Source of the DNA: Candidatus Caccoplasma merdavium
Lineage (GTDB): Bacteria; Bacteroidota; Bacteroidia; Bacteroidales; UBA11471
Assembly (NCBI GenBank): GCA_018715595.1
Contig: DVLI01000003.1
Coordinates: 1 to 64,000, forward strand
DNA length: 64,000 nt
Reading direction: 5' to 3'
Below, in pieces: positions 1-64,000 of this stretch (position 1 is the stretch's first letter; the number at the start of each line of letters is the position of its first letter). The position numbers and the translations under genes are program-made. The notes below the pieces were generated by a model. That model worked only from the letters and a program-made list of their open reading frames with translations, was not told the origin of the DNA and did no database searches.

Positions 1-870
1 CTGGCCGAGGCGACCCTCAACGGGGAACCTTTCGTTTCGAGCGACGGCATATTCTACCGCACCTCCATGACGCAAAACGCCGACATCGTATTCCGTTTCG
101 AGGAGGAGACCCCGGCTCCCGACGACACGACCGTGGTCGAACCGGAATTCCATGCTTTATGGATAGCTTATGACCGTGACCTCGGCATCATACATGTCAA
201 CGACACGCTTCCCGCACCTTTTGCCGGGAATGTATCGAGCGATGAGACGGTCAAGATAAGTGTCCGTCCCAACGAAGGATACCAAGTAAAACAAGTCATC
301 TGCAACGAAGAAGTCATCAGCGACCAAAACGACACGGCTTACTATGTGAGTCTGAAAGAAGACGCTTTGATACAAGTGCTCTTTGACGAGAGACAAGAAG
401 GGTCCACAGAATATACGACGTTGACCATACAGGGTATAAACGGCGGAACGATGGAACAAGAAGTTGCCGTCGGCTCGACGCTGAATTTCAGAATCGTTCC
501 CGACACGGGTTGGTCTTTGCACAGCGTGATGTTCAACGACGTCGACATGACCCAGCTCATCGACAGCAGCTACCTGTTCACAACCCCGGTACTGACAGAG
601 CCGTCGACACTCTCGATCGTCTTCAAGGAACTCACATCGTTGCTCCAACAAAGCCATGCAAGTGCGGTGAAAGTTTACGGACAAAACGGACAAATCATCA
701 TAGAGAACATGCCCGCGAACGAAACCGCACGGATATATAACGAACTGGGTATCTTGATAAAAACCATCGATGGCAAAAGTCAACCCGATGCCCGCATCAC
801 AATCGAGCTGACCACCCAAGAAAGTTATATCGTCAAAATCGGCTCCGAGACATACAAATTACTGCTTTAA
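1..870 (+). CDS. Secreted repeat protein with C-terminal sorting-like domain (5' end outside window)
   Basis: The frame is open from base 1, so the start lies upstream and only the last 289 residues are visible. Two beta-rich modules of roughly 70-90 residues recur; each carries a G-x-x-V-x-x-V-x-x-N-like segment and ends in a hydrophobic strand (ALIQVLF, TLSIVF), the style of InlB-like/bacterial repeat modules in Bacteroidetes surface proteins. The last 75 residues (VYGQNGQIIIENMP, then ARIYNELGILIKTIDG, ending YIVKIGSETYKLLL) have the layout of a C-terminal sorting-type beta domain (T9SS type A or DUF6383-like). The protein is therefore probably exported and surface exposed. Its enzymatic or binding role cannot be told because the N-terminus is missing. 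A hairpin terminator follows. Confidence 0.75.
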   Translation: MAEATLNGEPFVSSDGIFYRTSMTQNADIVFRFEEETPAPDDTTVVEPEFHALWIAYDRDLGIIHVNDTLPAPFAGNVSSDETVKISVRPNEGYQVKQVICNEEVISDQNDTAYYVSLKEDALIQVLFDERQEGSTEYTTLTIQGINGGTMEQEVAVGSTLNFRIVPDTGWSLHSVMFNDVDMTQLIDSSYLFTTPVLTEPSTLSIVFKELTSLLQQSHASAVKVYGQNGQIIIENMPANETARIYNELGILIKTIDGKSQPDARITIELTTQESYIVKIGSETYKLLL

Positions 871-891
871 TAGAAAAATAGTCTTTTCTTC

Positions 892-931
892 AAACGGGTT
901 GGCGGACTCTTCCGCTAACCCGTTTTTCATT
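892..931 (+). terminator. Intrinsic terminator after the first gene
   Basis: A 15-bp stem (892-906 with 911-925, one G-U pair, loop CTCT) is followed by a T-rich run at 922-931. It separates the repeat protein from the porin gene. Confidence 0.8.
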
Positions 932-1009
932 TTAATGAAACAGAAATGTCATCGACTCGTCATCACCTTGAAATGCCAACCTTCGTTCTTTGCAGCAAAA
1001 ATCATCACG

Positions 1010-2371
1010 ATGAAAAAGCTACTGCTGGCCACCGCCATCGGACTGCTTCCGATATTGGCTCCGGCCCAAGAAACAGAGACCTATGACAAAGACGGCACAA
1101 GTGTTCCGGCACGGGTCTATTTCAAAGACGGGAAGCTGCATTTTGCGTCGAAGAACGAAAAGTTCCATCTTTGGTTCGACAACCGCATATACATCGATGG
1201 CTCTTACTACGCTCCCACGAGCGACATCACAGGTTTGTCGTCCAAGCCCAACAAAGACTTGGAAGAAGACGATGGCATCTTCCGTTTCAACAACGGCGTG
1301 AGTATTCGCCGGGCTCGCTTTGCCCTGAAAGCCGAACTGTATAACTGGTTTGCCGAGTTTGACCTCGACTTTGCCTACAACGAAGTCGAAATCAAGGACA
1401 TGTTCCTGGGATACCGGTTCAACGACCACATCTCGATACAGGCAGGGCACTTCAAGGAACCCATGAGCATGGAACGTCTCACCAGTTCGAAATACCTCTC
1501 GTCGAACGAACGGCCCATGCCGGTAGAGATGTTTGCCGGAGGTCGACGCCTGGGTATCGCCGCCACGGCGTGGAACAAACACTGGTGGGTGAGCGGTGGT
1601 GTCTTCGGGCAACAGGTCGACATCATTCAGAAAGAGAAAAACCGTGGCAGCGACGGTTACGGATTTACCGGCCGCGTAGCGGTATCGCCCGTTGTCAATG
1701 ACGTGCTGACACTGCACCTCGGCGGATATGCGACCTACCGTACCCCCGATGCCGCCGGCGAGGAAGACCGGTTCGTGGAGTTCCGCACCTTTCCCGAAAG
1801 CCGCACCGACCGTCGTCGCTTCGTCCGTGCAGAGATACCCAACGTAAACCACTACGCCACCTATGGCATCGAAGCAGCTGTCCGTTGGGACAAACTGCTC
1901 GTCTACGGAGAATATATCTTCACCGACCTCTCCCGATATAAACGAGGAACCGACGGCATGAAGCAACCGTTGAAAAACGCCACGTTCAACGGCTGGTATG
2001 CCACCGCTTCATACATGATACTGGGGAAACAACGCCGCTACTCTCCCGAAGATGCCGAATTCGGCCCGATGGAAGTGCGCCGCAAAGGGGGTAATCTTGA
2101 AATATCAGCCCGGGCCAGCCATGTCAATCTCAACGATTTCCATGATGCTTCATCGGTCATCACGGGAGGAAAAGCCTACGCCTACAATGCCACCCTCAAC
2201 TGGTATCCCATACGCAACGTCCTGCTGGGACTGAACTATACGTTTGTCGACAACGACAAATACGCCGACGACAAAGGTCATATCACCCAAAACGGGTTGT
2301 CACTCAGCCAAGTGCGTCCAGAAGGCATAGATTTCAACATCATACAATTACGACTACTTGTATCTTTCTAA
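1010..2371 (+). CDS. Phosphate-selective porin O/P family outer membrane protein
   Basis: A 453-residue outer membrane beta-barrel of the OprO/OprP family (PF07396). The start at 1010 is chosen because it begins a clean signal peptide (MKKLLLATAIGLLPILAPAQ); the frame is open further upstream without a signal. Typical features are the early strand FHLWFDNRIYIDGSYY, the segment FNNGVSIRRARFALKAEL followed by FAEFDLDFAYNEVEIKDMF, the loop around SMERLTSSKYLSS, and a C-terminus ending in aromatic/hydrophobic FNIIQLRLLVSF. Family members form anion channels selective for phosphate or polyphosphate. The next two genes encode a lamin-tail lipoprotein and a phytase-like lipoprotein, which supports a role in phosphate or phosphoester uptake. 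Substrate preference is inferred. Confidence 0.9.
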   Translation: MKKLLLATAIGLLPILAPAQETETYDKDGTSVPARVYFKDGKLHFASKNEKFHLWFDNRIYIDGSYYAPTSDITGLSSKPNKDLEEDDGIFRFNNGVSIRRARFALKAELYNWFAEFDLDFAYNEVEIKDMFLGYRFNDHISIQAGHFKEPMSMERLTSSKYLSSNERPMPVEMFAGGRRLGIAATAWNKHWWVSGGVFGQQVDIIQKEKNRGSDGYGFTGRVAVSPVVNDVLTLHLGGYATYRTPDAAGEEDRFVEFRTFPESRTDRRRFVRAEIPNVNHYATYGIEAAVRWDKLLVYGEYIFTDLSRYKRGTDGMKQPLKNATFNGWYATASYMILGKQRRYSPEDAEFGPMEVRRKGGNLEISARASHVNLNDFHDASSVITGGKAYAYNATLNWYPIRNVLLGLNYTFVDNDKYADDKGHITQNGLSLSQVRPEGIDFNIIQLRLLVSF

Positions 2372-2384
2372 AAACCAAAAACTT

Positions 2385-4217
2385 ATGAAGAAAAGACATC
2401 TCATCGGGATTCTCGCCGTCCTGACCGCCGTTTCAACCGCCTGCAAAGACGACAGTGAAACCGACCTCATAACCGGATCTTCCGATATAAAAGGTTTATA
2501 TATCAACGAAGTATGTACCAGTGGCACCGATTGGATCGAGCTCTACAACGGCTCCGATTCGGAAATCAGCCTTGGCGGTTTTCTTTTGCAAGACAGCAAG
2601 GGAGCCGACGAAGAATACACGTTCCCGTCAGGAGCCAAAATAGGGTCCAAATCATACCTGGTCCTCTACAAGGAGAGCGACTTCTCCTTCGGGCTCAGCG
2701 GTAGCGGCGATGCCGTCACCCTCATCGACAACCAGGGACACATCATCGACAACATACTGGTACCCGCCTTGGACGACGGACAGACCTACGCCCGGGAAAG
2801 CGACGGCTCGTCCACCTGGGTGGTACTTTCCAGCGGGACGCCGGGACGCGACAACACCTCGGAGGGCGACGACAACACCCCCGGGACCAGTTCGCTCAAA
2901 CTGTATATCAACGAAGTACTCTCCTCTCCTGCCGGCGACGACACCGACTTCATCGAGATTTACAACGGTGAGGAACAAGCCGTAAACATCGGCGGTTTCA
3001 TACTGCAAGACGACAAAAAGGAGGCCGAGGAGTTCATCATTCCCGAAGGTACCGTCATTGCCGCCAAAGGGTTCGTCGTTTACAGCCAGGTATCGCCGGG
3101 CGAGGGCGACTCCTTCACGTTCGGCCTCAGTTCGGGTGGCGACAAGGTCATCTTCCTCGACAAGGAACGCAAACTCATCGACGAGGTAGAGACCCCCGAC
3201 TTCAAAAGTGCCGGACAGGAAGGATTCTCCTATGGCCGCACCACCGACGGCGGCAACCAGTGGAGCATCATCGAGAGTCCTACCAAAGGAACGTCGAACG
3301 GAGCCTCGACGGGGAACGGACTCGCAGGCCAACTGCTCATCAACGAGGTCTACACGTTCAGCGACCAGTCGAGCATCGACGACCTCGACTTCATCGAGCT
3401 CTACAACGCCGGCAGCAACACCATCGACCTCTCGGGTCTGAAAATGTGGGAAAGCGGAGGCCAGGAAGAGGCTTGGACTTTCCCCGAAGGGAAAAAGATA
3501 GCCGCCGGTGAACGGCTCGTCATCGAATGCGACAAAGAGGAGTACTACAACGACCCGACCAACTATCCTTCCTGGGGACTGAGCAAAGGTCCCGATGAAT
3601 ACATCGTCCTGGCCGATGCCGACCTGAACATCATCGACGAGGTACACTGTCCCAGCCTGAAACAACACGAAAGCTACGGACGCCTGAGCGACGGCAGCGA
3701 CCAGTGGGTCATCTTTGCCCAATATTCACGGGGAACCGCCAACGGCGGTGAGCAGCGCCAGCCGGTAACCAACACGCTGGGCCTCTGCATCAACGAAGTC
3801 TTCACCAACAACCAAGACGTGCAGACCCAACCGTGGAACGACACCAAAGACTTTATCGAGCTCTATAACAGCAGCGACAACGCCATCGACCTGAGCGGGT
3901 TCAGTCTGATGGACGATGCTCTCGACCCTGAGAAACAATATTTCTTCCCCGACGGGACAGTCATCGCCGCCAAAAGTTTCCTCACCCTCGACGTCGACAA
4001 GAAAAACACCAACGGCCCCGTGTTCGGCCTTGGCAAGGGGGGCGACTGGGTATTCCTCTACGACGCGTCGGGCCGGCTCATCGCCGAAATCGAGGCACCG
4101 GCTTTCGAAGACACCGAGGTTTACAGCGTAGGACGCCGCACCGATGGCGGCGACGAGATTGTCGTCTTTACCGAAGTTTCCAAGAACAACAGCAACAACG
4201 GTAAAGACATCAAATAA
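2385..4217 (+). CDS. Lipoprotein with four lamin-tail domains
   Basis: A 610-residue lipoprotein; the start gives a signal peptide with lipobox VSTAC (Cys20). Four lamin-tail domains (LTD, PF00932) begin near residues 39, 173, 317 and 467; each opens with an INEV motif, then D-F/W-I-E-L/I-Y-N and a hydrophobic G-G/S-F-x-L strand, and ends with a segment like YGRTTDGGNQW. LTDs in bacterial surface proteins often sit with phosphatases, nucleases or metallophosphoesterases and are thought to be adhesive or substrate-targeting; there is no catalytic domain here. It starts 13 bp after the porin and ends 8 bp before the phytase-like gene, so the three are probably one transcript. Likely exposed on the outer membrane surface. 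Confidence 0.88.
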   Translation: MKKRHLIGILAVLTAVSTACKDDSETDLITGSSDIKGLYINEVCTSGTDWIELYNGSDSEISLGGFLLQDSKGADEEYTFPSGAKIGSKSYLVLYKESDFSFGLSGSGDAVTLIDNQGHIIDNILVPALDDGQTYARESDGSSTWVVLSSGTPGRDNTSEGDDNTPGTSSLKLYINEVLSSPAGDDTDFIEIYNGEEQAVNIGGFILQDDKKEAEEFIIPEGTVIAAKGFVVYSQVSPGEGDSFTFGLSSGGDKVIFLDKERKLIDEVETPDFKSAGQEGFSYGRTTDGGNQWSIIESPTKGTSNGASTGNGLAGQLLINEVYTFSDQSSIDDLDFIELYNAGSNTIDLSGLKMWESGGQEEAWTFPEGKKIAAGERLVIECDKEEYYNDPTNYPSWGLSKGPDEYIVLADADLNIIDEVHCPSLKQHESYGRLSDGSDQWVIFAQYSRGTANGGEQRQPVTNTLGLCINEVFTNNQDVQTQPWNDTKDFIELYNSSDNAIDLSGFSLMDDALDPEKQYFFPDGTVIAAKSFLTLDVDKKNTNGPVFGLGKGGDWVFLYDASGRLIAEIEAPAFEDTEVYSVGRRTDGGDEIVVFTEVSKNNSNNGKDIK

Positions 4218-4225
4218 CACGCACC

Positions 4226-5377
4226 ATGAGAATATCCATTTTACATTATACTCTCCTGTTTTCCATTTTTCCACTCTTGATTTCCTGTCAAGAATCCAAG
4301 ACCGTTGCGGGATTCCCCGCAACGGTTTCCGTCCCGTCGGAACGGGTAGATATAGAAGGATACCCCCCTATATACATCGGCGGGTACGGCTCGGACATGG
4401 CTTACAACCGGACAGACTCGAGCTTCTGGCTACTGACCGACCGCGGGCCCAATGTCGACGGAGCCACGGTCCACAGCAAGGTATTCCCACTGGCCGACTA
4501 TACGCCGCACATCGGCGTGTTTAAATGGAAGGGCGACTCCTTGTGCCTCATTCGCAAAATCATGCTCCGTGAAAATGACAGTACATTCTTCTGCGGCCTG
4601 CCCCGCACCACCGGAGAGGGCATCACCGGAGAGAAAGCCTATGCGCCGGGCGGCAGCGAAATCATCACGGCCGAACGCAAAGGCATCGATACCGAAGGGC
4701 TTGCAGTGTCGCCCGACGGCACCTTTTGGGTGAGCGACGAGTACGGCCCCTATCTCCTGCACTTCAATGCCGACGGGATACTCATCGAGGAATATTCGCC
4801 GTTCAACGGAAAACTTCCTGCCCATTACGCCCTGCGGCAACCCAACCGCGGCATGGAGGGACTCTGCATCGGTAACGACGGAAAGACGCTCTATGGCATC
4901 ATGCAGTCGCCTCTCGACGGCGGCTGTCCGGAGATATTCAGGACGAATATTCCCCTCCTGGTCATCGACACGGAAAACGGCACTTGCCGCGAATATGCCT
5001 ACACACCCGACAGCCGGGAGTGCGGCGTAAGCGCCCTGGTATGCCTCGACGACACAACGCTGCTCGTTCTCGAACGCGACGGAAAATTCCCCGGCGATGG
5101 CGAAGTGTGCAAACGCATATACCGCATCACTCTGCCCGCAACCGACAGCTTGTGCCTGCTCTCCAAGACACTGGCTGCCGACCTGTTGCAGGTGTGTCCC
5201 GAATATGACCACGACAAGCCCGAAGGCATGGCCCTCATCAACGACTCGACACTCGGCGTTGTCAACGACGACGACTTCGGCATCGAGGCCACTGTCCCGG
5301 CCGGCTGCCGTTACCGGCAGAAACTGAAAAACAACGGTCGCACCGACCGCAACGAAATCTTCTTCTTCGGCTTTTAA
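4226..5377 (+). CDS. Esterase-like activity of phytase family lipoprotein
   Basis: A 383-residue protein with lipobox LLISC (Cys21). It fits the Phytase-like family (PF13449), a beta-propeller fold: an early segment GGYGSDMAYNRTDSSFWLLTDRGPN, a central DTEGLAVSPDGTFWVSDEYGPYL, NRGMEGLCIGNDGKTLYGIMQS, a late DKPEGMALINDSTLGVVNDDDFG and a final ...NEIFFFGF. These Asp/Glu-rich loops are the family's conserved, probably calcium-binding blades. It is probably anchored on the cell surface and may release phosphate from organic esters, passing it to the upstream porin; the activity is inferred from family name and context because few members have been assayed. Last gene of the three-gene run. Confidence 0.85.
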   Translation: MRISILHYTLLFSIFPLLISCQESKTVAGFPATVSVPSERVDIEGYPPIYIGGYGSDMAYNRTDSSFWLLTDRGPNVDGATVHSKVFPLADYTPHIGVFKWKGDSLCLIRKIMLRENDSTFFCGLPRTTGEGITGEKAYAPGGSEIITAERKGIDTEGLAVSPDGTFWVSDEYGPYLLHFNADGILIEEYSPFNGKLPAHYALRQPNRGMEGLCIGNDGKTLYGIMQSPLDGGCPEIFRTNIPLLVIDTENGTCREYAYTPDSRECGVSALVCLDDTTLLVLERDGKFPGDGEVCKRIYRITLPATDSLCLLSKTLAADLLQVCPEYDHDKPEGMALINDSTLGVVNDDDFGIEATVPAGCRYRQKLKNNGRTDRNEIFFFGF

Positions 5378-5400
5378 GCACATCTATTTCATAAGACGGG

Positions 5401-5441
5401 AAACGGGTCCTATCCCCACGGGGAGACCCGTTTGATTTTTT
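5401..5441 (+). terminator. Terminator of the porin/lamin-tail/phytase-like run
   Basis: Stem AAACGGGTC (5401-5409) pairs with GACCCGTTT (5425-5433), and TGATTTTTTT follows. Confidence 0.85.
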
Positions 5442-5454
5442 TCACCATTTGGGG

Positions 5455-5500
5455 ACAAAAACAACGCAGGGCACCTTCCCGAGGAAGGTGCCCTGCGCGT
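5455..5500 (-). terminator. Terminator of rpsO
   Basis: A 13-bp perfect stem (5465-5477 with 5485-5497) followed on the minus strand by a short GTTTTTGT tract. It lies 17 bases beyond the rpsO stop. Confidence 0.8.
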
Positions 5501-5516
5501 AAAGAGTAAGAAAAAC

Positions 5517-5786
5517 TTACTTTCTGAGGCCCAGTTCTTTTACGATGGCACGGTAGCGCTCGATGTCGATTTTCTGGAGATAATCGAGCAGGCGGCGACG
5601 TTTACCTACCAGCATTTTCAGGGCTCTTTCGGTCGTATAATCTTTGTGATTTGACTTGAGGTGCTCAGTCAAATGAGAGATACGATAGGAAAATAATGCA
5701 ATCTGGGACTCGGGAGAACCAGTATCAGTATTGTTCTTTCCGTACTTCTCAAAGATTTCCTTTTTTTTCTCTGACGTTAAATACAT
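5517..5786 (-). CDS. rpsO: 30S ribosomal protein S15
   Basis: An 89-residue protein of normal S15 length beginning [16 protein letters not shown]. The frame is open 50 codons further upstream, but homology starts at this methionine and the longer form would run through the promoter. Diagnostic segments are [17 protein letters not shown], the [13 protein letters not shown] loop and the C-terminal [13 protein letters not shown]...[13 protein letters not shown]15 binds 16S rRNA early in assembly of the 30S platform. It is a single-gene transcription unit with its own consensus promoter and terminator, divergent from typA. Confidence 0.97.
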
Positions 5787-5828
5787 CTTTTTAACAGTTT
5801 TATATATGAATGAAATGTTTTGAGACCG

Positions 5829-5859
5829 CAAAGGTAGACAAATATTTCCGACCGACAAA
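5829..5859 (-). promoter_or_regulatory. Consensus Bacteroidetes promoter for rpsO
   Basis: Read on the minus strand: TTTG (5859-5856), a 19-base spacer, then TACCTTTG (5836-5829). Both boxes match the TTTG/TAnnTTTG consensus of the primary sigma factor in this phylum. The gene starts 42 bases further on. Confidence 0.8.
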
Positions 5860-5976
5860 TGTTTTGGACGGTATTTTTCCTCATTTCTCCCCTGAAAATG
5901 AAAAAATTTACCTCTTTCGGCTTTGAAAAAGAGCAATTAACCGTCACGTCCATATCAATTATCGCATTTTTTATCG

Positions 5977-5984
5977 TACCTTTG
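5977..5984 (+). promoter_or_regulatory. Promoter -7 box for typA
   Basis: TACCTTTG matches TAnnTTTG and lies 21 bases before the typA start, leaving a very short leader. No clear TTTG -33 box is present at the expected spacing. Confidence 0.6.
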
Positions 5985-6005
5985 CGCCGGAAAATTTTTT
6001 AAGGT

Positions 6006-7808
6006 ATGCAAAAACAAAACATTCGGAATATCGCCATCATCGCCCACGTCGACCACGGAAAAACCACCCTCGTCGACAAGATGCTGATGGCCGGCCGCCT
6101 CTTCCGTGACAACCAGAACACGGGCGAGCTCATGCTCGACAACAACGACCTCGAACGGGAACGCGGCATAACGATTCTGTCGAAAAACGTATCGATACGG
6201 TACAAAGACTGCAAGATAAACATCATCGACACCCCGGGGCACGCCGACTTCGGTGGCGAGGTGGAACGCGTACTCAACATGGCCGACGGCTGCCTGCTGC
6301 TGGTCGACGCCTTCGAAGGTCCCATGCCCCAAACCCGCTTTGTGTTGCAAAAGGCCATTCAGATGGGGCTGAAACCCATCGTCGTCATCAACAAGGTCGA
6401 CAAGCAGAACTGCCGTCCCGACGAGGTGCAGGAAATGGTATTCGAACTGATGTTCAACCTCAATGCCACCGAGGAACAACTCGACTTCCCCACCATCTAC
6501 GGTTCGGCCAAACAAAACTGGATGTCGACCGACTGGCGCAAACCCACCGACAACATCTCGGTATTGCTCGATACCATCATCGAACACATTCCCGCCCCGG
6601 AATATATCGAAGGCCCCTCGCAAATGCTCATCACCTCGCTCGACTTCTCGTCGTATGTGGGCCGTATCGCCATAGGCCGCATACACCGCGGTGAATTGCG
6701 CGAAGGCCAAGACATCGTGTTGTGCAAGCGCGACGGCTCGACCGTGAAACAACGCATCAAGGAACTGCACATCTTCGAAGGCATGGGCCGCACCCGCGTC
6801 GAAAGCGCTGCTTCGGGTGAGATATGCGCCCTGGTAGGCATAGAGGGCTTCGAAATCGGCGATACCATTGCCGATGTCAATACCCCCGAAGCACTGCCCC
6901 GTATCGCCATCGACGAGCCCACCATGTCGATGACCTTCACCAACAACGATTCGCCCTTCTTCGGCCGCGACGGAAAGTATGTCACCTCGCGCCACATCGC
7001 CGAACGCCTCGAAAAAGAGTTGGAACGCAACCTCGCCCTGCGCGTCGAGAAAGCACCCGAAGACGGCGTGTGGACAGTCTATGGCCGCGGTGTGCTGCAC
7101 CTCTCGATTCTCATCGAGACGATGCGCCGCGAAGGCTATGAACTGCAAGTGGGACAACCCCAGGTCATCGTCAAGGAAATCGACGGTGTAAAATGCGAAC
7201 CCGTGGAACAGCTCACCATCAACGTTCCCGAAGAGTACGCCAGCAAAATGATCGACATGGTAACCCGCCGCAAAGGCGACCTGCTCTCGATGGACACGCA
7301 AGGCGACCGCATACACCTCGAATTCTCGATTCCCTCGCGCGGCATCATCGGCCTGCGCAACAACGTGCTCACCGCTTCGGCCGGCGAAGCCATCATGGCC
7401 CACCGATTCCTCGAATACCAGCCGTGGAAAGGCGACATCGAACGCCGCACCAACGGTTCGCTCATCGCCATGGAGGCCGGTACCGCATACGCCTATGCAC
7501 TCGACAAGCTGCAAGACCGCGGCCGCTTCTTCATCTTCCCGCAGGAAGAGGTCTATGCGGGACAGGTCGTGGGCGAGAACGCCAAGGAGGGCGACATCGT
7601 GGTCAACGTCACCAAGTCAAAAAAGCTCACCAACATGCGTGCATCGGGTGCCGACGAAAAGGCGCGCATCATTCCGCCCATCGTGATGAGCCTCGAAGAG
7701 TCGCTCGAATACATCAAGGAAGACGAGTACCTCGAAGTGACCCCCCATCACCTGCGCATACGCAAAATCATTCTCGACGAACTCGAACGCAAACGTGCCA
7801 ACCGATAA
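6006..7808 (+). CDS. typA: Ribosome-associated translational GTPase TypA/BipA
   Basis: 600 residues, normal for TypA. GTPase motifs are all present: G1 [10 protein letters not shown], switch I ERGITI, G3 DTPGHADF, G4 NKVD and G5 GSAKQ. After the G domain come the EF-G-like domains II, III and V ([20 protein letters not shown] and [13 protein letters not shown] are typical), then the TypA-specific C-terminal domain ([31 protein letters not shown]). TypA binds the 70S ribosome and aids 50S assembly, cold growth and stress responses. It is transcribed alone, divergently from rpsO, and ends at a pair of hairpins. Confidence 0.97.
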
Positions 7809-7810
7809 TG

Positions 7811-7886
7811 GAAGGGAGGGCTCCTCAACGCCCTCCCTTCCAGAAACAATGAGCCGCAGGTCGAATGACCTGCGGCTCGTTTTCCT
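7811..7886 (+). terminator. Tandem hairpins after typA
   Basis: An 11-bp stem (7811-7821 with 7830-7840) is followed by a 12-bp stem (7851-7862 with 7867-7878, loop GAAT) and GTTTTCCTT. The second hairpin lies between convergent genes and could also stop minus-strand transcription from the AlaX gene. Confidence 0.75.
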
Positions 7887-7925
7887 TATTGACCGGGAGG
7901 AGTGATTGCCACCCGACAAGCCCCC

Positions 7926-8399
7926 TCACTTCACCGTCGGAGCCTGCAACTTGAAACGAAGGCGCAGACGGCCGGGCTCATAGTCGTGGCTGATGATTTT
8001 GAAAACACCTATCTCCGACGTATTGGCCACATGCGCGCCGATGCAGGCACACACATCGTAGTCGCCCACCCGCACCAGACGCAACGTCTCGCTCACGTCG
8101 TCGGGCAACTTCGAGACATCGACCTCGGCGGGAACTTCGGCTCGCGCGACAAACTCCTCGGTAACCGGCAGGGCACTGGCTATGACCTCGTTGACTTTCG
8201 CCTCGACGGCGGCCAACTGCCCGGCCGTAGGCTCCTCGGGCAATTCATAGTCGCACTTGCTCTTCTTGCGCTCGATGTGTGCGTTGCGTGAACGCGGACA
8301 ACCGAACATCTCGACCATCGTGCGGTTCAAGATATGCTCGGCCGTGTGCATGGGGGGATATTCCTGCTTGTTGTGTTCGTTGAGTTGGGGTTGTTCCAT
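7926..8399 (-). CDS. Free-standing AlaX-type alanyl-tRNA editing protein
   Basis: 157 residues resembling only the editing (second additional) domain of alanyl-tRNA synthetase. The zinc-site motifs are visible: HTAEH (His18 and His22) and CIGAH (Cys119 and His123), matching HxxxH plus CxxxH. Stand-alone AlaX proteins hydrolyse mischarged Ser- or Gly-tRNA(Ala) in trans in the cytoplasm. There is no aminoacylation domain, and the length is in the small AlaX range. It ends 12 bp downstream of the following minus-strand gene, so the two may be co-transcribed, although that gene encodes an exported protein. Confidence 0.8.
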   Translation of the reverse strand: MEQPQLNEHNKQEYPPMHTAEHILNRTMVEMFGCPRSRNAHIERKKSKCDYELPEEPTAGQLAAVEAKVNEVIASALPVTEEFVARAEVPAEVDVSKLPDDVSETLRLVRVGDYDVCACIGAHVANTSEIGVFKIISHDYEPGRLRLRFKLQAPTVK

Positions 8400-8411
8400 A
8401 ACAATGACAAA

Positions 8412-9206
8412 TTATTTTTTCCTCTGCAAATAGGCATTATTTTTAATTTCGATGGAGAGCGGCTCTATATCGCTCAAAACCTTTATTCCGCAATCGGGAT
8501 AATCCTTCCCGGCAAAAAGCTTTATTCCTATCGGATAAGACAACCGTCCGATTTGCGGATCGACCGGAATCCAGCCGGCACCATTCACATAACATTCAGC
8601 CCAAGCATGGGCACCGCCAACGATCTGCGGTGGATAATAAACATACCCGGTAATAAAGCGACATGGAATAGACCTCGAACGCATCAAGGCAATAAACAGA
8701 TTGGTATGCTCGCTACAAGTGCCTTTCCTGCGTCGGAGTATGGTCGCAATATCTTCCGTGATACTATTGCCCTTGTCTATTTCCACAGCCAGGGAATCAT
8801 CGAAGGTCTCAATATAAGTCGATGCAAATTTCAAACCCTTGCTTATAATCGACCACACATTTTTTTCATTTCCAAACAACGTATCTGCAATCACTTGTAA
8901 CTCGGGCAGGCGATAATCGATAAGAGTTGTCGGTTCCAAAAACGGCAACACGTCAGAAGGATAAGGCAAACTCGGATCAACGACGGCCTGCTTCACTATT
9001 TTAAGAAGAGACGTATCGGCCTTTACGGCTGAATTCCGTATCGTAACATGACAGATACTATCAACTTGCCGGAAAGATACGACCTCCTGCGGATAGGAAT
9101 CGAGTGCGGCACGGTTAAAATACCGTAATTGCATTTTATAGATAATCTGCGCATATCCACCTGCGCTACCACATACCAATAAGAATATTACAAAGATTTT
9201 TTTCAT
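8412..9206 (-). CDS. Secreted transglutaminase-like protein
   Basis: 264 residues with a signal peptide (MKKIFVIFLLVCGSAGGYAQ). The transglutaminase-like core (PF01841) carries an intact triad: Cys164 in RKGTCSEHTN, His200 in GGAHAWAE and Asp216 in WIPVDPQIG. In bacteria this fold is usually a cysteine protease or peptidoglycan/peptide hydrolase rather than a cross-linker. It probably acts in the periplasm or is anchored outside; no lipobox is seen. The base composition is visibly AT-richer than the flanking manC and typA genes. Substrate unknown. Confidence 0.8.
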   Translation of the reverse strand: MKKIFVIFLLVCGSAGGYAQIIYKMQLRYFNRAALDSYPQEVVSFRQVDSICHVTIRNSAVKADTSLLKIVKQAVVDPSLPYPSDVLPFLEPTTLIDYRLPELQVIADTLFGNEKNVWSIISKGLKFASTYIETFDDSLAVEIDKGNSITEDIATILRRRKGTCSEHTNLFIALMRSRSIPCRFITGYVYYPPQIVGGAHAWAECYVNGAGWIPVDPQIGRLSYPIGIKLFAGKDYPDCGIKVLSDIEPLSIEIKNNAYLQRKK

Positions 9207-9260
9207 TACAAAGATTTTATACCCATCTCGCCTTATTTATGCAATACTACGAAGCCTCAT

Positions 9261-10607
9261 TCATTCTCTCCATTCCCACGACAGCCGCACGATGTCTTCC
9301 TCGACAAGTTCGCTGCCCATCTGCACCTCGATGATCTGCAAGTCGGTGACAGCCCGCACGGCGTGCTTCTGTCCCACCTTGATGTGTATGACATCGCCCC
9401 GGCCCACTTCGACGACACGACCGTCGAGCGCCAGCTGTCCCCGACCGTCGATAAAGGTCCACACCTCCTCGCGACGGTTGTGATACTGGTAGCTGATGTT
9501 GCAACCGGCCTTGATGCAGAGGAGCTTGGTCAGGGCTCGATAGCCGTCGGGCAATACGTTGTAGCCCATCACCTTGTAGGTACCCCAGCGCCGCTCCTCA
9601 TACATGGGTCGCTTGGCAAAACGGGTGGCATAGGATTTGAGGCGGGTGCAAGAGTCCTTATCGCCCACCAGGATTCCGTCGGGACTGGCTGCCACGATGG
9701 CGTTTTTCATGCCGAGGCACACAATCGGTATCTCCAACTCATTCACCACATGGGTACCGTCGGAGCCTTCGCCCATGACGGCATTGCCGATGGTGCGGTC
9801 GGGCATTTCCTCGGTGAGGCTGTTCCAGGTTCCGAGGTCTTTCCAATTTCCGTTGAAAGGTACCACACCCACCGACGAGGTTTTCTCCACCACCTCGAAA
9901 TCGAAACTGATTTTGGGCAGTTCGAGATAACGCAACCGCATCTCGTCGAAGGTGTCGGCCTTGACATAACGGGCAATGTAATCGTCGAGGAAACCCAGTT
10001 TGAAGGCAAAGACGCCCCCATTCCAAAGAGCCCCTTCGCGTATCAACTTCTCGGCATACTGAATCTCGGGCTTTTCGACGAAACGGACTACCGGATAAAC
10101 GTCGGCATCGGCATGTGCCATGTCGGGAATGATATAACCGAATGTCGCCGAAGGTCTCTTCGGGCGGATTCCCATCAACATCACATCGGCGGCACCCCGC
10201 TCGGCGGCCGCGGCCATCTGCACGATGACGGCAAAATAACTTTCATCGGTATAGGGGTCGATGGGCATCACCACGACAACCTCGTCGCGACCGCATTGCT
10301 TGTCTTTGAGCAGATGGGTCGTCGCCAAAGCTATCGCGGGGAAGGTGTTGCGACGTTCGGGCTCGGTAACCACGTCGACAGCATTACCGAGCTGGGTGGT
10401 TATGGCATCTTTCTGCGACACGCTGGTAGCGACCGTGATGGGGGCGTCGAGCCCCGACTCCTTGATTTGCCGCACAATGCGTTGCAGCATCGACTCCCGC
10501 GTACCGTCGGGAGCTTCGAGCAATTTGAGGAACTGTTTGGAGCGGGCGTCGTTCGACAACGGCCAAAGGCGTTTTCCCGAGCCGCCCGATAATAATATGA
10601 TTCTCAT
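9261..10607 (-). CDS. manC: Mannose-1-phosphate guanylyltransferase with C-terminal cupin domain
   Basis: 448 residues. The N-terminal nucleotidyltransferase domain opens with the signature LSGGSGKRLWPLS followed by KQFL and carries FVEKPE and LWNGGVFAFK. The C-terminal ~110 residues (EERRWGTYKVM... ISYQYHNRREEVWTFIDG...GDVIHIKVGQKHAV) form the cupin (type II phosphomannose isomerase-like) domain; such proteins can have both GDP-mannose pyrophosphorylase and isomerase activity. The product, GDP-mannose, is the substrate of Gmd and Fcl encoded just upstream in the same operon. Its ATG overlaps the fcl stop as ATGA, indicating translational coupling. Confidence 0.93.
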   Translation of the reverse strand: MRIILLSGGSGKRLWPLSNDARSKQFLKLLEAPDGTRESMLQRIVRQIKESGLDAPITVATSVSQKDAITTQLGNAVDVVTEPERRNTFPAIALATTHLLKDKQCGRDEVVVVMPIDPYTDESYFAVIVQMAAAAERGAADVMLMGIRPKRPSATFGYIIPDMAHADADVYPVVRFVEKPEIQYAEKLIREGALWNGGVFAFKLGFLDDYIARYVKADTFDEMRLRYLELPKISFDFEVVEKTSSVGVVPFNGNWKDLGTWNSLTEEMPDRTIGNAVMGEGSDGTHVVNELEIPIVCLGMKNAIVAASPDGILVGDKDSCTRLKSYATRFAKRPMYEERRWGTYKVMGYNVLPDGYRALTKLLCIKAGCNISYQYHNRREEVWTFIDGRGQLALDGRVVEVGRGDVIHIKVGQKHAVRAVTDLQIIEVQMGSELVEEDIVRLSWEWRE

Positions 10608-11689
10608 ATCGATGGGTTAATACTTTGACAATACCAGTGATAAAGGCGCTTGACACCTTCTTCGATTTCTATCTTGTGGCACCACCCAAGGCTATGCAGG
10701 CGGGTCACGTCGCAGAGTTTGCGGGGCGTACCGTCGGGCTTGGTGGCGTCGAATTGCAACCGGCCCCGATAGCCGATTGTGGCGACAATGAGCCGGGCCA
10801 AGTCGCCGATGGAGATTTCTTTTCCCGTACCGATATTGATATGGCAGTTGCGCACCTCCTTCGAGGTTCCCGCCAAGTCCTTGAAATCGACCTGCTCCAT
10901 CACGAAGACGCTGGCATCGGCCATCTCTTCGGACCACAGAAACTCTCTCAACGGACGGCCGGTTCCCCACAGGGTGACCGCCTCGGCCGCAATGCCGTAA
11001 CGGAGAAGGGTGGCCACGATGGTCTCCTTGTCGGCCGCACCGGTCACCCCTTCGACGGGGCGACAATCCAAGTCGGCCCGCACACTCTTCCAGTCGCCCT
11101 CGTGCAGACTGTGCGCCAGGAATATCTTGCGCATCATGGCCGGTATGACATGGGAATTTTCGAGATGGAAGTTGTCGTTGGGGCCGTACAGGTTGGTCGG
11201 CATCACGGCCAGGTAATTGGTACCGTATTGCAGGTTGAAGCTCTCGCACATCTTCAAGCCGACGATTTTCGACAGGGCATACGGTTCATTGGTATATTCG
11301 AGCGGCCCCGTCAACAGATATTCTTCCTTGATGGGCTGCGGACAATCGCGGGGATAGATGCATGTCGAGCCCAAGACCAGCATTTTCTTCACCCCGTGGC
11401 GGAAAGCCTCGCCGATAACATTCTGCTGTATCTGCAAATTTTCGTATATAAAATCGGCGCGATAGGTGTTGTTGGCCATAATCCCGCCCACATGAGCGGC
11501 GGCCAAGATGACATAATCGGGGCGTTCTTCGTCGAAAAAGCGTTTCACGGCGACCCCGTCGAGCAAGTCGAGCTCGGCATGCGTGCGCCCCACCAAAGAG
11601 GTGTAGCCTTTGACCCGCAGGTTGTTCCAAATGGCCGAGCCTACCAGCCCCCGATGGCCGGCGACATAGATTTTCGCATTCTTTTCCAT
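10604..11689 (-). CDS. fcl: GDP-L-fucose synthase
   Basis: 361 residues from the ATG at 11689; an in-frame GTG at 11695 would overlap the gmd stop and add two residues. Rossmann motif GHRGLVGSA (11-19) and the catalytic Ser108 (GSTCIYP), Tyr137 and Lys141 (YALSK) of short-chain epimerase/reductases are present. It converts GDP-4-keto-6-deoxymannose to GDP-L-fucose with NADPH. It sits between gmd and manC, completing the de novo GDP-fucose route. Bacteroidales use GDP-fucose for capsule and for protein O-glycans. Confidence 0.95.
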   Translation of the reverse strand: MEKNAKIYVAGHRGLVGSAIWNNLRVKGYTSLVGRTHAELDLLDGVAVKRFFDEERPDYVILAAAHVGGIMANNTYRADFIYENLQIQQNVIGEAFRHGVKKMLVLGSTCIYPRDCPQPIKEEYLLTGPLEYTNEPYALSKIVGLKMCESFNLQYGTNYLAVMPTNLYGPNDNFHLENSHVIPAMMRKIFLAHSLHEGDWKSVRADLDCRPVEGVTGAADKETIVATLLRYGIAAEAVTLWGTGRPLREFLWSEEMADASVFVMEQVDFKDLAGTSKEVRNCHINIGTGKEISIGDLARLIVATIGYRGRLQFDATKPDGTPRKLCDVTRLHSLGWCHKIEIEEGVKRLYHWYCQSINPSI

Positions 11690-11691
11690 AC

Positions 11692-12771
11692 TCACTGCCC
11701 GATTTGTGAACGAAGATAGAGTTTTTTCACAAATTTCATATCATGCTCCACCATAATTCTCACCAATTCGGGGAAAGTCGTCTTGCGCGGATTCCACCCC
11801 AACAGGGTCCTGGCCTTGGTGGGGTCACCCAACAACTGCTCCACCTCAGCGGGACGGAAGAAGCGCGGGTCGACCGCCACAAGCACACGCCCCGTAGCCT
11901 TGTCGATGCCCACTTCGTCGACGCCCTCGCCTTCCCAGCGGAGTTCGATGCCCACCTCCTTGAAGGCCAGTGCCGTAAATTCCCGCACGGTATGGTATTC
12001 GCCGGTAGCGATGACAAAGTCCTCGGGCGTGTCGTGTTGAAGCATCAGCCACATGCACTCGACATAATCCTTGGCATACCCCCAGTCGCGCAAGGCATTG
12101 AGGTTGCCCAGGTAGAGCTTGTCCTGATAGCCCTGCGCTATGCGGGCGGCGGCCAGGGTAATCTTGCGCGTGACGAAATTCTCGCCGCGCCGCTCCGATT
12201 CATGGTTGAAAAGGATACCGTTCACGGCAAACATGCCGTATGCCTCGCGGTAGTTCTTGGTAATCCAGAAACCGTATTGCTTGGCCACGCCATAGGGCGA
12301 ACGGGGATAGAACGGGGTGGTCTCCCGCTGGGGGACTTCCTGCACCAACCCGAAGAGTTCCGAGGTCGATGCCTGATAGATGCGACACCGCTTTTCGAGG
12401 CCGAGAATGCGCACGGCTTCGAGCAAACGCAGGGTGCCCAAAGCATCGGCCTCGGCCGTATATTCGGGCACGTCGAACGAGACTTTGACGTGTGACTGTG
12501 CGGCAAGGTTATAAATTTCACCGGGCTGCACGGCCTGAATGATGCGCACCAGCGACGACGAGTCAGTCATGTCGCCATAATGCAGATTTATCAACCGCTT
12601 TTGGTGCATGTCGCGCACCCATTCATCGAGATAGAGATGCTCTATGCGTCCGGTATTGAACGACGACGAGCGGCGAAGGATTCCATGTACTTCATACCCT
12701 TTTTCCAAAAGAAACTCGGCCAAGAACGAACCGTCCTGACCGGTAATGCCTGTAATCAATGCTTTTTTCAT
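11692..12771 (-). CDS. gmd: GDP-mannose 4,6-dehydratase
   Basis: 359 residues. Nucleotide-binding [15 protein letters not shown] at the N-terminus, the [14 protein letters not shown] segment that binds the GDP/cofactor, active-site STSELFG (135-141) and Tyr160xxxLys164 ([10 protein letters not shown]). It dehydrates GDP-D-mannose to GDP-4-keto-6-deoxy-D-mannose with bound NADP. First gene of the gmd-fcl-manC operon: the junctions overlap by 4 bases or are 2 bases apart. Two -7-like boxes lie 64-141 bases upstream. Confidence 0.96.
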
Positions 12772-12834
12772 CTGTATCGTTTTTTATCGGTTTCGATCCC
12801 CTCCGCGATTGACAAGAAGCCGACGGGTCAATTG

Positions 12835-12922
12835 CAAATATACGAAAAGAAGGGTGCAAAAAGTCATGTTGATTGAACGTTTTGCTCAATCGCCCCTCAT
12901 TTTACAAATATACGAAAAGAAG
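12835..12922 (-). promoter_or_regulatory. Duplicated -7-like element upstream of gmd
   Basis: The 18-mer CAAATATACGAAAAGAAG occurs at 12835-12852 and again at 12905-12922, 70 bases apart. On the minus strand each ends in TATATTTG, a match to TAnnTTTG, pointing toward gmd. Neither has TTTG at the usual 19-21 base spacing, so promoter function of each copy is uncertain. Confidence 0.5.
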
Positions 12923-12941
12923 AAACAGACTGTTTCTCAAA

Positions 12942-12971
12942 CAAAAAATGGGAGCAGACATCTGCTCCCTT
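12942..12971 (-). terminator. Terminator of the GltD-like gene
   Basis: GGGAGCAGA pairs with TCTGCTCCC (12950-12969 region, 2-base loop) and is followed on the minus strand by CATTTTTTG. Confidence 0.75.
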
Positions 12972-13006
12972 CCAATACCCTATAAACAAACATTCGAATT
13001 GAGGAA

Positions 13007-14323
13007 TTACACTTCGAGCAACTTTTTGGCGTCGACATACTGGGCAATACCCACAGCCACCCGCTTGGCCTCTTTCATGGCCAACACGACGGTCTGCGGC
13101 GTGTGCACCACATCGCCGCCGGCGAATACCCCTTTGCGCGTAGTCATGCCATAGGGCCGCTCACGCGTGATGACATATCCCGACTCGTCGACATCGATAC
13201 CCGTCGTCGTCGAGACGATGCGATTGGCCGGCCGCGAGCCGATGGCCAGCAAGATACGATTGAAGGCTAATGTTTTTTCTCCTTCGGGCGTATCGGCTTT
13301 CAGCCCGGTAATCCAGCCTGAATTGTTGTCACAAACAAACTCTTTGGTCGCCGTACACCACAAGAATTTCACGCCTTCGGCCACGGCATCTTCATATTCC
13401 GACCGCAACGCCGACATCTCCGCCTCGGTCTTATGGTAAATCACATACACCTCCTTGGCTCCCATGCGCAGGGCGGTGCGGGCAGCGTCCATACCCACAT
13501 TGCCGCAACCTATCACGCCCACGACCTCGCCTTCGTGCACAGGCACTTCACGGCGGTCGATGTCGCCGAAATTGTAAAGGCTCACCATGCGCAGGAAGTA
13601 CGACGACTGCACGATGCCCTTCAACTCACAGCCGGGCAGATTGAGCGACTTGGGCAAGGCGGTTCCCGAACCGATGAAGACGGCATCGTATTCCTGCTCG
13701 AAGATGCGGTCGACGTCGATGTCCTTGCCCACGACACAGTTGGTAATGAAGGTCACGCCGAGTGCCTCGATTTTCTTTATCTCCTTGCGCACCACCTCTT
13801 TGGGCAGGCGATATTCGGGAATGCCGAACATGAGCACGCCACCCGGCTCGGGCTGGCTCTCGAAGATGGTCACATTGAATCCCTGACGGGCCAAATCGCC
13901 GGCCACCGTCAGTCCCGCCGGACCCGAACCGATAATGGCCACCTTTCCGCGGGTCTTTTGCGGCAGACGTTCCCTGATAAGGCTCATCTCCACGTCGAAG
14001 TCGGCAATGAAACGTTCGAGCATGCCGATGCGTATGCCTTTTCCCTTGGGGTAGAGTATGCAATGCCCCTCGCACTGCTTCTCGTGCGGGCATACCCGCC
14101 CGCAAATGGCCGGCAGGTTGCTGCGCTCGTTGATGACCGCCATGGCATCACCCATGTTTCCCATCGACAACTGATGGATAAACGAGGGTATGTCGTTCTC
14201 GATGGGACACCCCTTGCGACAGGAAGGATTCTTGCAGTTCAAGCAACGCTTGGCCTCGTCGATGGCCTCCTTGATGGTGTATCCGCTCACTTCATAAAAT
14301 TTCAGGCTCTTGTTTATTTCCAT
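13007..14323 (-). CDS. GltD/NfnB-like NADPH flavoprotein with N-terminal iron-sulfur domain
   Basis: 438 residues. The N-terminal domain has two cysteine clusters (Cys27, 30, 35, 39 and Cys74, 78, 84, 88) that bind two [4Fe-4S] centres in glutamate synthase small subunits and relatives. An FAD Rossmann motif IGSGPAGLTV (from 131) and a second nucleotide-binding motif VIGCGNVGMDAA (~270) follow, and the C-terminus has FAGGDVVHTPQTVVLAMKEAKR. This layout is shared by GltD, NfnB and the NADPH-dependent pyrimidine reductases. No large glutamate synthase subunit or NfnA partner is adjacent, so the electron acceptor is unknown. Monocistronic, with a palindrome upstream and a terminator downstream. 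Confidence 0.88.
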   Translation of the reverse strand: MEINKSLKFYEVSGYTIKEAIDEAKRCLNCKNPSCRKGCPIENDIPSFIHQLSMGNMGDAMAVINERSNLPAICGRVCPHEKQCEGHCILYPKGKGIRIGMLERFIADFDVEMSLIRERLPQKTRGKVAIIGSGPAGLTVAGDLARQGFNVTIFESQPEPGGVLMFGIPEYRLPKEVVRKEIKKIEALGVTFITNCVVGKDIDVDRIFEQEYDAVFIGSGTALPKSLNLPGCELKGIVQSSYFLRMVSLYNFGDIDRREVPVHEGEVVGVIGCGNVGMDAARTALRMGAKEVYVIYHKTEAEMSALRSEYEDAVAEGVKFLWCTATKEFVCDNNSGWITGLKADTPEGEKTLAFNRILLAIGSRPANRIVSTTTGIDVDESGYVITRERPYGMTTRKGVFAGGDVVHTPQTVVLAMKEAKRVAVGIAQYVDAKKLLEV

Positions 14324-14377
14324 GCACTCTATCTTGTTTATAGCCTATTTTGACAATTAGACTTTGCAAATATCTAT

Positions 14378-14409
14378 CTTATTTTGCAAAGCGCGTATTG
14401 CAAAATAAG
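14378..14409. promoter_or_regulatory. Perfect 12-bp inverted repeat, likely operator, upstream of the GltD-like gene
   Basis: CTTATTTTGCAA (14378-14389) and TTGCAAAATAAG (14398-14409) are exact reverse complements separated by 8 bases. It is 55-86 bases before the start codon at 14323 and is not followed by a T-run that would make it a terminator for either flanking gene. A dimeric repressor/activator site, or a leader hairpin, would fit. Confidence 0.6.
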
Positions 14410-14474
14410 AGTTTTTAGAAAATTTAATATTTCGACTGCCATCAATCGGGAAGAAATAGTGACTCCCCGACATA

Positions 14475-14511
14475 AAAAAGGTGCAAACCTTTTCGTAAAA
14501 GCATTTGCACC
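14475..14511 (-). terminator. Terminator of the thioredoxin-like gene
   Basis: GGTGCAAA (14480-14487) pairs with TTTGCACC (14504-14511), with further pairing of AAAAG/CTTTT inside; the minus strand continues CCTTTTTTATG. Confidence 0.75.
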
Positions 14512-14538
14512 TCAACAGGGACTCGCCACGCTCCTTGT

Positions 14539-15363
14539 CTATCTGAAAAATCCGGTTTTCTCGATATACTCTTCAACTGGCCACAAACCCTTGCACTTTA
14601 CCAACACGCGATGCGACTTATCGGTAAGGAAACAAGTGGGCATGGCTTGACAACCGTAAACGATTTTCACCGGAGTTGCATCGCCCATGAAATCGGAAAC
14701 GTAAATATATTTCCCGCCATAACGTTCTTGGGTTTTCTTCAATTCTTTCAAAGACTCGTCAAGGCAATAAACCACAATAAAAAAGTCATCGCGGGAGGTC
14801 GCGGAACAGAGGCTGTCGAGATAAGCCCGCCCGGACGCTCCCATGCAACCCAACCCTTCATAAATGAACAGCAACCGCTTGTCGTCGAGCAACGACCGGT
14901 CTAACGGCGTACCATCGGACTGCATACAAGGGAACAACGGCAAGGTATCGCCCTCGACTATCTGATGGCTCGAAACGTGTGCCTGGATATTCTTTCCGTA
15001 AAAAGAGTCCCGCATATCGGGCGTAAGGGTATTCAGGATGTGCTGCAATGTATCCTTACAAACATCATCTCGAACCATATAAAGCCTTTGCAATCCACTC
15101 GGCACAGAAGCAAAACGACAAGCCAGCCGAGCATTCTCCCGGAGTGCCTTATCGTACACTTCTTGAAAAGCCGACCGCAAGCTGTCGTGTTTCTCTTCGG
15201 GAAGTTCTTTCCATAAACGACCAAACTCCGCTTCGCTTTGATAATAGGCATCCCATAAAATACTATCCTGTCGCAAATAATTGGCCTCGGTAATTTCGTC
15301 CTGCGCCCATGAACCGGGAAGACATACCCCCATCACAAGGAGGATAATAAAAAATCTTTTCAT
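14539..15363 (-). CDS. Exported thioredoxin-fold protein with incomplete redox motif
   Basis: 274 residues with a signal peptide (MKRFFIILLVMGVCLPGSWAQ). The first ~130 residues are helical and charged. From about residue 140 a thioredoxin-like fold is suggested by LPLFPCMQSDGTPLDRSLLDDKRLLFIYEGLGC, FIVVYCLDESLKELKKTQERYG and the cis-Pro-like AMPTCFLTDKSHRVLVKCKG. The usual WCxPC is replaced by LGCMGASGR with only Cys173, so a CXXC dithiol exchange reaction is not possible as written. Relatives in Bacteroidetes are TlpA/ResA-type proteins. Transcribed alone; AT-richer than neighbours. Family assignment is moderately secure; function unknown. Confidence 0.65.
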   Translation of the reverse strand: MKRFFIILLVMGVCLPGSWAQDEITEANYLRQDSILWDAYYQSEAEFGRLWKELPEEKHDSLRSAFQEVYDKALRENARLACRFASVPSGLQRLYMVRDDVCKDTLQHILNTLTPDMRDSFYGKNIQAHVSSHQIVEGDTLPLFPCMQSDGTPLDRSLLDDKRLLFIYEGLGCMGASGRAYLDSLCSATSRDDFFIVVYCLDESLKELKKTQERYGGKYIYVSDFMGDATPVKIVYGCQAMPTCFLTDKSHRVLVKCKGLWPVEEYIEKTGFFR

Positions 15364-15405
15364 ATCTCTCTTTTTATTTTATTAGACGTTTTTCCTCAAA
15401 TAAGG

Positions 15406-15975
15406 TTACAATCCCGACAAATTATCTCGCTCCTGGGCCAAAAGGGAATAGACATTCAGGTCGTAATACCGGCCATCTCCGGCATACTCACCGGCCCTCT
15501 CCACGCCTTCGAGCCGAAAGCCCAACCGGCGGGGTATGGCATTGGAAGGGGCATTACCCACGGCACACTTTATCTGCACACGGTTCATCACCCTGACATC
15601 GAACGCCCACAAGCACAAGGCAGCGACACTGCGCGACATGATGCCACGGCCCCGCCACGGAGGCAACAGCCAATAGCCCACCTCGGTCTTGCGGTTTACC
15701 CGGTCGGTCGTGACAAATCCTATCAAACCGCAAAACACCCCGTCGGAGAGAATTTTGAACGTATAATTGCGCAGGTCGGTGGGGACGGCGCAAAGCCCCG
15801 AAAGGAACACCGCCTCGTCGGCCTCGGTATGGAGGTTGTCGACAAACGGCAGCCACCGGCGCAAATCGTCACGCCAGGCATCGATGGCACGAAACAGCAA
15901 CCCGGCATCGGCCTCGGTCGCCTCGATGAGCGTCAATGTATCATCGACAGGAAGTATCAAAAGAGACCTTTCCAT
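15406..15975 (-). CDS. GNAT acetyltransferase, RimJ/RimL type
   Basis: 189 residues beginning MERSLLILPVDDTLTLIEAT. The layout is that of RimL-like N-acetyltransferases: LIGFVTTDRVNRKTEVGYWLLPPWRGRGIMSRSVAALCLWAF holds strand 4 and the acetyl-CoA loop (WRGRGIM in place of Q-x-x-G-x-G/A), and NRVQIKCAVGNAPSNAIPRRLGFRLEGVER is the typical C-terminal part. These enzymes acetylate protein N-termini or small amines. The ATG overlaps the stop of the next upstream gene by one base (TGATG), so translation may be coupled to the secreted repeat protein, an odd pairing. Confidence 0.85.
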   Translation of the reverse strand: MERSLLILPVDDTLTLIEATEADAGLLFRAIDAWRDDLRRWLPFVDNLHTEADEAVFLSGLCAVPTDLRNYTFKILSDGVFCGLIGFVTTDRVNRKTEVGYWLLPPWRGRGIMSRSVAALCLWAFDVRVMNRVQIKCAVGNAPSNAIPRRLGFRLEGVERAGEYAGDGRYYDLNVYSLLAQERDNLSGL

Positions 15976-17294
15976 CAATCATTGCTTATTTTATAGGTTA
16001 CCTTGAAGCCATGCTGCCGGAGCGACCTTTCTATATCACTCATTCGCTTCTTGTTGGCATTGGCGTCGGGATACAAGACTATATAGGGAGGCATATCCAC
16101 CAACATCTCTTCATACTCGTTGCAATCGTAATGATGGCCCTCGCTCCTGTCGATTCCTTCGGGCACCCATATAAAGCCATCGGCCTGAATAATGATTTTG
16201 CTGTCCAAGTCGATAAGAAGAGTGGTCCCCTCACTGTCTTTCGTAACAACCGCCTCGGGATCGAGATAAGTGATGTTCTGCCGCCACATCTTGCTGCCGT
16301 CGGTAAGCGAATCGGCCGCACAGAATCCACGTTTTGAAGCATCAAAGGTCAAGGTGTATTTTCCCTCGACATCTTCGCCGAGTTCTATCTGCCCGTTGGG
16401 TGCCGAATAGGGAGCATAGCTTACGCTAGGATAGGTAAAATAGGTCTCTCCCGGACGGGAGACGGCCGAGAGGATATAGTCGGCCGAGGCCACGGGTGTT
16501 CCCGCATATCCGCCACCCACATAAACCATATCCATGCCTTTATCCCAGCGCGACTGTATAAATTCCTTGGGAGAGTCGGAGGTAAATGTCTGGAAACTCT
16601 GTGCCACGTCGGCCGATACATGCTTGCTTTTCGATGCCACCATAAAGTATTCGCCGCCACCATATTCCAGCAAGGTGAGGTTATATCCCTCATTCCAGGC
16701 TTCATCGGCACACCGGCTGAGCAACTCGCGCGTGGGGACAAAAAAATACTGCTGCTCGGTAATGCCTGTACCCTCGCTCACAATGAATACCCATTCGTCG
16801 CCATCGTAGGTGGCCTGCGTGATAAACTGACCTTTTTCCCAACAGTTCTGCACCGACTCGTACAGTTCGTTGCTCGCACAGGTTATATACGACTGCTCGG
16901 TGTAGCCGGTATTCTGCGAGACGACAAACATCCAGTGGGTGCGGTTCGACGCCACATGGGTAATGCGGTAACCGGCCCCGTACTTCTCGGCCAGCCACTC
17001 CTTGGGCCACTCCTTGCCGTAGTAATACGACTGCCCCGTGTAGCCGCTGTTGCGGCACATGGCGATAAACCAGCCCCGATGGGTATGCGCCGCCGAGACG
17101 ATGCAATAACCCTTGTCCCAATACTCCTTGATCTTGTCTTGTTGCAAAGGTTGTCCGCTGCCGCTGAACGACCACGACGTGCCCTGGTAAGGCAGGTTGC
17201 CCTGCATGAGCATCAGTACCATATCCTGTGCATGGAGCGGAAGCAAGGCGGCTATTCCGAAAGCCACCGCAACGAAAAGATGTTTTTTCGGCAT
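15975..17294 (-). CDS. Exported protein with five ~47-residue aromatic repeats (DUF7477-like)
   Basis: 439 residues; start chosen at 17294 because it begins a signal peptide (MPKKHLFVAVAFGIAALLPLHAQ). Five repeats start near residues 55, 102, 149, 197 and 247; the consensus is W-x-K-G-Y-x-I-x-x-x-A-x(5)-W-F-x-x-x-S-x-x-x-G-Y-T-x-Q-S-Y. The pattern resembles the region C-terminal to the kinase domain in some plant casein kinase 1 proteins (DUF7477) and presumably folds as a beta-propeller or beta-solenoid. The C-terminal third is different and ends in a basic, hydrophilic segment. Probably periplasmic or secreted; no catalytic motif is recognised. The family link is from memory of the motif and needs a profile search. 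Confidence 0.6.
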   Translation of the reverse strand: MPKKHLFVAVAFGIAALLPLHAQDMVLMLMQGNLPYQGTSWSFSGSGQPLQQDKIKEYWDKGYCIVSAAHTHRGWFIAMCRNSGYTGQSYYYGKEWPKEWLAEKYGAGYRITHVASNRTHWMFVVSQNTGYTEQSYITCASNELYESVQNCWEKGQFITQATYDGDEWVFIVSEGTGITEQQYFFVPTRELLSRCADEAWNEGYNLTLLEYGGGEYFMVASKSKHVSADVAQSFQTFTSDSPKEFIQSRWDKGMDMVYVGGGYAGTPVASADYILSAVSRPGETYFTYPSVSYAPYSAPNGQIELGEDVEGKYTLTFDASKRGFCAADSLTDGSKMWRQNITYLDPEAVVTKDSEGTTLLIDLDSKIIIQADGFIWVPEGIDRSEGHHYDCNEYEEMLVDMPPYIVLYPDANANKKRMSDIERSLRQHGFKVTYKISND

Positions 17295-17342
17295 ATCTTT
17301 CTCGATTTGTTTCGGGTAAAGATAGTATATCTTCCACAAGAA

Positions 17343-17381
17343 AGCGAGGGGGAAAAGAATTTTTTTCTTTTCCCCCTCGCT
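17343..17381 (-). terminator. Terminator after argB
   Basis: A 16-bp perfect stem (17343-17358 with 17366-17381) with a T/A-only loop; the minus strand continues TTTCTTG, a weak T tract. It lies between argB and the repeat-protein gene. Confidence 0.65.
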
Positions 17382-17401
17382 TCTGTAACACGGTCGATAT
17401 T

Positions 17402-18169
17402 CTATCGCACGATGCGGGTTCCACCCGACAAGATGGCGTCGGCACGGGTGATGACCACCTCCTTCACGCCCGCCGAAATGGCTTCGAAGGCATTTTCGAG
17501 CTTGGGTATCATACCTCCCTGCACCACACCGTCGACCACAAGGGCATCGAACATCGGTCGGTCGATAGAGGGTATCACGCTTTCGTCGTCGTTCTCGTCG
17601 CGCAACACGCCCTTTTTCTCAAAACAATATACGAGCGTTACATCGAAGTAGGGAGCCAGAGCCTTGGCAGCCTCACCGGCAATGGTGTCGGCGTTGGTAT
17701 TGAGCAGCTGGCCGTGACCGTCGTGCGTGAGCGGCGCCAGCACGGGGACAACCCCGTCGGCAATGAGTCGTGCCAGTTTATCGCCGTGTGCGGCCTTGAC
17801 GTCGCCCACAAATCCGTAATCGACCTCCTTGACGGGACGTTTTTCCGAACGGAGAATGTCCAGGTCGGCACCGGTCATGCCGAGGGCATCGACGCCGAGG
17901 GCTTGCAGACCGGCGACGATGTTCTTATTGACCAATCCGCCGTAGACCATGGTCACGACGCGCAACATATCGGCATCGGTGATGCGGCGCCCGCCGACCA
18001 TGCGGCTGGGTATGCCCAACTGCTCGGCCACCTTGGTCGCCGAACGGCCACCGCCATGCACCAACAGTTTATGTCCTTCGATGGCGGTGAAGTCGTGCAA
18101 CAGGCGTTGCAGGGTATCGGGCTCTTCGACGATTTTCCCGCCCACTTTGACAAGTATGAGTTTTTCCAT
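17402..18169 (-). CDS. argB: Acetylglutamate kinase
   Basis: 255 residues, typical of the non-arginine-sensitive short form. Motifs: VKVGGKIVEEP (ATP site), LLVHGGGRSATKVAEQLG (substrate site with the GGG loop), NTNADTIAGEAAKALAP and the closing EVVITRADAILSGGTRIV. It phosphorylates N-acetyl- (or, in some Bacteroidetes, N-succinyl-) glutamate in arginine synthesis; an ArgE-like deacetylase gene is at 21.5 kb. It begins 18 bp after prfB and probably shares its transcript. Confidence 0.95.
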   Translation of the reverse strand: MEKLILVKVGGKIVEEPDTLQRLLHDFTAIEGHKLLVHGGGRSATKVAEQLGIPSRMVGGRRITDADMLRVVTMVYGGLVNKNIVAGLQALGVDALGMTGADLDILRSEKRPVKEVDYGFVGDVKAAHGDKLARLIADGVVPVLAPLTHDGHGQLLNTNADTIAGEAAKALAPYFDVTLVYCFEKKGVLRDENDDESVIPSIDRPMFDALVVDGVVQGGMIPKLENAFEAISAGVKEVVITRADAILSGGTRIVR

Positions 18170-18187
18170 GATGTTTCTTCCTGTTTT

Positions 18188-19298
18188 TTATTGGTCGCCA
18201 AACTCCATGAGGTAGGCTTTGATGAAGTCGTCGATGCCGCCGTCCATCACGCCCTGCACGTCGGAGGTTTGGTGGTTGGTGCGGTGGTCTTTGACCCGAC
18301 GGTCGTCGAACACATAACTGCGTATCTGCGAGCCCCACTCGATTTTCTTTTTGCCGGCCTCGACCTTGGCCTGCTCGGCCATACGGTGCTGCAACTCTTT
18401 GTCATAGAGAATCGAGCGCAACTGGCGCATGGCATTCTCGCGGTTCTTGGGCTGGTCGCGGGTCTCGGTATTTTCGATGAGGATTTCCTCCTCTTCGCCG
18501 GTATAGGGGTCTTTGAAATGGTAACGCAGACGCACGCCCGACTCGACCTTGTTTACATTCTGCCCGCCGGCACCGCCCGAACGGAAGGTATCCCACGAAA
18601 TGTCGGCAGGGTTGACGTTGATTTCGATGCTGTCATCGACCAGCGGCGTAACGAATACCGAAGCAAACGAAGTCATGCGCTTGCCCTGTGCATTGTAGGG
18701 AGAGACGCGCACCAGACGGTGCACCCCGTTTTCGCTTTTGAGATAGCCGTAGGCGTAGTCGCCCTCAATCTGTATGGTAACCGACTTGATGCCGGCCTCA
18801 TCGCCTTCGAGAATGTTGGCGATGGCCGTCTTGTAGCCGTGTGCCTCGCACCAGCGCAGATACATGCGCATGAGCATCTCGGCCCAGTCCTGGCTCTCGG
18901 TGCCGCCGGCACCGGAGTTGATTTTGAGCACGGCTCCCAGCTTGTCTTCTTCCTTGCGCAACATATTGCGCAATTCGAGGTCCTCGATAAGGGTCAGGGT
19001 GCGTTGGTAAATGTCGTCGAGCTCGGCCTCGGTGACGACCTCCTCCTTGACAAAGTCAAAGGCGAGTTTCAACTCCTCGACCGATTTTTCGACCTCACGG
19101 TATTTATCAATCCAAAAACGGATATCTTTTACTTTTTTCATCTGCGCCTCGGCCTTCTTCCGGTCGTCCCAAAAATCGGGCACATGGGTGCGCAGTTCCT
19201 CTTCTTCGACTTGAATTATTTTCGAGTCGATGTCAAAGATACCTCCTCAACGCCAACTTGCGTTCTTCTGTCTCTTTAAGTTGTTCTGTGGTAATCAT
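18188..19298 (-). CDS. prfB: Peptide chain release factor 2, made by programmed +1 frameshift
   Basis: Translation starts at 19298 (MITTEQLKETEERK...) and meets an in-frame UGA at 19235-19233 after 21 codons. The site reads AGGAGG-TAT-CTT-TGA-C; skipping T at 19235 gives CTT-GAC and joins the 348-residue main frame (19234-18188), total 369 residues, the normal RF2 length. The zero-frame protein is the autoregulatory product: low RF2 lets the ribosome slip. GGQ is at 244-246 (GGAGGQNVN); the stop-codon recognition tripeptide is SPY at 199-201 rather than SPF. Gene callers starting at the internal GTG (19183) would lose 38 residues. Confidence 0.96.
19233..19247 (-). promoter_or_regulatory. RF2 +1 frameshift signal
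   Basis: An internal Shine-Dalgarno-like AGGAGG (19247-19242) lies three bases before CTT (19238-19236) and the UGA stop (19235-19233), followed by C. The arrangement equals the classic bacterial RF2 recoding site. Confidence 0.93.
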
Positions 19299-19329
19299 AA
19301 AAATATGTCTTGTGTTTTTACATTCGTCA

Positions 19330-19337
19330 CAAAGATA
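19330..19337 (-). promoter_or_regulatory. Promoter -7 box for prfB-argB
   Basis: The minus strand reads TATCTTTG, a match to TAnnTTTG, 31 bases before the prfB start. No exact TTTG is found 19-21 bases further upstream. Confidence 0.55.
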
Positions 19338-19342
19338 ACAAA

Positions 19343-21142
19343 TCAGGCATACATGGCCTCAATCTCGGCATGAAAAATGCGATATATGGCGGCACGGCGC
19401 AGTTTGAGCGTGTCGGTAATCTCTCCATTTTCCTTGCTGAACGCCCGGGGCAGAAGGGTAAAACGCTTGATTTGCTCGAAGCGGGCAAAATTGGCCTGCA
19501 ACACGGCAATGCGTTCTTGAATCAGTTTCTGTATGCTTTGGTTCTTCACCAGTTCTTCGAGGTTACGATATTGTATCTGCTTTTGGGCGGCATACTCCTT
19601 GATGGCCTCAAAGGCCGGTATGATGATGGCCGTGACATACTTGCGGCAGTCGCCGATGACGGCCACCTGCTCGATATAACGATCCTCGCCCAGTTTGGCT
19701 TCGATGGCCTGGGGGGCGATGTACTTGCCGTTGGAGGTTTTAAAGAGGTCTTTGATGCGTTCGGTGAGAACGATGGCTCCATTCGCATCAAGACGTCCGG
19801 CATCGCCGGTGCGGAACCAACCGTCGGCCGTAAAGGCTTGTGCCGTAGCCTCGGGTTTCTTATAATAGCCTTTCATGACCGTAGGACCCTTGACGAGAAT
19901 CTCATTGTCGGCTCCGATTTTCACCTGCACGTCGGACAGCGTGGTACCCACCGAACCGATATGATAACCGGTCAATTCGAAACACGACACCGTCGCCGTC
20001 GTCTCCGACAGGCCGTAACCGTAAAGGATGTTTATTCCGCAACTGTGCAGGAACTCATTGATGGTATCGGAAAGCGGGGCTCCGGCCGTGGGGAAGATAT
20101 TGCCGTTCTCGATGCCGACCGCCTTTCTGAGTTTCGAGAAAACCATGCGGTCATAAAACGCATATTGGCAGGCCAGCCACAGGGGAACGCGTCGGTTGCG
20201 ACGCACATAGTCGAGGTTGCGACGGCGCCCTACGACAAAAGCGCGGTCGATGAGCCGGCGCTTGATGCCCCGCACTTCGGCCATCTTCTCCTGTATGCCG
20301 GTATAGACTTTCTCCCAGAAACGGGGCACGCTGCACATGATAGTGGGCCGCACTTCCTTGATGACAGTCTGTATCTCTTTGGGATTGAGATTGATGGCCA
20401 CACGAATGCCGGACGTGAGACAGAAGTAGGTCCAAGCCCGTTCAAAAACGTGCGTGAGCGGCAGGAAACAGAGCGAGAGGTCGGCATCGCTGCACATGGT
20501 AAGACGGTCGAGGTGCATGCGCATGGCCTCGGAGAAATTGCGGTGGGTGAGCATGACACCCTTCGATTCGCCCGTGGTACCCGAGGTGTAGATGATGCTG
20601 GCCAGGTCGTCGAGCGAAAAGCCTTCGGCACGACACGCCAATTCGGTCTCGGCTCCGGGATAAGCCATCGAAAGGAAATCGGAGAAATAAATCGACGTGG
20701 AATCATCGGCGGCACGCTGCACGGCCGGGTCGAAGATGATAATCTGTTTCAGGGTGGGGCAGGTCGACATGGCTTTCCATGCGTTATCATACTGATATTG
20801 CTCTCCCACAAAGAGATAACGCACCTCGGCATCGCGCACGATATATTCAAGTTGTTCGAGCGAACCGGTGGGATACAGGGGCACGACGACCGCCCGATTG
20901 GCATAGGCGGCAAAATCGACCACCAAACCTTCGGGCTTGTTGGGGGTGTAAGTAGCTATATTTTCCTGCGTGAAAACCCCCATAGCCACCATGGCCCGCG
21001 CAGCTTGCCGCACACGGTCATGAAATGCGGTCCAAGAGATGGAATGCCACACGCCTTCGGGGGTTCTATATCTTAATGCTTCTCTATTGCCATATCGGCG
21101 GGCCTGACGGGCCACCGTATAGAATAATGGATATTCTCTCAT
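19343..21142 (-). CDS. Long-chain fatty acid-CoA ligase (AMP-forming)
   Basis: 599 residues of the adenylate-forming superfamily. The P-loop-like motif IIYTSGTTGESKGVMLTH, the A5 motif YGYGLSETTA, the A7-type WFRTGDAGRLDANG and the hinge/A8 region TERIKDLFKTSNGKYIAP are all intact; a Lys-containing end (PRAFSKENGEITDTLKLRR) completes it. The YIAP motif after the hinge and the LTHVFERAW segment are typical of long-chain acyl-CoA synthetases of the FAA1/FadD15 type. It activates free fatty acids to acyl-CoA at the inner face of the membrane. Monocistronic. Confidence 0.93.
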   Translation of the reverse strand: MREYPLFYTVARQARRYGNREALRYRTPEGVWHSISWTAFHDRVRQAARAMVAMGVFTQENIATYTPNKPEGLVVDFAAYANRAVVVPLYPTGSLEQLEYIVRDAEVRYLFVGEQYQYDNAWKAMSTCPTLKQIIIFDPAVQRAADDSTSIYFSDFLSMAYPGAETELACRAEGFSLDDLASIIYTSGTTGESKGVMLTHRNFSEAMRMHLDRLTMCSDADLSLCFLPLTHVFERAWTYFCLTSGIRVAINLNPKEIQTVIKEVRPTIMCSVPRFWEKVYTGIQEKMAEVRGIKRRLIDRAFVVGRRRNLDYVRRNRRVPLWLACQYAFYDRMVFSKLRKAVGIENGNIFPTAGAPLSDTINEFLHSCGINILYGYGLSETTATVSCFELTGYHIGSVGTTLSDVQVKIGADNEILVKGPTVMKGYYKKPEATAQAFTADGWFRTGDAGRLDANGAIVLTERIKDLFKTSNGKYIAPQAIEAKLGEDRYIEQVAVIGDCRKYVTAIIIPAFEAIKEYAAQKQIQYRNLEELVKNQSIQKLIQERIAVLQANFARFEQIKRFTLLPRAFSKENGEITDTLKLRRAAIYRIFHAEIEAMYA

Positions 21143-21165
21143 TCCTTTTATTACAAAATCAGCCG

Positions 21166-21173
21166 CAAAGGTA
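21166..21173 (-). promoter_or_regulatory. Promoter -7 box for the long-chain acyl-CoA ligase
   Basis: Minus strand TACCTTTG, 23 bases before the start codon; the -33 box is not recognisable at standard spacing. Confidence 0.55.
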
Positions 21174-21400
21174 AGACAAAAAAGTGTATCTGCACCTCAT
21201 TTTCGCCATTTTTGACATATAGAGATAGCAAAACAACCCATTCAGAATATTCCAAAGGCCCTTTGCCAAGGGGAAAAAGGGGGTTCCATGAAGGAACTTG
21301 TTTTTTCGACACAAAAGGATTTTTCTTTGAAATTATGCTTATTTTTGTAGAAGATAGAGGGCAGCTCGGCATACCCAAACTCGAAAACTTCGTTTCCCCG

Positions 21401-21432
21401 TTTGTTTCCGCTCCCGCCTTTCGCTATTTTTA
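21401..21432 (+). promoter_or_regulatory. Upstream promoter copy with degenerate -7 box (repeat copy 1)
   Basis: TTTG (21401-21404), 20-base spacer, TATTTTTA (21425-21432): same geometry as the downstream copy but with the final G of the -7 box changed to A. Confidence 0.5.
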
Positions 21433-21486
21433 CAGAAAACAGGAGGCAGCTCGGCATAACCAGACTCGAAAACTTCGTTTCCCCCG

Positions 21487-21518
21487 TTTGTTTCTGCTCT
21501 CGCCTTTCACTATTTTTG
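21487..21518 (+). promoter_or_regulatory. Consensus promoter for the ArgE-like gene (repeat copy 2)
   Basis: TTTG (21487-21490), 20-base spacer, TATTTTTG (21511-21518): both boxes are consensus. The start codon follows 21 bases later. Confidence 0.8.
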
Positions 21519-21538
21519 CAAAAAAAGAAAAGATTGAC

Positions 21539-22603
21539 ATGATTGACCCGAACGAACTTTTTTATCCGGCCGTCGACCTGTTGTGCAAACTGATTGCCAC
21601 TCCCTCACCGAGTCGCGAAGAGAGTGCCACAGCCGACCTCATCGCCGAGTATCTGCAAGAATATGGTTTCACCCCGCAACGCGCCGCCAACAACGTGTGG
21701 GCCATTGCCCCCGGCTTTGTACCGGGACGCCCCACCCTCCTGCTCAATTCCCACCACGACACCGTGAAACCGGTCGACGGCTGGCATGGCGAAGCATTCA
21801 CCCCCCGGGAAGACGGCGACCGCCTCTACGGATTGGGGAGCAACGATGCCGGCGCGTCCCTCGTGTCGCTCTTACAGGCGTTTATCGTGCTGGCCTCCCG
21901 AAAGGAGCCCTACAACCTCATTTTCCTGGCGTCGGCCGAAGAAGAGGTCTCGGGAGCCAACGGGGTGGCACTGGCCTTGAAAGAGTTACCTCCCATCACC
22001 TTCGGCGTTGTCGGCGAGCCGACCGGCATGCGCCCGGCCATCGGAGAGAAGGGCCTCATGGTCCTCGACTGCACCGTGATGGGCAAGTCGGGTCATGCCG
22101 CCCGCAACGAAGGCATCAACGCCATCTACGAAGCGATGCCCATCATCGACCAATTCCGCAAATTCGCCTTTCCCAAAGTCTCCCGCATGCTGGGGCCGGT
22201 AAAGCTCTCGGTCACACAGATAAAAGCCGGCACGCAACACAACGTCATTCCCGACCGCTGCGAGTTTGTCGTCGACGTGCGCACCAACGAACTTTACAGC
22301 AACGAAGAGGCGTTTGAATTGCTGCGCGATGCCATACCCTGCACGATTGTGCCGCGCTCGTTCCGCCTCAACTCCTCCCGCATCGACCGGGAACACCCCT
22401 TCATGCAACGTGCCGCCATGCTGCAACTCGAACCGTTTGGCTCCCCCACGCTCTCCGACCAAGCCCAAATGCCCTTCACCACGGTAAAGATTGGCCCGGG
22501 AGCCTCGGAGCGTTCCCACACGGCCGGAGAATATATCGACAAAGAAGAGATACGCCAAGCCATTGCCCTATACCTGCGATTGCTCGACGGACTCTCCCTC
22601 TGA
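21539..22603 (+). CDS. M20 family metallopeptidase, ArgE/DapE-like deacetylase
   Basis: 354 residues. Co-catalytic zinc motifs of the M20 family: SHHDTVKPVDGW (His/Asp74), GLGSNDAGASLV (bridging Asp103), SAEEEVSG (general base Glu135 area) and VGEPTG. The dimerisation domain with GHAARNEGINAIYEA lies in the middle. In Bacteroidetes close relatives act as N-acetylornithine, N-acetylcitrulline or N-succinylornithine deacetylases/desuccinylases in arginine synthesis, and argB lies 3.4 kb away. The start at MIDPNELFYP is chosen because it follows a consensus promoter by 21 bases; the frame is open about 109 codons further upstream through the repeats. Confidence 0.85.
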   Translation: MIDPNELFYPAVDLLCKLIATPSPSREESATADLIAEYLQEYGFTPQRAANNVWAIAPGFVPGRPTLLLNSHHDTVKPVDGWHGEAFTPREDGDRLYGLGSNDAGASLVSLLQAFIVLASRKEPYNLIFLASAEEEVSGANGVALALKELPPITFGVVGEPTGMRPAIGEKGLMVLDCTVMGKSGHAARNEGINAIYEAMPIIDQFRKFAFPKVSRMLGPVKLSVTQIKAGTQHNVIPDRCEFVVDVRTNELYSNEEAFELLRDAIPCTIVPRSFRLNSSRIDREHPFMQRAAMLQLEPFGSPTLSDQAQMPFTTVKIGPGASERSHTAGEYIDKEEIRQAIALYLRLLDGLSL

Positions 22604-22615
22604 TCCCATTCAGGA

Positions 22616-22665
22616 AAAAACAAGCCGCGTCGCGACCCCAACGGGTTGCGACGCGGCTTGTTGTG
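22616..22665. terminator. Terminator between convergent genes
   Basis: An 18-bp stem with one G-U mismatch (22621-22638 with 22643-22660). On the minus strand it is followed by GTTTTTTCC, so it mainly serves the outer membrane protein gene, but it also stands at the end of the ArgE-like gene. Confidence 0.8.
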
Positions 22666-22684
22666 ATGGTAAAGCCCGGCTATG

Positions 22685-23515
22685 TCAGAATCGGAAAGAG
22701 ATATAGAGACGGAGGTCTTTGAGTTTATATTTGGTCTTTTCGGTCGAAGAGAATATCTCCTTCATCGCATCTCCCACATTGGTCACATCTTCGACACCTT
22801 CAATGGCCAAGTCATCGGGATCGAGAGAAAGCACATTCATCTTGGTGTTGCCGAAGCGATATTCAATACCCAATGAAATGGCTTTATAAGAAACCGCAGC
22901 ACCCGTAACAAACAGGGAGGCATATCCATAGCCCATATCCCAGCTATCACCGGTTTTGGTCATGCTCATGGCAAAAGTCGGGGCATAGCGGAAGTACCCA
23001 TTGACGCACAATGCGCTCACGGGATTTACCGTCACAGACGGGCCCAAATGCATTCCGTAATCGATGCGGTGCATATCCGACTCGACCTCATAAAACGTTC
23101 TCATACCGCTCCACTCGTCGGTCGATTCCTCCCAACTTTCAATGTCATATCGGGCATATGTGATATCCATCCATGTAAAATCGAGACCTATTTTCAACAT
23201 ATTGGCAATGGGTTTCTTATGCAGGTAAAATGTTTTTCCCCATGTAAGGAACGCAGCCAATTCGCTTTCCTCTTTCGACTTATAATCGACGGCATCGAGT
23301 TTTTCCCAGGCATAACCGATGTTGAAATACTTGCGGCGCCCCTTGAATTCCTTGGGCTCCTTGGGTGTCTCGGCTTTTTCTTCAACGACAGGCTGACTTT
23401 CTACCGTTGCGACAACAGGCTGAGCTTTCAATGTATCGGCCGGAACGACGTCCTGTGCCCGGAGCATTCCCGCCGTGCAACAAGCAGCGACCAATGCTAA
23501 AATCAGTTTTTTCAT
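22685..23515 (-). CDS. Predicted outer membrane beta-barrel protein
   Basis: 276 residues with a signal peptide (MKKLILALVAACCTAGMLRAQ). A Pro/Glu/Val/Lys-rich linker (~25-58) precedes a barrel-like region of alternating hydrophobic strands (KYFNIGYAWEKLD, ANMLKIGLDFTWMDITYARYD, YGMHLGPSVTVNPVSALCVNGYFRYAP, AVSYKAISLGIEYRFGNTKM) and the chain ends LRLYISFRF, with the terminal Phe expected of BAM substrates. No family is recognised with confidence. Single gene with its own -7 box and terminator. Confidence 0.7.
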   Translation of the reverse strand: MKKLILALVAACCTAGMLRAQDVVPADTLKAQPVVATVESQPVVEEKAETPKEPKEFKGRRKYFNIGYAWEKLDAVDYKSKEESELAAFLTWGKTFYLHKKPIANMLKIGLDFTWMDITYARYDIESWEESTDEWSGMRTFYEVESDMHRIDYGMHLGPSVTVNPVSALCVNGYFRYAPTFAMSMTKTGDSWDMGYGYASLFVTGAAVSYKAISLGIEYRFGNTKMNVLSLDPDDLAIEGVEDVTNVGDAMKEIFSSTEKTKYKLKDLRLYISFRF

Positions 23516-23587
23516 AAGTGAATAAAATTTTTAGATGACAACATACAAAAAGATAATTGTCCCGACTCTTGAAAATCGGTTTCTCGA

Positions 23588-23595
23588 CAAATGTA
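23588..23595 (-). promoter_or_regulatory. Promoter -7 box for the outer membrane protein gene
   Basis: Minus strand TACATTTG (TAnnTTTG), 72 bases before the start codon; -33 box not evident. Confidence 0.5.
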
Positions 23596-23682
23596 ATGAT
23601 TTTTTCGGATTTGTTGTTCATTATCGCCATTTTCTTTGCGACAAAGCCATGGCGGTCGTTCCAACCGAGAAACATCCGGCAA

Positions 23683-24711
23683 TTAACCCAGCCGCAAATG
23701 GAGGAACCGGCTTGCCCAGCAACGCCACAACCGGGAGGAGCGACGGCGTTTCCAGCGCAGAACCTTACGAGGCGTATCGGTGGCCCGGCGCAAACGGTTA
23801 TAGGCGCCTCCATAATCGCCTTGCGGGACAGGATAGAGCGAGAGTTTTGAAAGGGTGTCGAGCGCCGCGCTTATCTGCTCCTCATCATAGGGCTTGCTGA
23901 TAAGAATGCGTATCGTATCGACCGCAAGGTCACTAAGTTTACGGTCGAGGCCCTCTTCGAGCTGCGGGTCGCAGATGGCCTCGCGCATACGTTTCAAGCC
24001 GGTAATCACCATCAAACGGTCGTGCATGAGACGTGACTGATGGGCCGGATCGGGTATATTGCTCAATCCCGACTTGTTCTCGGCATAATAATAGTAAAGT
24101 TGCACGGGCAAGAATGTCACCTGCTCGGCTCTACCAAAAACCCGGGTCACGAAATCCTCGTCTTCGAGAACGCATTTTTCGAGAAACCGCACATTGAGCT
24201 TCAAAAGGAATGAACGATTGAAAAGATAACTCCACAGCACGCCGCAGAGCGGATAACGCGCCATGTAATCGGGACCCGAAATGTCGCGGCAGTAAGGCAA
24301 GACAAAGTTCTGAAAGGGTGTCTCCTGCCCGGCGGCATCGACCTTGACGCAATCGAAACCGATAATCTGGTGACTATACAACGGTATGAGGTTGTTGAGC
24401 AACTGGGCCAAAGAGGCCGAATGCACCAAATCGTCGACATCGACAAACATGATGTAACGGCCCTTGGCGTAGTTCAGTCCCAAGTTACGGGCCCCTCCGG
24501 GGCCGGCCTTGCGCCGATGGTAGACACGCATATTCTCGACCTTCGATGCCCACTCTTGGAGTTTTTCGAGCGAAGCATCGGTCGAGTTGTCATCGACGGC
24601 GATGATTTCGTATTTGTCGGCCGACACCCCCGAGGCCACAATGGCTTCGAGGCAACGGTCGATATAGGGCAATCCGTTATATACGGGTATGATGATACTG
24701 ACTTCGAGCAT
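23683..24711 (-). CDS. Family 2 glycosyltransferase
   Basis: 342 residues from MLEVSIIIPVYNGLPYI, chosen over upstream in-frame codons because GT2 proteins begin at this strand. GT-A motifs: IIPVYN, IIAVDDNSTD, GPGGARNLGLNYAKGRYIMFVDVDDLV (DVDD is the metal-binding DxD). After the catalytic domain a helical region ends in a very basic tail (RKVLRWKRRRSSRLW), possibly membrane associated. It transfers a sugar from a nucleotide donor in envelope glycan synthesis; donor and acceptor unknown. Same strand as the next GT2 gene, 93 bp apart. Confidence 0.88.
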   Translation of the reverse strand: MLEVSIIIPVYNGLPYIDRCLEAIVASGVSADKYEIIAVDDNSTDASLEKLQEWASKVENMRVYHRRKAGPGGARNLGLNYAKGRYIMFVDVDDLVHSASLAQLLNNLIPLYSHQIIGFDCVKVDAAGQETPFQNFVLPYCRDISGPDYMARYPLCGVLWSYLFNRSFLLKLNVRFLEKCVLEDEDFVTRVFGRAEQVTFLPVQLYYYYAENKSGLSNIPDPAHQSRLMHDRLMVITGLKRMREAICDPQLEEGLDRKLSDLAVDTIRILISKPYDEEQISAALDTLSKLSLYPVPQGDYGGAYNRLRRATDTPRKVLRWKRRRSSRLWRCWASRFLHLRLG

Positions 24712-24804
24712 GGGACAATCTTTAAAAAGGCGAAGATAGAGATTTTTTCGGTACTCCCCGAAAAATTCGGGCATCTTCTTTCCTCGTAAGATATGGTGCA
24801 GGGG

Positions 24805-25758
24805 TCAATGGCAACGCAAGAAGAGTTCCACGACACGGGAGGTGCCCCTTATTCCCCGACATGCCAACCGGTAACCTGCTGCAAAAAGAAGGCTGAGCCG
24901 GGGCGAAGCGAGATGTTGCATCGTCTCGGCAAAAAGCTGTGCGCCCCGCGGACTGCCTTCGCGTGTGCAAAGGGCGGCCAAAACCGTTTTTTTATAGACA
25001 AGGCAGTTCAACAGTCGGTTTTTGTCACGCCGGTTCGAGGCGTTCACGGTCTGCTCGGCGACATCGACGCTCGCCAGCAGGGCATCGACCTTGTCGGAGA
25101 AGCTGTTTCCCGTAATCGAATCGCCATGCGCATGCACAAGGACCAGCGGATTGGCTGCCCCGGCCTTCACCAGGCGGGAAGTATGCAACAAAAGACGAAT
25201 GCCCAGTTCCCAATCGTTCCAGCACGAGAGTCGCACGTCCCAGCCGCCGACAGATTCGAGCAGCCGCCGACGCACGACATAGCGTTGTGTCGAGAGGTAG
25301 GTGTGGAAGATGTGTCCACACAGAAAATGCGCATTGATTTTTCGAGGCGAACGTTTTATGCGGGCAACGCCGCGCTCGTCGACGATTTCCACATCGGTGT
25401 AAACCAGGTCGGCTTCGGGATTTCCGGTGATGGTCGCCACATAATTCGCGACCAACTGCGGAGCCATCTCATCGTCGGAATCGAAAAACATCACCCACTC
25501 CGACATGACCTGCCTCAACCCCGCATTGCGGGCCGCCGGTGCTCCCGGGGTCGGTTCCCGGCACACCGTCACCCTGAAATCGGGAGCCGACTGCCGCATC
25601 TCGAAATCCCGCAACACGGCAGGAGTGGCATCGGTCGAGCCATTATCGACCAATACCACATGCAACGGGCGGTAGGTCTGCGCCACCACCGAAGCCAGTG
25701 TCCGCGGCAGGAGCCGTTCTCGGTTATATACCGGTATGACAATCGTTATTTCCATCAT
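24805..25758 (-). CDS. Family 2 glycosyltransferase
   Basis: 317 residues; two adjacent ATGs (25758 and 25755) are possible starts. Motifs: TIVIPVYNRERLLPRTL, VVLVDNGSTDATP, GAPAARNAGLRQVMSEWVMFFDSDDEM (DSDD metal site) and a WNDWELGIRLLL segment with the acceptor-side acidic residues. The protein is a soluble or membrane-peripheral GT2 acting on the cytoplasmic face in surface polysaccharide synthesis. Upstream is the divergent glycosyltransferase pair starting at 25895, so the four transferases share one locus. Confidence 0.88.
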   Translation of the reverse strand: MMEITIVIPVYNRERLLPRTLASVVAQTYRPLHVVLVDNGSTDATPAVLRDFEMRQSAPDFRVTVCREPTPGAPAARNAGLRQVMSEWVMFFDSDDEMAPQLVANYVATITGNPEADLVYTDVEIVDERGVARIKRSPRKINAHFLCGHIFHTYLSTQRYVVRRRLLESVGGWDVRLSCWNDWELGIRLLLHTSRLVKAGAANPLVLVHAHGDSITGNSFSDKVDALLASVDVAEQTVNASNRRDKNRLLNCLVYKKTVLAALCTREGSPRGAQLFAETMQHLASPRLSLLFAAGYRLACRGIRGTSRVVELFLRCH

Positions 25759-25866
25759 AATCGTAAACGCATTTCCTTCCCGGTTATTTTTCGGAGGAAA
25801 GATTATTTGTCGCTTGCAGCGTTCCTTTTCGAGCGGAAGATACGCATATATTCCGATTGAAAAAAC

Positions 25867-25874
25867 TATATTTG
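25867..25874 (+). promoter_or_regulatory. Promoter -7 box for the plus-strand glycosyltransferase pair
   Basis: TATATTTG, matching TAnnTTTG, 20 bases before the start codon at 25895; no TTTG at standard spacing. Confidence 0.55.
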
Positions 25875-25894
25875 CCAGGAATTAACCTTCGGCG

Positions 25895-26707
25895 ATGAAA
25901 CTCGAACTCCTCATATGCACCTTGGACGAACGGATTGCCCGCGTGCCCGACATCTTATTGCCCGCACGTCCCGACATTTCATATCTCGTCTCGATGCAAT
26001 ATACCGACCCGAAGTTTCTCGGCCATGTTCCCGACGTGCTGCGACAGCGACCCGACGTGAGAGTGATTTTTCTCGAAGGGAAAGGTCTGAGCCGCAACCG
26101 CAACCACTGCCTCGATGCCGCTACGGGCGACTTGGCGCTGATTGTCGACGACGACTGCCGGTACAGGGAGGAATATTTCGACCGCATCATCGCCACGTTC
26201 GAAGCCTATCCGCAAACCGACGTTGCCCTGTTCAGAATCAACACGCAGGGAGGTTCCCCCGTAAAAAGGTATGCCGACACCATCTGCCCGTATGGGGAAA
26301 GGCCAAAGGGTTTCTATCCCAACTCCATCGAAATAGTATTCCGACCCGAGCGTACCCGGCATATCCGATTCAACGAGCACTTCGGCCTCGGGAGTGATTT
26401 CCTCCGTTGCGGGGAAGAAGAGGTGTGGGTGCACGATGCGGTGAAAGCCGGCCTTTCGGTATGGCTTTTCCCCTACGACATCGTCGACTATCCCTACGAA
26501 AGCACCGGTCGTCGCACCTATACCGACAAGGGGGTGATGCGAGCCAAGGGAGCGGTCAATTACCACATCTACGGGGCCAGCGCCTGGCTGCGCATGCTCA
26601 AATTCGCCCTCGCGGGGGCTTGTCACCGCAAAGCCGGCTTCTTTACCCTCCTGTTCCAAAGTTGGAGCGGAATTGTCTATTACCTCAAACACTGTCGCGA
26701 AAGATGA
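25895..26707 (+). CDS. GT2-like glycosyltransferase
   Basis: 270 residues. The beginning (MKLELLICTLDERIARVP) is an atypical GT-A start, but GLSRNRNHCLDAATGDLALIVDDDCRYREEYFDRII contains the conserved Arg-Asn loop and the DDD metal motif of GT2 enzymes, and a later HFGLGSDFLRCGEEEVWVHDAVKAG corresponds to the acidic acceptor-binding segment. The C-terminal 50 residues contain amphipathic helices that may associate with the membrane. Its stop overlaps the next gene's ATG (ATGA at 26704-26707). Substrates unknown. Confidence 0.82.
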   Translation: MKLELLICTLDERIARVPDILLPARPDISYLVSMQYTDPKFLGHVPDVLRQRPDVRVIFLEGKGLSRNRNHCLDAATGDLALIVDDDCRYREEYFDRIIATFEAYPQTDVALFRINTQGGSPVKRYADTICPYGERPKGFYPNSIEIVFRPERTRHIRFNEHFGLGSDFLRCGEEEVWVHDAVKAGLSVWLFPYDIVDYPYESTGRRTYTDKGVMRAKGAVNYHIYGASAWLRMLKFALAGACHRKAGFFTLLFQSWSGIVYYLKHCRER

Positions 26708-27804
26708 AGATTCTCCTGCTGGGCGAAGCCAGCAACCTGCACTGGACCTTGGCCGAAGGGCTGCGCGCCCTGGGTCACGACGTCACCGTCGCTTCCAACG
26801 GCAGCCGCTGGATGGGCAATCGGCGCGACATCGACCTGCGACGCACCGGCTACGGGATTACCGGGTCGCTGCGCTACCTCTTCGACGTTTTGCGCTACCT
26901 GCCCCGCTTTCGCGGATACGATGTCGTGCAACTCAACAACCCGGTGTTTCTGCAACTGCGCCCCGAGAAGAACCGCCGGGCATTTGACTTCCTGCTCCGC
27001 CACAACCACAAGGTGTTTCTCGACGCCCTCGGCACCGACTATTTCTATGTGAAAGCCTGCCAAGAGGGGCGTTTCCGATATTCCGACTTTTATGTCGGCG
27101 ACCATCTGCGCGACTACCCGGGCTGCCGGGAAACCATAGCGGCGTGGAACAGCGACCCGTTGAAAAGCCTCAACCGTTACATGGCCGACCGCTGCAACGG
27201 CATCGCCGCCTGTCTCTATGAATACTACGTCAGCTACGAAACCGATTATCGGGAAAAACTGGCCTACCTGCCCATTCCCATACACCTGCCCGCCACGGAA
27301 TCGACCGATGCCCGATGGGAAGATGGCGGAAAGGTGCGTTTTTTCATCGGCATACAGCAAGACCGCAGCCCGCTGAAAGGCACCGACGTCTTCGACCGGA
27401 TATTGCGCGAAATCGAACAGAAGTATCCCGATGCCTGCGAAGTGCGGCGGGTGGTGTCGGTTCCCCTGCCCGAGTACCTGCAACTCATGCGCTCGTCGCA
27501 TGTCCTCATCGACCAACTCTACTCCTACACCCCGGCCACCAATGCCTTGCAGGCCATGGCGCAAGGGCTTTGTGTCGTGAGCGGTGCCGAACCCGAATAC
27601 TACGACTTCATCGGCGAAAAACGGCTCCGCCCCATCTACAACGCCCTTCCCGATGAGCAACAGGTGTATCGACTTTTCGAGCAGATCATCACCGAGCATG
27701 ACACCCTGCCACAACGGTGCGCCGAGAGCCGCGCCTTTGTCGAACGGCACCACGACCACATCGACGTGGCCCGCCGGTATGTCGACTTCTGGGAAAGAAT
27801 GTAG
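26704..27804 (+). CDS. GT-B type glycosyltransferase
   Basis: 366 residues beginning MKILLLGEASNLHWTLAEGLRALGHDVTVAS, a GT-B N-terminal Rossmann strand-loop-helix. The C-terminal half has VRFFIGIQQDRSPLKGTDVFDRIL, HVLIDQLYSYTPATNALQAMAQGLCVVSG and EPEYYDF, the arrangement of GT4-like enzymes, with the E-x7-E motif not clearly conserved. It follows the GT2-like gene with a 4-base overlap, so the two are translationally coupled. Probably adds a sugar in the same surface glycan pathway. Convergent with the flippase gene; no hairpin is seen in the 45-bp gap. Confidence 0.75.
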   Translation: MKILLLGEASNLHWTLAEGLRALGHDVTVASNGSRWMGNRRDIDLRRTGYGITGSLRYLFDVLRYLPRFRGYDVVQLNNPVFLQLRPEKNRRAFDFLLRHNHKVFLDALGTDYFYVKACQEGRFRYSDFYVGDHLRDYPGCRETIAAWNSDPLKSLNRYMADRCNGIAACLYEYYVSYETDYREKLAYLPIPIHLPATESTDARWEDGGKVRFFIGIQQDRSPLKGTDVFDRILREIEQKYPDACEVRRVVSVPLPEYLQLMRSSHVLIDQLYSYTPATNALQAMAQGLCVVSGAEPEYYDFIGEKRLRPIYNALPDEQQVYRLFEQIITEHDTLPQRCAESRAFVERHHDHIDVARRYVDFWERM

Positions 27805-27849
27805 TTCCCTACGCCATCGAAAGGAGAAAAGGGACAATCCGCTGCGGAC

Positions 27850-29298
27850 TTACACCGCCAGACGGCGTTTCAACCGCCACAAGGCCAGAGACGTGGCGAC
27901 AACAGCACAGACGACCGACAAGGAGAGGGAGAAGGTCGTCCCGATGCGGTAACCGGCCGAGACCGCCGAACAGCCGAGCACGCCCCAAAAGGCGACACCC
28001 CACCACGAGCGTCCCAACCGTATGCCATAGTGCCGACGGCACACGACCCACATCATCACGCCATAAATAAAAAAATTGAGCAAATAGGCAACGCCGGCTC
28101 CTTCGAGTCCCCACAGAGAGTAACAGCCGAGATTGAGGAGAAGCCCCGAGAAATCGGAAACCAGTTCGGTAACGAGATAGAGTTTCCCGTCGCCCTTGGC
28201 CAGCAGCACAAATCCCATGGCCCAGGAAATCGATTTGAACAAGACGCCCACCATGGCCCAAGAGAAAAAAGTCTCCATGCAAAGGAACTCGGCCGTGTAG
28301 AGCAACCGCACCACCCACTCCTGGAAGACAAGAAAGAGCGAAACGATAGGCACCAACAACAGAAGCGCCACTTCGATTTGCCGGGAAATCTGACGACCCA
28401 GTGTCGCATGGTCGTCGCTCACGGCCGCCAAGCGGGGATAATATTCGGTGGCCATCGCTGCCAAGACCAGCCCCACATAGCGCGTCACGATTGCATATCC
28501 CGCCTGGTAATACCCCAAATCGGCCGCTCCGGCCGTGCGCTGTATGAAACCGACAAACAGGTAATTGAACAACGTCGTGAGGAAACCGCTCACCGTCATA
28601 TACACCCCCAACACAACCATGACACGCCCCTCCTTGCAAGTCTCGCGCCAAGAGATTTCGACTTTCCGGACGACGGTTTTGCGACTGTATATCCACACAA
28701 AGAAGAAAGTCACTCCCGACGACAGGACAAGCGAGGGCACAATCCCCTCGAATCGGAAGAAATAATAGAGCGGCAATGACACCAGCAAAGCCACGAGGTT
28801 GCCCATGACCCCGGCCTTGGAAAGCTGCCGCAGGCGCTGCGTGCCCTGCAATATGGCTTGGTCGCCGGCCGTCAGAGCGCTGAACAGGAGCGCACAGGAG
28901 AGCCACATATACCCCCAAATATGAGCCTCATCGCCAAAGGTGAAGCGGCTCAACAGCGGAGCCGTGGAGAGCATGACCACCGCCCCCAACAGGCCGGCCA
29001 GCCAACTCCAACGCCGCAACACCTTCGCCATGCGGGCCAAGGCGGCTTCGTCCCGGGTACGGGCTTGCGAGATGTTGCGCACGGCACTCTGCCGCAATCC
29101 CAGTCCCGTAAGGGCCGACAACATCTCGATAGTGGCATTGTAAAGACCGATGACCCCCACCCCGGCCGGACCCAGCCACAGGGCGATGCACTTATTGCGC
29201 ACGATGGAACAGAGTATCGAAAGCACCTGCACGCCGCCCAGGAGACCGGTCGTCTTCACAATGCGACGATACATCGATGTCGATTCGCTCTGTTGCAT
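27850..29298 (-). CDS. O-antigen/polysaccharide flippase (Wzx-type, MOP superfamily)
   Basis: 482 residues with about 12 hydrophobic segments. The N-terminus (IVKTTGLLGGVQVLSILCSIVRNKCIALWLGPAGVGVIGLYNATIEMLSALTGLG) is characteristic of O-antigen translocases of the WzxE/PST group. It would move lipid-linked glycan units across the inner membrane for capsule, LPS or glycoprotein assembly. It starts 12 bp after the FemAB-like gene and is the last member of the minus-strand chain running from dut. No Wzy polymerase or initiating transferase is in the window. Confidence 0.88.
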   Translation of the reverse strand: MQQSESTSMYRRIVKTTGLLGGVQVLSILCSIVRNKCIALWLGPAGVGVIGLYNATIEMLSALTGLGLRQSAVRNISQARTRDEAALARMAKVLRRWSWLAGLLGAVVMLSTAPLLSRFTFGDEAHIWGYMWLSCALLFSALTAGDQAILQGTQRLRQLSKAGVMGNLVALLVSLPLYYFFRFEGIVPSLVLSSGVTFFFVWIYSRKTVVRKVEISWRETCKEGRVMVVLGVYMTVSGFLTTLFNYLFVGFIQRTAGAADLGYYQAGYAIVTRYVGLVLAAMATEYYPRLAAVSDDHATLGRQISRQIEVALLLLVPIVSLFLVFQEWVVRLLYTAEFLCMETFFSWAMVGVLFKSISWAMGFVLLAKGDGKLYLVTELVSDFSGLLLNLGCYSLWGLEGAGVAYLLNFFIYGVMMWVVCRRHYGIRLGRSWWGVAFWGVLGCSAVSAGYRIGTTFSLSLSVVCAVVATSLALWRLKRRLAV

Positions 29299-29310
29299 CA
29301 GGCCATGCCG

Positions 29311-30252
29311 TTAGAAGGTGAGAAGATAGGTTTCATACACGACGCCACGGCCGCCAAACCCCTCTTTCTGGGCGATGAGACCTTCGTTGAGGAAATGGCC
29401 GTCGTCGCCATTGGAGGTTCCGAAATCGAAATAGCGGCGTGAGGCATACCGGTCGCGAAGGAGATAATCGAAAAGGAGGTCGAGCACGGCACACTCCTTG
29501 CCCCGCTCAGAGGCCGATATATATTGCACCCGCACGCAATCGCCACATTCATACACCACGGTACCGCCCTCGACCCGACCGTCGAGCGTAGCGGTAAAGA
29601 GACGGATATTCCCGGGGAAGAGAGCATGCAAACGGGTTATCTCGTCGAGCGTATGCACGGGATGTGCACCAAAACGGTGCGAGAGATTTTCTTTGAGGAC
29701 TTCCCAAAAATCGGCCCACGCCTCACTCTCTCCCACCGAAACGCCGGCCGACAGGGCTTTGCGCACCCCCCGGCGACGCAACTCGGCAAAGCGGAGGGGT
29801 TCCGACAAATCGACCACCGAAGCGATGTTACAGGCGACCCGCGAAGCCCGTCGCAAGAAAAGGGCATAACGGTCTTCCTCGGCCGGATAGCGATGCAGAT
29901 GGTGGGGCACACACTTGTAGAGCAAGCGGGTCATGCCCTCGGCCGGCAGCCGTTCGGCCATCAGGTCGAAGATGGAGATGACCCGCTCGGCCGTAGCTCC
30001 GGGTAAAAGGACGAGGCCGCCATAAGTGAGCCCCCGGTGCGAACAGAGCATGTCGTCTTGCCGATGCGCCGGGAGAAGGGCAATCGGTTTCCCTTTAAAA
30101 AAAAACAAGTACGAATAATCGGGAAAACGGTCGGCATGGTATTCGAGATAATCGCGCCGGAAAAGAAACGTCCCGTTGCGGGCCATCTCTACCGCCGCGT
30201 CCCACTCGGCCTTCCTGTCGGGCGTGTAACGGGTCATCGTGATGGGGTTCAT
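29311..30252 (-). CDS. FemAB/GNAT-like acyltransferase
   Basis: 313 residues; the ATG at 30252 overlaps the EnvC-like stop by four bases (ATGA), preferred over an upstream GTG. The sequence has the double-GNAT layout of FemAB-like proteins: FLFRRDYLEYHADRFPDYSYLFFFKGKPIALLPAH in the first half and IRLFTATLDGRVEGGTVVYECGDCVRVQYISASERGKECAVLDLLFDYLL with YFDFGTSN in the second. Such proteins transfer acyl or aminoacyl groups onto peptidoglycan precursors or sugars; its place before a flippase gene suggests glycan modification. Substrate unknown. Confidence 0.7.
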   Translation of the reverse strand: MNPITMTRYTPDRKAEWDAAVEMARNGTFLFRRDYLEYHADRFPDYSYLFFFKGKPIALLPAHRQDDMLCSHRGLTYGGLVLLPGATAERVISIFDLMAERLPAEGMTRLLYKCVPHHLHRYPAEEDRYALFLRRASRVACNIASVVDLSEPLRFAELRRRGVRKALSAGVSVGESEAWADFWEVLKENLSHRFGAHPVHTLDEITRLHALFPGNIRLFTATLDGRVEGGTVVYECGDCVRVQYISASERGKECAVLDLLFDYLLRDRYASRRYFDFGTSNGDDGHFLNEGLIAQKEGFGGRGVVYETYLLTF

Positions 30253-31496
30253 TTTTTCAGCCACAGTTCGGGGTCTAATTTGGTTGTCTCTTTTCTTATC
30301 TGGAAGTGAAGCACCGTGCGGTTGTCCTCCTCGGGGTCGGAGTAAATGATTCCGAGTTCCTGACCGGTTTTCACGCGGTCGCCGGTTTTCACATATATGG
30401 TACTGAGGTTGGAATAAATCGTCAAGTATTCACCGTGGCGAACAATGATGGAGGTGTTATAGCCCGGCATGACAAAGATGCTCGTGACCACGCCATCGAA
30501 AACCGAGCGGGCTTTTGTGCCGGGCTGGGTCTGCATGTCGATGCCCTGATTGTTGATTTTCACATACTTCAAATCGGGGTGCTGCTGTGTGCCGAAATGG
30601 GCGATGATGCGGTAACGTCCCGACAGCGGAGTCGGCAGCTTGCCCCGATTCTGTGCAAAGTTGCGGGAGAGCTGCTCCTCGTCTTTCGACATCTGATAAC
30701 CGGCCTGCGTCGAAGGTTTCGTTGCCGAATTTTTCTTTTTGGCCGCTGCGGCTTCGGCCGCCTTACGCGCCTCCTCTTCGATGACCTCCTGTATGCGGCG
30801 ACCCAAGGCATCGGCCTGTTGCTGCTGTTTTTTGAGTTCCTGCTTCAACGTCCGCTCTTTCTTCCTGAGGCCGGCAACCAGGGTACGCTGCTCCCGTTGC
30901 TGACGAATGAGCTGTTGCGAAGCGGCCGTGCGCAACGCCAGCACCTCGCCTTGTGCCTTGCGCACCCGCAGCAACTCGGTGCGCCGCTGGTTGAGGTCAT
31001 CGCGCTGCTTCACGATTTCCTTGGCTTCCTGCTTCCGCCAGGAGGAAAACTCTTGCAGATAGCGGAAACGGCGGTAGGCTTGGTCGAGCGATGAGGCCGA
31101 AAGGATAAACATCAACGCATCATAGCGGTTGTCGCGCCGCACGGTCATGGAACGCACGGCCTTGGCATAGCTCTCTTTCTTGGCCGCAAGCGAACGTTCA
31201 AGGTCGGCAATCTCGGCCGTCAGTTGCTTTTCCTGCTCCATGGTACGCGCCATCTCGGCATTGAGCACCTTGATGCTGTCGTTGATGTGCGCAATCTCGG
31301 TAGAGATAGCTTCGAGGCGGTGCAGGGCTTGAAGCTGGGTTTTCTGGGTCTTGTTTATCTGCTGATTGGTATTCTTGATATTTTGCAAGGCCGTTGTCTG
31401 CTGTTTTTTCAGGGACTGCACCTTCTTCGAGTTCTGCGCCGGGACAAGCCCCGCACAGAAAAAGGCCACCAAGAGCAGCAGCAGACGACTCGTCAT
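30249..31496 (-). CDS. EnvC-like murein hydrolase activator with degenerate LytM domain
   Basis: 415 residues from the ATG at 31496, which overlaps the DUF4292 stop as ATGA (an in-frame ATG at 31517 is also possible). Signal peptide MTSRLLLLLVAFFCAGLVPAQ, a long coiled coil (~25-260, rich in K/E/Q), an Ala/Lys linker and a C-terminal M23/LytM domain (~300-412). The zinc ligands are not conserved: the HxxxD site reads NNQGIDM, the HxH site has YSNL, and only LHFQI remains. As in E. coli EnvC, it should activate amidases rather than cut peptidoglycan itself. Periplasmic, at division sites by analogy. Confidence 0.88.
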   Translation of the reverse strand: MTSRLLLLLVAFFCAGLVPAQNSKKVQSLKKQQTTALQNIKNTNQQINKTQKTQLQALHRLEAISTEIAHINDSIKVLNAEMARTMEQEKQLTAEIADLERSLAAKKESYAKAVRSMTVRRDNRYDALMFILSASSLDQAYRRFRYLQEFSSWRKQEAKEIVKQRDDLNQRRTELLRVRKAQGEVLALRTAASQQLIRQQREQRTLVAGLRKKERTLKQELKKQQQQADALGRRIQEVIEEEARKAAEAAAAKKKNSATKPSTQAGYQMSKDEEQLSRNFAQNRGKLPTPLSGRYRIIAHFGTQQHPDLKYVKINNQGIDMQTQPGTKARSVFDGVVTSIFVMPGYNTSIIVRHGEYLTIYSNLSTIYVKTGDRVKTGQELGIIYSDPEEDNRTVLHFQIRKETTKLDPELWLKK

Positions 31497-32329
31497 CGCG
31501 ATATTGTTTCTATCCATGTTTGCAAATCGGTTCTTTGGTATGATGACGGCACATGGGCCGATATGTTTTGGGGGGCATTCCAGCCATACTCCATATTCTC
31601 CAAGGTGAACGACACCTCACCCTCGAATACGGCCGAAAGCACCAGGGTCATTTCCCGGGGGGAGATGCGGTCCTGCGCGACACCATAGCCGGCATAACGT
31701 CCCGAAAGGGACGATGCGGCATGAGGCTTGCGCCACTGGAACGTGGTGAGGCAGGCACGGTTGTCGATGGTGAAGCGGTTGTCGCAAGCCGTCCCTGCCG
31801 CCTGAGCCGTGTAAGCATATCCGCCGGTACCGTCGGCGACGGTTTCAAAAAGCGAGAGGTCACCGGGCGTCATCGCACCGCCCGGCCATGCCGGACGAGC
31901 CAGGAAAAGCGACTGCACCGTCTCGAAAGAGAGGTCGAGAGGCGACCGTCGCGTCCACTCCCCAACCGCAACGACGGCATATTGCTTGTGATACCGGTCG
32001 ATGAGATGTATCGTGTCGGGGGTGAGCACGAGGCGGGCTATTTCGACGCCCATGAGCGGCAGTATCGAGACCTGTATTGCACGGTCGCGCCGCCACCGTA
32101 TTTGCACCCGGCTACGGGCGGCATTCCCATCGAACGAAATCAAGGCCGACGCCTTCATCTGGGCCGAAGTGTCGCCATCGCTGCGGGTGAGCAGTTCGTC
32201 GAGCAACAAGCCGGGCGACAGCTCCCTGGTCGGGGGAAGCATCTCTCCCGCCGATACGGCACGACGGCTACGGCACCCCGAGAGAGCCACCAGCGCCAGC
32301 AGCGATATGAGCAACACCCATCTATTCAT
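31493..32329 (-). CDS. DUF4292 lipoprotein
   Basis: 278 residues with lipobox LSGC (MNRWVLLISLLALVALSGC). The order matches DUF4292 (PF14125): an N-terminal segment MKASALISFDGNAARSRVQIRWRRDRAIQVSILPLMGVEIARLVLTPD with alternating strands, IHLIDRYHKQY, and a C-terminal region of beta-strands (LVLSAVFEGEVSFTLENMEYGW). The fold resembles LolA/LolB-type lipoprotein carriers, but the role is not established. It overlaps both neighbours: 8 bases with the TPR gene and 4 bases with the EnvC-like gene. This TPR-DUF4292-EnvC order is common in Bacteroidetes. Confidence 0.85.
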   Translation of the reverse strand: MNRWVLLISLLALVALSGCRSRRAVSAGEMLPPTRELSPGLLLDELLTRSDGDTSAQMKASALISFDGNAARSRVQIRWRRDRAIQVSILPLMGVEIARLVLTPDTIHLIDRYHKQYAVVAVGEWTRRSPLDLSFETVQSLFLARPAWPGGAMTPGDLSLFETVADGTGGYAYTAQAAGTACDNRFTIDNRACLTTFQWRKPHAASSLSGRYAGYGVAQDRISPREMTLVLSAVFEGEVSFTLENMEYGWNAPQNISAHVPSSYQRTDLQTWIETISR

Positions 32330-34037
32330 GCTCGACATATTTTTTCCGGGCGATTTTCTGTCGCAATGTTTCGGAGTCGCCTCCGGCCTCGACGGCTTTT
32401 TGCCACCACTCCACCGCTTCGGCCTCATTTCCCATCACAGCCAGCACATCGCCATAATGCTCATACATCTCGGCACTGGCCTCGGAGGCAATATCGATGG
32501 CTTTTTTGAGATAAAGCCGCGCCAGCGAGTAACGTCCCAGCTTGAAATAGACCCAGGCATAAGTGTCGAGGTAGGTGGCATTGTCGGGGTTGGCCTTGAT
32601 GACTTCGCCACTCATGCGCTCGGCCTTGTCGAGGTCGCGTCCCAACAACGCGAGGTAATAGCTGTAATTATTGAGCGTGGCATAGTTCTTGGGATTGTTT
32701 TCGAGCGCCCTGTCATAGTAGGCAAACGCCTCGTCGGCTTTTTCCTGTCGGAAAGCAATATCGCCGAAAAGGGTATAAAACTCAGAACGCATCAACGGGT
32801 CGGACCCGATTTCGGGGACGTTCAAGCCCTGATGCAACGTAGCCGCGGCTTCATCATAACGTTCGGCCACCAACTGGGAAGACGCGACAATGAGATAATA
32901 GCGTCCCACTTCGGGCGAAGCCTGTATGGCGCGACGGGCCGCCTCGATGAGGGCCTCGTTGTCGTTTTTCTCGACCAGTATCGAGAAAAGCCGCTGCCAC
33001 AAATCCTCGTCGGGTGCAATATCGATGGCCACTTCGAGTTGTTCCTGGGCACGGTCATAATCACCGGCATGAATCAATATCTCGCTATACAGTTTGCGCA
33101 AATCGGCATCACGGGGATAAAGCTCGCACAAACGGGTCATGATCGAGTCGAGGCGGGATTTTTCGTCGGAAAGAATCTGCACGACATAAGGCAGCACCGA
33201 CAGACGGGCATCGGCCGGAAGGTCGCTATGGAAAAGCACCGTATCGGCTTGTCCCAAATAGGCGTTCCAATCGTTCTGCGTGCGATAATAATTGAGCAGG
33301 GAGAGATGCAGGGTTTCGTTTTCGGGGTCGATGGCCCGGGCCTGCATGTAGGTGCGATAAGCGTCGTCATAGCGTTCGCCGTCGAGATAGAGGTCACCCA
33401 GCAGCAAGACATAAGAGACGTTACGGGGATTCTCGGCGATGAGACGTTCCATCTCCTTGTAACTCTGCTCGCGGGCTTGCATGAGATGATAGATGCGGGC
33501 TTTTTGCAAAATGGTGCTTTCACTGGCACCGAACTGCTCTTCAAAGCGGTTATAGGCGTCGAGGGCTTTCCCGGGCTCGCCTTGGAGCAGGCACACCTCG
33601 GCCCGCCGCATGAGAATGTCAAAATCGGAAGGGCGCAGCGCCAAATACATTCCATACAACGAATCGGCCCGGGAATAGTCGCGAATCTGCCGCGCGCACT
33701 CGGCCGCGGAAAGGATATACCAACGGTTCCCGGGGGCATAATCGACCGCTTTGAGCAGGCAGCGGTAGCCGGTGACGGCATCGCGCAGGGTGAAATAGTA
33801 TCCGGCCACTTCGGAATAGGCGGCCGCCAAGGTCGAGTCGAGGGCTATGGCATGACGCAACAAATCGAATGCCTCGGCATGATGTCCCGACCCTTTGTGA
33901 CGCATCGCCTCGAAATAGGCATACTGCGCCTTGGCCTTGTCGCCGGTCTCAGCGCCGGCCACACCCGCCGCGGCCTGCAACCCCGCAGGGACAAGGAGGG
34001 AGAGCCAAAGAACGAACTGCGTGATATGGTGTTTCAT
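32322..34037 (-). CDS. Exported tetratricopeptide repeat protein
   Basis: 571 residues with a signal peptide (MKHHITQFVLWLSLLVPAGLQA). At least ten TPR-like helix pairs fill the protein; clear ones are HAEAFDLLRHAIALDSTLAAAYSEVAGYYF, YDDAYRTYMQARAIDPENETLHLSLLNYY and the series near the C-terminus (ADEAFAYYDRALENNPKNYATLNNYSYYLA, ARLYLKKAIDIASEASAEMYEHYGDVL). TPRs bind partner proteins; in this conserved cluster the role is probably in envelope assembly. An alternative ATG two codons upstream (34043) exists. It begins 28 bp after dut. Confidence 0.88.
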   Translation of the reverse strand: MKHHITQFVLWLSLLVPAGLQAAAGVAGAETGDKAKAQYAYFEAMRHKGSGHHAEAFDLLRHAIALDSTLAAAYSEVAGYYFTLRDAVTGYRCLLKAVDYAPGNRWYILSAAECARQIRDYSRADSLYGMYLALRPSDFDILMRRAEVCLLQGEPGKALDAYNRFEEQFGASESTILQKARIYHLMQAREQSYKEMERLIAENPRNVSYVLLLGDLYLDGERYDDAYRTYMQARAIDPENETLHLSLLNYYRTQNDWNAYLGQADTVLFHSDLPADARLSVLPYVVQILSDEKSRLDSIMTRLCELYPRDADLRKLYSEILIHAGDYDRAQEQLEVAIDIAPDEDLWQRLFSILVEKNDNEALIEAARRAIQASPEVGRYYLIVASSQLVAERYDEAAATLHQGLNVPEIGSDPLMRSEFYTLFGDIAFRQEKADEAFAYYDRALENNPKNYATLNNYSYYLALLGRDLDKAERMSGEVIKANPDNATYLDTYAWVYFKLGRYSLARLYLKKAIDIASEASAEMYEHYGDVLAVMGNEAEAVEWWQKAVEAGGDSETLRQKIARKKYVEHE

Positions 34038-34064
34038 AAACATCGAGATGTAGTTTCGCCCTGG

Positions 34065-34502
34065 TTACACGCCCGTGTGTCCGAAACCGCCGGCACCACG
34101 TTCACTGTCGGCCAGCGTGTCGGTCTCGTTCCACACGACCCGACTGTGAGGCGCCACCACCATCTGGCAGATGCGCTCGCCATCGGCAATCGTAAAGTCC
34201 TGGTCGGAAAGGTTGATGAGTATCACCCCTATCTCCCCGCGATAATCGGCATCGATGGTACCGGGGGTATTCAGCAAGGTGATGCCCTTTTTCAGGGCCA
34301 GGCCGCTGCGGGGACGCATCTGCGCCTCATATCCGACCGGCAACTCGATATAGAGCCCGGTGGGCACAAGCACGCGTTGCAGGGGTTTGAGCACGATGGG
34401 TGCGTCGAGATTGGCACGAATGTCCATGCCGGCCGATTGCGGGGTTTCGTATGCAGGAAGAGGGTGTTTGGACCGATTGATGATTTTCACGATTGTCTCC
34501 AT
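34065..34502 (-). CDS. dut: dUTP diphosphatase
   Basis: 145 residues, the trimeric dUTPase length. All five motifs are present: [39 protein letters not shown] and the C-terminal arm [10 protein letters not shown] (His where Ser is usual). It removes dUTP and makes dUMP for thymidylate synthesis. First gene of the chain dut-TPR-DUF4292-EnvC-FemAB-flippase, and divergent from dgt, another nucleotide pool enzyme. The frame extends 53 codons upstream, but homology begins at METIVKIIN. Confidence 0.95.
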
Positions 34503-34610
34503 ATTGCAAGGCTGTGATTTTATCGAAAATATTATCGGCGAAAATAACGAAATCTCACGAAAGTCGCCGCCTATTTTTTCATTTTTTACCGATAGAAAGC
34601 AACTTTCCCG

Positions 34611-34618
34611 CAAAATTA
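34611..34618 (-). promoter_or_regulatory. Candidate -7 box for the dut chain
   Basis: Minus strand TAATTTTG fits TAnnTTTG, 109 bases before the dut start; no TTTG -33 box at the usual spacing. Confidence 0.4.
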
Positions 34619-34639
34619 GGGCAATACGGCAACTTTTCG

Positions 34640-34668
34640 TATCTTTGCTCTTCATTCTCAAAGAGGAG
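34640..34668 (+). promoter_or_regulatory. -7 box and strong ribosome-binding site for dgt
   Basis: TATCTTTG at 34640-34647, then GAGGAG at 34663-34668, 7 bases before the ATG at 34676. A Shine-Dalgarno this strong is unusual in this phylum and supports the ATG at 34676 over the open frame upstream. Confidence 0.65.
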
Positions 34669-34675
34669 AAATTTT

Positions 34676-36025
34676 ATGGAAGAAAGAATCATGAGTTGGG
34701 AACGGCTGCTGTCGTCGAAACGATTCGGACTCGAACGTTACCACGACGCCCACCAGCACACACGCACCGATTTCCAGCGCGATTACGACCGGCTGGTCTT
34801 CTCATCGCCATTCCGCCGGTTGCAAAACAAGACGCAGGTGTTTCCGCTCCCGGGCAGCATATTCGTGCACAACCGTCTCACCCACAGCCTCGAAGTGTCG
34901 TGCGTGGGACGTTCGTTGGGCAACAACATCTCGGCCGCCCTGGCCGAGAAATACCGCGACGAAGCCTGGGTCGACAAGTTCCACGGCATCGGCGCCATCG
35001 TGGCCGCGGCCTGCCTGGCTCACGACTTGGGCAACCCACCGTTCGGCCACTCGGGCGAGAAAGCCATCGCCACCTACTTTTCCGAAGGCAACGGCCTGCA
35101 ACTCAAAGAGCGGCTCGCGTTCAACGACGACCAGTGGAAAGACCTCACCCATTTCGAGGGAAACGCCAACGCCTTCCGACTGCTCACCCACCAGTTCAAA
35201 GGGCGCCGCGAAGGCGGGTTTGTCATGACCTACTCGACGCTGGCCTCCATCGTGAAATACCCCTATGAGTCGACGTTGGCCGGAGAAAAAGGAAAGTTGG
35301 GCTTTTTCACGTCGGAACGCAACGACTTTATCCGCATTGCCGACGAACTGGGCATGTTACGCATACCCGACAACGGAGTGCGCTACTGCCGCCACCCGCT
35401 GGTGTACCTGGTCGAGGCGGCCGACGACATCTGCTATCAAATCATGGACATCGAAGATGCCCACAAGTTGAAGATTCTCACGACCGATGTCGTGGAACAG
35501 CTCTTTCTCGACTTCTTCACCGGTGAACGCCGCCAGAGAATCGAAGAGACCCTGCACATCGTCTCCGACCTCAACGAACAGATCGCCTACCTGCGCTCGT
35601 GCGTCATCGGCAAGCTGGTCGACGAATGCTCGCGCGTTTTTGTCGAACTCGACGACGAGTTGCTGCGCGGAGAGCTCAAAGGCTGCCTCATCGAGCAGAT
35701 AAGCGACACGCCCCGCAACGCCTACAAGGCTTGCTCTGACGTGGCCTACCGCTACATCTACAAAGCCTCCGACGTTCTCGACATCGAACTGGCCGGTAAC
35801 CGCATCATCACCGTCCTGCTCGACAAGCTCATCGATGCCGTGCTCAACCCCGAAAAAGCCTATTCACAACTGCTGCTCAACAAAGTGCCCGGCCAGTATG
35901 AGATGCAGAGCGACGACACCTTCACCCGCATACAGGCTGTCATCGACTACATCTCGGGCATGACCGACGTCTATGCCCTCGACCTCTATCGCAAAATCAA
36001 CGGCATGAGCCTGCCAGCCTTATAA
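34676..36025 (+). CDS. dgt: Deoxyguanosinetriphosphate triphosphohydrolase-like HD protein
   Basis: 449 residues. HD-domain motifs: FRRLQNKTQVF, NRLTHSLEVSCVGRSLG (first His), AACLAHDLGNPPFGHSGEKAI (HD pair), FEGNANAFRL and a later YLVEAADDICYQIMDIEDA (the last metal Asp). The long type with LTHSLEV and HFEGNA is the canonical dGTPase. It cleaves dNTPs to deoxynucleoside and triphosphate, limiting dNTP levels and possibly phage growth. Divergent from dut across a 173-bp gap; followed after 14 bp by the TPM gene. Confidence 0.92.
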   Translation: MEERIMSWERLLSSKRFGLERYHDAHQHTRTDFQRDYDRLVFSSPFRRLQNKTQVFPLPGSIFVHNRLTHSLEVSCVGRSLGNNISAALAEKYRDEAWVDKFHGIGAIVAAACLAHDLGNPPFGHSGEKAIATYFSEGNGLQLKERLAFNDDQWKDLTHFEGNANAFRLLTHQFKGRREGGFVMTYSTLASIVKYPYESTLAGEKGKLGFFTSERNDFIRIADELGMLRIPDNGVRYCRHPLVYLVEAADDICYQIMDIEDAHKLKILTTDVVEQLFLDFFTGERRQRIEETLHIVSDLNEQIAYLRSCVIGKLVDECSRVFVELDDELLRGELKGCLIEQISDTPRNAYKACSDVAYRYIYKASDVLDIELAGNRIITVLLDKLIDAVLNPEKAYSQLLLNKVPGQYEMQSDDTFTRIQAVIDYISGMTDVYALDLYRKINGMSLPAL

Positions 36026-36039
36026 TCACTCATCGTGCT

Positions 36040-37269
36040 ATGAACATACGAATCAGACTTTTCCTTTTCCTGATATTATTCACCTGCGGAATGGCGCCGG
36101 CCGCCGAATACCGGGTTGAAACCGTTCCCAACGTGCAAATAAGCGACGCCCGGCGGTTCGTCTCCAACCCCGACGGCATACTCGGGCCACAGGCCGAAAG
36201 CCTCATCAACACCCGTCTCGACTCGCTCCGCCGCCGCACCACGGCCGAGACGGCAGTCGTCGTAGTCGAATCGATTGGCGACCAAGACCTCGAATCGTTC
36301 TCCAACGAACTGTTCAGCCGCTGGGGCATCGGACAGAAAGAAAACGACAACGGCCTGCTGGTGCTCTTCGTCCTCGACCAACGCAAGATACGCTTCGAAG
36401 TGGGCTACGGCCTCGAAGGCATCTTGCCCGATGCCTTGTGCAAGCGCATACAAACGCAGGAGATGCTGCCGGCATTCCGCCAAGGAGACTACGACCTGGG
36501 TATGGTGCAGGGTATAACCCGCATCTGCGACATCATCGAAGCCCCCGACCACCAAGACGAGGTATATGCCGCCACAACTCGCGAAGAGGGCGACTGGTTT
36601 GTCCTCATCGAGATGTACCTCGGGCTGTCGCTGCTCTTCTCGGTCGTCATACTGCTCATGCTGCGCACGCCATTGCAGGAGAAAAAACCGCCTGTACGCT
36701 ATCGGGCACTCGAAAACCAACTCCCCACACTAAAAATCATGGCGGTGATTTTCCCGCTCTTCAACCTGTTCACCTACCTGTTTATCCGACGAAGCATGCA
36801 CCGATTGCGCAACGCCGAACGTAAATGCGAGAACTGCGGGCACCCCATGCACAAGCTCAACGAAGAGGAAGACAACCAGTTCCTCACCGCGAAGGAGAAT
36901 GCCGAGGAAATCGTCCGCTCGGTCGACTACGACGTGTGGCTGTGCAACCACTGCGGTGCCACCGAGGTCTATGCCTTCCCCAACAAAGAGTCGCACTATG
37001 CCGAGTGCCCACGCTGCCACGCTCACACCTACGCCCTCGAAAGCGACCGCATCATCACACCGGCCACCCCCTTCCAAAGCGGGCTCGGAGAGAAACGCTA
37101 TCGTTGCCGGCACTGCCACTTCGAAAATGTCGTTCCCTACACGCTCCCCATCATCATCACCCCCATCATCGGCGGAGGCGGCCGCGGTGGAGGATTCGGC
37201 GGCGGCCATTTCGGCGGAGGATTTGGTGGAGGCCTCTCCGGCGGAGGCGGTTCGACATCGAGCTGGTAA
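36040..37269 (+). CDS. TPM-domain membrane protein with zinc-ribbon-like and Gly-rich tail
   Basis: 409 residues with signal sequence MNIRIRLFLFLILFTCGMAPAA. A TPM domain (PF04536, ~35-165) is shown by VSNPDGILGPQAESLINTRLDSL, ETAVVVVESIGDQDLESFSNELFSRWGIGQKENDNGLLVL and KIRFEVGYGLEGILPDA. Two transmembrane segments (~187-210, ~232-252) follow, then a cysteine-rich region with four CxxC pairs (CENCG, CNHCG, CPRCH, CRHCH), compatible with two zinc ribbons, and a Gly-rich end (GGGGRGGGFGGGHFGGGFGG) terminating SSW. TPM proteins aid photosystem repair in plants and are of unknown function in bacteria. Fourteen bases after dgt. Confidence 0.85.
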   Translation: MNIRIRLFLFLILFTCGMAPAAEYRVETVPNVQISDARRFVSNPDGILGPQAESLINTRLDSLRRRTTAETAVVVVESIGDQDLESFSNELFSRWGIGQKENDNGLLVLFVLDQRKIRFEVGYGLEGILPDALCKRIQTQEMLPAFRQGDYDLGMVQGITRICDIIEAPDHQDEVYAATTREEGDWFVLIEMYLGLSLLFSVVILLMLRTPLQEKKPPVRYRALENQLPTLKIMAVIFPLFNLFTYLFIRRSMHRLRNAERKCENCGHPMHKLNEEEDNQFLTAKENAEEIVRSVDYDVWLCNHCGATEVYAFPNKESHYAECPRCHAHTYALESDRIITPATPFQSGLGEKRYRCRHCHFENVVPYTLPIIITPIIGGGGRGGGFGGGHFGGGFGGGLSGGGGSTSSW

Positions 37270-37399
37270 ACCTTTAAAATTCCAAATCATTACTTTGAAA
37301 ATTCTTTCCCGAAAGATTTAAAACAAAAACTTGGGAAGAAAGAAAATATTATCATAACTTCGTCCTCTCCAAAAAAAAAGATTTTTTCATCACACAACC

Positions 37400-37972
37400 A
37401 TGACATCACATACAACCTCAGTAGGCGAAAAAATACGCCACTTCCGGGAAGAAGAAAAAATGTCCCAAGAAGAGCTGGCCCGCCAAGCGGGCATCAGCCA
37501 AGAACAACTGGCCCAAATCGAAGAAAACACCGACCTGCCGGCACTGTCGATTCTGTTGAAAATCGCGCGGGCATTAGGCACCCGGCTGGGTACGTTCCTC
37601 GACGACCAAGACGATTTGGGACCGGCCGTGTCGAACATCAACAGTGCCGACGTGAGTTTCTCGACCAACTCGACCCGCACCCCTTCGCACATGCACTACC
37701 ACTCCTTGGCCCACAACAAGGCCAACCGGCACATGGAACCTTTCTCCATCGAAATATCCCCCATCGAGAAAGACGAGCATGAACTCTCGTCACACGAAGG
37801 CGAAGAGTTCATCATCGTGACCGAAGGCTGCGTCGAAATCACCTACGGCAACAAAAACTACGTCCTCAACGCCGGTGAAAGCATCTACTACGACTCCATC
37901 GTCCCGCACCACGTCCACGCACACGGCGGTCGTCCCGCCAAAATACTGGCCGTGGTATATGTACCGGCATAA
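37400..37972 (+). CDS. XRE-family transcriptional regulator with cupin domain
   Basis: 190 residues. An HTH_3 domain (8-62: [34 protein letters not shown]) is joined to a cupin_2 domain (~115-185: [45 protein letters not shown]). The family binds a small effector in the cupin barrel. It starts 20 bp before an acyl-CoA ligase gene, a pairing seen in many Bacteroidetes and other anaerobes, so it probably controls that enzyme. A DNA target was not identified. Confidence 0.9.
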
Positions 37973-37992
37973 CCCCCAAAATCACCCTCATC

Positions 37993-39645
37993 ATGCAATT
38001 GTTTGAAAAGACTTTGGGCGAATGGCTCGAATACTGGGCCGAAAGAACTCCCGACAAAGAATTTATCGTCTATTCCGACCGGAACCTGCGATTTACCTAC
38101 CGGCAATTCAACAAGCGGGTCAATGAACTGGCCAAAGGACTGCTCTCCATCGGCGTGACCACCGGGTCGCATGTCGGCATCTGGGCCACCAACGTACCCG
38201 ACTGGCTCACCTTCCTCTTTGCCTCGGCCAAGATAGGCGCCGTACTGGTCACGGTCAACACCAATTACAAGCAACACGAGTTGGAGTACCTCACCGACAA
38301 TGCCGACCTGCACACGCTCTGCATTTCAAGCGGCACGTTCGACAGCGACTACATCGACATGACCTACACCATGCTGCCCGAGTTGCGCACCTCGCAACGC
38401 GGCAACCTGCGCAGCGAACGGTTCCCCTGTATCAAGAACGTCATCTACATCGGACAGGAAAAGCACCGCGGCATGTACAACACCGCCGAACTGCTCCTGC
38501 TGGGCCAGACCCAAAGCGACGAACGACTCGAAGCCTGCCGCAGCCGGTTCAACTGTTACGACGTGGTAAACATGCAATACACCTCGGGCACGACCGGGTT
38601 TCCCAAGGGCGTGATGCTCACCCACCACAACATCACCAACAACGGATACTGCATCGGCCAGTGCATGAAATTTACCGAAAACGACCGCGTGTGCCTGCCC
38701 GTGCCGCTCTTCCACTGCTTCGGCATCGTGTTGGGTATCATGGCCATCATTACCAACGGTGCCTGCGCGGTGATGCTCGAACGCTTCGACCCGCTCGTGG
38801 TCCTCGCCTCGGTACATAAGGAACGCTGCACGGCTCTCTACGGCGTGCCCACCATGTTCATCGCCGAGTTGAACCACCCGATGTTCAGCATGTTCGACCT
38901 CTCATCGCTGCGCACCGGCATCATGGCCGGCTCCCTCTGCCCCGAATGGCTCATGCGCGAAGTGATGGACAAGATGTACATGACCGAAATCACCAGCGTC
39001 TACGGCCTTACCGAGACCTCACCCGGCATGACACAGAGCAAGGTCGACGACCCGCTCGAAGTGCGCGCCACCACCGTCGGCAGCCCGTTACCCGAAATCG
39101 ACGTGAAGGTGATCGACCCCGAAACCCTCGAAGAGTGCCCCGTTGGCGTGCAGGGCGAAATGTGCTGCAAAGGCTACAACATCATGAAAGGCTACTACAA
39201 AATGCCCGAAGCCACCGCCGAAATCATCGACAAGAACGGATACCTGCACTCGGGCGACCTCGGCATAAAGACCCCCGAAGGCAACTTCAAAATCACCGGT
39301 CGCATCAAAGACATGATAATCCGCGGCGGCGAAAACATCTACCCGCGCGAAATCGAAGAGTTCCTCTACCAGATGTCCCAAATCAAAGACGTGCAGGTTG
39401 CCGCCGTTCCCTCCCGCAAATATGGCGAAGAGGTGGGAGCCTTCATCATTCTCAAAGAGGGTGAAACGCTCGAAGAGGCCGACGTGAAAGATTTCTGTAA
39501 AGGGAAAATCTCCCGCCACAAGATTCCGAAATATGTATTCTTCATCAAGGAATTCCCGTTGACCGGCAGCGGAAAGATACAGAAATACAAGCTCAAAGAC
39601 CTGGGTCTCGAACTGCTCCGCCAGCAAGGCATCACCCCGGTATAA
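37993..39645 (+). CDS. AMP-forming acyl-CoA synthetase, medium-chain type
   Basis: 550 residues. Motifs: [20 protein letters not shown] (P-loop-like), [11 protein letters not shown] (A5), [15 protein letters not shown] (A7), [23 protein letters not shown] (hinge) and [13 protein letters not shown] with the catalytic Lys. The order and length fit FadD3/medium-chain acyl-CoA ligases rather than the 600-residue long-chain type at 19.3 kb. It likely activates short, medium or aromatic acids and is co-transcribed with the upstream cupin regulator. Confidence 0.92.
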
Positions 39646-39675
39646 CAAGCAACCATTCTCCACACCCAAACGATG

Positions 39676-39711
39676 CGCGAGGCAATAACCTTCGGGGGTT
39701 ATTGCCTCGCG
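39676..39711 (+). terminator. Strong hairpin after the acyl-CoA synthetase
   Basis: A perfect 15-bp stem (39676-39690 with 39697-39711), loop TTCGGG, with no T-run after it. It ends at the first plausible start codon of the following small ORF, so it may act on that ORF's translation as well. Confidence 0.6.
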
Positions 39712-39941
39712 TGAGACGCACATCGTCACGCCCCCAATTCCAAATACGGCACAACGACGGCTGGAAGACCGTCGTCGTCAACACCAAAATGGCACGCGGC
39801 GCCATGGCGCGCCATCTGCTGAAAGAGCGCATCGAGACGCCCGACACGCTTGAAGCCTTCGAGTGGGAAGGGTTCCGGTTCAACCCGCAACGCTCCGACA
39901 ACCACAACCACATCTACATCTACATCTACACTCACGAATAA
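39711..39941 (+). CDS. Hypothetical small protein
   Basis: 76 residues from a GTG at 39711; an ATG at 39789 would give only 50 residues. The central part (FQIRHNDGWKTVVVNTKMARGAMARHLLKERIETPDTLEAFEWEGFRFNP) has plausible coding composition with GC-rich third positions like the neighbours, mixed charges and a possible helix; the end is a His/Ile/Tyr run coded by three TACATC-type repeats. It ends 6 bp before the sugar O-acetyltransferase gene. No family is recognised, and the start is unclear because a hairpin covers the region. Confidence 0.45.
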   Translation: MRRTSSRPQFQIRHNDGWKTVVVNTKMARGAMARHLLKERIETPDTLEAFEWEGFRFNPQRSDNHNHIYIYIYTHE

Positions 39942-39947
39942 CCCGAC

Positions 39948-40520
39948 ATGACAGAAAAAGAAAAAATGCTGGCCGGTGAAGTCTATTCACCCTTCGACCC
40001 CGAACTCACCGCCCTGCACCAAAATGCCCTGCGCATCGCCGAGCGATATAACCGGGAATCGTTTGCCGACTGCCTCACCCGCAACGACACCTTGCGGCAA
40101 CTTCTCCCCAATACGCACCCTTCGCTCATCGTGCAACCGCCGTTCCTGTGTGACTTCGGCTTCCTCATCGAAGGGGGTGAAAACGGATTCATCAACTACA
40201 ACTGCACCATACTCGACACTGCCCGGGTAAAGCTCGGCCGCAACATTCTCATCGGCCCCAACGTGCAGATATACTGTCCCATGCACCCGCTCGACTATCG
40301 CGAACGGGCCACGGGTGTCGAGCACGGCGAGCCGGTCACCATCGGCGACGACTGCTGGATAGGGGGCGGAACGGTGATATGCCCCGGCGTCACCATCGGC
40401 AACCGCTGCATCATCGGCGCCGGAAGCGTCGTCGTGAAAGACATTCCCGACGACTCGGTCGCCGTGGGCAATCCCGCCCGCGTGGTTCGCCGCACTCCGG
40501 TCGACGACAAAACGGCCTGA
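39948..40520 (+). CDS. Sugar O-acetyltransferase (maltose/galactoside acetyltransferase family)
   Basis: 190 residues. N-terminal Mac domain (MTEKEKMLAGEVYSPFDPELTALHQNAL) followed by left-handed beta-helix hexapeptide repeats (FINYNCTILDTARVKLGRNILIGPNVQIYC, WIGGGTVICPGVTIGNRCIIGAGSVVVKDIP) and GNPARVVR. The catalytic His is in MHPLDYRER. It acetylates the 6-hydroxyl of sugars such as maltose, glucose or galactosides using acetyl-CoA, in the cytoplasm as a trimer. The exact acceptor is unknown. Confidence 0.92.
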   Translation: MTEKEKMLAGEVYSPFDPELTALHQNALRIAERYNRESFADCLTRNDTLRQLLPNTHPSLIVQPPFLCDFGFLIEGGENGFINYNCTILDTARVKLGRNILIGPNVQIYCPMHPLDYRERATGVEHGEPVTIGDDCWIGGGTVICPGVTIGNRCIIGAGSVVVKDIPDDSVAVGNPARVVRRTPVDDKTA

Positions 40521-40547
40521 CCGCAACGATATTCCGAAATATCTTCG

Positions 40548-40555
40548 TATCTTTG
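40548..40555 (+). promoter_or_regulatory. Promoter -7 box for hflX
   Basis: TATCTTTG (TAnnTTTG) 105 bases before the hflX start; no TTTG at standard spacing. Confidence 0.5.
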
Positions 40556-40660
40556 TATGGAAGAGCCGGCAGCCCGGCGCCGGAAAAGAGAAGAAACCCC
40601 GTTTCCACCCTTACCGTCGCTGACCCGCCGTTCGCCACATATTGTGTAAACAACCCTGGC

Positions 40661-41902
40661 ATGAAAGAATTTATACTCACCGAAGAAGTCAACGAACGCG
40701 CCGTACTGGTGGGCCTGATTACCCCCACGCAGAACGAGGCCAAAGCCAACGAATACCTCGACGAACTGGCATTTCTCGCCGAGACCGCCGGTGCCGAACC
40801 GGTCAAGAAATTCCTGCAACGCATCGACCAGCCCAACTCGGTAACCTTCGTGGGCAGCGGAAAACTGGCCGAGATAAAGACCTTTGTCGACGAAAACGAA
40901 ATAGGACTCGTCATCTGCGACGACGAGCTCTCACCCAAACAGCTGAAAAACATCGAACAGGCTTTGCAGGTGAAGATTCTCGACCGCACAAGCCTCATTC
41001 TCGACATCTTCGCCAAACGCGCCCAAACGGCTCACGCCAAGTCACAAGTGGAACTGGCCCAATACCAATACCTTCTGCCCCGGCTTACCCGACTGTGGAC
41101 CCACCTCGAACGGCAACGGGGCGGTATCGGCATGCGCGGTCCCGGTGAAACGCAAATCGAGACCGACCGCCGTATCATTCTCGACAAAATCGCCCTGCTC
41201 AAACAGGAGTTGAAACACATCGACCGGCAGAAAAGCATTCAGCGCAAAAACCGCGGCAAGATGGTGCGCGTGGCTCTCGTGGGATATACCAACGTGGGAA
41301 AATCGACCTTGATGAACCTGTTGAGCAAATCGGAAGTCTTTGCCGAGAACAAACTCTTCGCCACGCTCGACACGACCGTGCGCAAAGTCATCATCGACAA
41401 CCTGCCGTTCCTGCTCACCGACACGGTGGGATTCATTCGCAAACTGCCCACCCACCTGGTCGAGTCGTTCAAGTCGACCCTCGACGAGGTGCGTGAGGCC
41501 GACCTGCTCCTGCACATCGTCGACATCTCCCACCCCGCTTTTGAAGAACAAATCGAAATCGTGAACAAGACCCTTTACGAGGTATGCAACGCCACCGACA
41601 AACCGATGATTCTCGTCTTCAACAAAATCGATGCCTACAAACACATCGAAAAGGAACCCGACGACCTGTCACCCCGCACGCGGGAGAATATCCCCCTCGA
41701 AGAGCTGAAAGAGACATGGATGTCGCGCATGCACGAGAACTGCATCTTCATCTCGGCCCGCGAACGCAACAACATCGAAGAGTTGAAACAACTCCTCTAT
41801 CAACGGGTAAAAGAGATACACGTCACCCGCTTCCCCTACAACGACTTTCTTTTTGAGAAATACGACTCTCTCGATGAGAGCGGAAACAGCGACAACTTTT
41901 AA
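40661..41902 (+). CDS. hflX: Ribosome-splitting GTPase HflX
   Basis: 413 residues from the ATG at 40661. The N-terminal HflX domain (AEPVKKFLQRIDQPNSVTFVGSGKL, VICDDELSPKQLKNIEQAL, RTSLILDIFAKRAQTAHAKSQVELAQ), the Gly-rich linker RGGIGMRGPGETQIETDRR and the G domain (GYTNVGKSTL, DTVGFI, NKID) are typical. It splits stalled 70S ribosomes and can rescue ribosomes after heat or antibiotic stress. Two closely spaced genes follow at 12 and 6 bp: thioesterase and dprA. Confidence 0.96.
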   Translation: MKEFILTEEVNERAVLVGLITPTQNEAKANEYLDELAFLAETAGAEPVKKFLQRIDQPNSVTFVGSGKLAEIKTFVDENEIGLVICDDELSPKQLKNIEQALQVKILDRTSLILDIFAKRAQTAHAKSQVELAQYQYLLPRLTRLWTHLERQRGGIGMRGPGETQIETDRRIILDKIALLKQELKHIDRQKSIQRKNRGKMVRVALVGYTNVGKSTLMNLLSKSEVFAENKLFATLDTTVRKVIIDNLPFLLTDTVGFIRKLPTHLVESFKSTLDEVREADLLLHIVDISHPAFEEQIEIVNKTLYEVCNATDKPMILVFNKIDAYKHIEKEPDDLSPRTRENIPLEELKETWMSRMHENCIFISARERNNIEELKQLLYQRVKEIHVTRFPYNDFLFEKYDSLDESGNSDNF

Positions 41903-41914
41903 ACACGTTCAGTC

Positions 41915-42325
41915 ATGGAAAAGCCCCGCTACACCCACGAAATCGAAATCAAGGTTCGCGACTACGAATGCGACATGCAAGGAATCGTCAACAACGCCAA
42001 TTACCAGCACTACATGGAGCATGCCCGCCATGAGTTTCTCCTGAGTGCAGGAAAAGGATTTACCGACCTGCGCGAATTGGGTATCGAATGCGTCGTGCGC
42101 CGGGTCGAAATCGAATACCGCGTCTCCCTGCGCAGCAAGGACATCGCCGTGTGCCGCCTCTACATGCGGAGAGAAGGTCCCAAATATGTCTTCTATCAAG
42201 ACATCTACCGCAAAAGCGACGACAAGCTCTGCACCCGGGGCAAGGTGGAGAGTGTCGCCACCGTCAACGGCCACGCGACCCGCGGCGACAAATTGGCCGA
42301 ATTTTTCAAAGACTACCTGATATAA
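41915..42325 (+). CDS. Acyl-CoA thioesterase, 4HBT/YbgC type
   Basis: 136 residues with the hot-dog fold signature DYECDMQGIVNNANYQHYMEHAR, in which the Asp and the GIVNN-Y segment form the active site. The pattern IEYRVSLRSKDIAVCRLYM and GKVESVATVNGHATRG gives the remaining strands. YbgC-like enzymes hydrolyse short-chain or acyl-ACP/CoA thioesters. The gene is 12 bp after hflX and 6 bp before dprA. Confidence 0.88.
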   Translation: MEKPRYTHEIEIKVRDYECDMQGIVNNANYQHYMEHARHEFLLSAGKGFTDLRELGIECVVRRVEIEYRVSLRSKDIAVCRLYMRREGPKYVFYQDIYRKSDDKLCTRGKVESVATVNGHATRGDKLAEFFKDYLI

Positions 42326-42331
42326 TCGACC

Positions 42332-43447
42332 GTGCTACCCTCTCCCGGCCTACGATATGCCATCGCCCTTTCCCAGATGAAAGGCATGACCCGGCAAGCC
42401 GCCGAATGCCTGTTGCAAGCATGCGGCGACATCGTGCCGCTATTTGACGAGTCGCCCGAAAGATGGAGAGAGATACTGGACGCCAACGCTCCGCTGTTCG
42501 ACGCAGAAGCCCGGCAGAAAGCCCTCGCGGCCGCCGACCGCGAGATGGAGTTTATCGAGAAGAAAAACATCACGCCGATTTTCCTGACCGACCCCGACTA
42601 CCCCTCACGACTGCGGGAATGCCCCGACGCCCCGGTGATGCTCTATTTCATGGGCGAAGGCAACCCCAACCCGCAACGCGTACTGAGCATCGTCGGCACG
42701 CGCAAGGCGACACGCTACGGGCGGGATTTCTGTGCCGACCTGCTCACCGACCTGTCACGCGCCGTGCCCGGGCTCACCGTCGTCAGCGGCATGGCCTACG
42801 GCATCGACATCTGTGCCCATCGGGAAGCCTTGAAAAACGGGCTTTCGACCATCGGCGTACTGGCACACGGGTTGCACACGCTTTACCCCTCGGTACACCA
42901 CGCGACGGCACAAGAAGCCCAATGCCACGGCGGACTGCTCACCGAATATACCTCACAACAGCCGATACTGAAAATCAATTTTGTGGCGCGCAACCGCATC
43001 GTGGCGGGCATGAGCGAAGCCACATTGGTCGTGGAGTCGGCCGAGAAAGGAGGCGCCCTCATCACCGCGCGGCTCGCCCGCGACTACAACCGGGAGGTAT
43101 TTGCCCTGCCGGGCAACATCGGGCAGGAGAGTTCGGCCGGGTGCAACCGGCTCATACGCGACAACATTGCCGCCCTGGTGACCTCGGCCGAAGACCTCAT
43201 CGAAGCCTTGGGCTGGGAAACAGCCGACAACCGGACAGAGAGCCGGCAACTCCCGTTGTTTCCCGACATGAGCGAAAAAGAAGCCCTGCTCCTGCAACTT
43301 CTGCACGAACAGGGCGAGATGCAAATCAACCTCCTCACCGTGGCATCGGGACTCCCGGCCGGCGAAGCGCTGTCGATATTGCTCGAAATGGAATTCAAAG
43401 GGTATGTACGCACCCTCCCGGGCGGTGTTTTCAGAGCCGTCAAATAG
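42332..43447 (+). CDS. dprA: DNA processing protein DprA
   Basis: 371 residues from a GTG at 42332, required to include the N-terminal helical (SAM-like) segment LRYAIALSQMKGMTRQAAE; an ATG at 42377 would cut it. The Rossmann domain shows IVGTRKATRYG, SGMAYGIDICAHREAL, GVLAHGLHTLYPSVHHATA, FVARNRIVAGMSEATLVVE, GGALITARLARDYNREVFALPG and CNRLIRD. The C-terminal winged-helix domain follows (EALLLQLLHEQGEMQINLL). It loads RecA on incoming single-stranded DNA. Confidence 0.95.
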   Translation: MLPSPGLRYAIALSQMKGMTRQAAECLLQACGDIVPLFDESPERWREILDANAPLFDAEARQKALAAADREMEFIEKKNITPIFLTDPDYPSRLRECPDAPVMLYFMGEGNPNPQRVLSIVGTRKATRYGRDFCADLLTDLSRAVPGLTVVSGMAYGIDICAHREALKNGLSTIGVLAHGLHTLYPSVHHATAQEAQCHGGLLTEYTSQQPILKINFVARNRIVAGMSEATLVVESAEKGGALITARLARDYNREVFALPGNIGQESSAGCNRLIRDNIAALVTSAEDLIEALGWETADNRTESRQLPLFPDMSEKEALLLQLLHEQGEMQINLLTVASGLPAGEALSILLEMEFKGYVRTLPGGVFRAVK

Positions 43448-43456
43448 ATTCCGCCG

Positions 43457-44113
43457 TCACAACGAAATTTCCTCTATTGTCTTATGTACCCTGAACAGGC
43501 GCGTAGCCAAGGGCTCGAAATGCGCCGCATCGTGCGAGACCAGCACCACCGTCGCCGTGCGGTTGGCTTCGTGCAACAGATGGCTCATCAACGGGACGAA
43601 ATGCGGGTCGATGTAGGAAGTCGGTTCATCGAGGACGAGCACTTCGGGGCCGGTAATCAATGCCCGGCCAAACAAAGCCCGCTGCAACTGCCCGCCCGAC
43701 AGTTCACCTATCGGAGCGGAAGCATAGGCTGAGAGCTCGACCCGCTGCAACATCTCATCGAGCCTGCGGCGTGCCTCCTTGCGCGACAACTTCTTGGCCA
43801 AAAGCCCCATCGCCACCACCTCCGAGACAGTAATCGGGAAACGGGAGTCGATGCGGCTCTTCTGCGGCAGGTAACCGATGTCGAGCGATGCGACGGGGTT
43901 TCCGTCCCGATAGAACGAGAGCTCCCCACGGGTGGGAGGCAGAAGCCCCAAGATGATGCGCAGCAAAGAGGTCTTTCCTCCGCCGTTCGGGCCAACAATC
44001 AAAGCAAAATCGCCTCGACCGATTTCGAGCGAGACATCATCAAGTGCGACATAATCGTCATATCTCAAACCGACCTGACTCAGGACAATCTGTTTGTTAT
44101 CGGGTAAAAGCAT
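43457..44113 (-). CDS. Zinc/manganese-type ABC transporter ATP-binding protein
   Basis: 218 residues. Walker A GPNGGGKTSL, Q-loop LPQKSRID, signature LSGGQLQRALFGRALI, Walker B VLVLDEPTS and the switch HDAAHF. The sequence and neighbouring binding protein place it in the ZnuC/MntB group. It overlaps the binding protein gene by 17 bases. No permease (ZnuB) gene follows: the next gene, dprA, is convergent and only 9 bp away, so the membrane subunit must lie elsewhere. Confidence 0.88.
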   Translation of the reverse strand: MLLPDNKQIVLSQVGLRYDDYVALDDVSLEIGRGDFALIVGPNGGGKTSLLRIILGLLPPTRGELSFYRDGNPVASLDIGYLPQKSRIDSRFPITVSEVVAMGLLAKKLSRKEARRRLDEMLQRVELSAYASAPIGELSGGQLQRALFGRALITGPEVLVLDEPTSYIDPHFVPLMSHLLHEANRTATVVLVSHDAAHFEPLATRLFRVHKTIEEISL

Positions 44114-44996
44114 CGGTAATACGCATTATTTCTTCGTTCCAGTCATAGGCCAGCGGATTGATAACCTCGGTGCGGCAACCGACCTCGCGGGCAAACGTGG
44201 CCGCCTGCCGCGGGTCGAACTCCTGCTGGATAAAGACCACCTCCACCCCGGCACTCCGAGCCGAATCGACCATAGCCCTCAAATATTGGGGCGAAGGTGA
44301 TTTCCCGTCGGGTTCGAGCGCCAGTTGTCGCAAGCCGTACTCGGCGGCCCAATAAGAAAGCGTGGGGTGATACACGGCAAAGGCTTTTCCTTGCAACGGA
44401 AGGAGACGGGCGGCAAGCGTGGAGTCGAGTTGCGCCAATTCCCGGTCGAGGTGCCGATAACGTTCGGCATAAAAGGGTGCACCGGCCGAGTCGACTTCGA
44501 CCAAGGCTTGATACATGGCTGTCACGATATGGCGGGCCAACCGGGGGGAACACCAGATGTGCGGGTCGGGAAAAGCCTCATCGGAAGCATGAGAGTGCCC
44601 CGCTTCGGCGTGATGATGATGTGACCCATAAATCAAAGGGAGCCCCTCGGAAAGGTTCACGACGCGAAGGTCGGGGTTGTTATCGGCCAGCCGGTCGAGC
44701 CAAGTGCGCTCGAAACCCAAATAGCCGCAACTGAAATAGAGACGGCAACGGGAAAGCTCGACCATCGCCGAAGGCGGCAAATCATAGGACTCGGGATTCC
44801 CGCCGTCGGGAACGGCACATACGACATCGACACGACCACCCGACAACTGCTCGGCCCACTTCTGCAACGGAGGTATCGTCACGGCCACCGACAAGCGGGA
44901 AGAGCGCGTGTCGGAGCAACCGCACCACGCGCCGCAAAAAAAGAGACCTGCAAGCAACACACCAAAGAGGGGCCTACGGCAAAAACGAGGGAACAT
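44097..44996 (-). CDS. Zinc-binding ABC transporter substrate-binding lipoprotein (ZnuA-like)
   Basis: 299 residues from MFPRFCRRPLFGV; an ATG at 45023 adds nine residues. The lipobox AWCGC gives a lipoprotein. The cluster A-I family is shown by VAVTIPPLQKWAEQLSGGRVDVVCAVPDGGNPESYDLPPS, the metal-site histidines in HHHHAEAGHSHASDEAFPDPHIWCSPRLA and KAFAVYHPTLSYWAAEYGL, and the last metal Asp/Glu near QQEFDPRQAATFA. The His-rich loop (9 His in 20 residues) indicates zinc. It supplies zinc to the ABC importer on the periplasmic side. Confidence 0.87.
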   Translation of the reverse strand: MFPRFCRRPLFGVLLAGLFFCGAWCGCSDTRSSRLSVAVTIPPLQKWAEQLSGGRVDVVCAVPDGGNPESYDLPPSAMVELSRCRLYFSCGYLGFERTWLDRLADNNPDLRVVNLSEGLPLIYGSHHHHAEAGHSHASDEAFPDPHIWCSPRLARHIVTAMYQALVEVDSAGAPFYAERYRHLDRELAQLDSTLAARLLPLQGKAFAVYHPTLSYWAAEYGLRQLALEPDGKSPSPQYLRAMVDSARSAGVEVVFIQQEFDPRQAATFAREVGCRTEVINPLAYDWNEEIMRITDAFTR

Positions 44997-45015
44997 TCTA
45001 TTTCGGAAATCAATT

Positions 45016-45582
45016 TTAAACATAACGGCCCGCCTCAACGCGATAGACGTCGTGATGCAACCGGTCGCGCACCTCACAGAAAAATGAATCAGGGACGACA
45101 TCGGATCCGGCCGAAGGAGCGGCAAAGAACATCAAATGCAGCGGTAACGGCCGTGCCCCTTCGGAATAAGGGGGCTGGACATACGGTCGCTCCGAAAGCA
45201 CAAAGCCGCAACGGCGGTAAAAGCCTATGCGGCGACGCGACATCTCATCATGGGGCTTTTCCACTTCGAGCACAACCGGCGTGCCCGCCTCAGCGCACAA
45301 GCGTTGCAAGGCAGCCGCTCCATAACCTCCGCCACGCACAGCCGGGTCGACGGCAAAATGCTCGACATAGGCCAAGTCGGGCCACTGCCAACAAGAGATG
45401 AAACCCACCCGCCGGCCGTCGTCGCACAACAGCCGCAAGACAAATACAGAGTCTTCACGCAACATCGCGACAATCTGCTCAAATGGCCGACGTTCATCGG
45501 GCGGAAAAGAATCCAAGTATAGACTTTCGATATAAGAGAGCGACTCTTTATCGGAAGCGGTTACAATTTCCAAGTTCAACAT
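45016..45582 (-). CDS. GNAT N-acetyltransferase
   Basis: 188 residues from MLNLEIVTASDKES. The central DLAYVEHFAVDPAVRGGGYGAAALQRLCAEAGTPVVLEVEKP contains the acetyl-CoA loop (RGGGYG) and IGFYRRCGFVLSERPYVQPPY is the usual C-terminal segment. Substrate unknown. Its stop lies 19 bp before, or overlaps the upstream start of, the zinc-binding lipoprotein gene, so the three genes may form one transcript. A -7 box (45679-45686) lies 96 bases upstream. Confidence 0.85.
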   Translation of the reverse strand: MLNLEIVTASDKESLSYIESLYLDSFPPDERRPFEQIVAMLREDSVFVLRLLCDDGRRVGFISCWQWPDLAYVEHFAVDPAVRGGGYGAAALQRLCAEAGTPVVLEVEKPHDEMSRRRIGFYRRCGFVLSERPYVQPPYSEGARPLPLHLMFFAAPSAGSDVVPDSFFCEVRDRLHHDVYRVEAGRYV

Positions 45583-45678
45583 AGACGTAGGATTAACGTG
45601 CGAAAAAGCCCGTCGACAAAAGGACATTCGCCAAGCGTTCCGGTTCGTCGAGGTGTCTTTTCCGTCGATTTGACGCAA

Positions 45679-45686
45679 CAAAGATA
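45679..45686 (-). promoter_or_regulatory. Promoter -7 box for the GNAT-zinc ABC operon
   Basis: Minus strand TATCTTTG (TAnnTTTG). It lies back to back with the Lrp-family gene's -7 box, 40 bases away. Confidence 0.5.
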
Positions 45687-45726
45687 ATATTTTTATTCGT
45701 TTTTAATGCAATTTGTTTTTTTTCAT

Positions 45727-45734
45727 TATCTTTG
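45727..45734 (+). promoter_or_regulatory. Promoter -7 box for the Lrp-family gene
   Basis: TATCTTTG (TAnnTTTG), 25 bases before the start codon at 45760. The nearest TTTG (45712) is too close to serve as -33. Confidence 0.55.
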
Positions 45735-45759
45735 TCCTGCTAAACATACACATAAAACT

Positions 45760-46335
45760 ATGGGACATCATCAACTGGATAATCTCGATTATAAAATTTT
45801 GAGACTTATCGCATCGAACGCGCGCATTCCGTTCTTGGAAGTGGCTCGTGAATGCAATGTATCGGGAGCAGCCATACACCAACGCGTGCAAAAACTGACC
45901 AATCTCGGCATCATCAAAGGGTCGGAATTTACCCTCGACTCCAACCGAATCGGCTTCGAGACGTGCGCCTACATCGGTGTGTACCTGCAATCTCCGGGTC
46001 AATTCAAAGAGGTCATCGATAAATTGCAACATATTCCCGAAGTCGTAGAATGCCACTATACCACCGGTCAATATGATATGTTCTTGAAAATATACGCCCG
46101 CAACAACAACCACCTGTTGCAAATTATCCACACCAAACTGCAACCGCTGGGGCTGGCGCGTACCGAATCGATTATCTCCTTCAAAGAAGCGTTCCGCCGC
46201 CAACTTCCCATCGAGAATCTTTCTTCCTACGAAAGAGCCGACAATTACAGCGAGCCTATCGAGGAATCGGACAAGACTCCCGATGAAGAACCGGTAAAAA
46301 AGAAAAGAGGCAGAAAAAGCAATGCCGACATGTAA
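45760..46335 (+). CDS. Lrp/AsnC family transcriptional regulator
   Basis: 191 residues, longer than the usual 150-165. The N-terminal winged helix (NLDYKILRLIASNARIPFLEVARECNVSGAAIHQRVQKL) and RAM effector domain (YIGVYLQSPGQFKEVIDKLQHIPEVVECHYTTGQYDMFLKIYARNNNHLLQII) are standard. The last ~40 residues are acidic and then basic, ending PVKKKRGRKSNADM with an AT-hook-like RGRK. The tail could add minor-groove binding. It faces the GNAT/zinc ABC genes across a shared promoter region and may also regulate itself. Confidence 0.93.
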   Translation: MGHHQLDNLDYKILRLIASNARIPFLEVARECNVSGAAIHQRVQKLTNLGIIKGSEFTLDSNRIGFETCAYIGVYLQSPGQFKEVIDKLQHIPEVVECHYTTGQYDMFLKIYARNNNHLLQIIHTKLQPLGLARTESIISFKEAFRRQLPIENLSSYERADNYSEPIEESDKTPDEEPVKKKRGRKSNADM

Positions 46336-46360
46336 GGACGCAACCCTCTCTCGACCCTCC

Positions 46361-46399
46361 AAAAAAATCTCCGGCCAAACAGTGCCGGAGATTTTTTTT
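46361..46399 (+). terminator. Terminator of the Lrp-family gene
   Basis: A 7-bp GC-rich core ATCTCCGGC/GCCGGAGAT flanked by A/T tracts (46361-46375 with 46384-46399), followed by GTTTTC. The flanking A-tract makes it work in both directions. Confidence 0.85.
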
Positions 46400-46611
46400 G
46401 TTTTCCCCCGACGGCCTGTCGCCACCGCCCTTCGCCCCCGATAACAGGCAACCGCACCCGCACACCGGCAAGGGCAAATCACAACGGGCCCAACACACAA
46501 CGCGCCTCGAAAATTCCCAAACGCCAGGGAAGGTGCCAAATTCCACAGTCGAAAAATCAAAACGTATTTTCTAATCCGGAGAAAAATATCTCATGGAGCA
46601 ATACGAATCCG

Positions 46612-46619
46612 TAAATTTG
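46612..46619 (+). promoter_or_regulatory. Promoter -7 box for the EamA transporter
   Basis: TAAATTTG (TAnnTTTG), 20 bases before the ATG; -33 box not clear. Confidence 0.5.
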
Positions 46620-46639
46620 CACTCCCAAAAAATCCGGAA

Positions 46640-47584
46640 ATGACACCTCAGGCCAAAGGCACAATATGCGGCATCATAGCCGCCGTCAGCTACGGCACCA
46701 ATCCGCTCGGAGCCCTCTACCTCTATCGTGTGGGGCTCAATACCGACTCGGTGCTCTTCTACCGCTATACACTGGCGGCACTCTTGCTCATGTTGCTCAT
46801 GAAGGTTCAAAAAATATCGTTTGCCGTCAGCTGGCGGGAATTGTCGATTATCGGCGGACTGGGCATTCTCTTTGCGGCCTCGTCGATCACGCTGTTCAGC
46901 AGTTTCCACTACATGGACGCCGGCGTTGCCTCAACGCTGCTCTTTGTCTACCCCATCATGGTGGCACTCATCATGGCGCTATTTTTCCATGAAAAAATCA
47001 CCCTGTCGACCACCCTCTCCATCATATTGGCTCTAAGCGGCATCGCCATGCTCTACCAGGGCGACGGCAACGAAGTGCTCAGTACCGTGGGCATCGTACT
47101 GGTCATGGCCTCGTCTCTCTCCTACGCCCTATACATCATCGTCGTCAACCGCTCGGGACTGCGCATGTCGTCGATAAAACTCACCTTCTATGTGCTGCTC
47201 TTCTGCATTCTCACCATCGTCTTGCACTCCCTGACCGGCGAGAGCCACCATTTGCAGCCGCTTACCACCCCCTATATGTGGTTCTTCGCCTGCCTGTTGG
47301 CCATTCTCCCCACGGTCGTCTCCCTGGTCACCATGTCGGTGGCCGTGCGCATCATCGGGTCGACCCCCACCGCCATACTGGGAGCCCTCGAACCGCTCAC
47401 GGCAGTAGCCATCGGAGTGACCCTCTTCGATGAACCGTTCACGGCGCGACTGGCTTGGGGAATCCTGCTCATACTCTCGGGAGTAATCCTCATCATCATG
47501 GGCAAGTCGCTGGGAGTGCGACAGCTGCGCCTTCTTATCGGTCGGATACGGCAATTTCTCACATCGGCCTTCGGCCCGAAATAA
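46640..47584 (+). CDS. EamA-family drug/metabolite transporter
   Basis: 314 residues with ten predicted transmembrane helices in two EamA halves. Typical segments: IIAAVSYGTNPLGALYLYRVGLNTDSVLFYRYTLAALLL, FHYMDAGVASTLLFVYPIMVALIMALFFHEK in the first half, and STPTAILGALEPLTAVAIGVTLFDEP in the second. Members export amino acids or other metabolites or import them; the substrate here is unknown. Monocistronic with its own -7 box. Confidence 0.9.
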   Translation: MTPQAKGTICGIIAAVSYGTNPLGALYLYRVGLNTDSVLFYRYTLAALLLMLLMKVQKISFAVSWRELSIIGGLGILFAASSITLFSSFHYMDAGVASTLLFVYPIMVALIMALFFHEKITLSTTLSIILALSGIAMLYQGDGNEVLSTVGIVLVMASSLSYALYIIVVNRSGLRMSSIKLTFYVLLFCILTIVLHSLTGESHHLQPLTTPYMWFFACLLAILPTVVSLVTMSVAVRIIGSTPTAILGALEPLTAVAIGVTLFDEPFTARLAWGILLILSGVILIIMGKSLGVRQLRLLIGRIRQFLTSAFGPK

Positions 47585-47684
47585 CCCCGCCATCACCCGA
47601 CGGCACGGCGGAGAACCGCGACGGACATTCATGTGAAAAAGTAAGAAACAAACGTTGCACAATCTCAAACAAATAGCCCCGGCA

Positions 47685-47716
47685 TTTCTCGGTTTCGGCT
47701 TTTATAATTACCTTTG
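47685..47716 (+). promoter_or_regulatory. Promoter for trpS
   Basis: TTTC (47685-47688, one mismatch to TTTG), 20-base spacer, TACCTTTG (47709-47716), 43 bases before the start. Confidence 0.65.
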
Positions 47717-47759
47717 TCTCGAAAACCAGACAAAACAATAACAAAAAAACAGACCCTAT

Positions 47760-48752
47760 ATGAGAGAAATCGTCGTCAGCGGAATCCGCTCGACCGGGAA
47801 CCTGCACCTGGGCAACTATTACGGCGCACTGCGCAACTTTGTGAAAATGCAACACGAGAACGACTGCTTCTTCTTCATCGCCGACCTGCACTCCCTTACC
47901 ACACACCCCGACCCCAAAATGTTGTCGGTAAACGTAAAAAGCATACTGGCCGAATACCTGGCTGCCGGGCTCGACCCCGAAGCCTGTTCGCTCTTCATAC
48001 AAAGCGACGTTCCCGAAGTCTCGGAACTCTACCTGCTGCTCAACATGCATGCCTACATCGGCGAGCTCGAACGCACCGCCTCGTTCAAAGACAAGGTGCG
48101 CAAACAGCCCGAGAACGTAAACGCCGGCTTGCTCACCTACCCCACCCTCATGGCAGCCGACATCATCATACACAAGGCCACCAAGGTGCCTGTGGGCAAG
48201 GACCAGGAACAACACCTCGAAATGACGCGTCGTTTCGCCCGTCGCTTCAACACGATATACGGCGTGGAATATTTTCCCGAACCGACCAGCTACAACTTCG
48301 GCGAAGAGTCGGTCAAAATCCCGGGTCTTGACGGCAGCGGCAAGATGGGCAAGTCCGAGGGTAACTGCATCTACCTTATCGACGACGAGAAGACCTTGCG
48401 CAAAAAGGTGATGCGCGCCGTGACCGACGAAGGCCCCCAAACGCCCAACGCTCCCAAATCGGAACCGGTAGAAAACCTCTTTACCATCATGAAAATCGTC
48501 TCATCGCCCGACACGCTCGCCTATTTCGAGGAGAAATACAACAACTGCGAGATACGCTACGGCGACATGAAGAAACAACTGGCCGAGGACATTCTCAAAG
48601 TGACCACCCCCATCAGAGAACGCATTGCCGAAATCAAGAGCAACGATGCCTACCTGCGGAAGGTCATTGCGCAAGGCGCCGAAAAAGCCCGCGAAAGCGC
48701 CTCGAAAACCATCGCCGAGGTAAAAGAAATCATGGGAATCCACTACTTCTAA
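47760..48752 (+). CDS. trpS: Tryptophanyl-tRNA synthetase
   Basis: 330 residues, normal length. Class I motifs: GNLHLGNY (13-20, HIGH equivalent) and KMGKS (195-199, KMSKS equivalent with Gly). TrpRS-specific segments include DLHSLTTHPDP, ASFKDKV, LLTYPTLMAADIIIHKATKVPVGKDQEQHLEM. It charges tRNA(Trp). No leader peptide or T-box-like element is seen in the 175 bases upstream. Confidence 0.97.
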   Translation: MREIVVSGIRSTGNLHLGNYYGALRNFVKMQHENDCFFFIADLHSLTTHPDPKMLSVNVKSILAEYLAAGLDPEACSLFIQSDVPEVSELYLLLNMHAYIGELERTASFKDKVRKQPENVNAGLLTYPTLMAADIIIHKATKVPVGKDQEQHLEMTRRFARRFNTIYGVEYFPEPTSYNFGEESVKIPGLDGSGKMGKSEGNCIYLIDDEKTLRKKVMRAVTDEGPQTPNAPKSEPVENLFTIMKIVSSPDTLAYFEEKYNNCEIRYGDMKKQLAEDILKVTTPIRERIAEIKSNDAYLRKVIAQGAEKARESASKTIAEVKEIMGIHYF

Positions 48753-48831
48753 AATGTATGCCGTTCGGGCGGTCCCGGGACAAATGACCCGAGACCACCC
48801 GCGCTGTTTTCTCACACTTGCCACTACCGCC

Positions 48832-49725
48832 ATGTCGCACGACCATCATCATCACCATCATGCGCCCGAGCACCTGAACAGGGCCTTTCTTTGGGGCATC
48901 GGGCTGAACATAGCCTTTGTCATTGCCGAAGCGGTTGCCGGATTTGTATTCGGCTCGCTGGGGTTGCTCTCCGATGCCGGTCACAACCTGAGCGACGTCA
49001 TCAGCCTCGTGCTGGCACTTGTCGCCTTCCGCCTCGCACAAGTGAAACCCTCGCACCTCTACACCTACGGCTATAAAAAGAGTACCGTGCTGGTGTCACT
49101 GCTCAATGCCATCATCTTGCTGGTGGCCGTGGGATTCATCATCGCCGAATGTGTCGAGAAACTCCGCCACCCGCAACCGCTCGAAGGAAGTGCCATTGCC
49201 TGGATAGCCGGTATCGGGATTGTCGTCAACGGCCTCACGGCATGGCTGTTTTTCAAAGACCGTGCCCACGACCTCAACGTGAAAGGGGCATTCCTGCACA
49301 TGGCTGCCGATACGCTGGTGAGCATCGGCGTACTCGTCTCGGGAGTCATCATCGCGCACACAGGGTGGTATATCATCGACCCCATCATAGGCCTGATAGT
49401 GGCCTTCATCATTCTGCTTTCGACATGGGATTTGCTGCACGACAGCATTAGGCTCTCGCTCGATGGAGTCCCCGCAGGCATCGACAGCGAAGAGATAGCC
49501 CGACTCCTGCTCAGCGACCCGCGTGTCGTCGAGGTGCACCACCTGCACATCTGGGCCATCAGCACGACACAAAACGCCCTGACGGCCCATATCGTCGTCG
49601 ACTCGTTCGACGACACAGAATCACTGAAACACGACCTGAGACACCTCCTGCAAGAAAAAAACATACAACACGCCACATTCGAGCTCGAACGTCCCGGCGA
49701 GCATTGCCACGCCGACTGTTGCTAA
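48832..49725 (+). CDS. Cation diffusion facilitator zinc exporter (CzcD/ZitB-like)
   Basis: 297 residues from MSHDHHHHHHAPEH, chosen over open upstream frame because this His-rich cytoplasmic tail is typical. Six TM helices; metal-site motifs SDAGHNLSD in TM2 and HMAADTLVS in TM5 (His/Asp pairs). The C-terminal cytoplasmic domain (EVHHLHIWAISTTQNALTAHIVVD) dimerises, and the end HCHADCC may bind metal. It exchanges Zn2+ for protons to export zinc. The zinc ABC genes lie 4 kb away, but under separate control. Confidence 0.92.
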   Translation: MSHDHHHHHHAPEHLNRAFLWGIGLNIAFVIAEAVAGFVFGSLGLLSDAGHNLSDVISLVLALVAFRLAQVKPSHLYTYGYKKSTVLVSLLNAIILLVAVGFIIAECVEKLRHPQPLEGSAIAWIAGIGIVVNGLTAWLFFKDRAHDLNVKGAFLHMAADTLVSIGVLVSGVIIAHTGWYIIDPIIGLIVAFIILLSTWDLLHDSIRLSLDGVPAGIDSEEIARLLLSDPRVVEVHHLHIWAISTTQNALTAHIVVDSFDDTESLKHDLRHLLQEKNIQHATFELERPGEHCHADCC

Positions 49726-49744
49726 AAACGGAACTTAATAAAGC

Positions 49745-49785
49745 AGGAAAGGGGCCAAACAACTTTGTTTGGTCCCTTTCCTCAA
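49745..49785. terminator. Hairpin between convergent CDF and BACON genes
   Basis: AGGAAAGGGGCCAAAC (49745-49760) pairs with GTTTGGTCCCTTTCCT (49766-49781), one G-U pair. The minus strand continues GCTTTATT; the plus strand has no T-run, so its role is more likely for the minus-strand operon, with possible function in both directions. Confidence 0.7.
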
Positions 49786-49844
49786 TGAGGAATCATTTTA
49801 CAACATCCTCTTCAAAAGATATTTAATATGATCAGTATGTATCT

Positions 49845-50978
49845 CTAATATATGGGAACATTTTCAAAATAGATTCGCGGGTCGGTCAAAGAGTCGGGAT
49901 ACAAATCATAAGGCCATATACCCAAAATCACAGTCAGTTTATCGGCAGAAGCATTGAAATTTTTGACAACCACCGTTCCCTGACATTTTACCCTCTCGGG
50001 GAATGTAGAGGTCAGTACATAATTCTGGTTTTGAGAGACTCCGTTAAATGTATAATTTGAAGTTACATAATTGGTGTAATCATCATCCGTAATAACGGTT
50101 CGATATCCGCCCATTATGAGAGAATTGCTATTTGTCGTATATATTCTGAAATCATTAATCGCGCCCAACGAAACATTTCTCAACGTATAAGTAAGTGTTA
50201 CGGAAGAACCACTGCGCTTGCAACTCACAATCTCAGCTTCTATGCGACTATCCCCCGAAGACACACTTGCCGAGCTATAATCTTCTCTTGTTCCATCTTC
50301 TTCATCGTCCGGTTCAGCGGTTTCATCGCCCTCATTACCCGACGACGTATTTTTATAAGACACAAACACTTGCACCGATTGTGACCCACCGGCGGCCTCG
50401 ACATTAAAAGAGGTATTGACATCTTTCGTGATTTTCGAACGGTCTATCATCACTTTCACCGTACTTGATTTACCTACACTTGTAGACCCCACAGAAGGAG
50501 AAACACTAAGCCAATCGACCGTAATGTTCGTTATCTGCCATGAAATGGGCGAATTTCCGATATTGTTTATCACCAAATCCCGCTCGTTATAAGTTGTACC
50601 AAACTGTAACGATTTCGTCGAAAGCGATACATCGGAAACAGATTTCTCGGACGTGAGTTGCATGTCACATATCACACTCTCTCCGGAAATGACCGATACT
50701 TGCCGGCTATTCTCGATATAGCCCGAAGCCGTTACCGACAGACGATATTGGCCCGGTTCAAGCTCGACAAACTCATAGCTACCATCGCGCCCCGTTACGG
50801 CAGTAATGTTCCCGGGTGATAGCATCACCTGCGCTCCACTAATTGCAGCTTTCGTATCGGCAGATGAAATTTTTCCATACACGCCTCCGAATACATTATA
50901 TTCTTCTTCTTTATCACAGGCAGTTGTGATAAACAACACCGATAAAAAGAGGCTCAGCAGCCTCATTGTTTTTTTCAT
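49845..50978 (-). CDS. Lipoprotein with CarboxypepD_reg-like and BACON domains
   Basis: 377 residues from MKKTMRLLSLFLSVLFITTAC; lipobox ITTAC. Domains: a carboxypeptidase regulatory-like fold (~33-105: FGGVYGKISSADTKAAISGAQVMLSPGNITAVTGRDGSYEF, LEPGQYRLSVTASGY), then a BACON-like beta domain (~115-205: LQFGTTYNERDLVINNIGNSPISWQITN, DWLSVSPSVGSTSVG), an acidic linker and a C-terminal beta domain. BACON domains bind carbohydrate or mucin-like ligands in Bacteroidetes surface proteins. AT-richer codon use than the surrounding genome. Last gene of the three-gene operon. Confidence 0.8.
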   Translation of the reverse strand: MKKTMRLLSLFLSVLFITTACDKEEEYNVFGGVYGKISSADTKAAISGAQVMLSPGNITAVTGRDGSYEFVELEPGQYRLSVTASGYIENSRQVSVISGESVICDMQLTSEKSVSDVSLSTKSLQFGTTYNERDLVINNIGNSPISWQITNITVDWLSVSPSVGSTSVGKSSTVKVMIDRSKITKDVNTSFNVEAAGGSQSVQVFVSYKNTSSGNEGDETAEPDDEEDGTREDYSSASVSSGDSRIEAEIVSCKRSGSSVTLTYTLRNVSLGAINDFRIYTTNSNSLIMGGYRTVITDDDYTNYVTSNYTFNGVSQNQNYVLTSTFPERVKCQGTVVVKNFNASADKLTVILGIWPYDLYPDSLTDPRIYFENVPIY

Positions 50979-50988
50979 ATTCAATAAT

Positions 50989-51888
50989 TTAAAATGTTAA
51001 ACTAAATTCCATCGCCAAGGTTTTTCCTTCATACAATGCGGGAGAGATATTATATGAACAATTCAAAGCATCGCGGCCTTTCGACTTGACAACCACGCGA
51101 CGCGCACCCGGCGATACTATGGCGTCGACAAGATTGTAGACATACAATGCCCCAACAGCTCCGATGCACACGTTTCTTGCCGTGGAAAAGCGGTCGACAC
51201 GTCTGATATAATCGCGTCGTTGTGCCACATCATGTGTTTCGTTCACCCTGCGTCGATAGTCAGCCCGCATATTCTCTGTGGCTACGATACCGCCAACCAA
51301 GAGTGCCGCTCCGCCCAGAATCATTCCGCCTTTGAGTTTCTGTCCCTTTGAGAATTGTCCCCAACCGGGAATGATAAGAGATTTCCACATTGCCCTTGCG
51401 CCGTAATTTGTGGTAAGCGACAGATTGTCAAACAACGGAGGGACATCCGATGCCGATACGGCATATAACCTCGACAGTACATAATTCCCTGCTCTATCCA
51501 TCTCCCAAAACTCATCTACGACTTCTACATAAAGTTTTGAGACTTCACTCTGCAAATGAAGATTTGTCGTACTGTTATAGTCTACCTGCTCATGTAATTT
51601 ACCATTTACCCATTCTTGTGATACGGACTGTTTGGATACTCCGTCGGACATAGCCAAAATGCCGTTTTTCAAGCCGGAATCGGACACCAATTCAAACAAG
51701 CATTTTTCACGAGCCTCATCTAGTGTCGGAGCGATAGCTGTATGTATCTCGTACTTGAATGTGGCGTTTGTAGGAGTCGGGAGCTTTTGGAACCATTTTG
51801 GGCGATATGGGTCGGACGAGACATTCTGAGAAACCAATATCTCCGACGATACCGAGAGTATCATCAAGAGCAATATGACTATTCTCAT
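50989..51888 (-). CDS. Envelope protein with LPP20-like domain and C-terminal membrane hairpins
   Basis: 299 residues with a signal sequence (MRIVILLLMILSVSSEILVSQ). Residues ~30-155 read like an LPP20-type domain (RPKWFQKLPTPTNATFKYEIHTAIAPTLDEAREKCLFEL). Residues ~160-205 have MWKSLIIPGWGQFSKGQKLKGGMILGGAALLVGGIVATEN, a DUF5683-like hydrophobic segment found in Bacteroidetes envelope proteins, and a second hydrophobic patch (NVCIGAVGALYVYNLVDAIV) follows. The C-terminus is a beta-rich tail ending TLAMEFSLTF. It overlaps no neighbour but lies 3 bp and 10 bp from them, so the operon is tight. Function unknown. Confidence 0.7.
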   Translation of the reverse strand: MRIVILLLMILSVSSEILVSQNVSSDPYRPKWFQKLPTPTNATFKYEIHTAIAPTLDEAREKCLFELVSDSGLKNGILAMSDGVSKQSVSQEWVNGKLHEQVDYNSTTNLHLQSEVSKLYVEVVDEFWEMDRAGNYVLSRLYAVSASDVPPLFDNLSLTTNYGARAMWKSLIIPGWGQFSKGQKLKGGMILGGAALLVGGIVATENMRADYRRRVNETHDVAQRRDYIRRVDRFSTARNVCIGAVGALYVYNLVDAIVSPGARRVVVKSKGRDALNCSYNISPALYEGKTLAMEFSLTF

Positions 51889-51891
51889 ACG

Positions 51892-52524
51892 TTATTTAAG
51901 GTTGTTTTCTTTTTTGTACCGTTCAAGTCCCTCTGACATTTTCTGCATGAAACGCTCTCTATCATATTCCAATTCAATAACACCATCACGACTCAACTCA
52001 TTTTTCAATTTGTCAGAAAACTCGTTCGTCGTATTTCTCATTTCTATGCAAACATAGACTTGCACGCTACCATCAGACAAATCATATATCGAGGTTTCTA
52101 TTACCCTCGTGTTTGAAATTTCCTGGGCTACATATTGTGTCATTATGGACTCTCCAAGCGTTCCCGCCGTACTTTTTATATTTCGGGCAGCATTTTGGGC
52201 ATAATCCTGGGCTGCTCCCTCTACTGCCACTTTAATCATGGAAGCCATGCGATTTCGTGCATCCCGCTCGGCTTCGGACAAAGCAACTTTTTCAACATAA
52301 GAAGTGGCCGTTCCGTAAGCCCGCAGATTTTCCGACTCGGCATTTGCCAAGGCTATGCACGGTTCTACGGTACGAAGTGTCCTCGATGGGCGCTGTTGTT
52401 GTTGCTGTTGCTGCCTTTTCCATTCTTGATACTCATAATCGTTATAGGCACTTTTTTGAGAACTTCCACACCCAATCATCGTTGGAGCGAGAAGCAGTAG
52501 AAATAAAATTTGATTTGCTTTCAT
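51892..52524 (-). CDS. LPP20-like lipoprotein
   Basis: 210 residues; lipobox MIGC (MKANQILFLLLLAPTMIGC). A Gln-rich linker (eight Q in a row) precedes an LPP20-like domain: NLRAYGTATSYVEKVALSEAERDARNRMASMIKVAVEGAAQDYAQ, IMTQYVAQEISNTRVIETSIYDLSDGSVQVYVCIEM. The helix-strand order and alternating A-E-x-x-A-x-x-x-M pattern match the family of H. pylori Lpp20 and related outer membrane lipoproteins. First gene of the operon, 85 bases after a consensus promoter. Confidence 0.72.
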   Translation of the reverse strand: MKANQILFLLLLAPTMIGCGSSQKSAYNDYEYQEWKRQQQQQQQRPSRTLRTVEPCIALANAESENLRAYGTATSYVEKVALSEAERDARNRMASMIKVAVEGAAQDYAQNAARNIKSTAGTLGESIMTQYVAQEISNTRVIETSIYDLSDGSVQVYVCIEMRNTTNEFSDKLKNELSRDGVIELEYDRERFMQKMSEGLERYKKENNLK

Positions 52525-52609
52525 TTGGACATATATTAAAAAATTATTTTTCATGATCGAGTCCTTTCAAATCAGGTTGAAAAACCTGTTCAATAAAACA
52601 ACTGTCTTG

Positions 52610-52640
52610 CAAAGATATAAATAATATAGGGCCGTGCAAA
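52610..52640 (-). promoter_or_regulatory. Consensus promoter of the LPP20-like operon
   Basis: Minus strand TTTG (52640-52637), 19-base spacer, TATCTTTG (52617-52610). Both boxes match. A small 6-bp hairpin (52573-52588) lies in the leader. Confidence 0.8.
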
Positions 52641-52749
52641 TAAATTTCAATCAAATTTTACAAAATAGTCAGATATGCAGAGTAAAAATAAAATCAAACA
52701 AAACAGAGACTCGACCAAAACGAACTTATAACCGCTGTAAAAACGTCTT

Positions 52750-52795
52750 TAATAAAGAAACCCGTTTCCAGCGGAGTGGAAACGGGTTTTTGTTT
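52750..52795 (-). terminator. Terminator of the rpoBC operon
   Basis: AAACCCGTTTCCA (52758-52770) pairs with TGGAAACGGGTTT (52777-52789), loop GCGGAG; followed on the minus strand by TTTCTTTATT. Confidence 0.85.
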
Positions 52796-52814
52796 GAGTT
52801 ATGAAATAGACCGA

Positions 52815-55800
52815 TTACATGTCTGTGACATTCTTGCGGTTGGCAAATGCGCGGTCGAACTCTTCTTTCGAGCCGACGATGAGACGGTCGAAATCGCGTT
52901 GTCCGGTACCGGCGGGAATCAAGTGTCCGCAGATGACATTCTCCTTCATGCCTTCGAGCGTATCGACCTTGCCGTTGATGGCAGCCTCGTTGAGGACTTT
53001 GGTCGTCTCCTGGAATGAAGCAGCCGACATGAAGCTCGACGTCTGCAACGCGGCACGGGTGATACCTTGCAGTATCTGCTCCGATGTAGCCGGCACGGCA
53101 TCACGCACTTCGACGAGACGGAGGTCGCGACGTTTGAGCATCGAGTTCTCGTCGCGCAACTTGCGGGCGGTAACGATTTGTCCGGGTTTCATGACTTGCG
53201 AATCACCGGCATCGAGGACGACTTTCTTGCCCCAGATGCGGTCGTTTTCGTCCATGAATTCGTGCTTGTCGACGATTTGCTGTTCGAGGAAGCGGGTATC
53301 ACCCGGGTCGAGAATGGTGACCTTGCGCATCATCTGACGCACAATAACCTCGAAGTGCTTGTCGTTGATTTTCACACCTTGCAAGCGGTAAACGTCTTGT
53401 ACCTCGTTGACGATGTATTCCTGTACGGCTGTCGGGCCCTTGATGGCCAAGATATCCGAGGGAGTGATGGCTCCGTCGGAGAGCGGCGTGCCGGCACGCA
53501 CATAATCGTTTTCCTGCACAAGAATCTGCTTCGACAGCGGCACGAGATATTTCTTCACTTCGCCGGTCTTCGAAGTAACCGTAATTTCACGGTTACCGCG
53601 TTTTACCTTACCGAAGGTGACTTCACCGTCGATTTCAGAAACAACTGCGGGATTCGACGGGTTACGGGCTTCAAAGAGCTCGGTAACACGAGGCAGACCA
53701 CCGGTAATATCGCCGGCTTTACCCACGGCACGAGGAATCTTCACAAAGACCTGACCACTCTTGATGTCCTGACCTTCGTCAATCATCAAGTGGGCACCCA
53801 TAGGCAAGTTGTAGCTGCGAATCACTTCACCGCTCTCATCGAGAATTTGGGCAACAGGCACACGGGTACGGTCTTTCGACTCTATGATGATTTTCTCACG
53901 AAGACCGGTCTGCTCGTCCGATTCCACTTTATAGGTAACACCTTCGACTACATTATCGAAACGCACCTTACCGGTAGCTTCGGAAACGATAACGGCATTG
54001 AAAGGGTCCCATTCGCAGACGACATCGCCCTTTTTGAGCATATCGCCGCTATTGAAATAAAGCTTCGAACCGTAGGGTATATTGGTATTGGTAAGAACAA
54101 TCTTGGTGTTGGGGTCGATGATACGCATCTCTGCCAGACGGCCGACAACAATCTGCACCTTCTTTCCTGTTTCATCTTCACTTTCTACGGTACGAAGTTC
54201 ATCGATTTCGAGAATACCGTCATAACGTGAAGTAACATTGGAAACAGCGGCGATGTTCGATGCGATACCACCGACGTGGAAGGTTCGCAGGGTCAGCTGG
54301 GTACCGGGTTCACCAATGGACTGGGCGGCAATGACGCCCACGGCTTCGCCTTTCTGAACCATGCGGTTGGTAGCCAGGTTGCGGCCATAACATTTGGCGC
54401 AGACACCGTGTTTCGACTCGCAGGTGAGCACCGAACGGATTTCGACGCGCTCGATAGGCGACTCCTCGATTTTCTTGGCAATCTCTTCGGTGATTTCTTC
54501 GCCCGAGTGAACGAGGATTTCGCCCGTGAGGGGGTGTTGCACATCGTGCACCGAAACACGGCCGAGGATACGCTCCGAAAGCGAAGCGACAACCTCTTCG
54601 TTGTTTTTGAGTTCGGTGCATACGAGACCACGCAACGTGCCGCAGTCTTCTTCGTGGATAATCACATCGTGGGCCACATCGACGAGACGACGGGTGAGGT
54701 ATCCGGCGTCGGCCGTCTTCAAGGCCGTATCGGCAAGACCTTTACGGGCACCGTGGGTAGAGATGAAGTATTCCAACACCGAAAGTCCCTCCTTGAAGTT
54801 TGCCAAAATAGGGTTCTCGATAATCTGACCGCCTTCGGCACCTGATTTCTGAGGCTTGGCCATCAGACCACGCATACCCGAGAGCTGACGAATCTGCTCC
54901 TTCGAACCACGGGCTCCCGAGTCGAGCATCATGAATACGGAGTTGAATCCCTGGTTGTCGGACGACAACTGTTTCATGAGAATGTCGGAGAGTTTCGAGT
55001 TGACGTGCGTCCAAGTATCGATAATCTGGTTGTAACGTTCGTTGTAGGTAATGAAGCCCATGTTGTAGTTGGCCATGATCTGCTCCACGTTGGCATATCC
55101 TTCGTTGACGAGCGCCTCTTTCTCGGCCGGGATAATCACATCGGCCAAGTTGAACGACAGACCGCCCTTGAAAGCCATCTTGTAACCGAGGTTCTTGATG
55201 TCGTCGAGGAATTGGGCGGCACGAATCACGCCACACACCTTGATGACGTTACCGATGATGGTACGCAACGACTTCTTGGTGAGAATCTCGTTGATGTAAC
55301 CCACCTCTTTGGGCACGAACTCGTTGACGAGGATACGACCCACCGAGGTATCGCGCAACACTTCGATTTGATTGCCGTTCTCGTCGAGGTCCTGCACACG
55401 CACCTTCACAGGAGCATGCAAGGTAACGCGGCCTTCGTTGTATGCGATTTCGGCTTCTTCGGGGCCGTAGAAGATAAGTCCTTCGCCTTTCGAACCGGGA
55501 CGCAACTTGGTAATGTAGTAGAGACCCAAAACCATGTCTTGCGAAGGCACGGTGATAGGCGCACCGTTGGCCGGGTTGAGGATATTGTGAGCTCCGAGCA
55601 TCAACATCTGGGCTTCGAGAATGGCCTCGTTGCCGAGTGGCAAGTGCACGGCCATCTGGTCACCATCGAAGTCGGCGTTGAAGGCCGTACATGCGAGCGG
55701 GTGCAACTGAATGGCCTTACCCTCGATCATCTTGGGCTGGAATGCCTGGATACCGAGACGGTGCAAGGTCGGGGCACGGTTGAGGAGTACGGGGTGTCCT

Positions 55801-57080
55801 TTCATCACATACTCGAGGATATCCCATACGACGGGATCTTTGCGGTCGACGATTTTCTTCGCCGACTTTACCGTTTTCACGATACCGCGCTCGATGAGTT
55901 TGCGGATAACGAACGGTTTATAGAGCTCGGCTGCCATGTTCTTGGGCAGACCGCATTCATACATTTTGAGCTCGGGGCCGACGACGATAACCGAACGGGC
56001 GGAGTAGTCGACACGTTTACCGAGGAGGTTCTGACGGAAACGACCCTGTTTTCCTTTCAAACTGTCGGAAAGGGATTTCAAGGGACGGTTGGCGTCGGTC
56101 TTCACGGCACTCGATTTGCGCGAGTTGTCGAGCAGGGAGTCGACAGCCTCCTGCAACATACGTTTTTCGTTGCGGAGAATCACCTCGGGCGCCTTTATCT
56201 CCATCAAGCGTTTGAGACGGTTGTTGCGAATGATGACACGGCGGTAGAGGTCGTTGAGGTCCGAAGTGGCAAAACGTCCGCCATCGAGGGGCACGAGAGG
56301 ACGCAACTCGGGAGGTATCACGGGAATGACTTTGAGAATCATCCACTCGGGACGGTTGCGATTGCGCGAAGCGCGGAACGACTCCACGACTTGCAGGCGT
56401 TTGAGAGCCTCGTTCTTGCGTTGTTGCGAACCGTCCTTGTTGGCGGTGTCGCGCAATTTATAAGAAAGCTCATCGAGGTCGAGACGCACCAGGAGATCAT
56501 AGATAGCCTCGGCGCCCATCTTGGCGATGAACTTGTTGGGGTCGGTATCTTCGAGCAACTGGTTGTCCTTGGGAAGCGTGTCGAGCACATTGAGATACTC
56601 TTCTTCCGAAAGGAGGTCATAAGTGGCCAAGTCGTCTTTCACACCGGGTTGTATCACGATATAGCGTTCGTAATAGATAACGGCATCGAGCTTCTTCGAG
56701 GGAAGCCCCAGGAGATAACCGATTTTGTTGGGCAACGAACGGAAATACCAAATGTGTGCCACCGGCACGACAAGCTGTATGTGACCCATGCGCTCACGAC
56801 GCACTTTCTTCTCGGTCACCTCGACACCGCAACGGTCGCACACGATGCCTTTATAACGGATACGTTTGTACTTTCCGCAATGGCACTCATAGTCTTTTAC
56901 CGGGCCGAAAATACGCTCGCAGAAAAGACCGTCGCGCTCGGGCTTGTAGGTGCGATAGTTGATGGTTTCGGGTTTCAGCACTTCACCGCTGGATTGTTCG
57001 AGGATTTCCTCGGGAGAAGCCAGGCCTATCGTGATTTTTGAAAAGTTGCTCTTTACTTTATTGTCTTTTTTAAAAGCCAT
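52815..57080 (-). CDS. rpoC: DNA-directed RNA polymerase subunit beta'
   Basis: 1421 residues. N-terminal zinc motif (Cys66, Cys68, Cys81, Cys84: CHCGKY...CDRCG), the catalytic magnesium loop NADFDGDQM (~467-475), the bridge helix/trigger loop region ([22 protein letters not shown]) and the second zinc cluster ([17 protein letters not shown]). It is the catalytic half of RNA polymerase. The gene lies 68 bp after rpoB, with a hairpin in the gap, and ends at a terminator. Confidence 0.98.
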
Positions 57081-57118
57081 ATATGTAAGTTATAACGCGT
57101 TAGCAGATAGTATATCGG

Positions 57119-57140
57119 CCTGCCGCCCGCAGGCGGCAGG
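57119..57140 (-). other. Hairpin in the rpoB-rpoC gap
   Basis: CCTGCCGCC (57119-57127) and GGCGGCAGG (57132-57140), 9-bp perfect stem with loop CGCA, 9 bases after the rpoB stop; no T-run follows. Confidence 0.7.
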
Positions 57141-57148
57141 GCCTTGTA

Positions 57149-60961
<3,813 letters not shown>

Positions 60962-61001
60962 TTGTCAGTGGTGGTTAATTGAACTTATAAATTATAGACA
61001 C

Positions 61002-61039
61002 AAAAAGGTAAAGAGGCCTCCTGTAAAGGTCTCTTTACC
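61002..61039 (-). terminator. Attenuator-like hairpin between rplL and rpoB
   Basis: GGTAAAGAGRCC-type stem (61007-61018 with 61028-61039, one mismatch), followed on the minus strand by TTTTTGTG. A partial terminator at this junction lowers rpoBC relative to the ribosomal genes in many bacteria. Confidence 0.7.
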
Positions 61040-61064
61040 AAAAGTCCTGAATAACAGGAATTTG

Positions 61065-61439
61065 TTATTTAAGTTCAACTTCGGCGCCGACTTCTTCGAG
61101 TACTTTTTTCAGCGCTTCAGCGTCGGCTTTGGCCAAACCTTCTTTGATGGTGTTAGGAGCACCGTCAACGAGATCCTTGGCTTCTTTCAAACCGAGACCG
61201 GTGTGTTCTTTCACAGCTTTAACAACTGCGAGTTTGTTGGCACCAGCACCTTTCAATACAACATCGAAAGAGGTTTTTTCTTCCGCAGCAGCTGCACCAG
61301 CAGCGGCGGGAGCGGCAACAGCAACAGCTGCAGCAGCGGGTTCAATGCCATATTCCTCTTTGAGGATTTGAGCCAACTCGTTTACTTCTTTTACGGTCAG
61401 GTTTACTAATTGTTCTGCAAAAGCTTTCAAATCTGCCAT
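61065..61439 (-). CDS. rplL: 50S ribosomal protein L7/L12
   Basis: 124 residues: N-terminal dimerisation helix pair ([30 protein letters not shown]), an Ala-rich hinge ([20 protein letters not shown]) and the C-terminal domain ([38 protein letters not shown]). It forms the ribosomal stalk that recruits translation factors. It is 48 bp after rplJ. Confidence 0.98.
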
Positions 61440-61487
61440 TTTCGTATAGTTTAATTGTTATTTTACTTCTGTTAATTGTAAAGGGGT

Positions 61488-62000
61488 TTATCGTTCTGAT
61501 AGAGTTTGCAACACTCCGTGAAGGGTAGAACCGCCGGACTGCAAAGCCGAAATAACGTTCTTGGCAGGCGATTGCAGCAATGCGATAACGTCGGCGATAA
61601 GTTCGTTTTTGCTCTTTATAGCTACCAAAGCGTCGAGTTGGTCGGCACCATAGAAGCTTTCTTCCACATAAGCAGCCTTGAATCCGAGTTGATCATTGTC
61701 TTTCTTGAAGGCTTTGATCAGTTTGGCGGGGGCGTTACCCGTATTGGAGAGCATCAGGGTGGTAGAACCTTTCAAACTGTCGAAAAGCACGGCATAGTTG
61801 GCATCGAGGCTTTCCAATGCCTTTTTCAACAGGGTGTTCTTTACAACCAGCAGTTTGATATCGTTCTTGAAACATTCGCGACGCAAGTTGGAGGTTTTCT
61901 CGGCGTTGAGCGTCGTGGTTTCAGTCAGATAGATGTGGCTGTATTCTTTAAGAGTGGCGGTAATCTGTTCGATTACGGTGGCTTTATCTTCCTTTCTCAT
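61488..62000 (-). CDS. rplJ: 50S ribosomal protein L10
   Basis: 170 residues; MRKEDKATVIEQITATLKEYSHIYLTE is the typical start, and SALQSGGSTLHGVLQTLSER the L12-binding C-terminal helix. It anchors L7/L12 on the 50S subunit. Only 14 bases separate it from rplA, and a good Shine-Dalgarno overlaps the rplA stop. The gap is too short for the long L10-leader known from other phyla. Confidence 0.97.
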   Translation of the reverse strand: MRKEDKATVIEQITATLKEYSHIYLTETTTLNAEKTSNLRRECFKNDIKLLVVKNTLLKKALESLDANYAVLFDSLKGSTTLMLSNTGNAPAKLIKAFKKDNDQLGFKAAYVEESFYGADQLDALVAIKSKNELIADVIALLQSPAKNVISALQSGGSTLHGVLQTLSER

Positions 62001-62008
62001 AATTCGGT

Positions 62009-62014
62009 CTCCTT
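62009..62014 (-). promoter_or_regulatory. Strong ribosome-binding site of rplJ
   Basis: AAGGAG on the minus strand, 8 bases before the rplJ ATG, immediately adjoining the rplA stop. Confidence 0.7.
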
Positions 62015-62713
62015 TTAAATCTCTTCTACAGATTTGGGGTCGATCTTGATACCGGGGCTCATCGTACTCGAAAGATATATGCTCTTCATATAAGTACCTT
62101 TGGCGGTGGCAGGTTTCAGTTTATTCAGAGTAGCGATGAACTCTTTGGCGTTCTCGCGAATCTGATCGGGGCTGAAAGATACCTTACCGATAGAGGTGTG
62201 AACGATACCATTTTTGTCGACCTTGAAGTCGATTTTACCTTGTTTTACCTCTTTAACGGCTTTGCCGATTTCGTTGGTCACGGTTCCGCTCTTGGGGTTA
62301 GGCATCAATCCGCGAGGACCGAGCACACGACCGAGGGCACCGATTTTTCCCATCACAGAGGGTTGGGTGATGATGACGTCGATGTCGGTCCAACCGCCCT
62401 TGATTTTTTCGATATACTCATCGAGACCTACATAATCGGCACCGGCAGCTTTGGCATCAGCTTCTTGGTCGGGGGTACAAAGTGCAAGTACGCGCACCTG
62501 TTTTCCGGTACCGTGAGGCAATGACACAACGCCACGCACCATTTGATTGGCTTTGCGAGGATCAACGCCCAAACGGACGTCGATGTCGACCGAAGCGTCG
62601 AACTTGGTAAAAGTAACTTCTTTTACCAGCTGGGCAGCTTCTTTCAGTGAATAGGTTTTCCCTGCTTCAATTTTCTCGGAAGCCAACTTTTGATTTTTTG
62701 TCAGTTTACTCAT
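62015..62713 (-). CDS. rplA: 50S ribosomal protein L1
   Basis: 232 residues, normal for L1. Conserved segments: [77 protein letters not shown] and the C-terminal [38 protein letters not shown]. It forms the 50S L1 stalk and in many bacteria represses its own operon. Confidence 0.98.
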
Positions 62714-62728
62714 TTCAATTGAAGTTTA

Positions 62729-63172
62729 TTAGTTATTGGTCGGGAATTCCCCACTTACGGTTATACCCATACTTCTCGCTGTACCGGCAACCATTTTCAT
62801 GGCAGCCTCCAAGGTAAAGCAGTTCAGGTCAACCATCTTGTCTTGCGCAATCGTTTTTACCTGCTCCCAAGTGATGGTAGCTACTTTTTTACGATTGGGC
62901 TCGGCCGAACCGCTTTTTACTTTGGTAGCTTCCAACAGTTGAATGGCAACGGGGGGAGTCTTTACGACGAAATCGAACGACTTGTCGCTGTAATACGTTA
63001 TGATTACAGGCAACACCTTACCTGCCTTGTCTTGGGTACGGGCATTGAATTGCTTGCAAAACTCCATGATGTTGATACCCTTGGAACCGAGAGCGGGACC
63101 TACGGGAGGAGAGGGGTTTGCTGCACCACCTTTGATCTGCAATTTGATTTGTCCAGCAATTTCTTTAGCCAT
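62729..63172 (-). CDS. rplK: 50S ribosomal protein L11
   Basis: 147 residues with the L11 start ([45 protein letters not shown]) and the C-terminal rRNA-binding domain with AGTARSMGI. It binds the GTPase centre of 23S rRNA and is needed for RelA activation. It is 15 bp upstream of rplA. Confidence 0.98.
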
Positions 63173-63232
63173 TTGTTTATATTTTTGATTGTTAAACCAG
63201 AAAGAGCAATCGCGTGCGTAACATCACCGCAA

Positions 63233-63772
63233 TCATTCTTTCTCTACTTGCATGAATCCCAATTCCAACGGAGTTTTCCGTCCGAATATTTTCACCATGA
63301 CTTTGAGTTTCTTTTTCTCATTGTTCACCTCTTCGATGATGCCGCTGAAACCGTTGAAGGGACCGAAGGTAACTTTTACCGTTTCGCCTACCATGTAGGG
63401 AATCATTACCTCTTCGGCCTCTTGTATGGCATCGACAGCACCCAGCATGCGGTTGACCTCGGATTGTCTCAATGGATCGGGATTGGTTGTCCCGCCCAAA
63501 AATCCGATGACATTGGTCGTGTTGCGCAAGCGGTGGGCTACTTCACCTACGAGAGTCGCCTCGACCAAGACATAACCGGGATAGAGATTTCTCTCTTTGG
63601 TTATTTTCTTGCCGTTGCGAACCGAATAAACTTTCTCGGTGGGAATCAATACCTGATACACAAAATCGCCAAGGTCGGTATTCTTGATTTCAGCATCAAG
63701 ATACTCTTTCACTTTCGCTTCTTTTCCGCTGATGGCACGCAAAACGTACCAGCCTCTTTTTTGATCAGACAT
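63233..63772 (-). CDS. nusG: Transcription termination/antitermination protein NusG
   Basis: 179 residues: NGN domain (RGWYVLRAISGKEAKVKEYLD, NLYPGYVLVEATLVGEVAHRLRNTTNVIGFLG) and KOW domain (VGETVKVTFGPFNGFSGIIEEVNNEKKKLKVMVKIFGRKTPLELGF). It modulates RNA polymerase elongation and couples it to translation and Rho. 60 bp before rplK and 15 bp after secE. Confidence 0.97.
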   Translation of the reverse strand: MSDQKRGWYVLRAISGKEAKVKEYLDAEIKNTDLGDFVYQVLIPTEKVYSVRNGKKITKERNLYPGYVLVEATLVGEVAHRLRNTTNVIGFLGGTTNPDPLRQSEVNRMLGAVDAIQEAEEVMIPYMVGETVKVTFGPFNGFSGIIEEVNNEKKKLKVMVKIFGRKTPLELGFMQVEKE

Positions 63773-63787
63773 GAGGAATCCTCCGAA

Positions 63788-63982
63788 TTAGAAAATTTTT
63801 TCGTAGATAAATTCCATGAGATGCTCAAAGCCCTGGTCCATCACAAAAATAACTATGGCAATAATAAGGGAAGCAAACATAACTACCACAGCACTGTTGC
63901 TCAGCTCTGCCCGGGTGGGCCAGGATACTTTATAAACGAGTTCGTTATACGACTCTTTTATATCTGCAAGTATTTTTTTCAT
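63788..63982 (-). CDS. secE: Preprotein translocase subunit SecE
   Basis: 64 residues, one transmembrane helix (SAVVVMFASLIIAIVIFVMDQGF) after a short amphipathic segment (YNELVYKVSWPTRAELSN), the standard compact SecE. It clamps SecY in the inner membrane. The frame continues to the window edge by a GTG, but MKKILADIKESYNE is the usual start. First visible gene of the operon; its promoter is beyond the right edge. Confidence 0.95.
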   Translation of the reverse strand: MKKILADIKESYNELVYKVSWPTRAELSNSAVVVMFASLIIAIVIFVMDQGFEHLMEFIYEKIF

Positions 63983-64000
63983 TGTTTTCAGAGTTTGCAC

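Follow-up and report, generated by a model that had tools for sequence, protein, structure and literature searches.

A recurring envelope cassette of gut Bacteroidales that combines an LPP20/FlgP-like lipoprotein, a DUF5683 protein and a predicted surface lipoprotein with variable tips

Results

Organization of the locus

The window is the whole stretch of DNA that was analysed, 64,000 nucleotides in length. In it, three minus-strand genes, here called g1, g2 and g3, are flanked by rpoC and a cation-efflux gene (Table 1). The g1 stop at 51892 is followed by the g2 ATG at 51888, leaving a gap of 3 bp, and the g2 stop at 50989 lies 10 bp from the g3 ATG at 50978. The open reading frames, their order and both gaps thus reproduce the three tightly spaced genes described in a first-pass annotation, made from the sequence alone. 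The same annotation had all three products exported and two of them lipoproteins, which agrees with the lipoproteins g1 and g3 and with the plain signal peptide of g2.

The promoter claimed ahead of the cassette is present, reading from 52640 to 52610 on the minus strand, and its pattern occurs twice in 64 kb, versus 0.10 expected. The hairpin claimed for the end of the operon was also found, as a stem so placed that it could serve g3 as well as the cation-efflux gene that converges on it. A second terminator-like stem sets the cassette apart from rpoC transcription. In addition, the predicted 5' leader of g1 holds a short stem-loop (CAGGTT-TTTC-AACCTG, 52571-52586), a possible regulatory site.

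Table 1. Features of the cassette, with positions numbered along the window and domain limits in residues
Feature	Position	Strand	Details
Terminator-like stem	49745..49782	.	18 bp arms 49745-49762/49765-49782, 94% complementary
g3, lipoprotein, 377 aa	49845..50978	-	Cys21-DKEEE (LES-like)
g3 domains			CarboxypepD_reg TTR-like 31-111; ASH/PapD-like BACON 115-210; acidic linker; Ig-like tip 232-377
g2, exported protein, 299 aa	50989..51888	-	plain signal peptide
g2 domains			putative SHS2/LPP20-like ~30-150; two long helices 184-258 with Arg-rich tip (DUF5683); C-terminal beta hairpin
g1, LPP20/FlgP-like lipoprotein, 220 aa	51892..52554	-	lipobox Cys29
Bacteroidetes-type promoter, TTTG-N19-TATCTTTG	52610..52640	-	56-86 bp upstream of g1 ATG
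Terminator-like stem	52758..52789	.	between rpoC and g1

g1 is related to the LPP20/FlgP lipoproteins

The lipobox Cys is invariant across the g1 family, and a second start at codon 11 (52524) is conserved in it. When a single g1 or g2 sequence was used, Pfam gave no LPP20 match, and the label emerged only from family members and profiles. Here, Pfam LPP20 was matched by 8 of 44 g1 family members (best 0.0066), and the g1 family profile matched the FlgP chain 9hmf_C of C. jejuni with an E of 3.9e-5 and, weakly, H. pylori Lpp20 (5ok8; E 0.065). The match to FlgP runs from the signal peptide through the SHS2 region. FlgP builds concentric lipoprotein rings beneath the outer membrane, and in the ring-forming subset of LPP20/FlgP proteins a beta insert separates the helix from the second strand of the SHS2-like fold (PMC12222027). 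Unlike the FlgP basal disk, the cassette has no flagellum to serve: the flagellar motor family YscJ_FliF is absent from the host genome, which is 99.5% complete, and the partners of g1 are instead a DUF5683 protein and a BACON lipoprotein.

g2 carries DUF5683 with a predicted helical hairpin

The C-terminal half of g2 is DUF5683 (PF18935; E 1.2e-10, 42 bits versus a curated cut-off of 26.7), and this domain was matched in all 64 aligned family members, that is, g2 and 63 relatives. No functional description of DUF5683 was found in the open-access literature, where its name turned up in a single paper, a nematode study unrelated to judge from the title. An AF2 model of g2 (pLDDT 85.6) has a beta-alpha-(beta insert)-beta-beta region followed by a helix pair and a beta hairpin. 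In the N-terminal part these elements are E44-53, H56-75, strands 81-113 (the insert, pLDDT 56-75), E118-130 and E136-145, and their order would make this part SHS2-like. The two helices of the pair have 34-38 residues each with an Arg-rich turn between them, and, by the positive-inside rule, they may anchor the protein in the inner membrane. As the fold searches gave no confident match, both the SHS2-like domain and the anchor are features that we infer. Foldseek and VIA-align returned only helical-hairpin look-alikes for g2, and matches to KpsE/Wzc-like proteins were too weak to be kept.

The first-pass annotation had called two of the genes LPP20-like and had described g2 as an LPP20-like/membrane hairpin protein. 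The LPP20 label holds for g1 and is tentative for the N-terminus of g2, which gave a weak profile match to the H. pylori LPP20-family protein 4kzs (E 0.04); direct comparison of the g1 and g2 profiles was likewise weak (probability 64). DUF5683 in g2 had been overlooked, and its putative membrane hairpin is an extra element relative to the H. pylori protein 4kzs.

g3 is a predicted surface lipoprotein with a variable tip

Both domains first proposed for g3, a CarboxypepD_reg-like fold and a BACON-like domain, are matched above Pfam cut-offs (CarboxypepD_reg, PF13620, E 2.1e-13, 50.8 bits; BACON_2, PF19190, E 1.8e-8, 34.7 bits). A third, Ig-like domain at the tip was missed. It has no Pfam match across residues 232-377, and the AF2 model of g3 (pLDDT 83.5) consists of three beta-sandwich domains, the first of which resembles the carboxypeptidase D TTR-like domain (Z 15.0) and the second PapD/ASH folds (Z ~12). 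The Pfam search suggested at the outset found DUF5683, CarboxypepD_reg and BACON_2.

In Bacteroides, an acidic stretch behind the lipidated Cys is a signal for surface export (LES), for which the published motifs are S(D/E)3 or K-(D/E)2 (PMC6222051). By the loose criterion of at least two acidic residues at +2 to +6, an LES-like stretch follows the lipidated Cys in 66 of 112 g3-type lipoproteins and in 0 of 58 g1 family proteins. Because the stretch is present in g3 and not in g1, g3 is predicted to be surface-exposed and g1 to sit on the periplasmic face of the outer membrane. With its acidic residues after Cys and its beta-sandwich modules, g3 is like Bacteroidota LES lipoproteins of the SusG and BtuG type. 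It differs from them in that the cassette has no TonB-dependent transporter, in that a constant stalk carries exchanged tips, and in its constant g1-g2 partners.

The exchange of tips can be followed in 89 long g3-type proteins. Their N-terminal 110 residues fall into one cluster in 87 of 89 cases, and the last 150 residues of the same proteins split into 13 clusters. The tip types on g3 relatives include Lcl_C, which we take to be C-type-lectin-like, Laminin_G_3, LRR and Ig-like. Where the g3-type gene lies upstream, all 24 classified tips belong to the Lcl_C-containing cluster; tips encoded downstream are mostly LamG (18) or Ig-like (15). Further support came from locus L139, to which the window g3 is 74% identical in the tip, versus 28-33% in the stalk and 31% for g2, and the tip has therefore moved between cassettes. 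Tips of g3 are thus, as judged from these comparisons, exchangeable. A crude regular-expression search around the C-type-lectin-like tips found no diversity-generating reverse transcriptases. An apparent g3-transglutaminase fusion at locus L143 was set aside, as it arose from reading through masked N.

The three genes recur as a unit

A single-sequence query with g2 found no related loci. A profile-guided scan of named genomes with the g2 alignment gave 274 relatives; the analysis kept the best 80, all of them from Bacteroidota. A relative, L134, occurs in Parabacteroides gordonii. The following counts rest on the 77 of these best 80 loci with a readable g2. A g1 detectable by profile lies immediately upstream on the same strand in 58/77, and any exported gene of 140-260 aa lies directly upstream in 72/77. 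A CarboxypepD_reg/BACON lipoprotein is found no more than five genes away, also in 72/77, and a gene for a transglutaminase-like protein is nearby in 46/77. The gene order is the same in most of 20 regions that came from a separate search, and pairwise identity matrices of g1 and g2 are correlated (r 0.765, versus a permutation maximum of 0.234). The three-gene set is a real recurring unit across many gut Bacteroidales. The neighbourhood survey proposed in the first-pass annotation therefore found the genes linked in relatives rather than occurring separately; its trio stands, and what it overlooked is the fourth gene, the wide distribution and the exchange of tips.

Outside this set, an exported family of ~204 aa recurs, mostly in the g1 position, and the remaining neighbours occur in few loci. 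No SusC/SusD, TonB-dependent receptor or glycoside hydrolase is among the recurrent neighbour families of the g2 loci. In the neighbourhoods L073-L152, a divergent XRE-type regulator lies just upstream of g1 in seven loci and an integrase-like gene 2-5 genes upstream in four.

A transglutaminase-like fourth gene

In relatives, the fourth gene encodes a protein of ~500 aa with a signal peptide, a coiled coil, a Pro-rich linker and a transglutaminase-like domain. The host has a copy of 551 aa on contig C6 (46514-48145; L058 9503-11158), unlinked to the cassette and with no LPP20 genes beside it. Matches to the Pfam transglutaminase-like families PF01841 and PF04473 are below cut-offs. The protein is like these transglutaminase-like/papain-like enzymes in its conserved Cys-His-Asp, which is invariant in all 22 relatives aligned (C470, H497 and D524 of the host copy), and unlike them in its added N-terminal coiled coil and Pro-rich linker. 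Among 295 genomes, the enzyme is present in 14/18 g2-positive versus 52/277 g2-negative ones (p 3.5e-7, uncorrected for kinship). It is missing from 4/18 g2-positive genomes, and the family clearly extends beyond the cassette. The C6 gene adjoins glycoside-hydrolase-like genes, and the G003 copy is beside a similar gene.

The cassette was probably acquired

Acquisition from another genome had been proposed from a visibly low GC content. The GC of g1, g2 and g3 is 41, 46 and 43%, versus a mean of 0.548 for 203 ORFs from sampled stretches of the host genome. Their GC3 is 0.385, 0.48 and 0.431, versus 0.654 +/- 0.109 for the same ORFs, which places the cassette at the 1.5-5.4th percentile of its own genome and bears out the low GC.

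The comparison with congeners points in the same direction. None of the six congeneric genomes compared (70-99% complete) has g2. In the closest, G003, the same flanking genes are ~117 bp apart, and they match those of the window at 99% (end of rpoC) and 84% (efflux protein) identity; from this near-empty site it follows that acquisition of the cassette is probable. Within the genus this position varies: other genes occupy it in G005, two gene types of the G005 kind lie beside the efflux gene in G004, and in G001 it holds an ABC-F-like gene. Neither an integrase nor a repeat boundary was seen at the window site. The g2 tree requires 22 changes of genus label, versus a mean of 21.5 when the labels are shuffled. 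Horizontal transfer is the simplest reading, with the reservation that labels of metagenome-assembled genomes and paralogues also scatter. Taken with the low GC3, the absence from congeners and the near-empty G003 site, the tree agrees with the proposed acquisition. Elsewhere in the host genome (C11 ~10448-12234; L180 448-2234), the GC of two ORFs is 25-27%, versus ~55% genome-wide, and these ORFs are probably a recent foreign insert.

Discussion

Gut Bacteroidales meet hosts, phages and competitors via surface lipoproteins. The swappable tip of g3 suggests a putative adhesion or recognition device, and the reading that we favour, tentatively and at a little under even confidence, is that the cassette, probably acquired from a relative, encodes a trans-envelope display device. 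Here, the periplasm-facing outer-membrane lipoprotein g1 and g2 would form a conserved scaffold, with g2 placing an SHS2-like domain in the periplasm and holding the inner membrane by its helical hairpin. This scaffold would present g3, whose TTR-like and BACON stalk would carry an exchangeable binding tip acting as an adhesin or ligand-recognition module, and the secreted transglutaminase-like cysteine enzyme, whose gene is usually part of the operon in relatives, may process or cross-link one component. The topology, the formation of a complex, the adhesion function and the substrate of the enzyme are what we infer. The putative role guessed earlier, a surface appendage or secretion accessory, goes in the right direction. 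It is possible, and on balance unlikely, that non-flagellated gut Bacteroidales have here an undescribed kind of trans-envelope apparatus, horizontally spread and serviced by a transglutaminase-like enzyme, in which FlgP-like lipoproteins have become a general scaffold for exchangeable surface receptors.

The main rival, an unlikely one, is that g1 and g2 are dedicated export or assembly factors by which the g3 lipoproteins, which are bulky, cross the outer membrane. In its favour, g1-g2 is the conserved core irrespective of tip, and g2 seems membrane-spanning in its AF2 model. Against it, LES-dependent export appears to be a general, phylum-wide route (PMC6222051), so that there is no evident need for an exporter specific to g3, and the relatives of FlgP are structural (PMC12222027). 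Laminin-G and lectin-like tips in relatives would also fit a locus for nutrient scavenging, with g3 as the surface protein that binds a glycan or ligand, as in Sus or Btu loci, which typically have surface lipoproteins. This is improbable, as no other recurrent family is conserved in the neighbourhoods and there is accordingly no SusC/TonB-dependent receptor or glycoside hydrolase as a standing partner; the window cassette adjoins only rpoC and the cation-efflux gene.

The patchy, apparently transferred distribution, the integrase-like genes near 4 loci and the variable tips could instead mean that the cassette belongs to a mobile element and acts in defence or between bacteria, for instance as a phage receptor decoy. 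This is very doubtful, since neither g1-g3 nor the C6 enzyme matched a PADLOC model and no relative was present among IMG/VR viral contigs or PLSDB plasmids. That the genes are chance neighbours without a shared function is hardly credible, because the synteny survey contradicts it: gene order is kept across many genera and g1 and g2 covary.

Nearly every domain comes from a known family, and what appears new is the combination together with its wide, transferred, tip-swapping organization. No description of the cassette was found in the open-access literature, subscription journals being outside that scope, and no characterised system was matched, in line with the first-pass statement that no role was described for this gene combination. 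If the display reading is true, a cassette that can be transferred and that joins swappable tips to a constant scaffold would offer a compact means of changing surface specificity, and an LPP20/FlgP-type lipoprotein would function without a flagellum. DUF5683 and the linked transglutaminase-like family gain a testable context.

As a separate observation, the genus has a second family of LPP20-like lipoproteins, with members in the host genome (C18:6088-6501; L066), in G003 (C11; L064) and in G004 (C38; L065). The G004 gene directly follows one for a 422-aa exported protein that is also LPP20-like in appearance.
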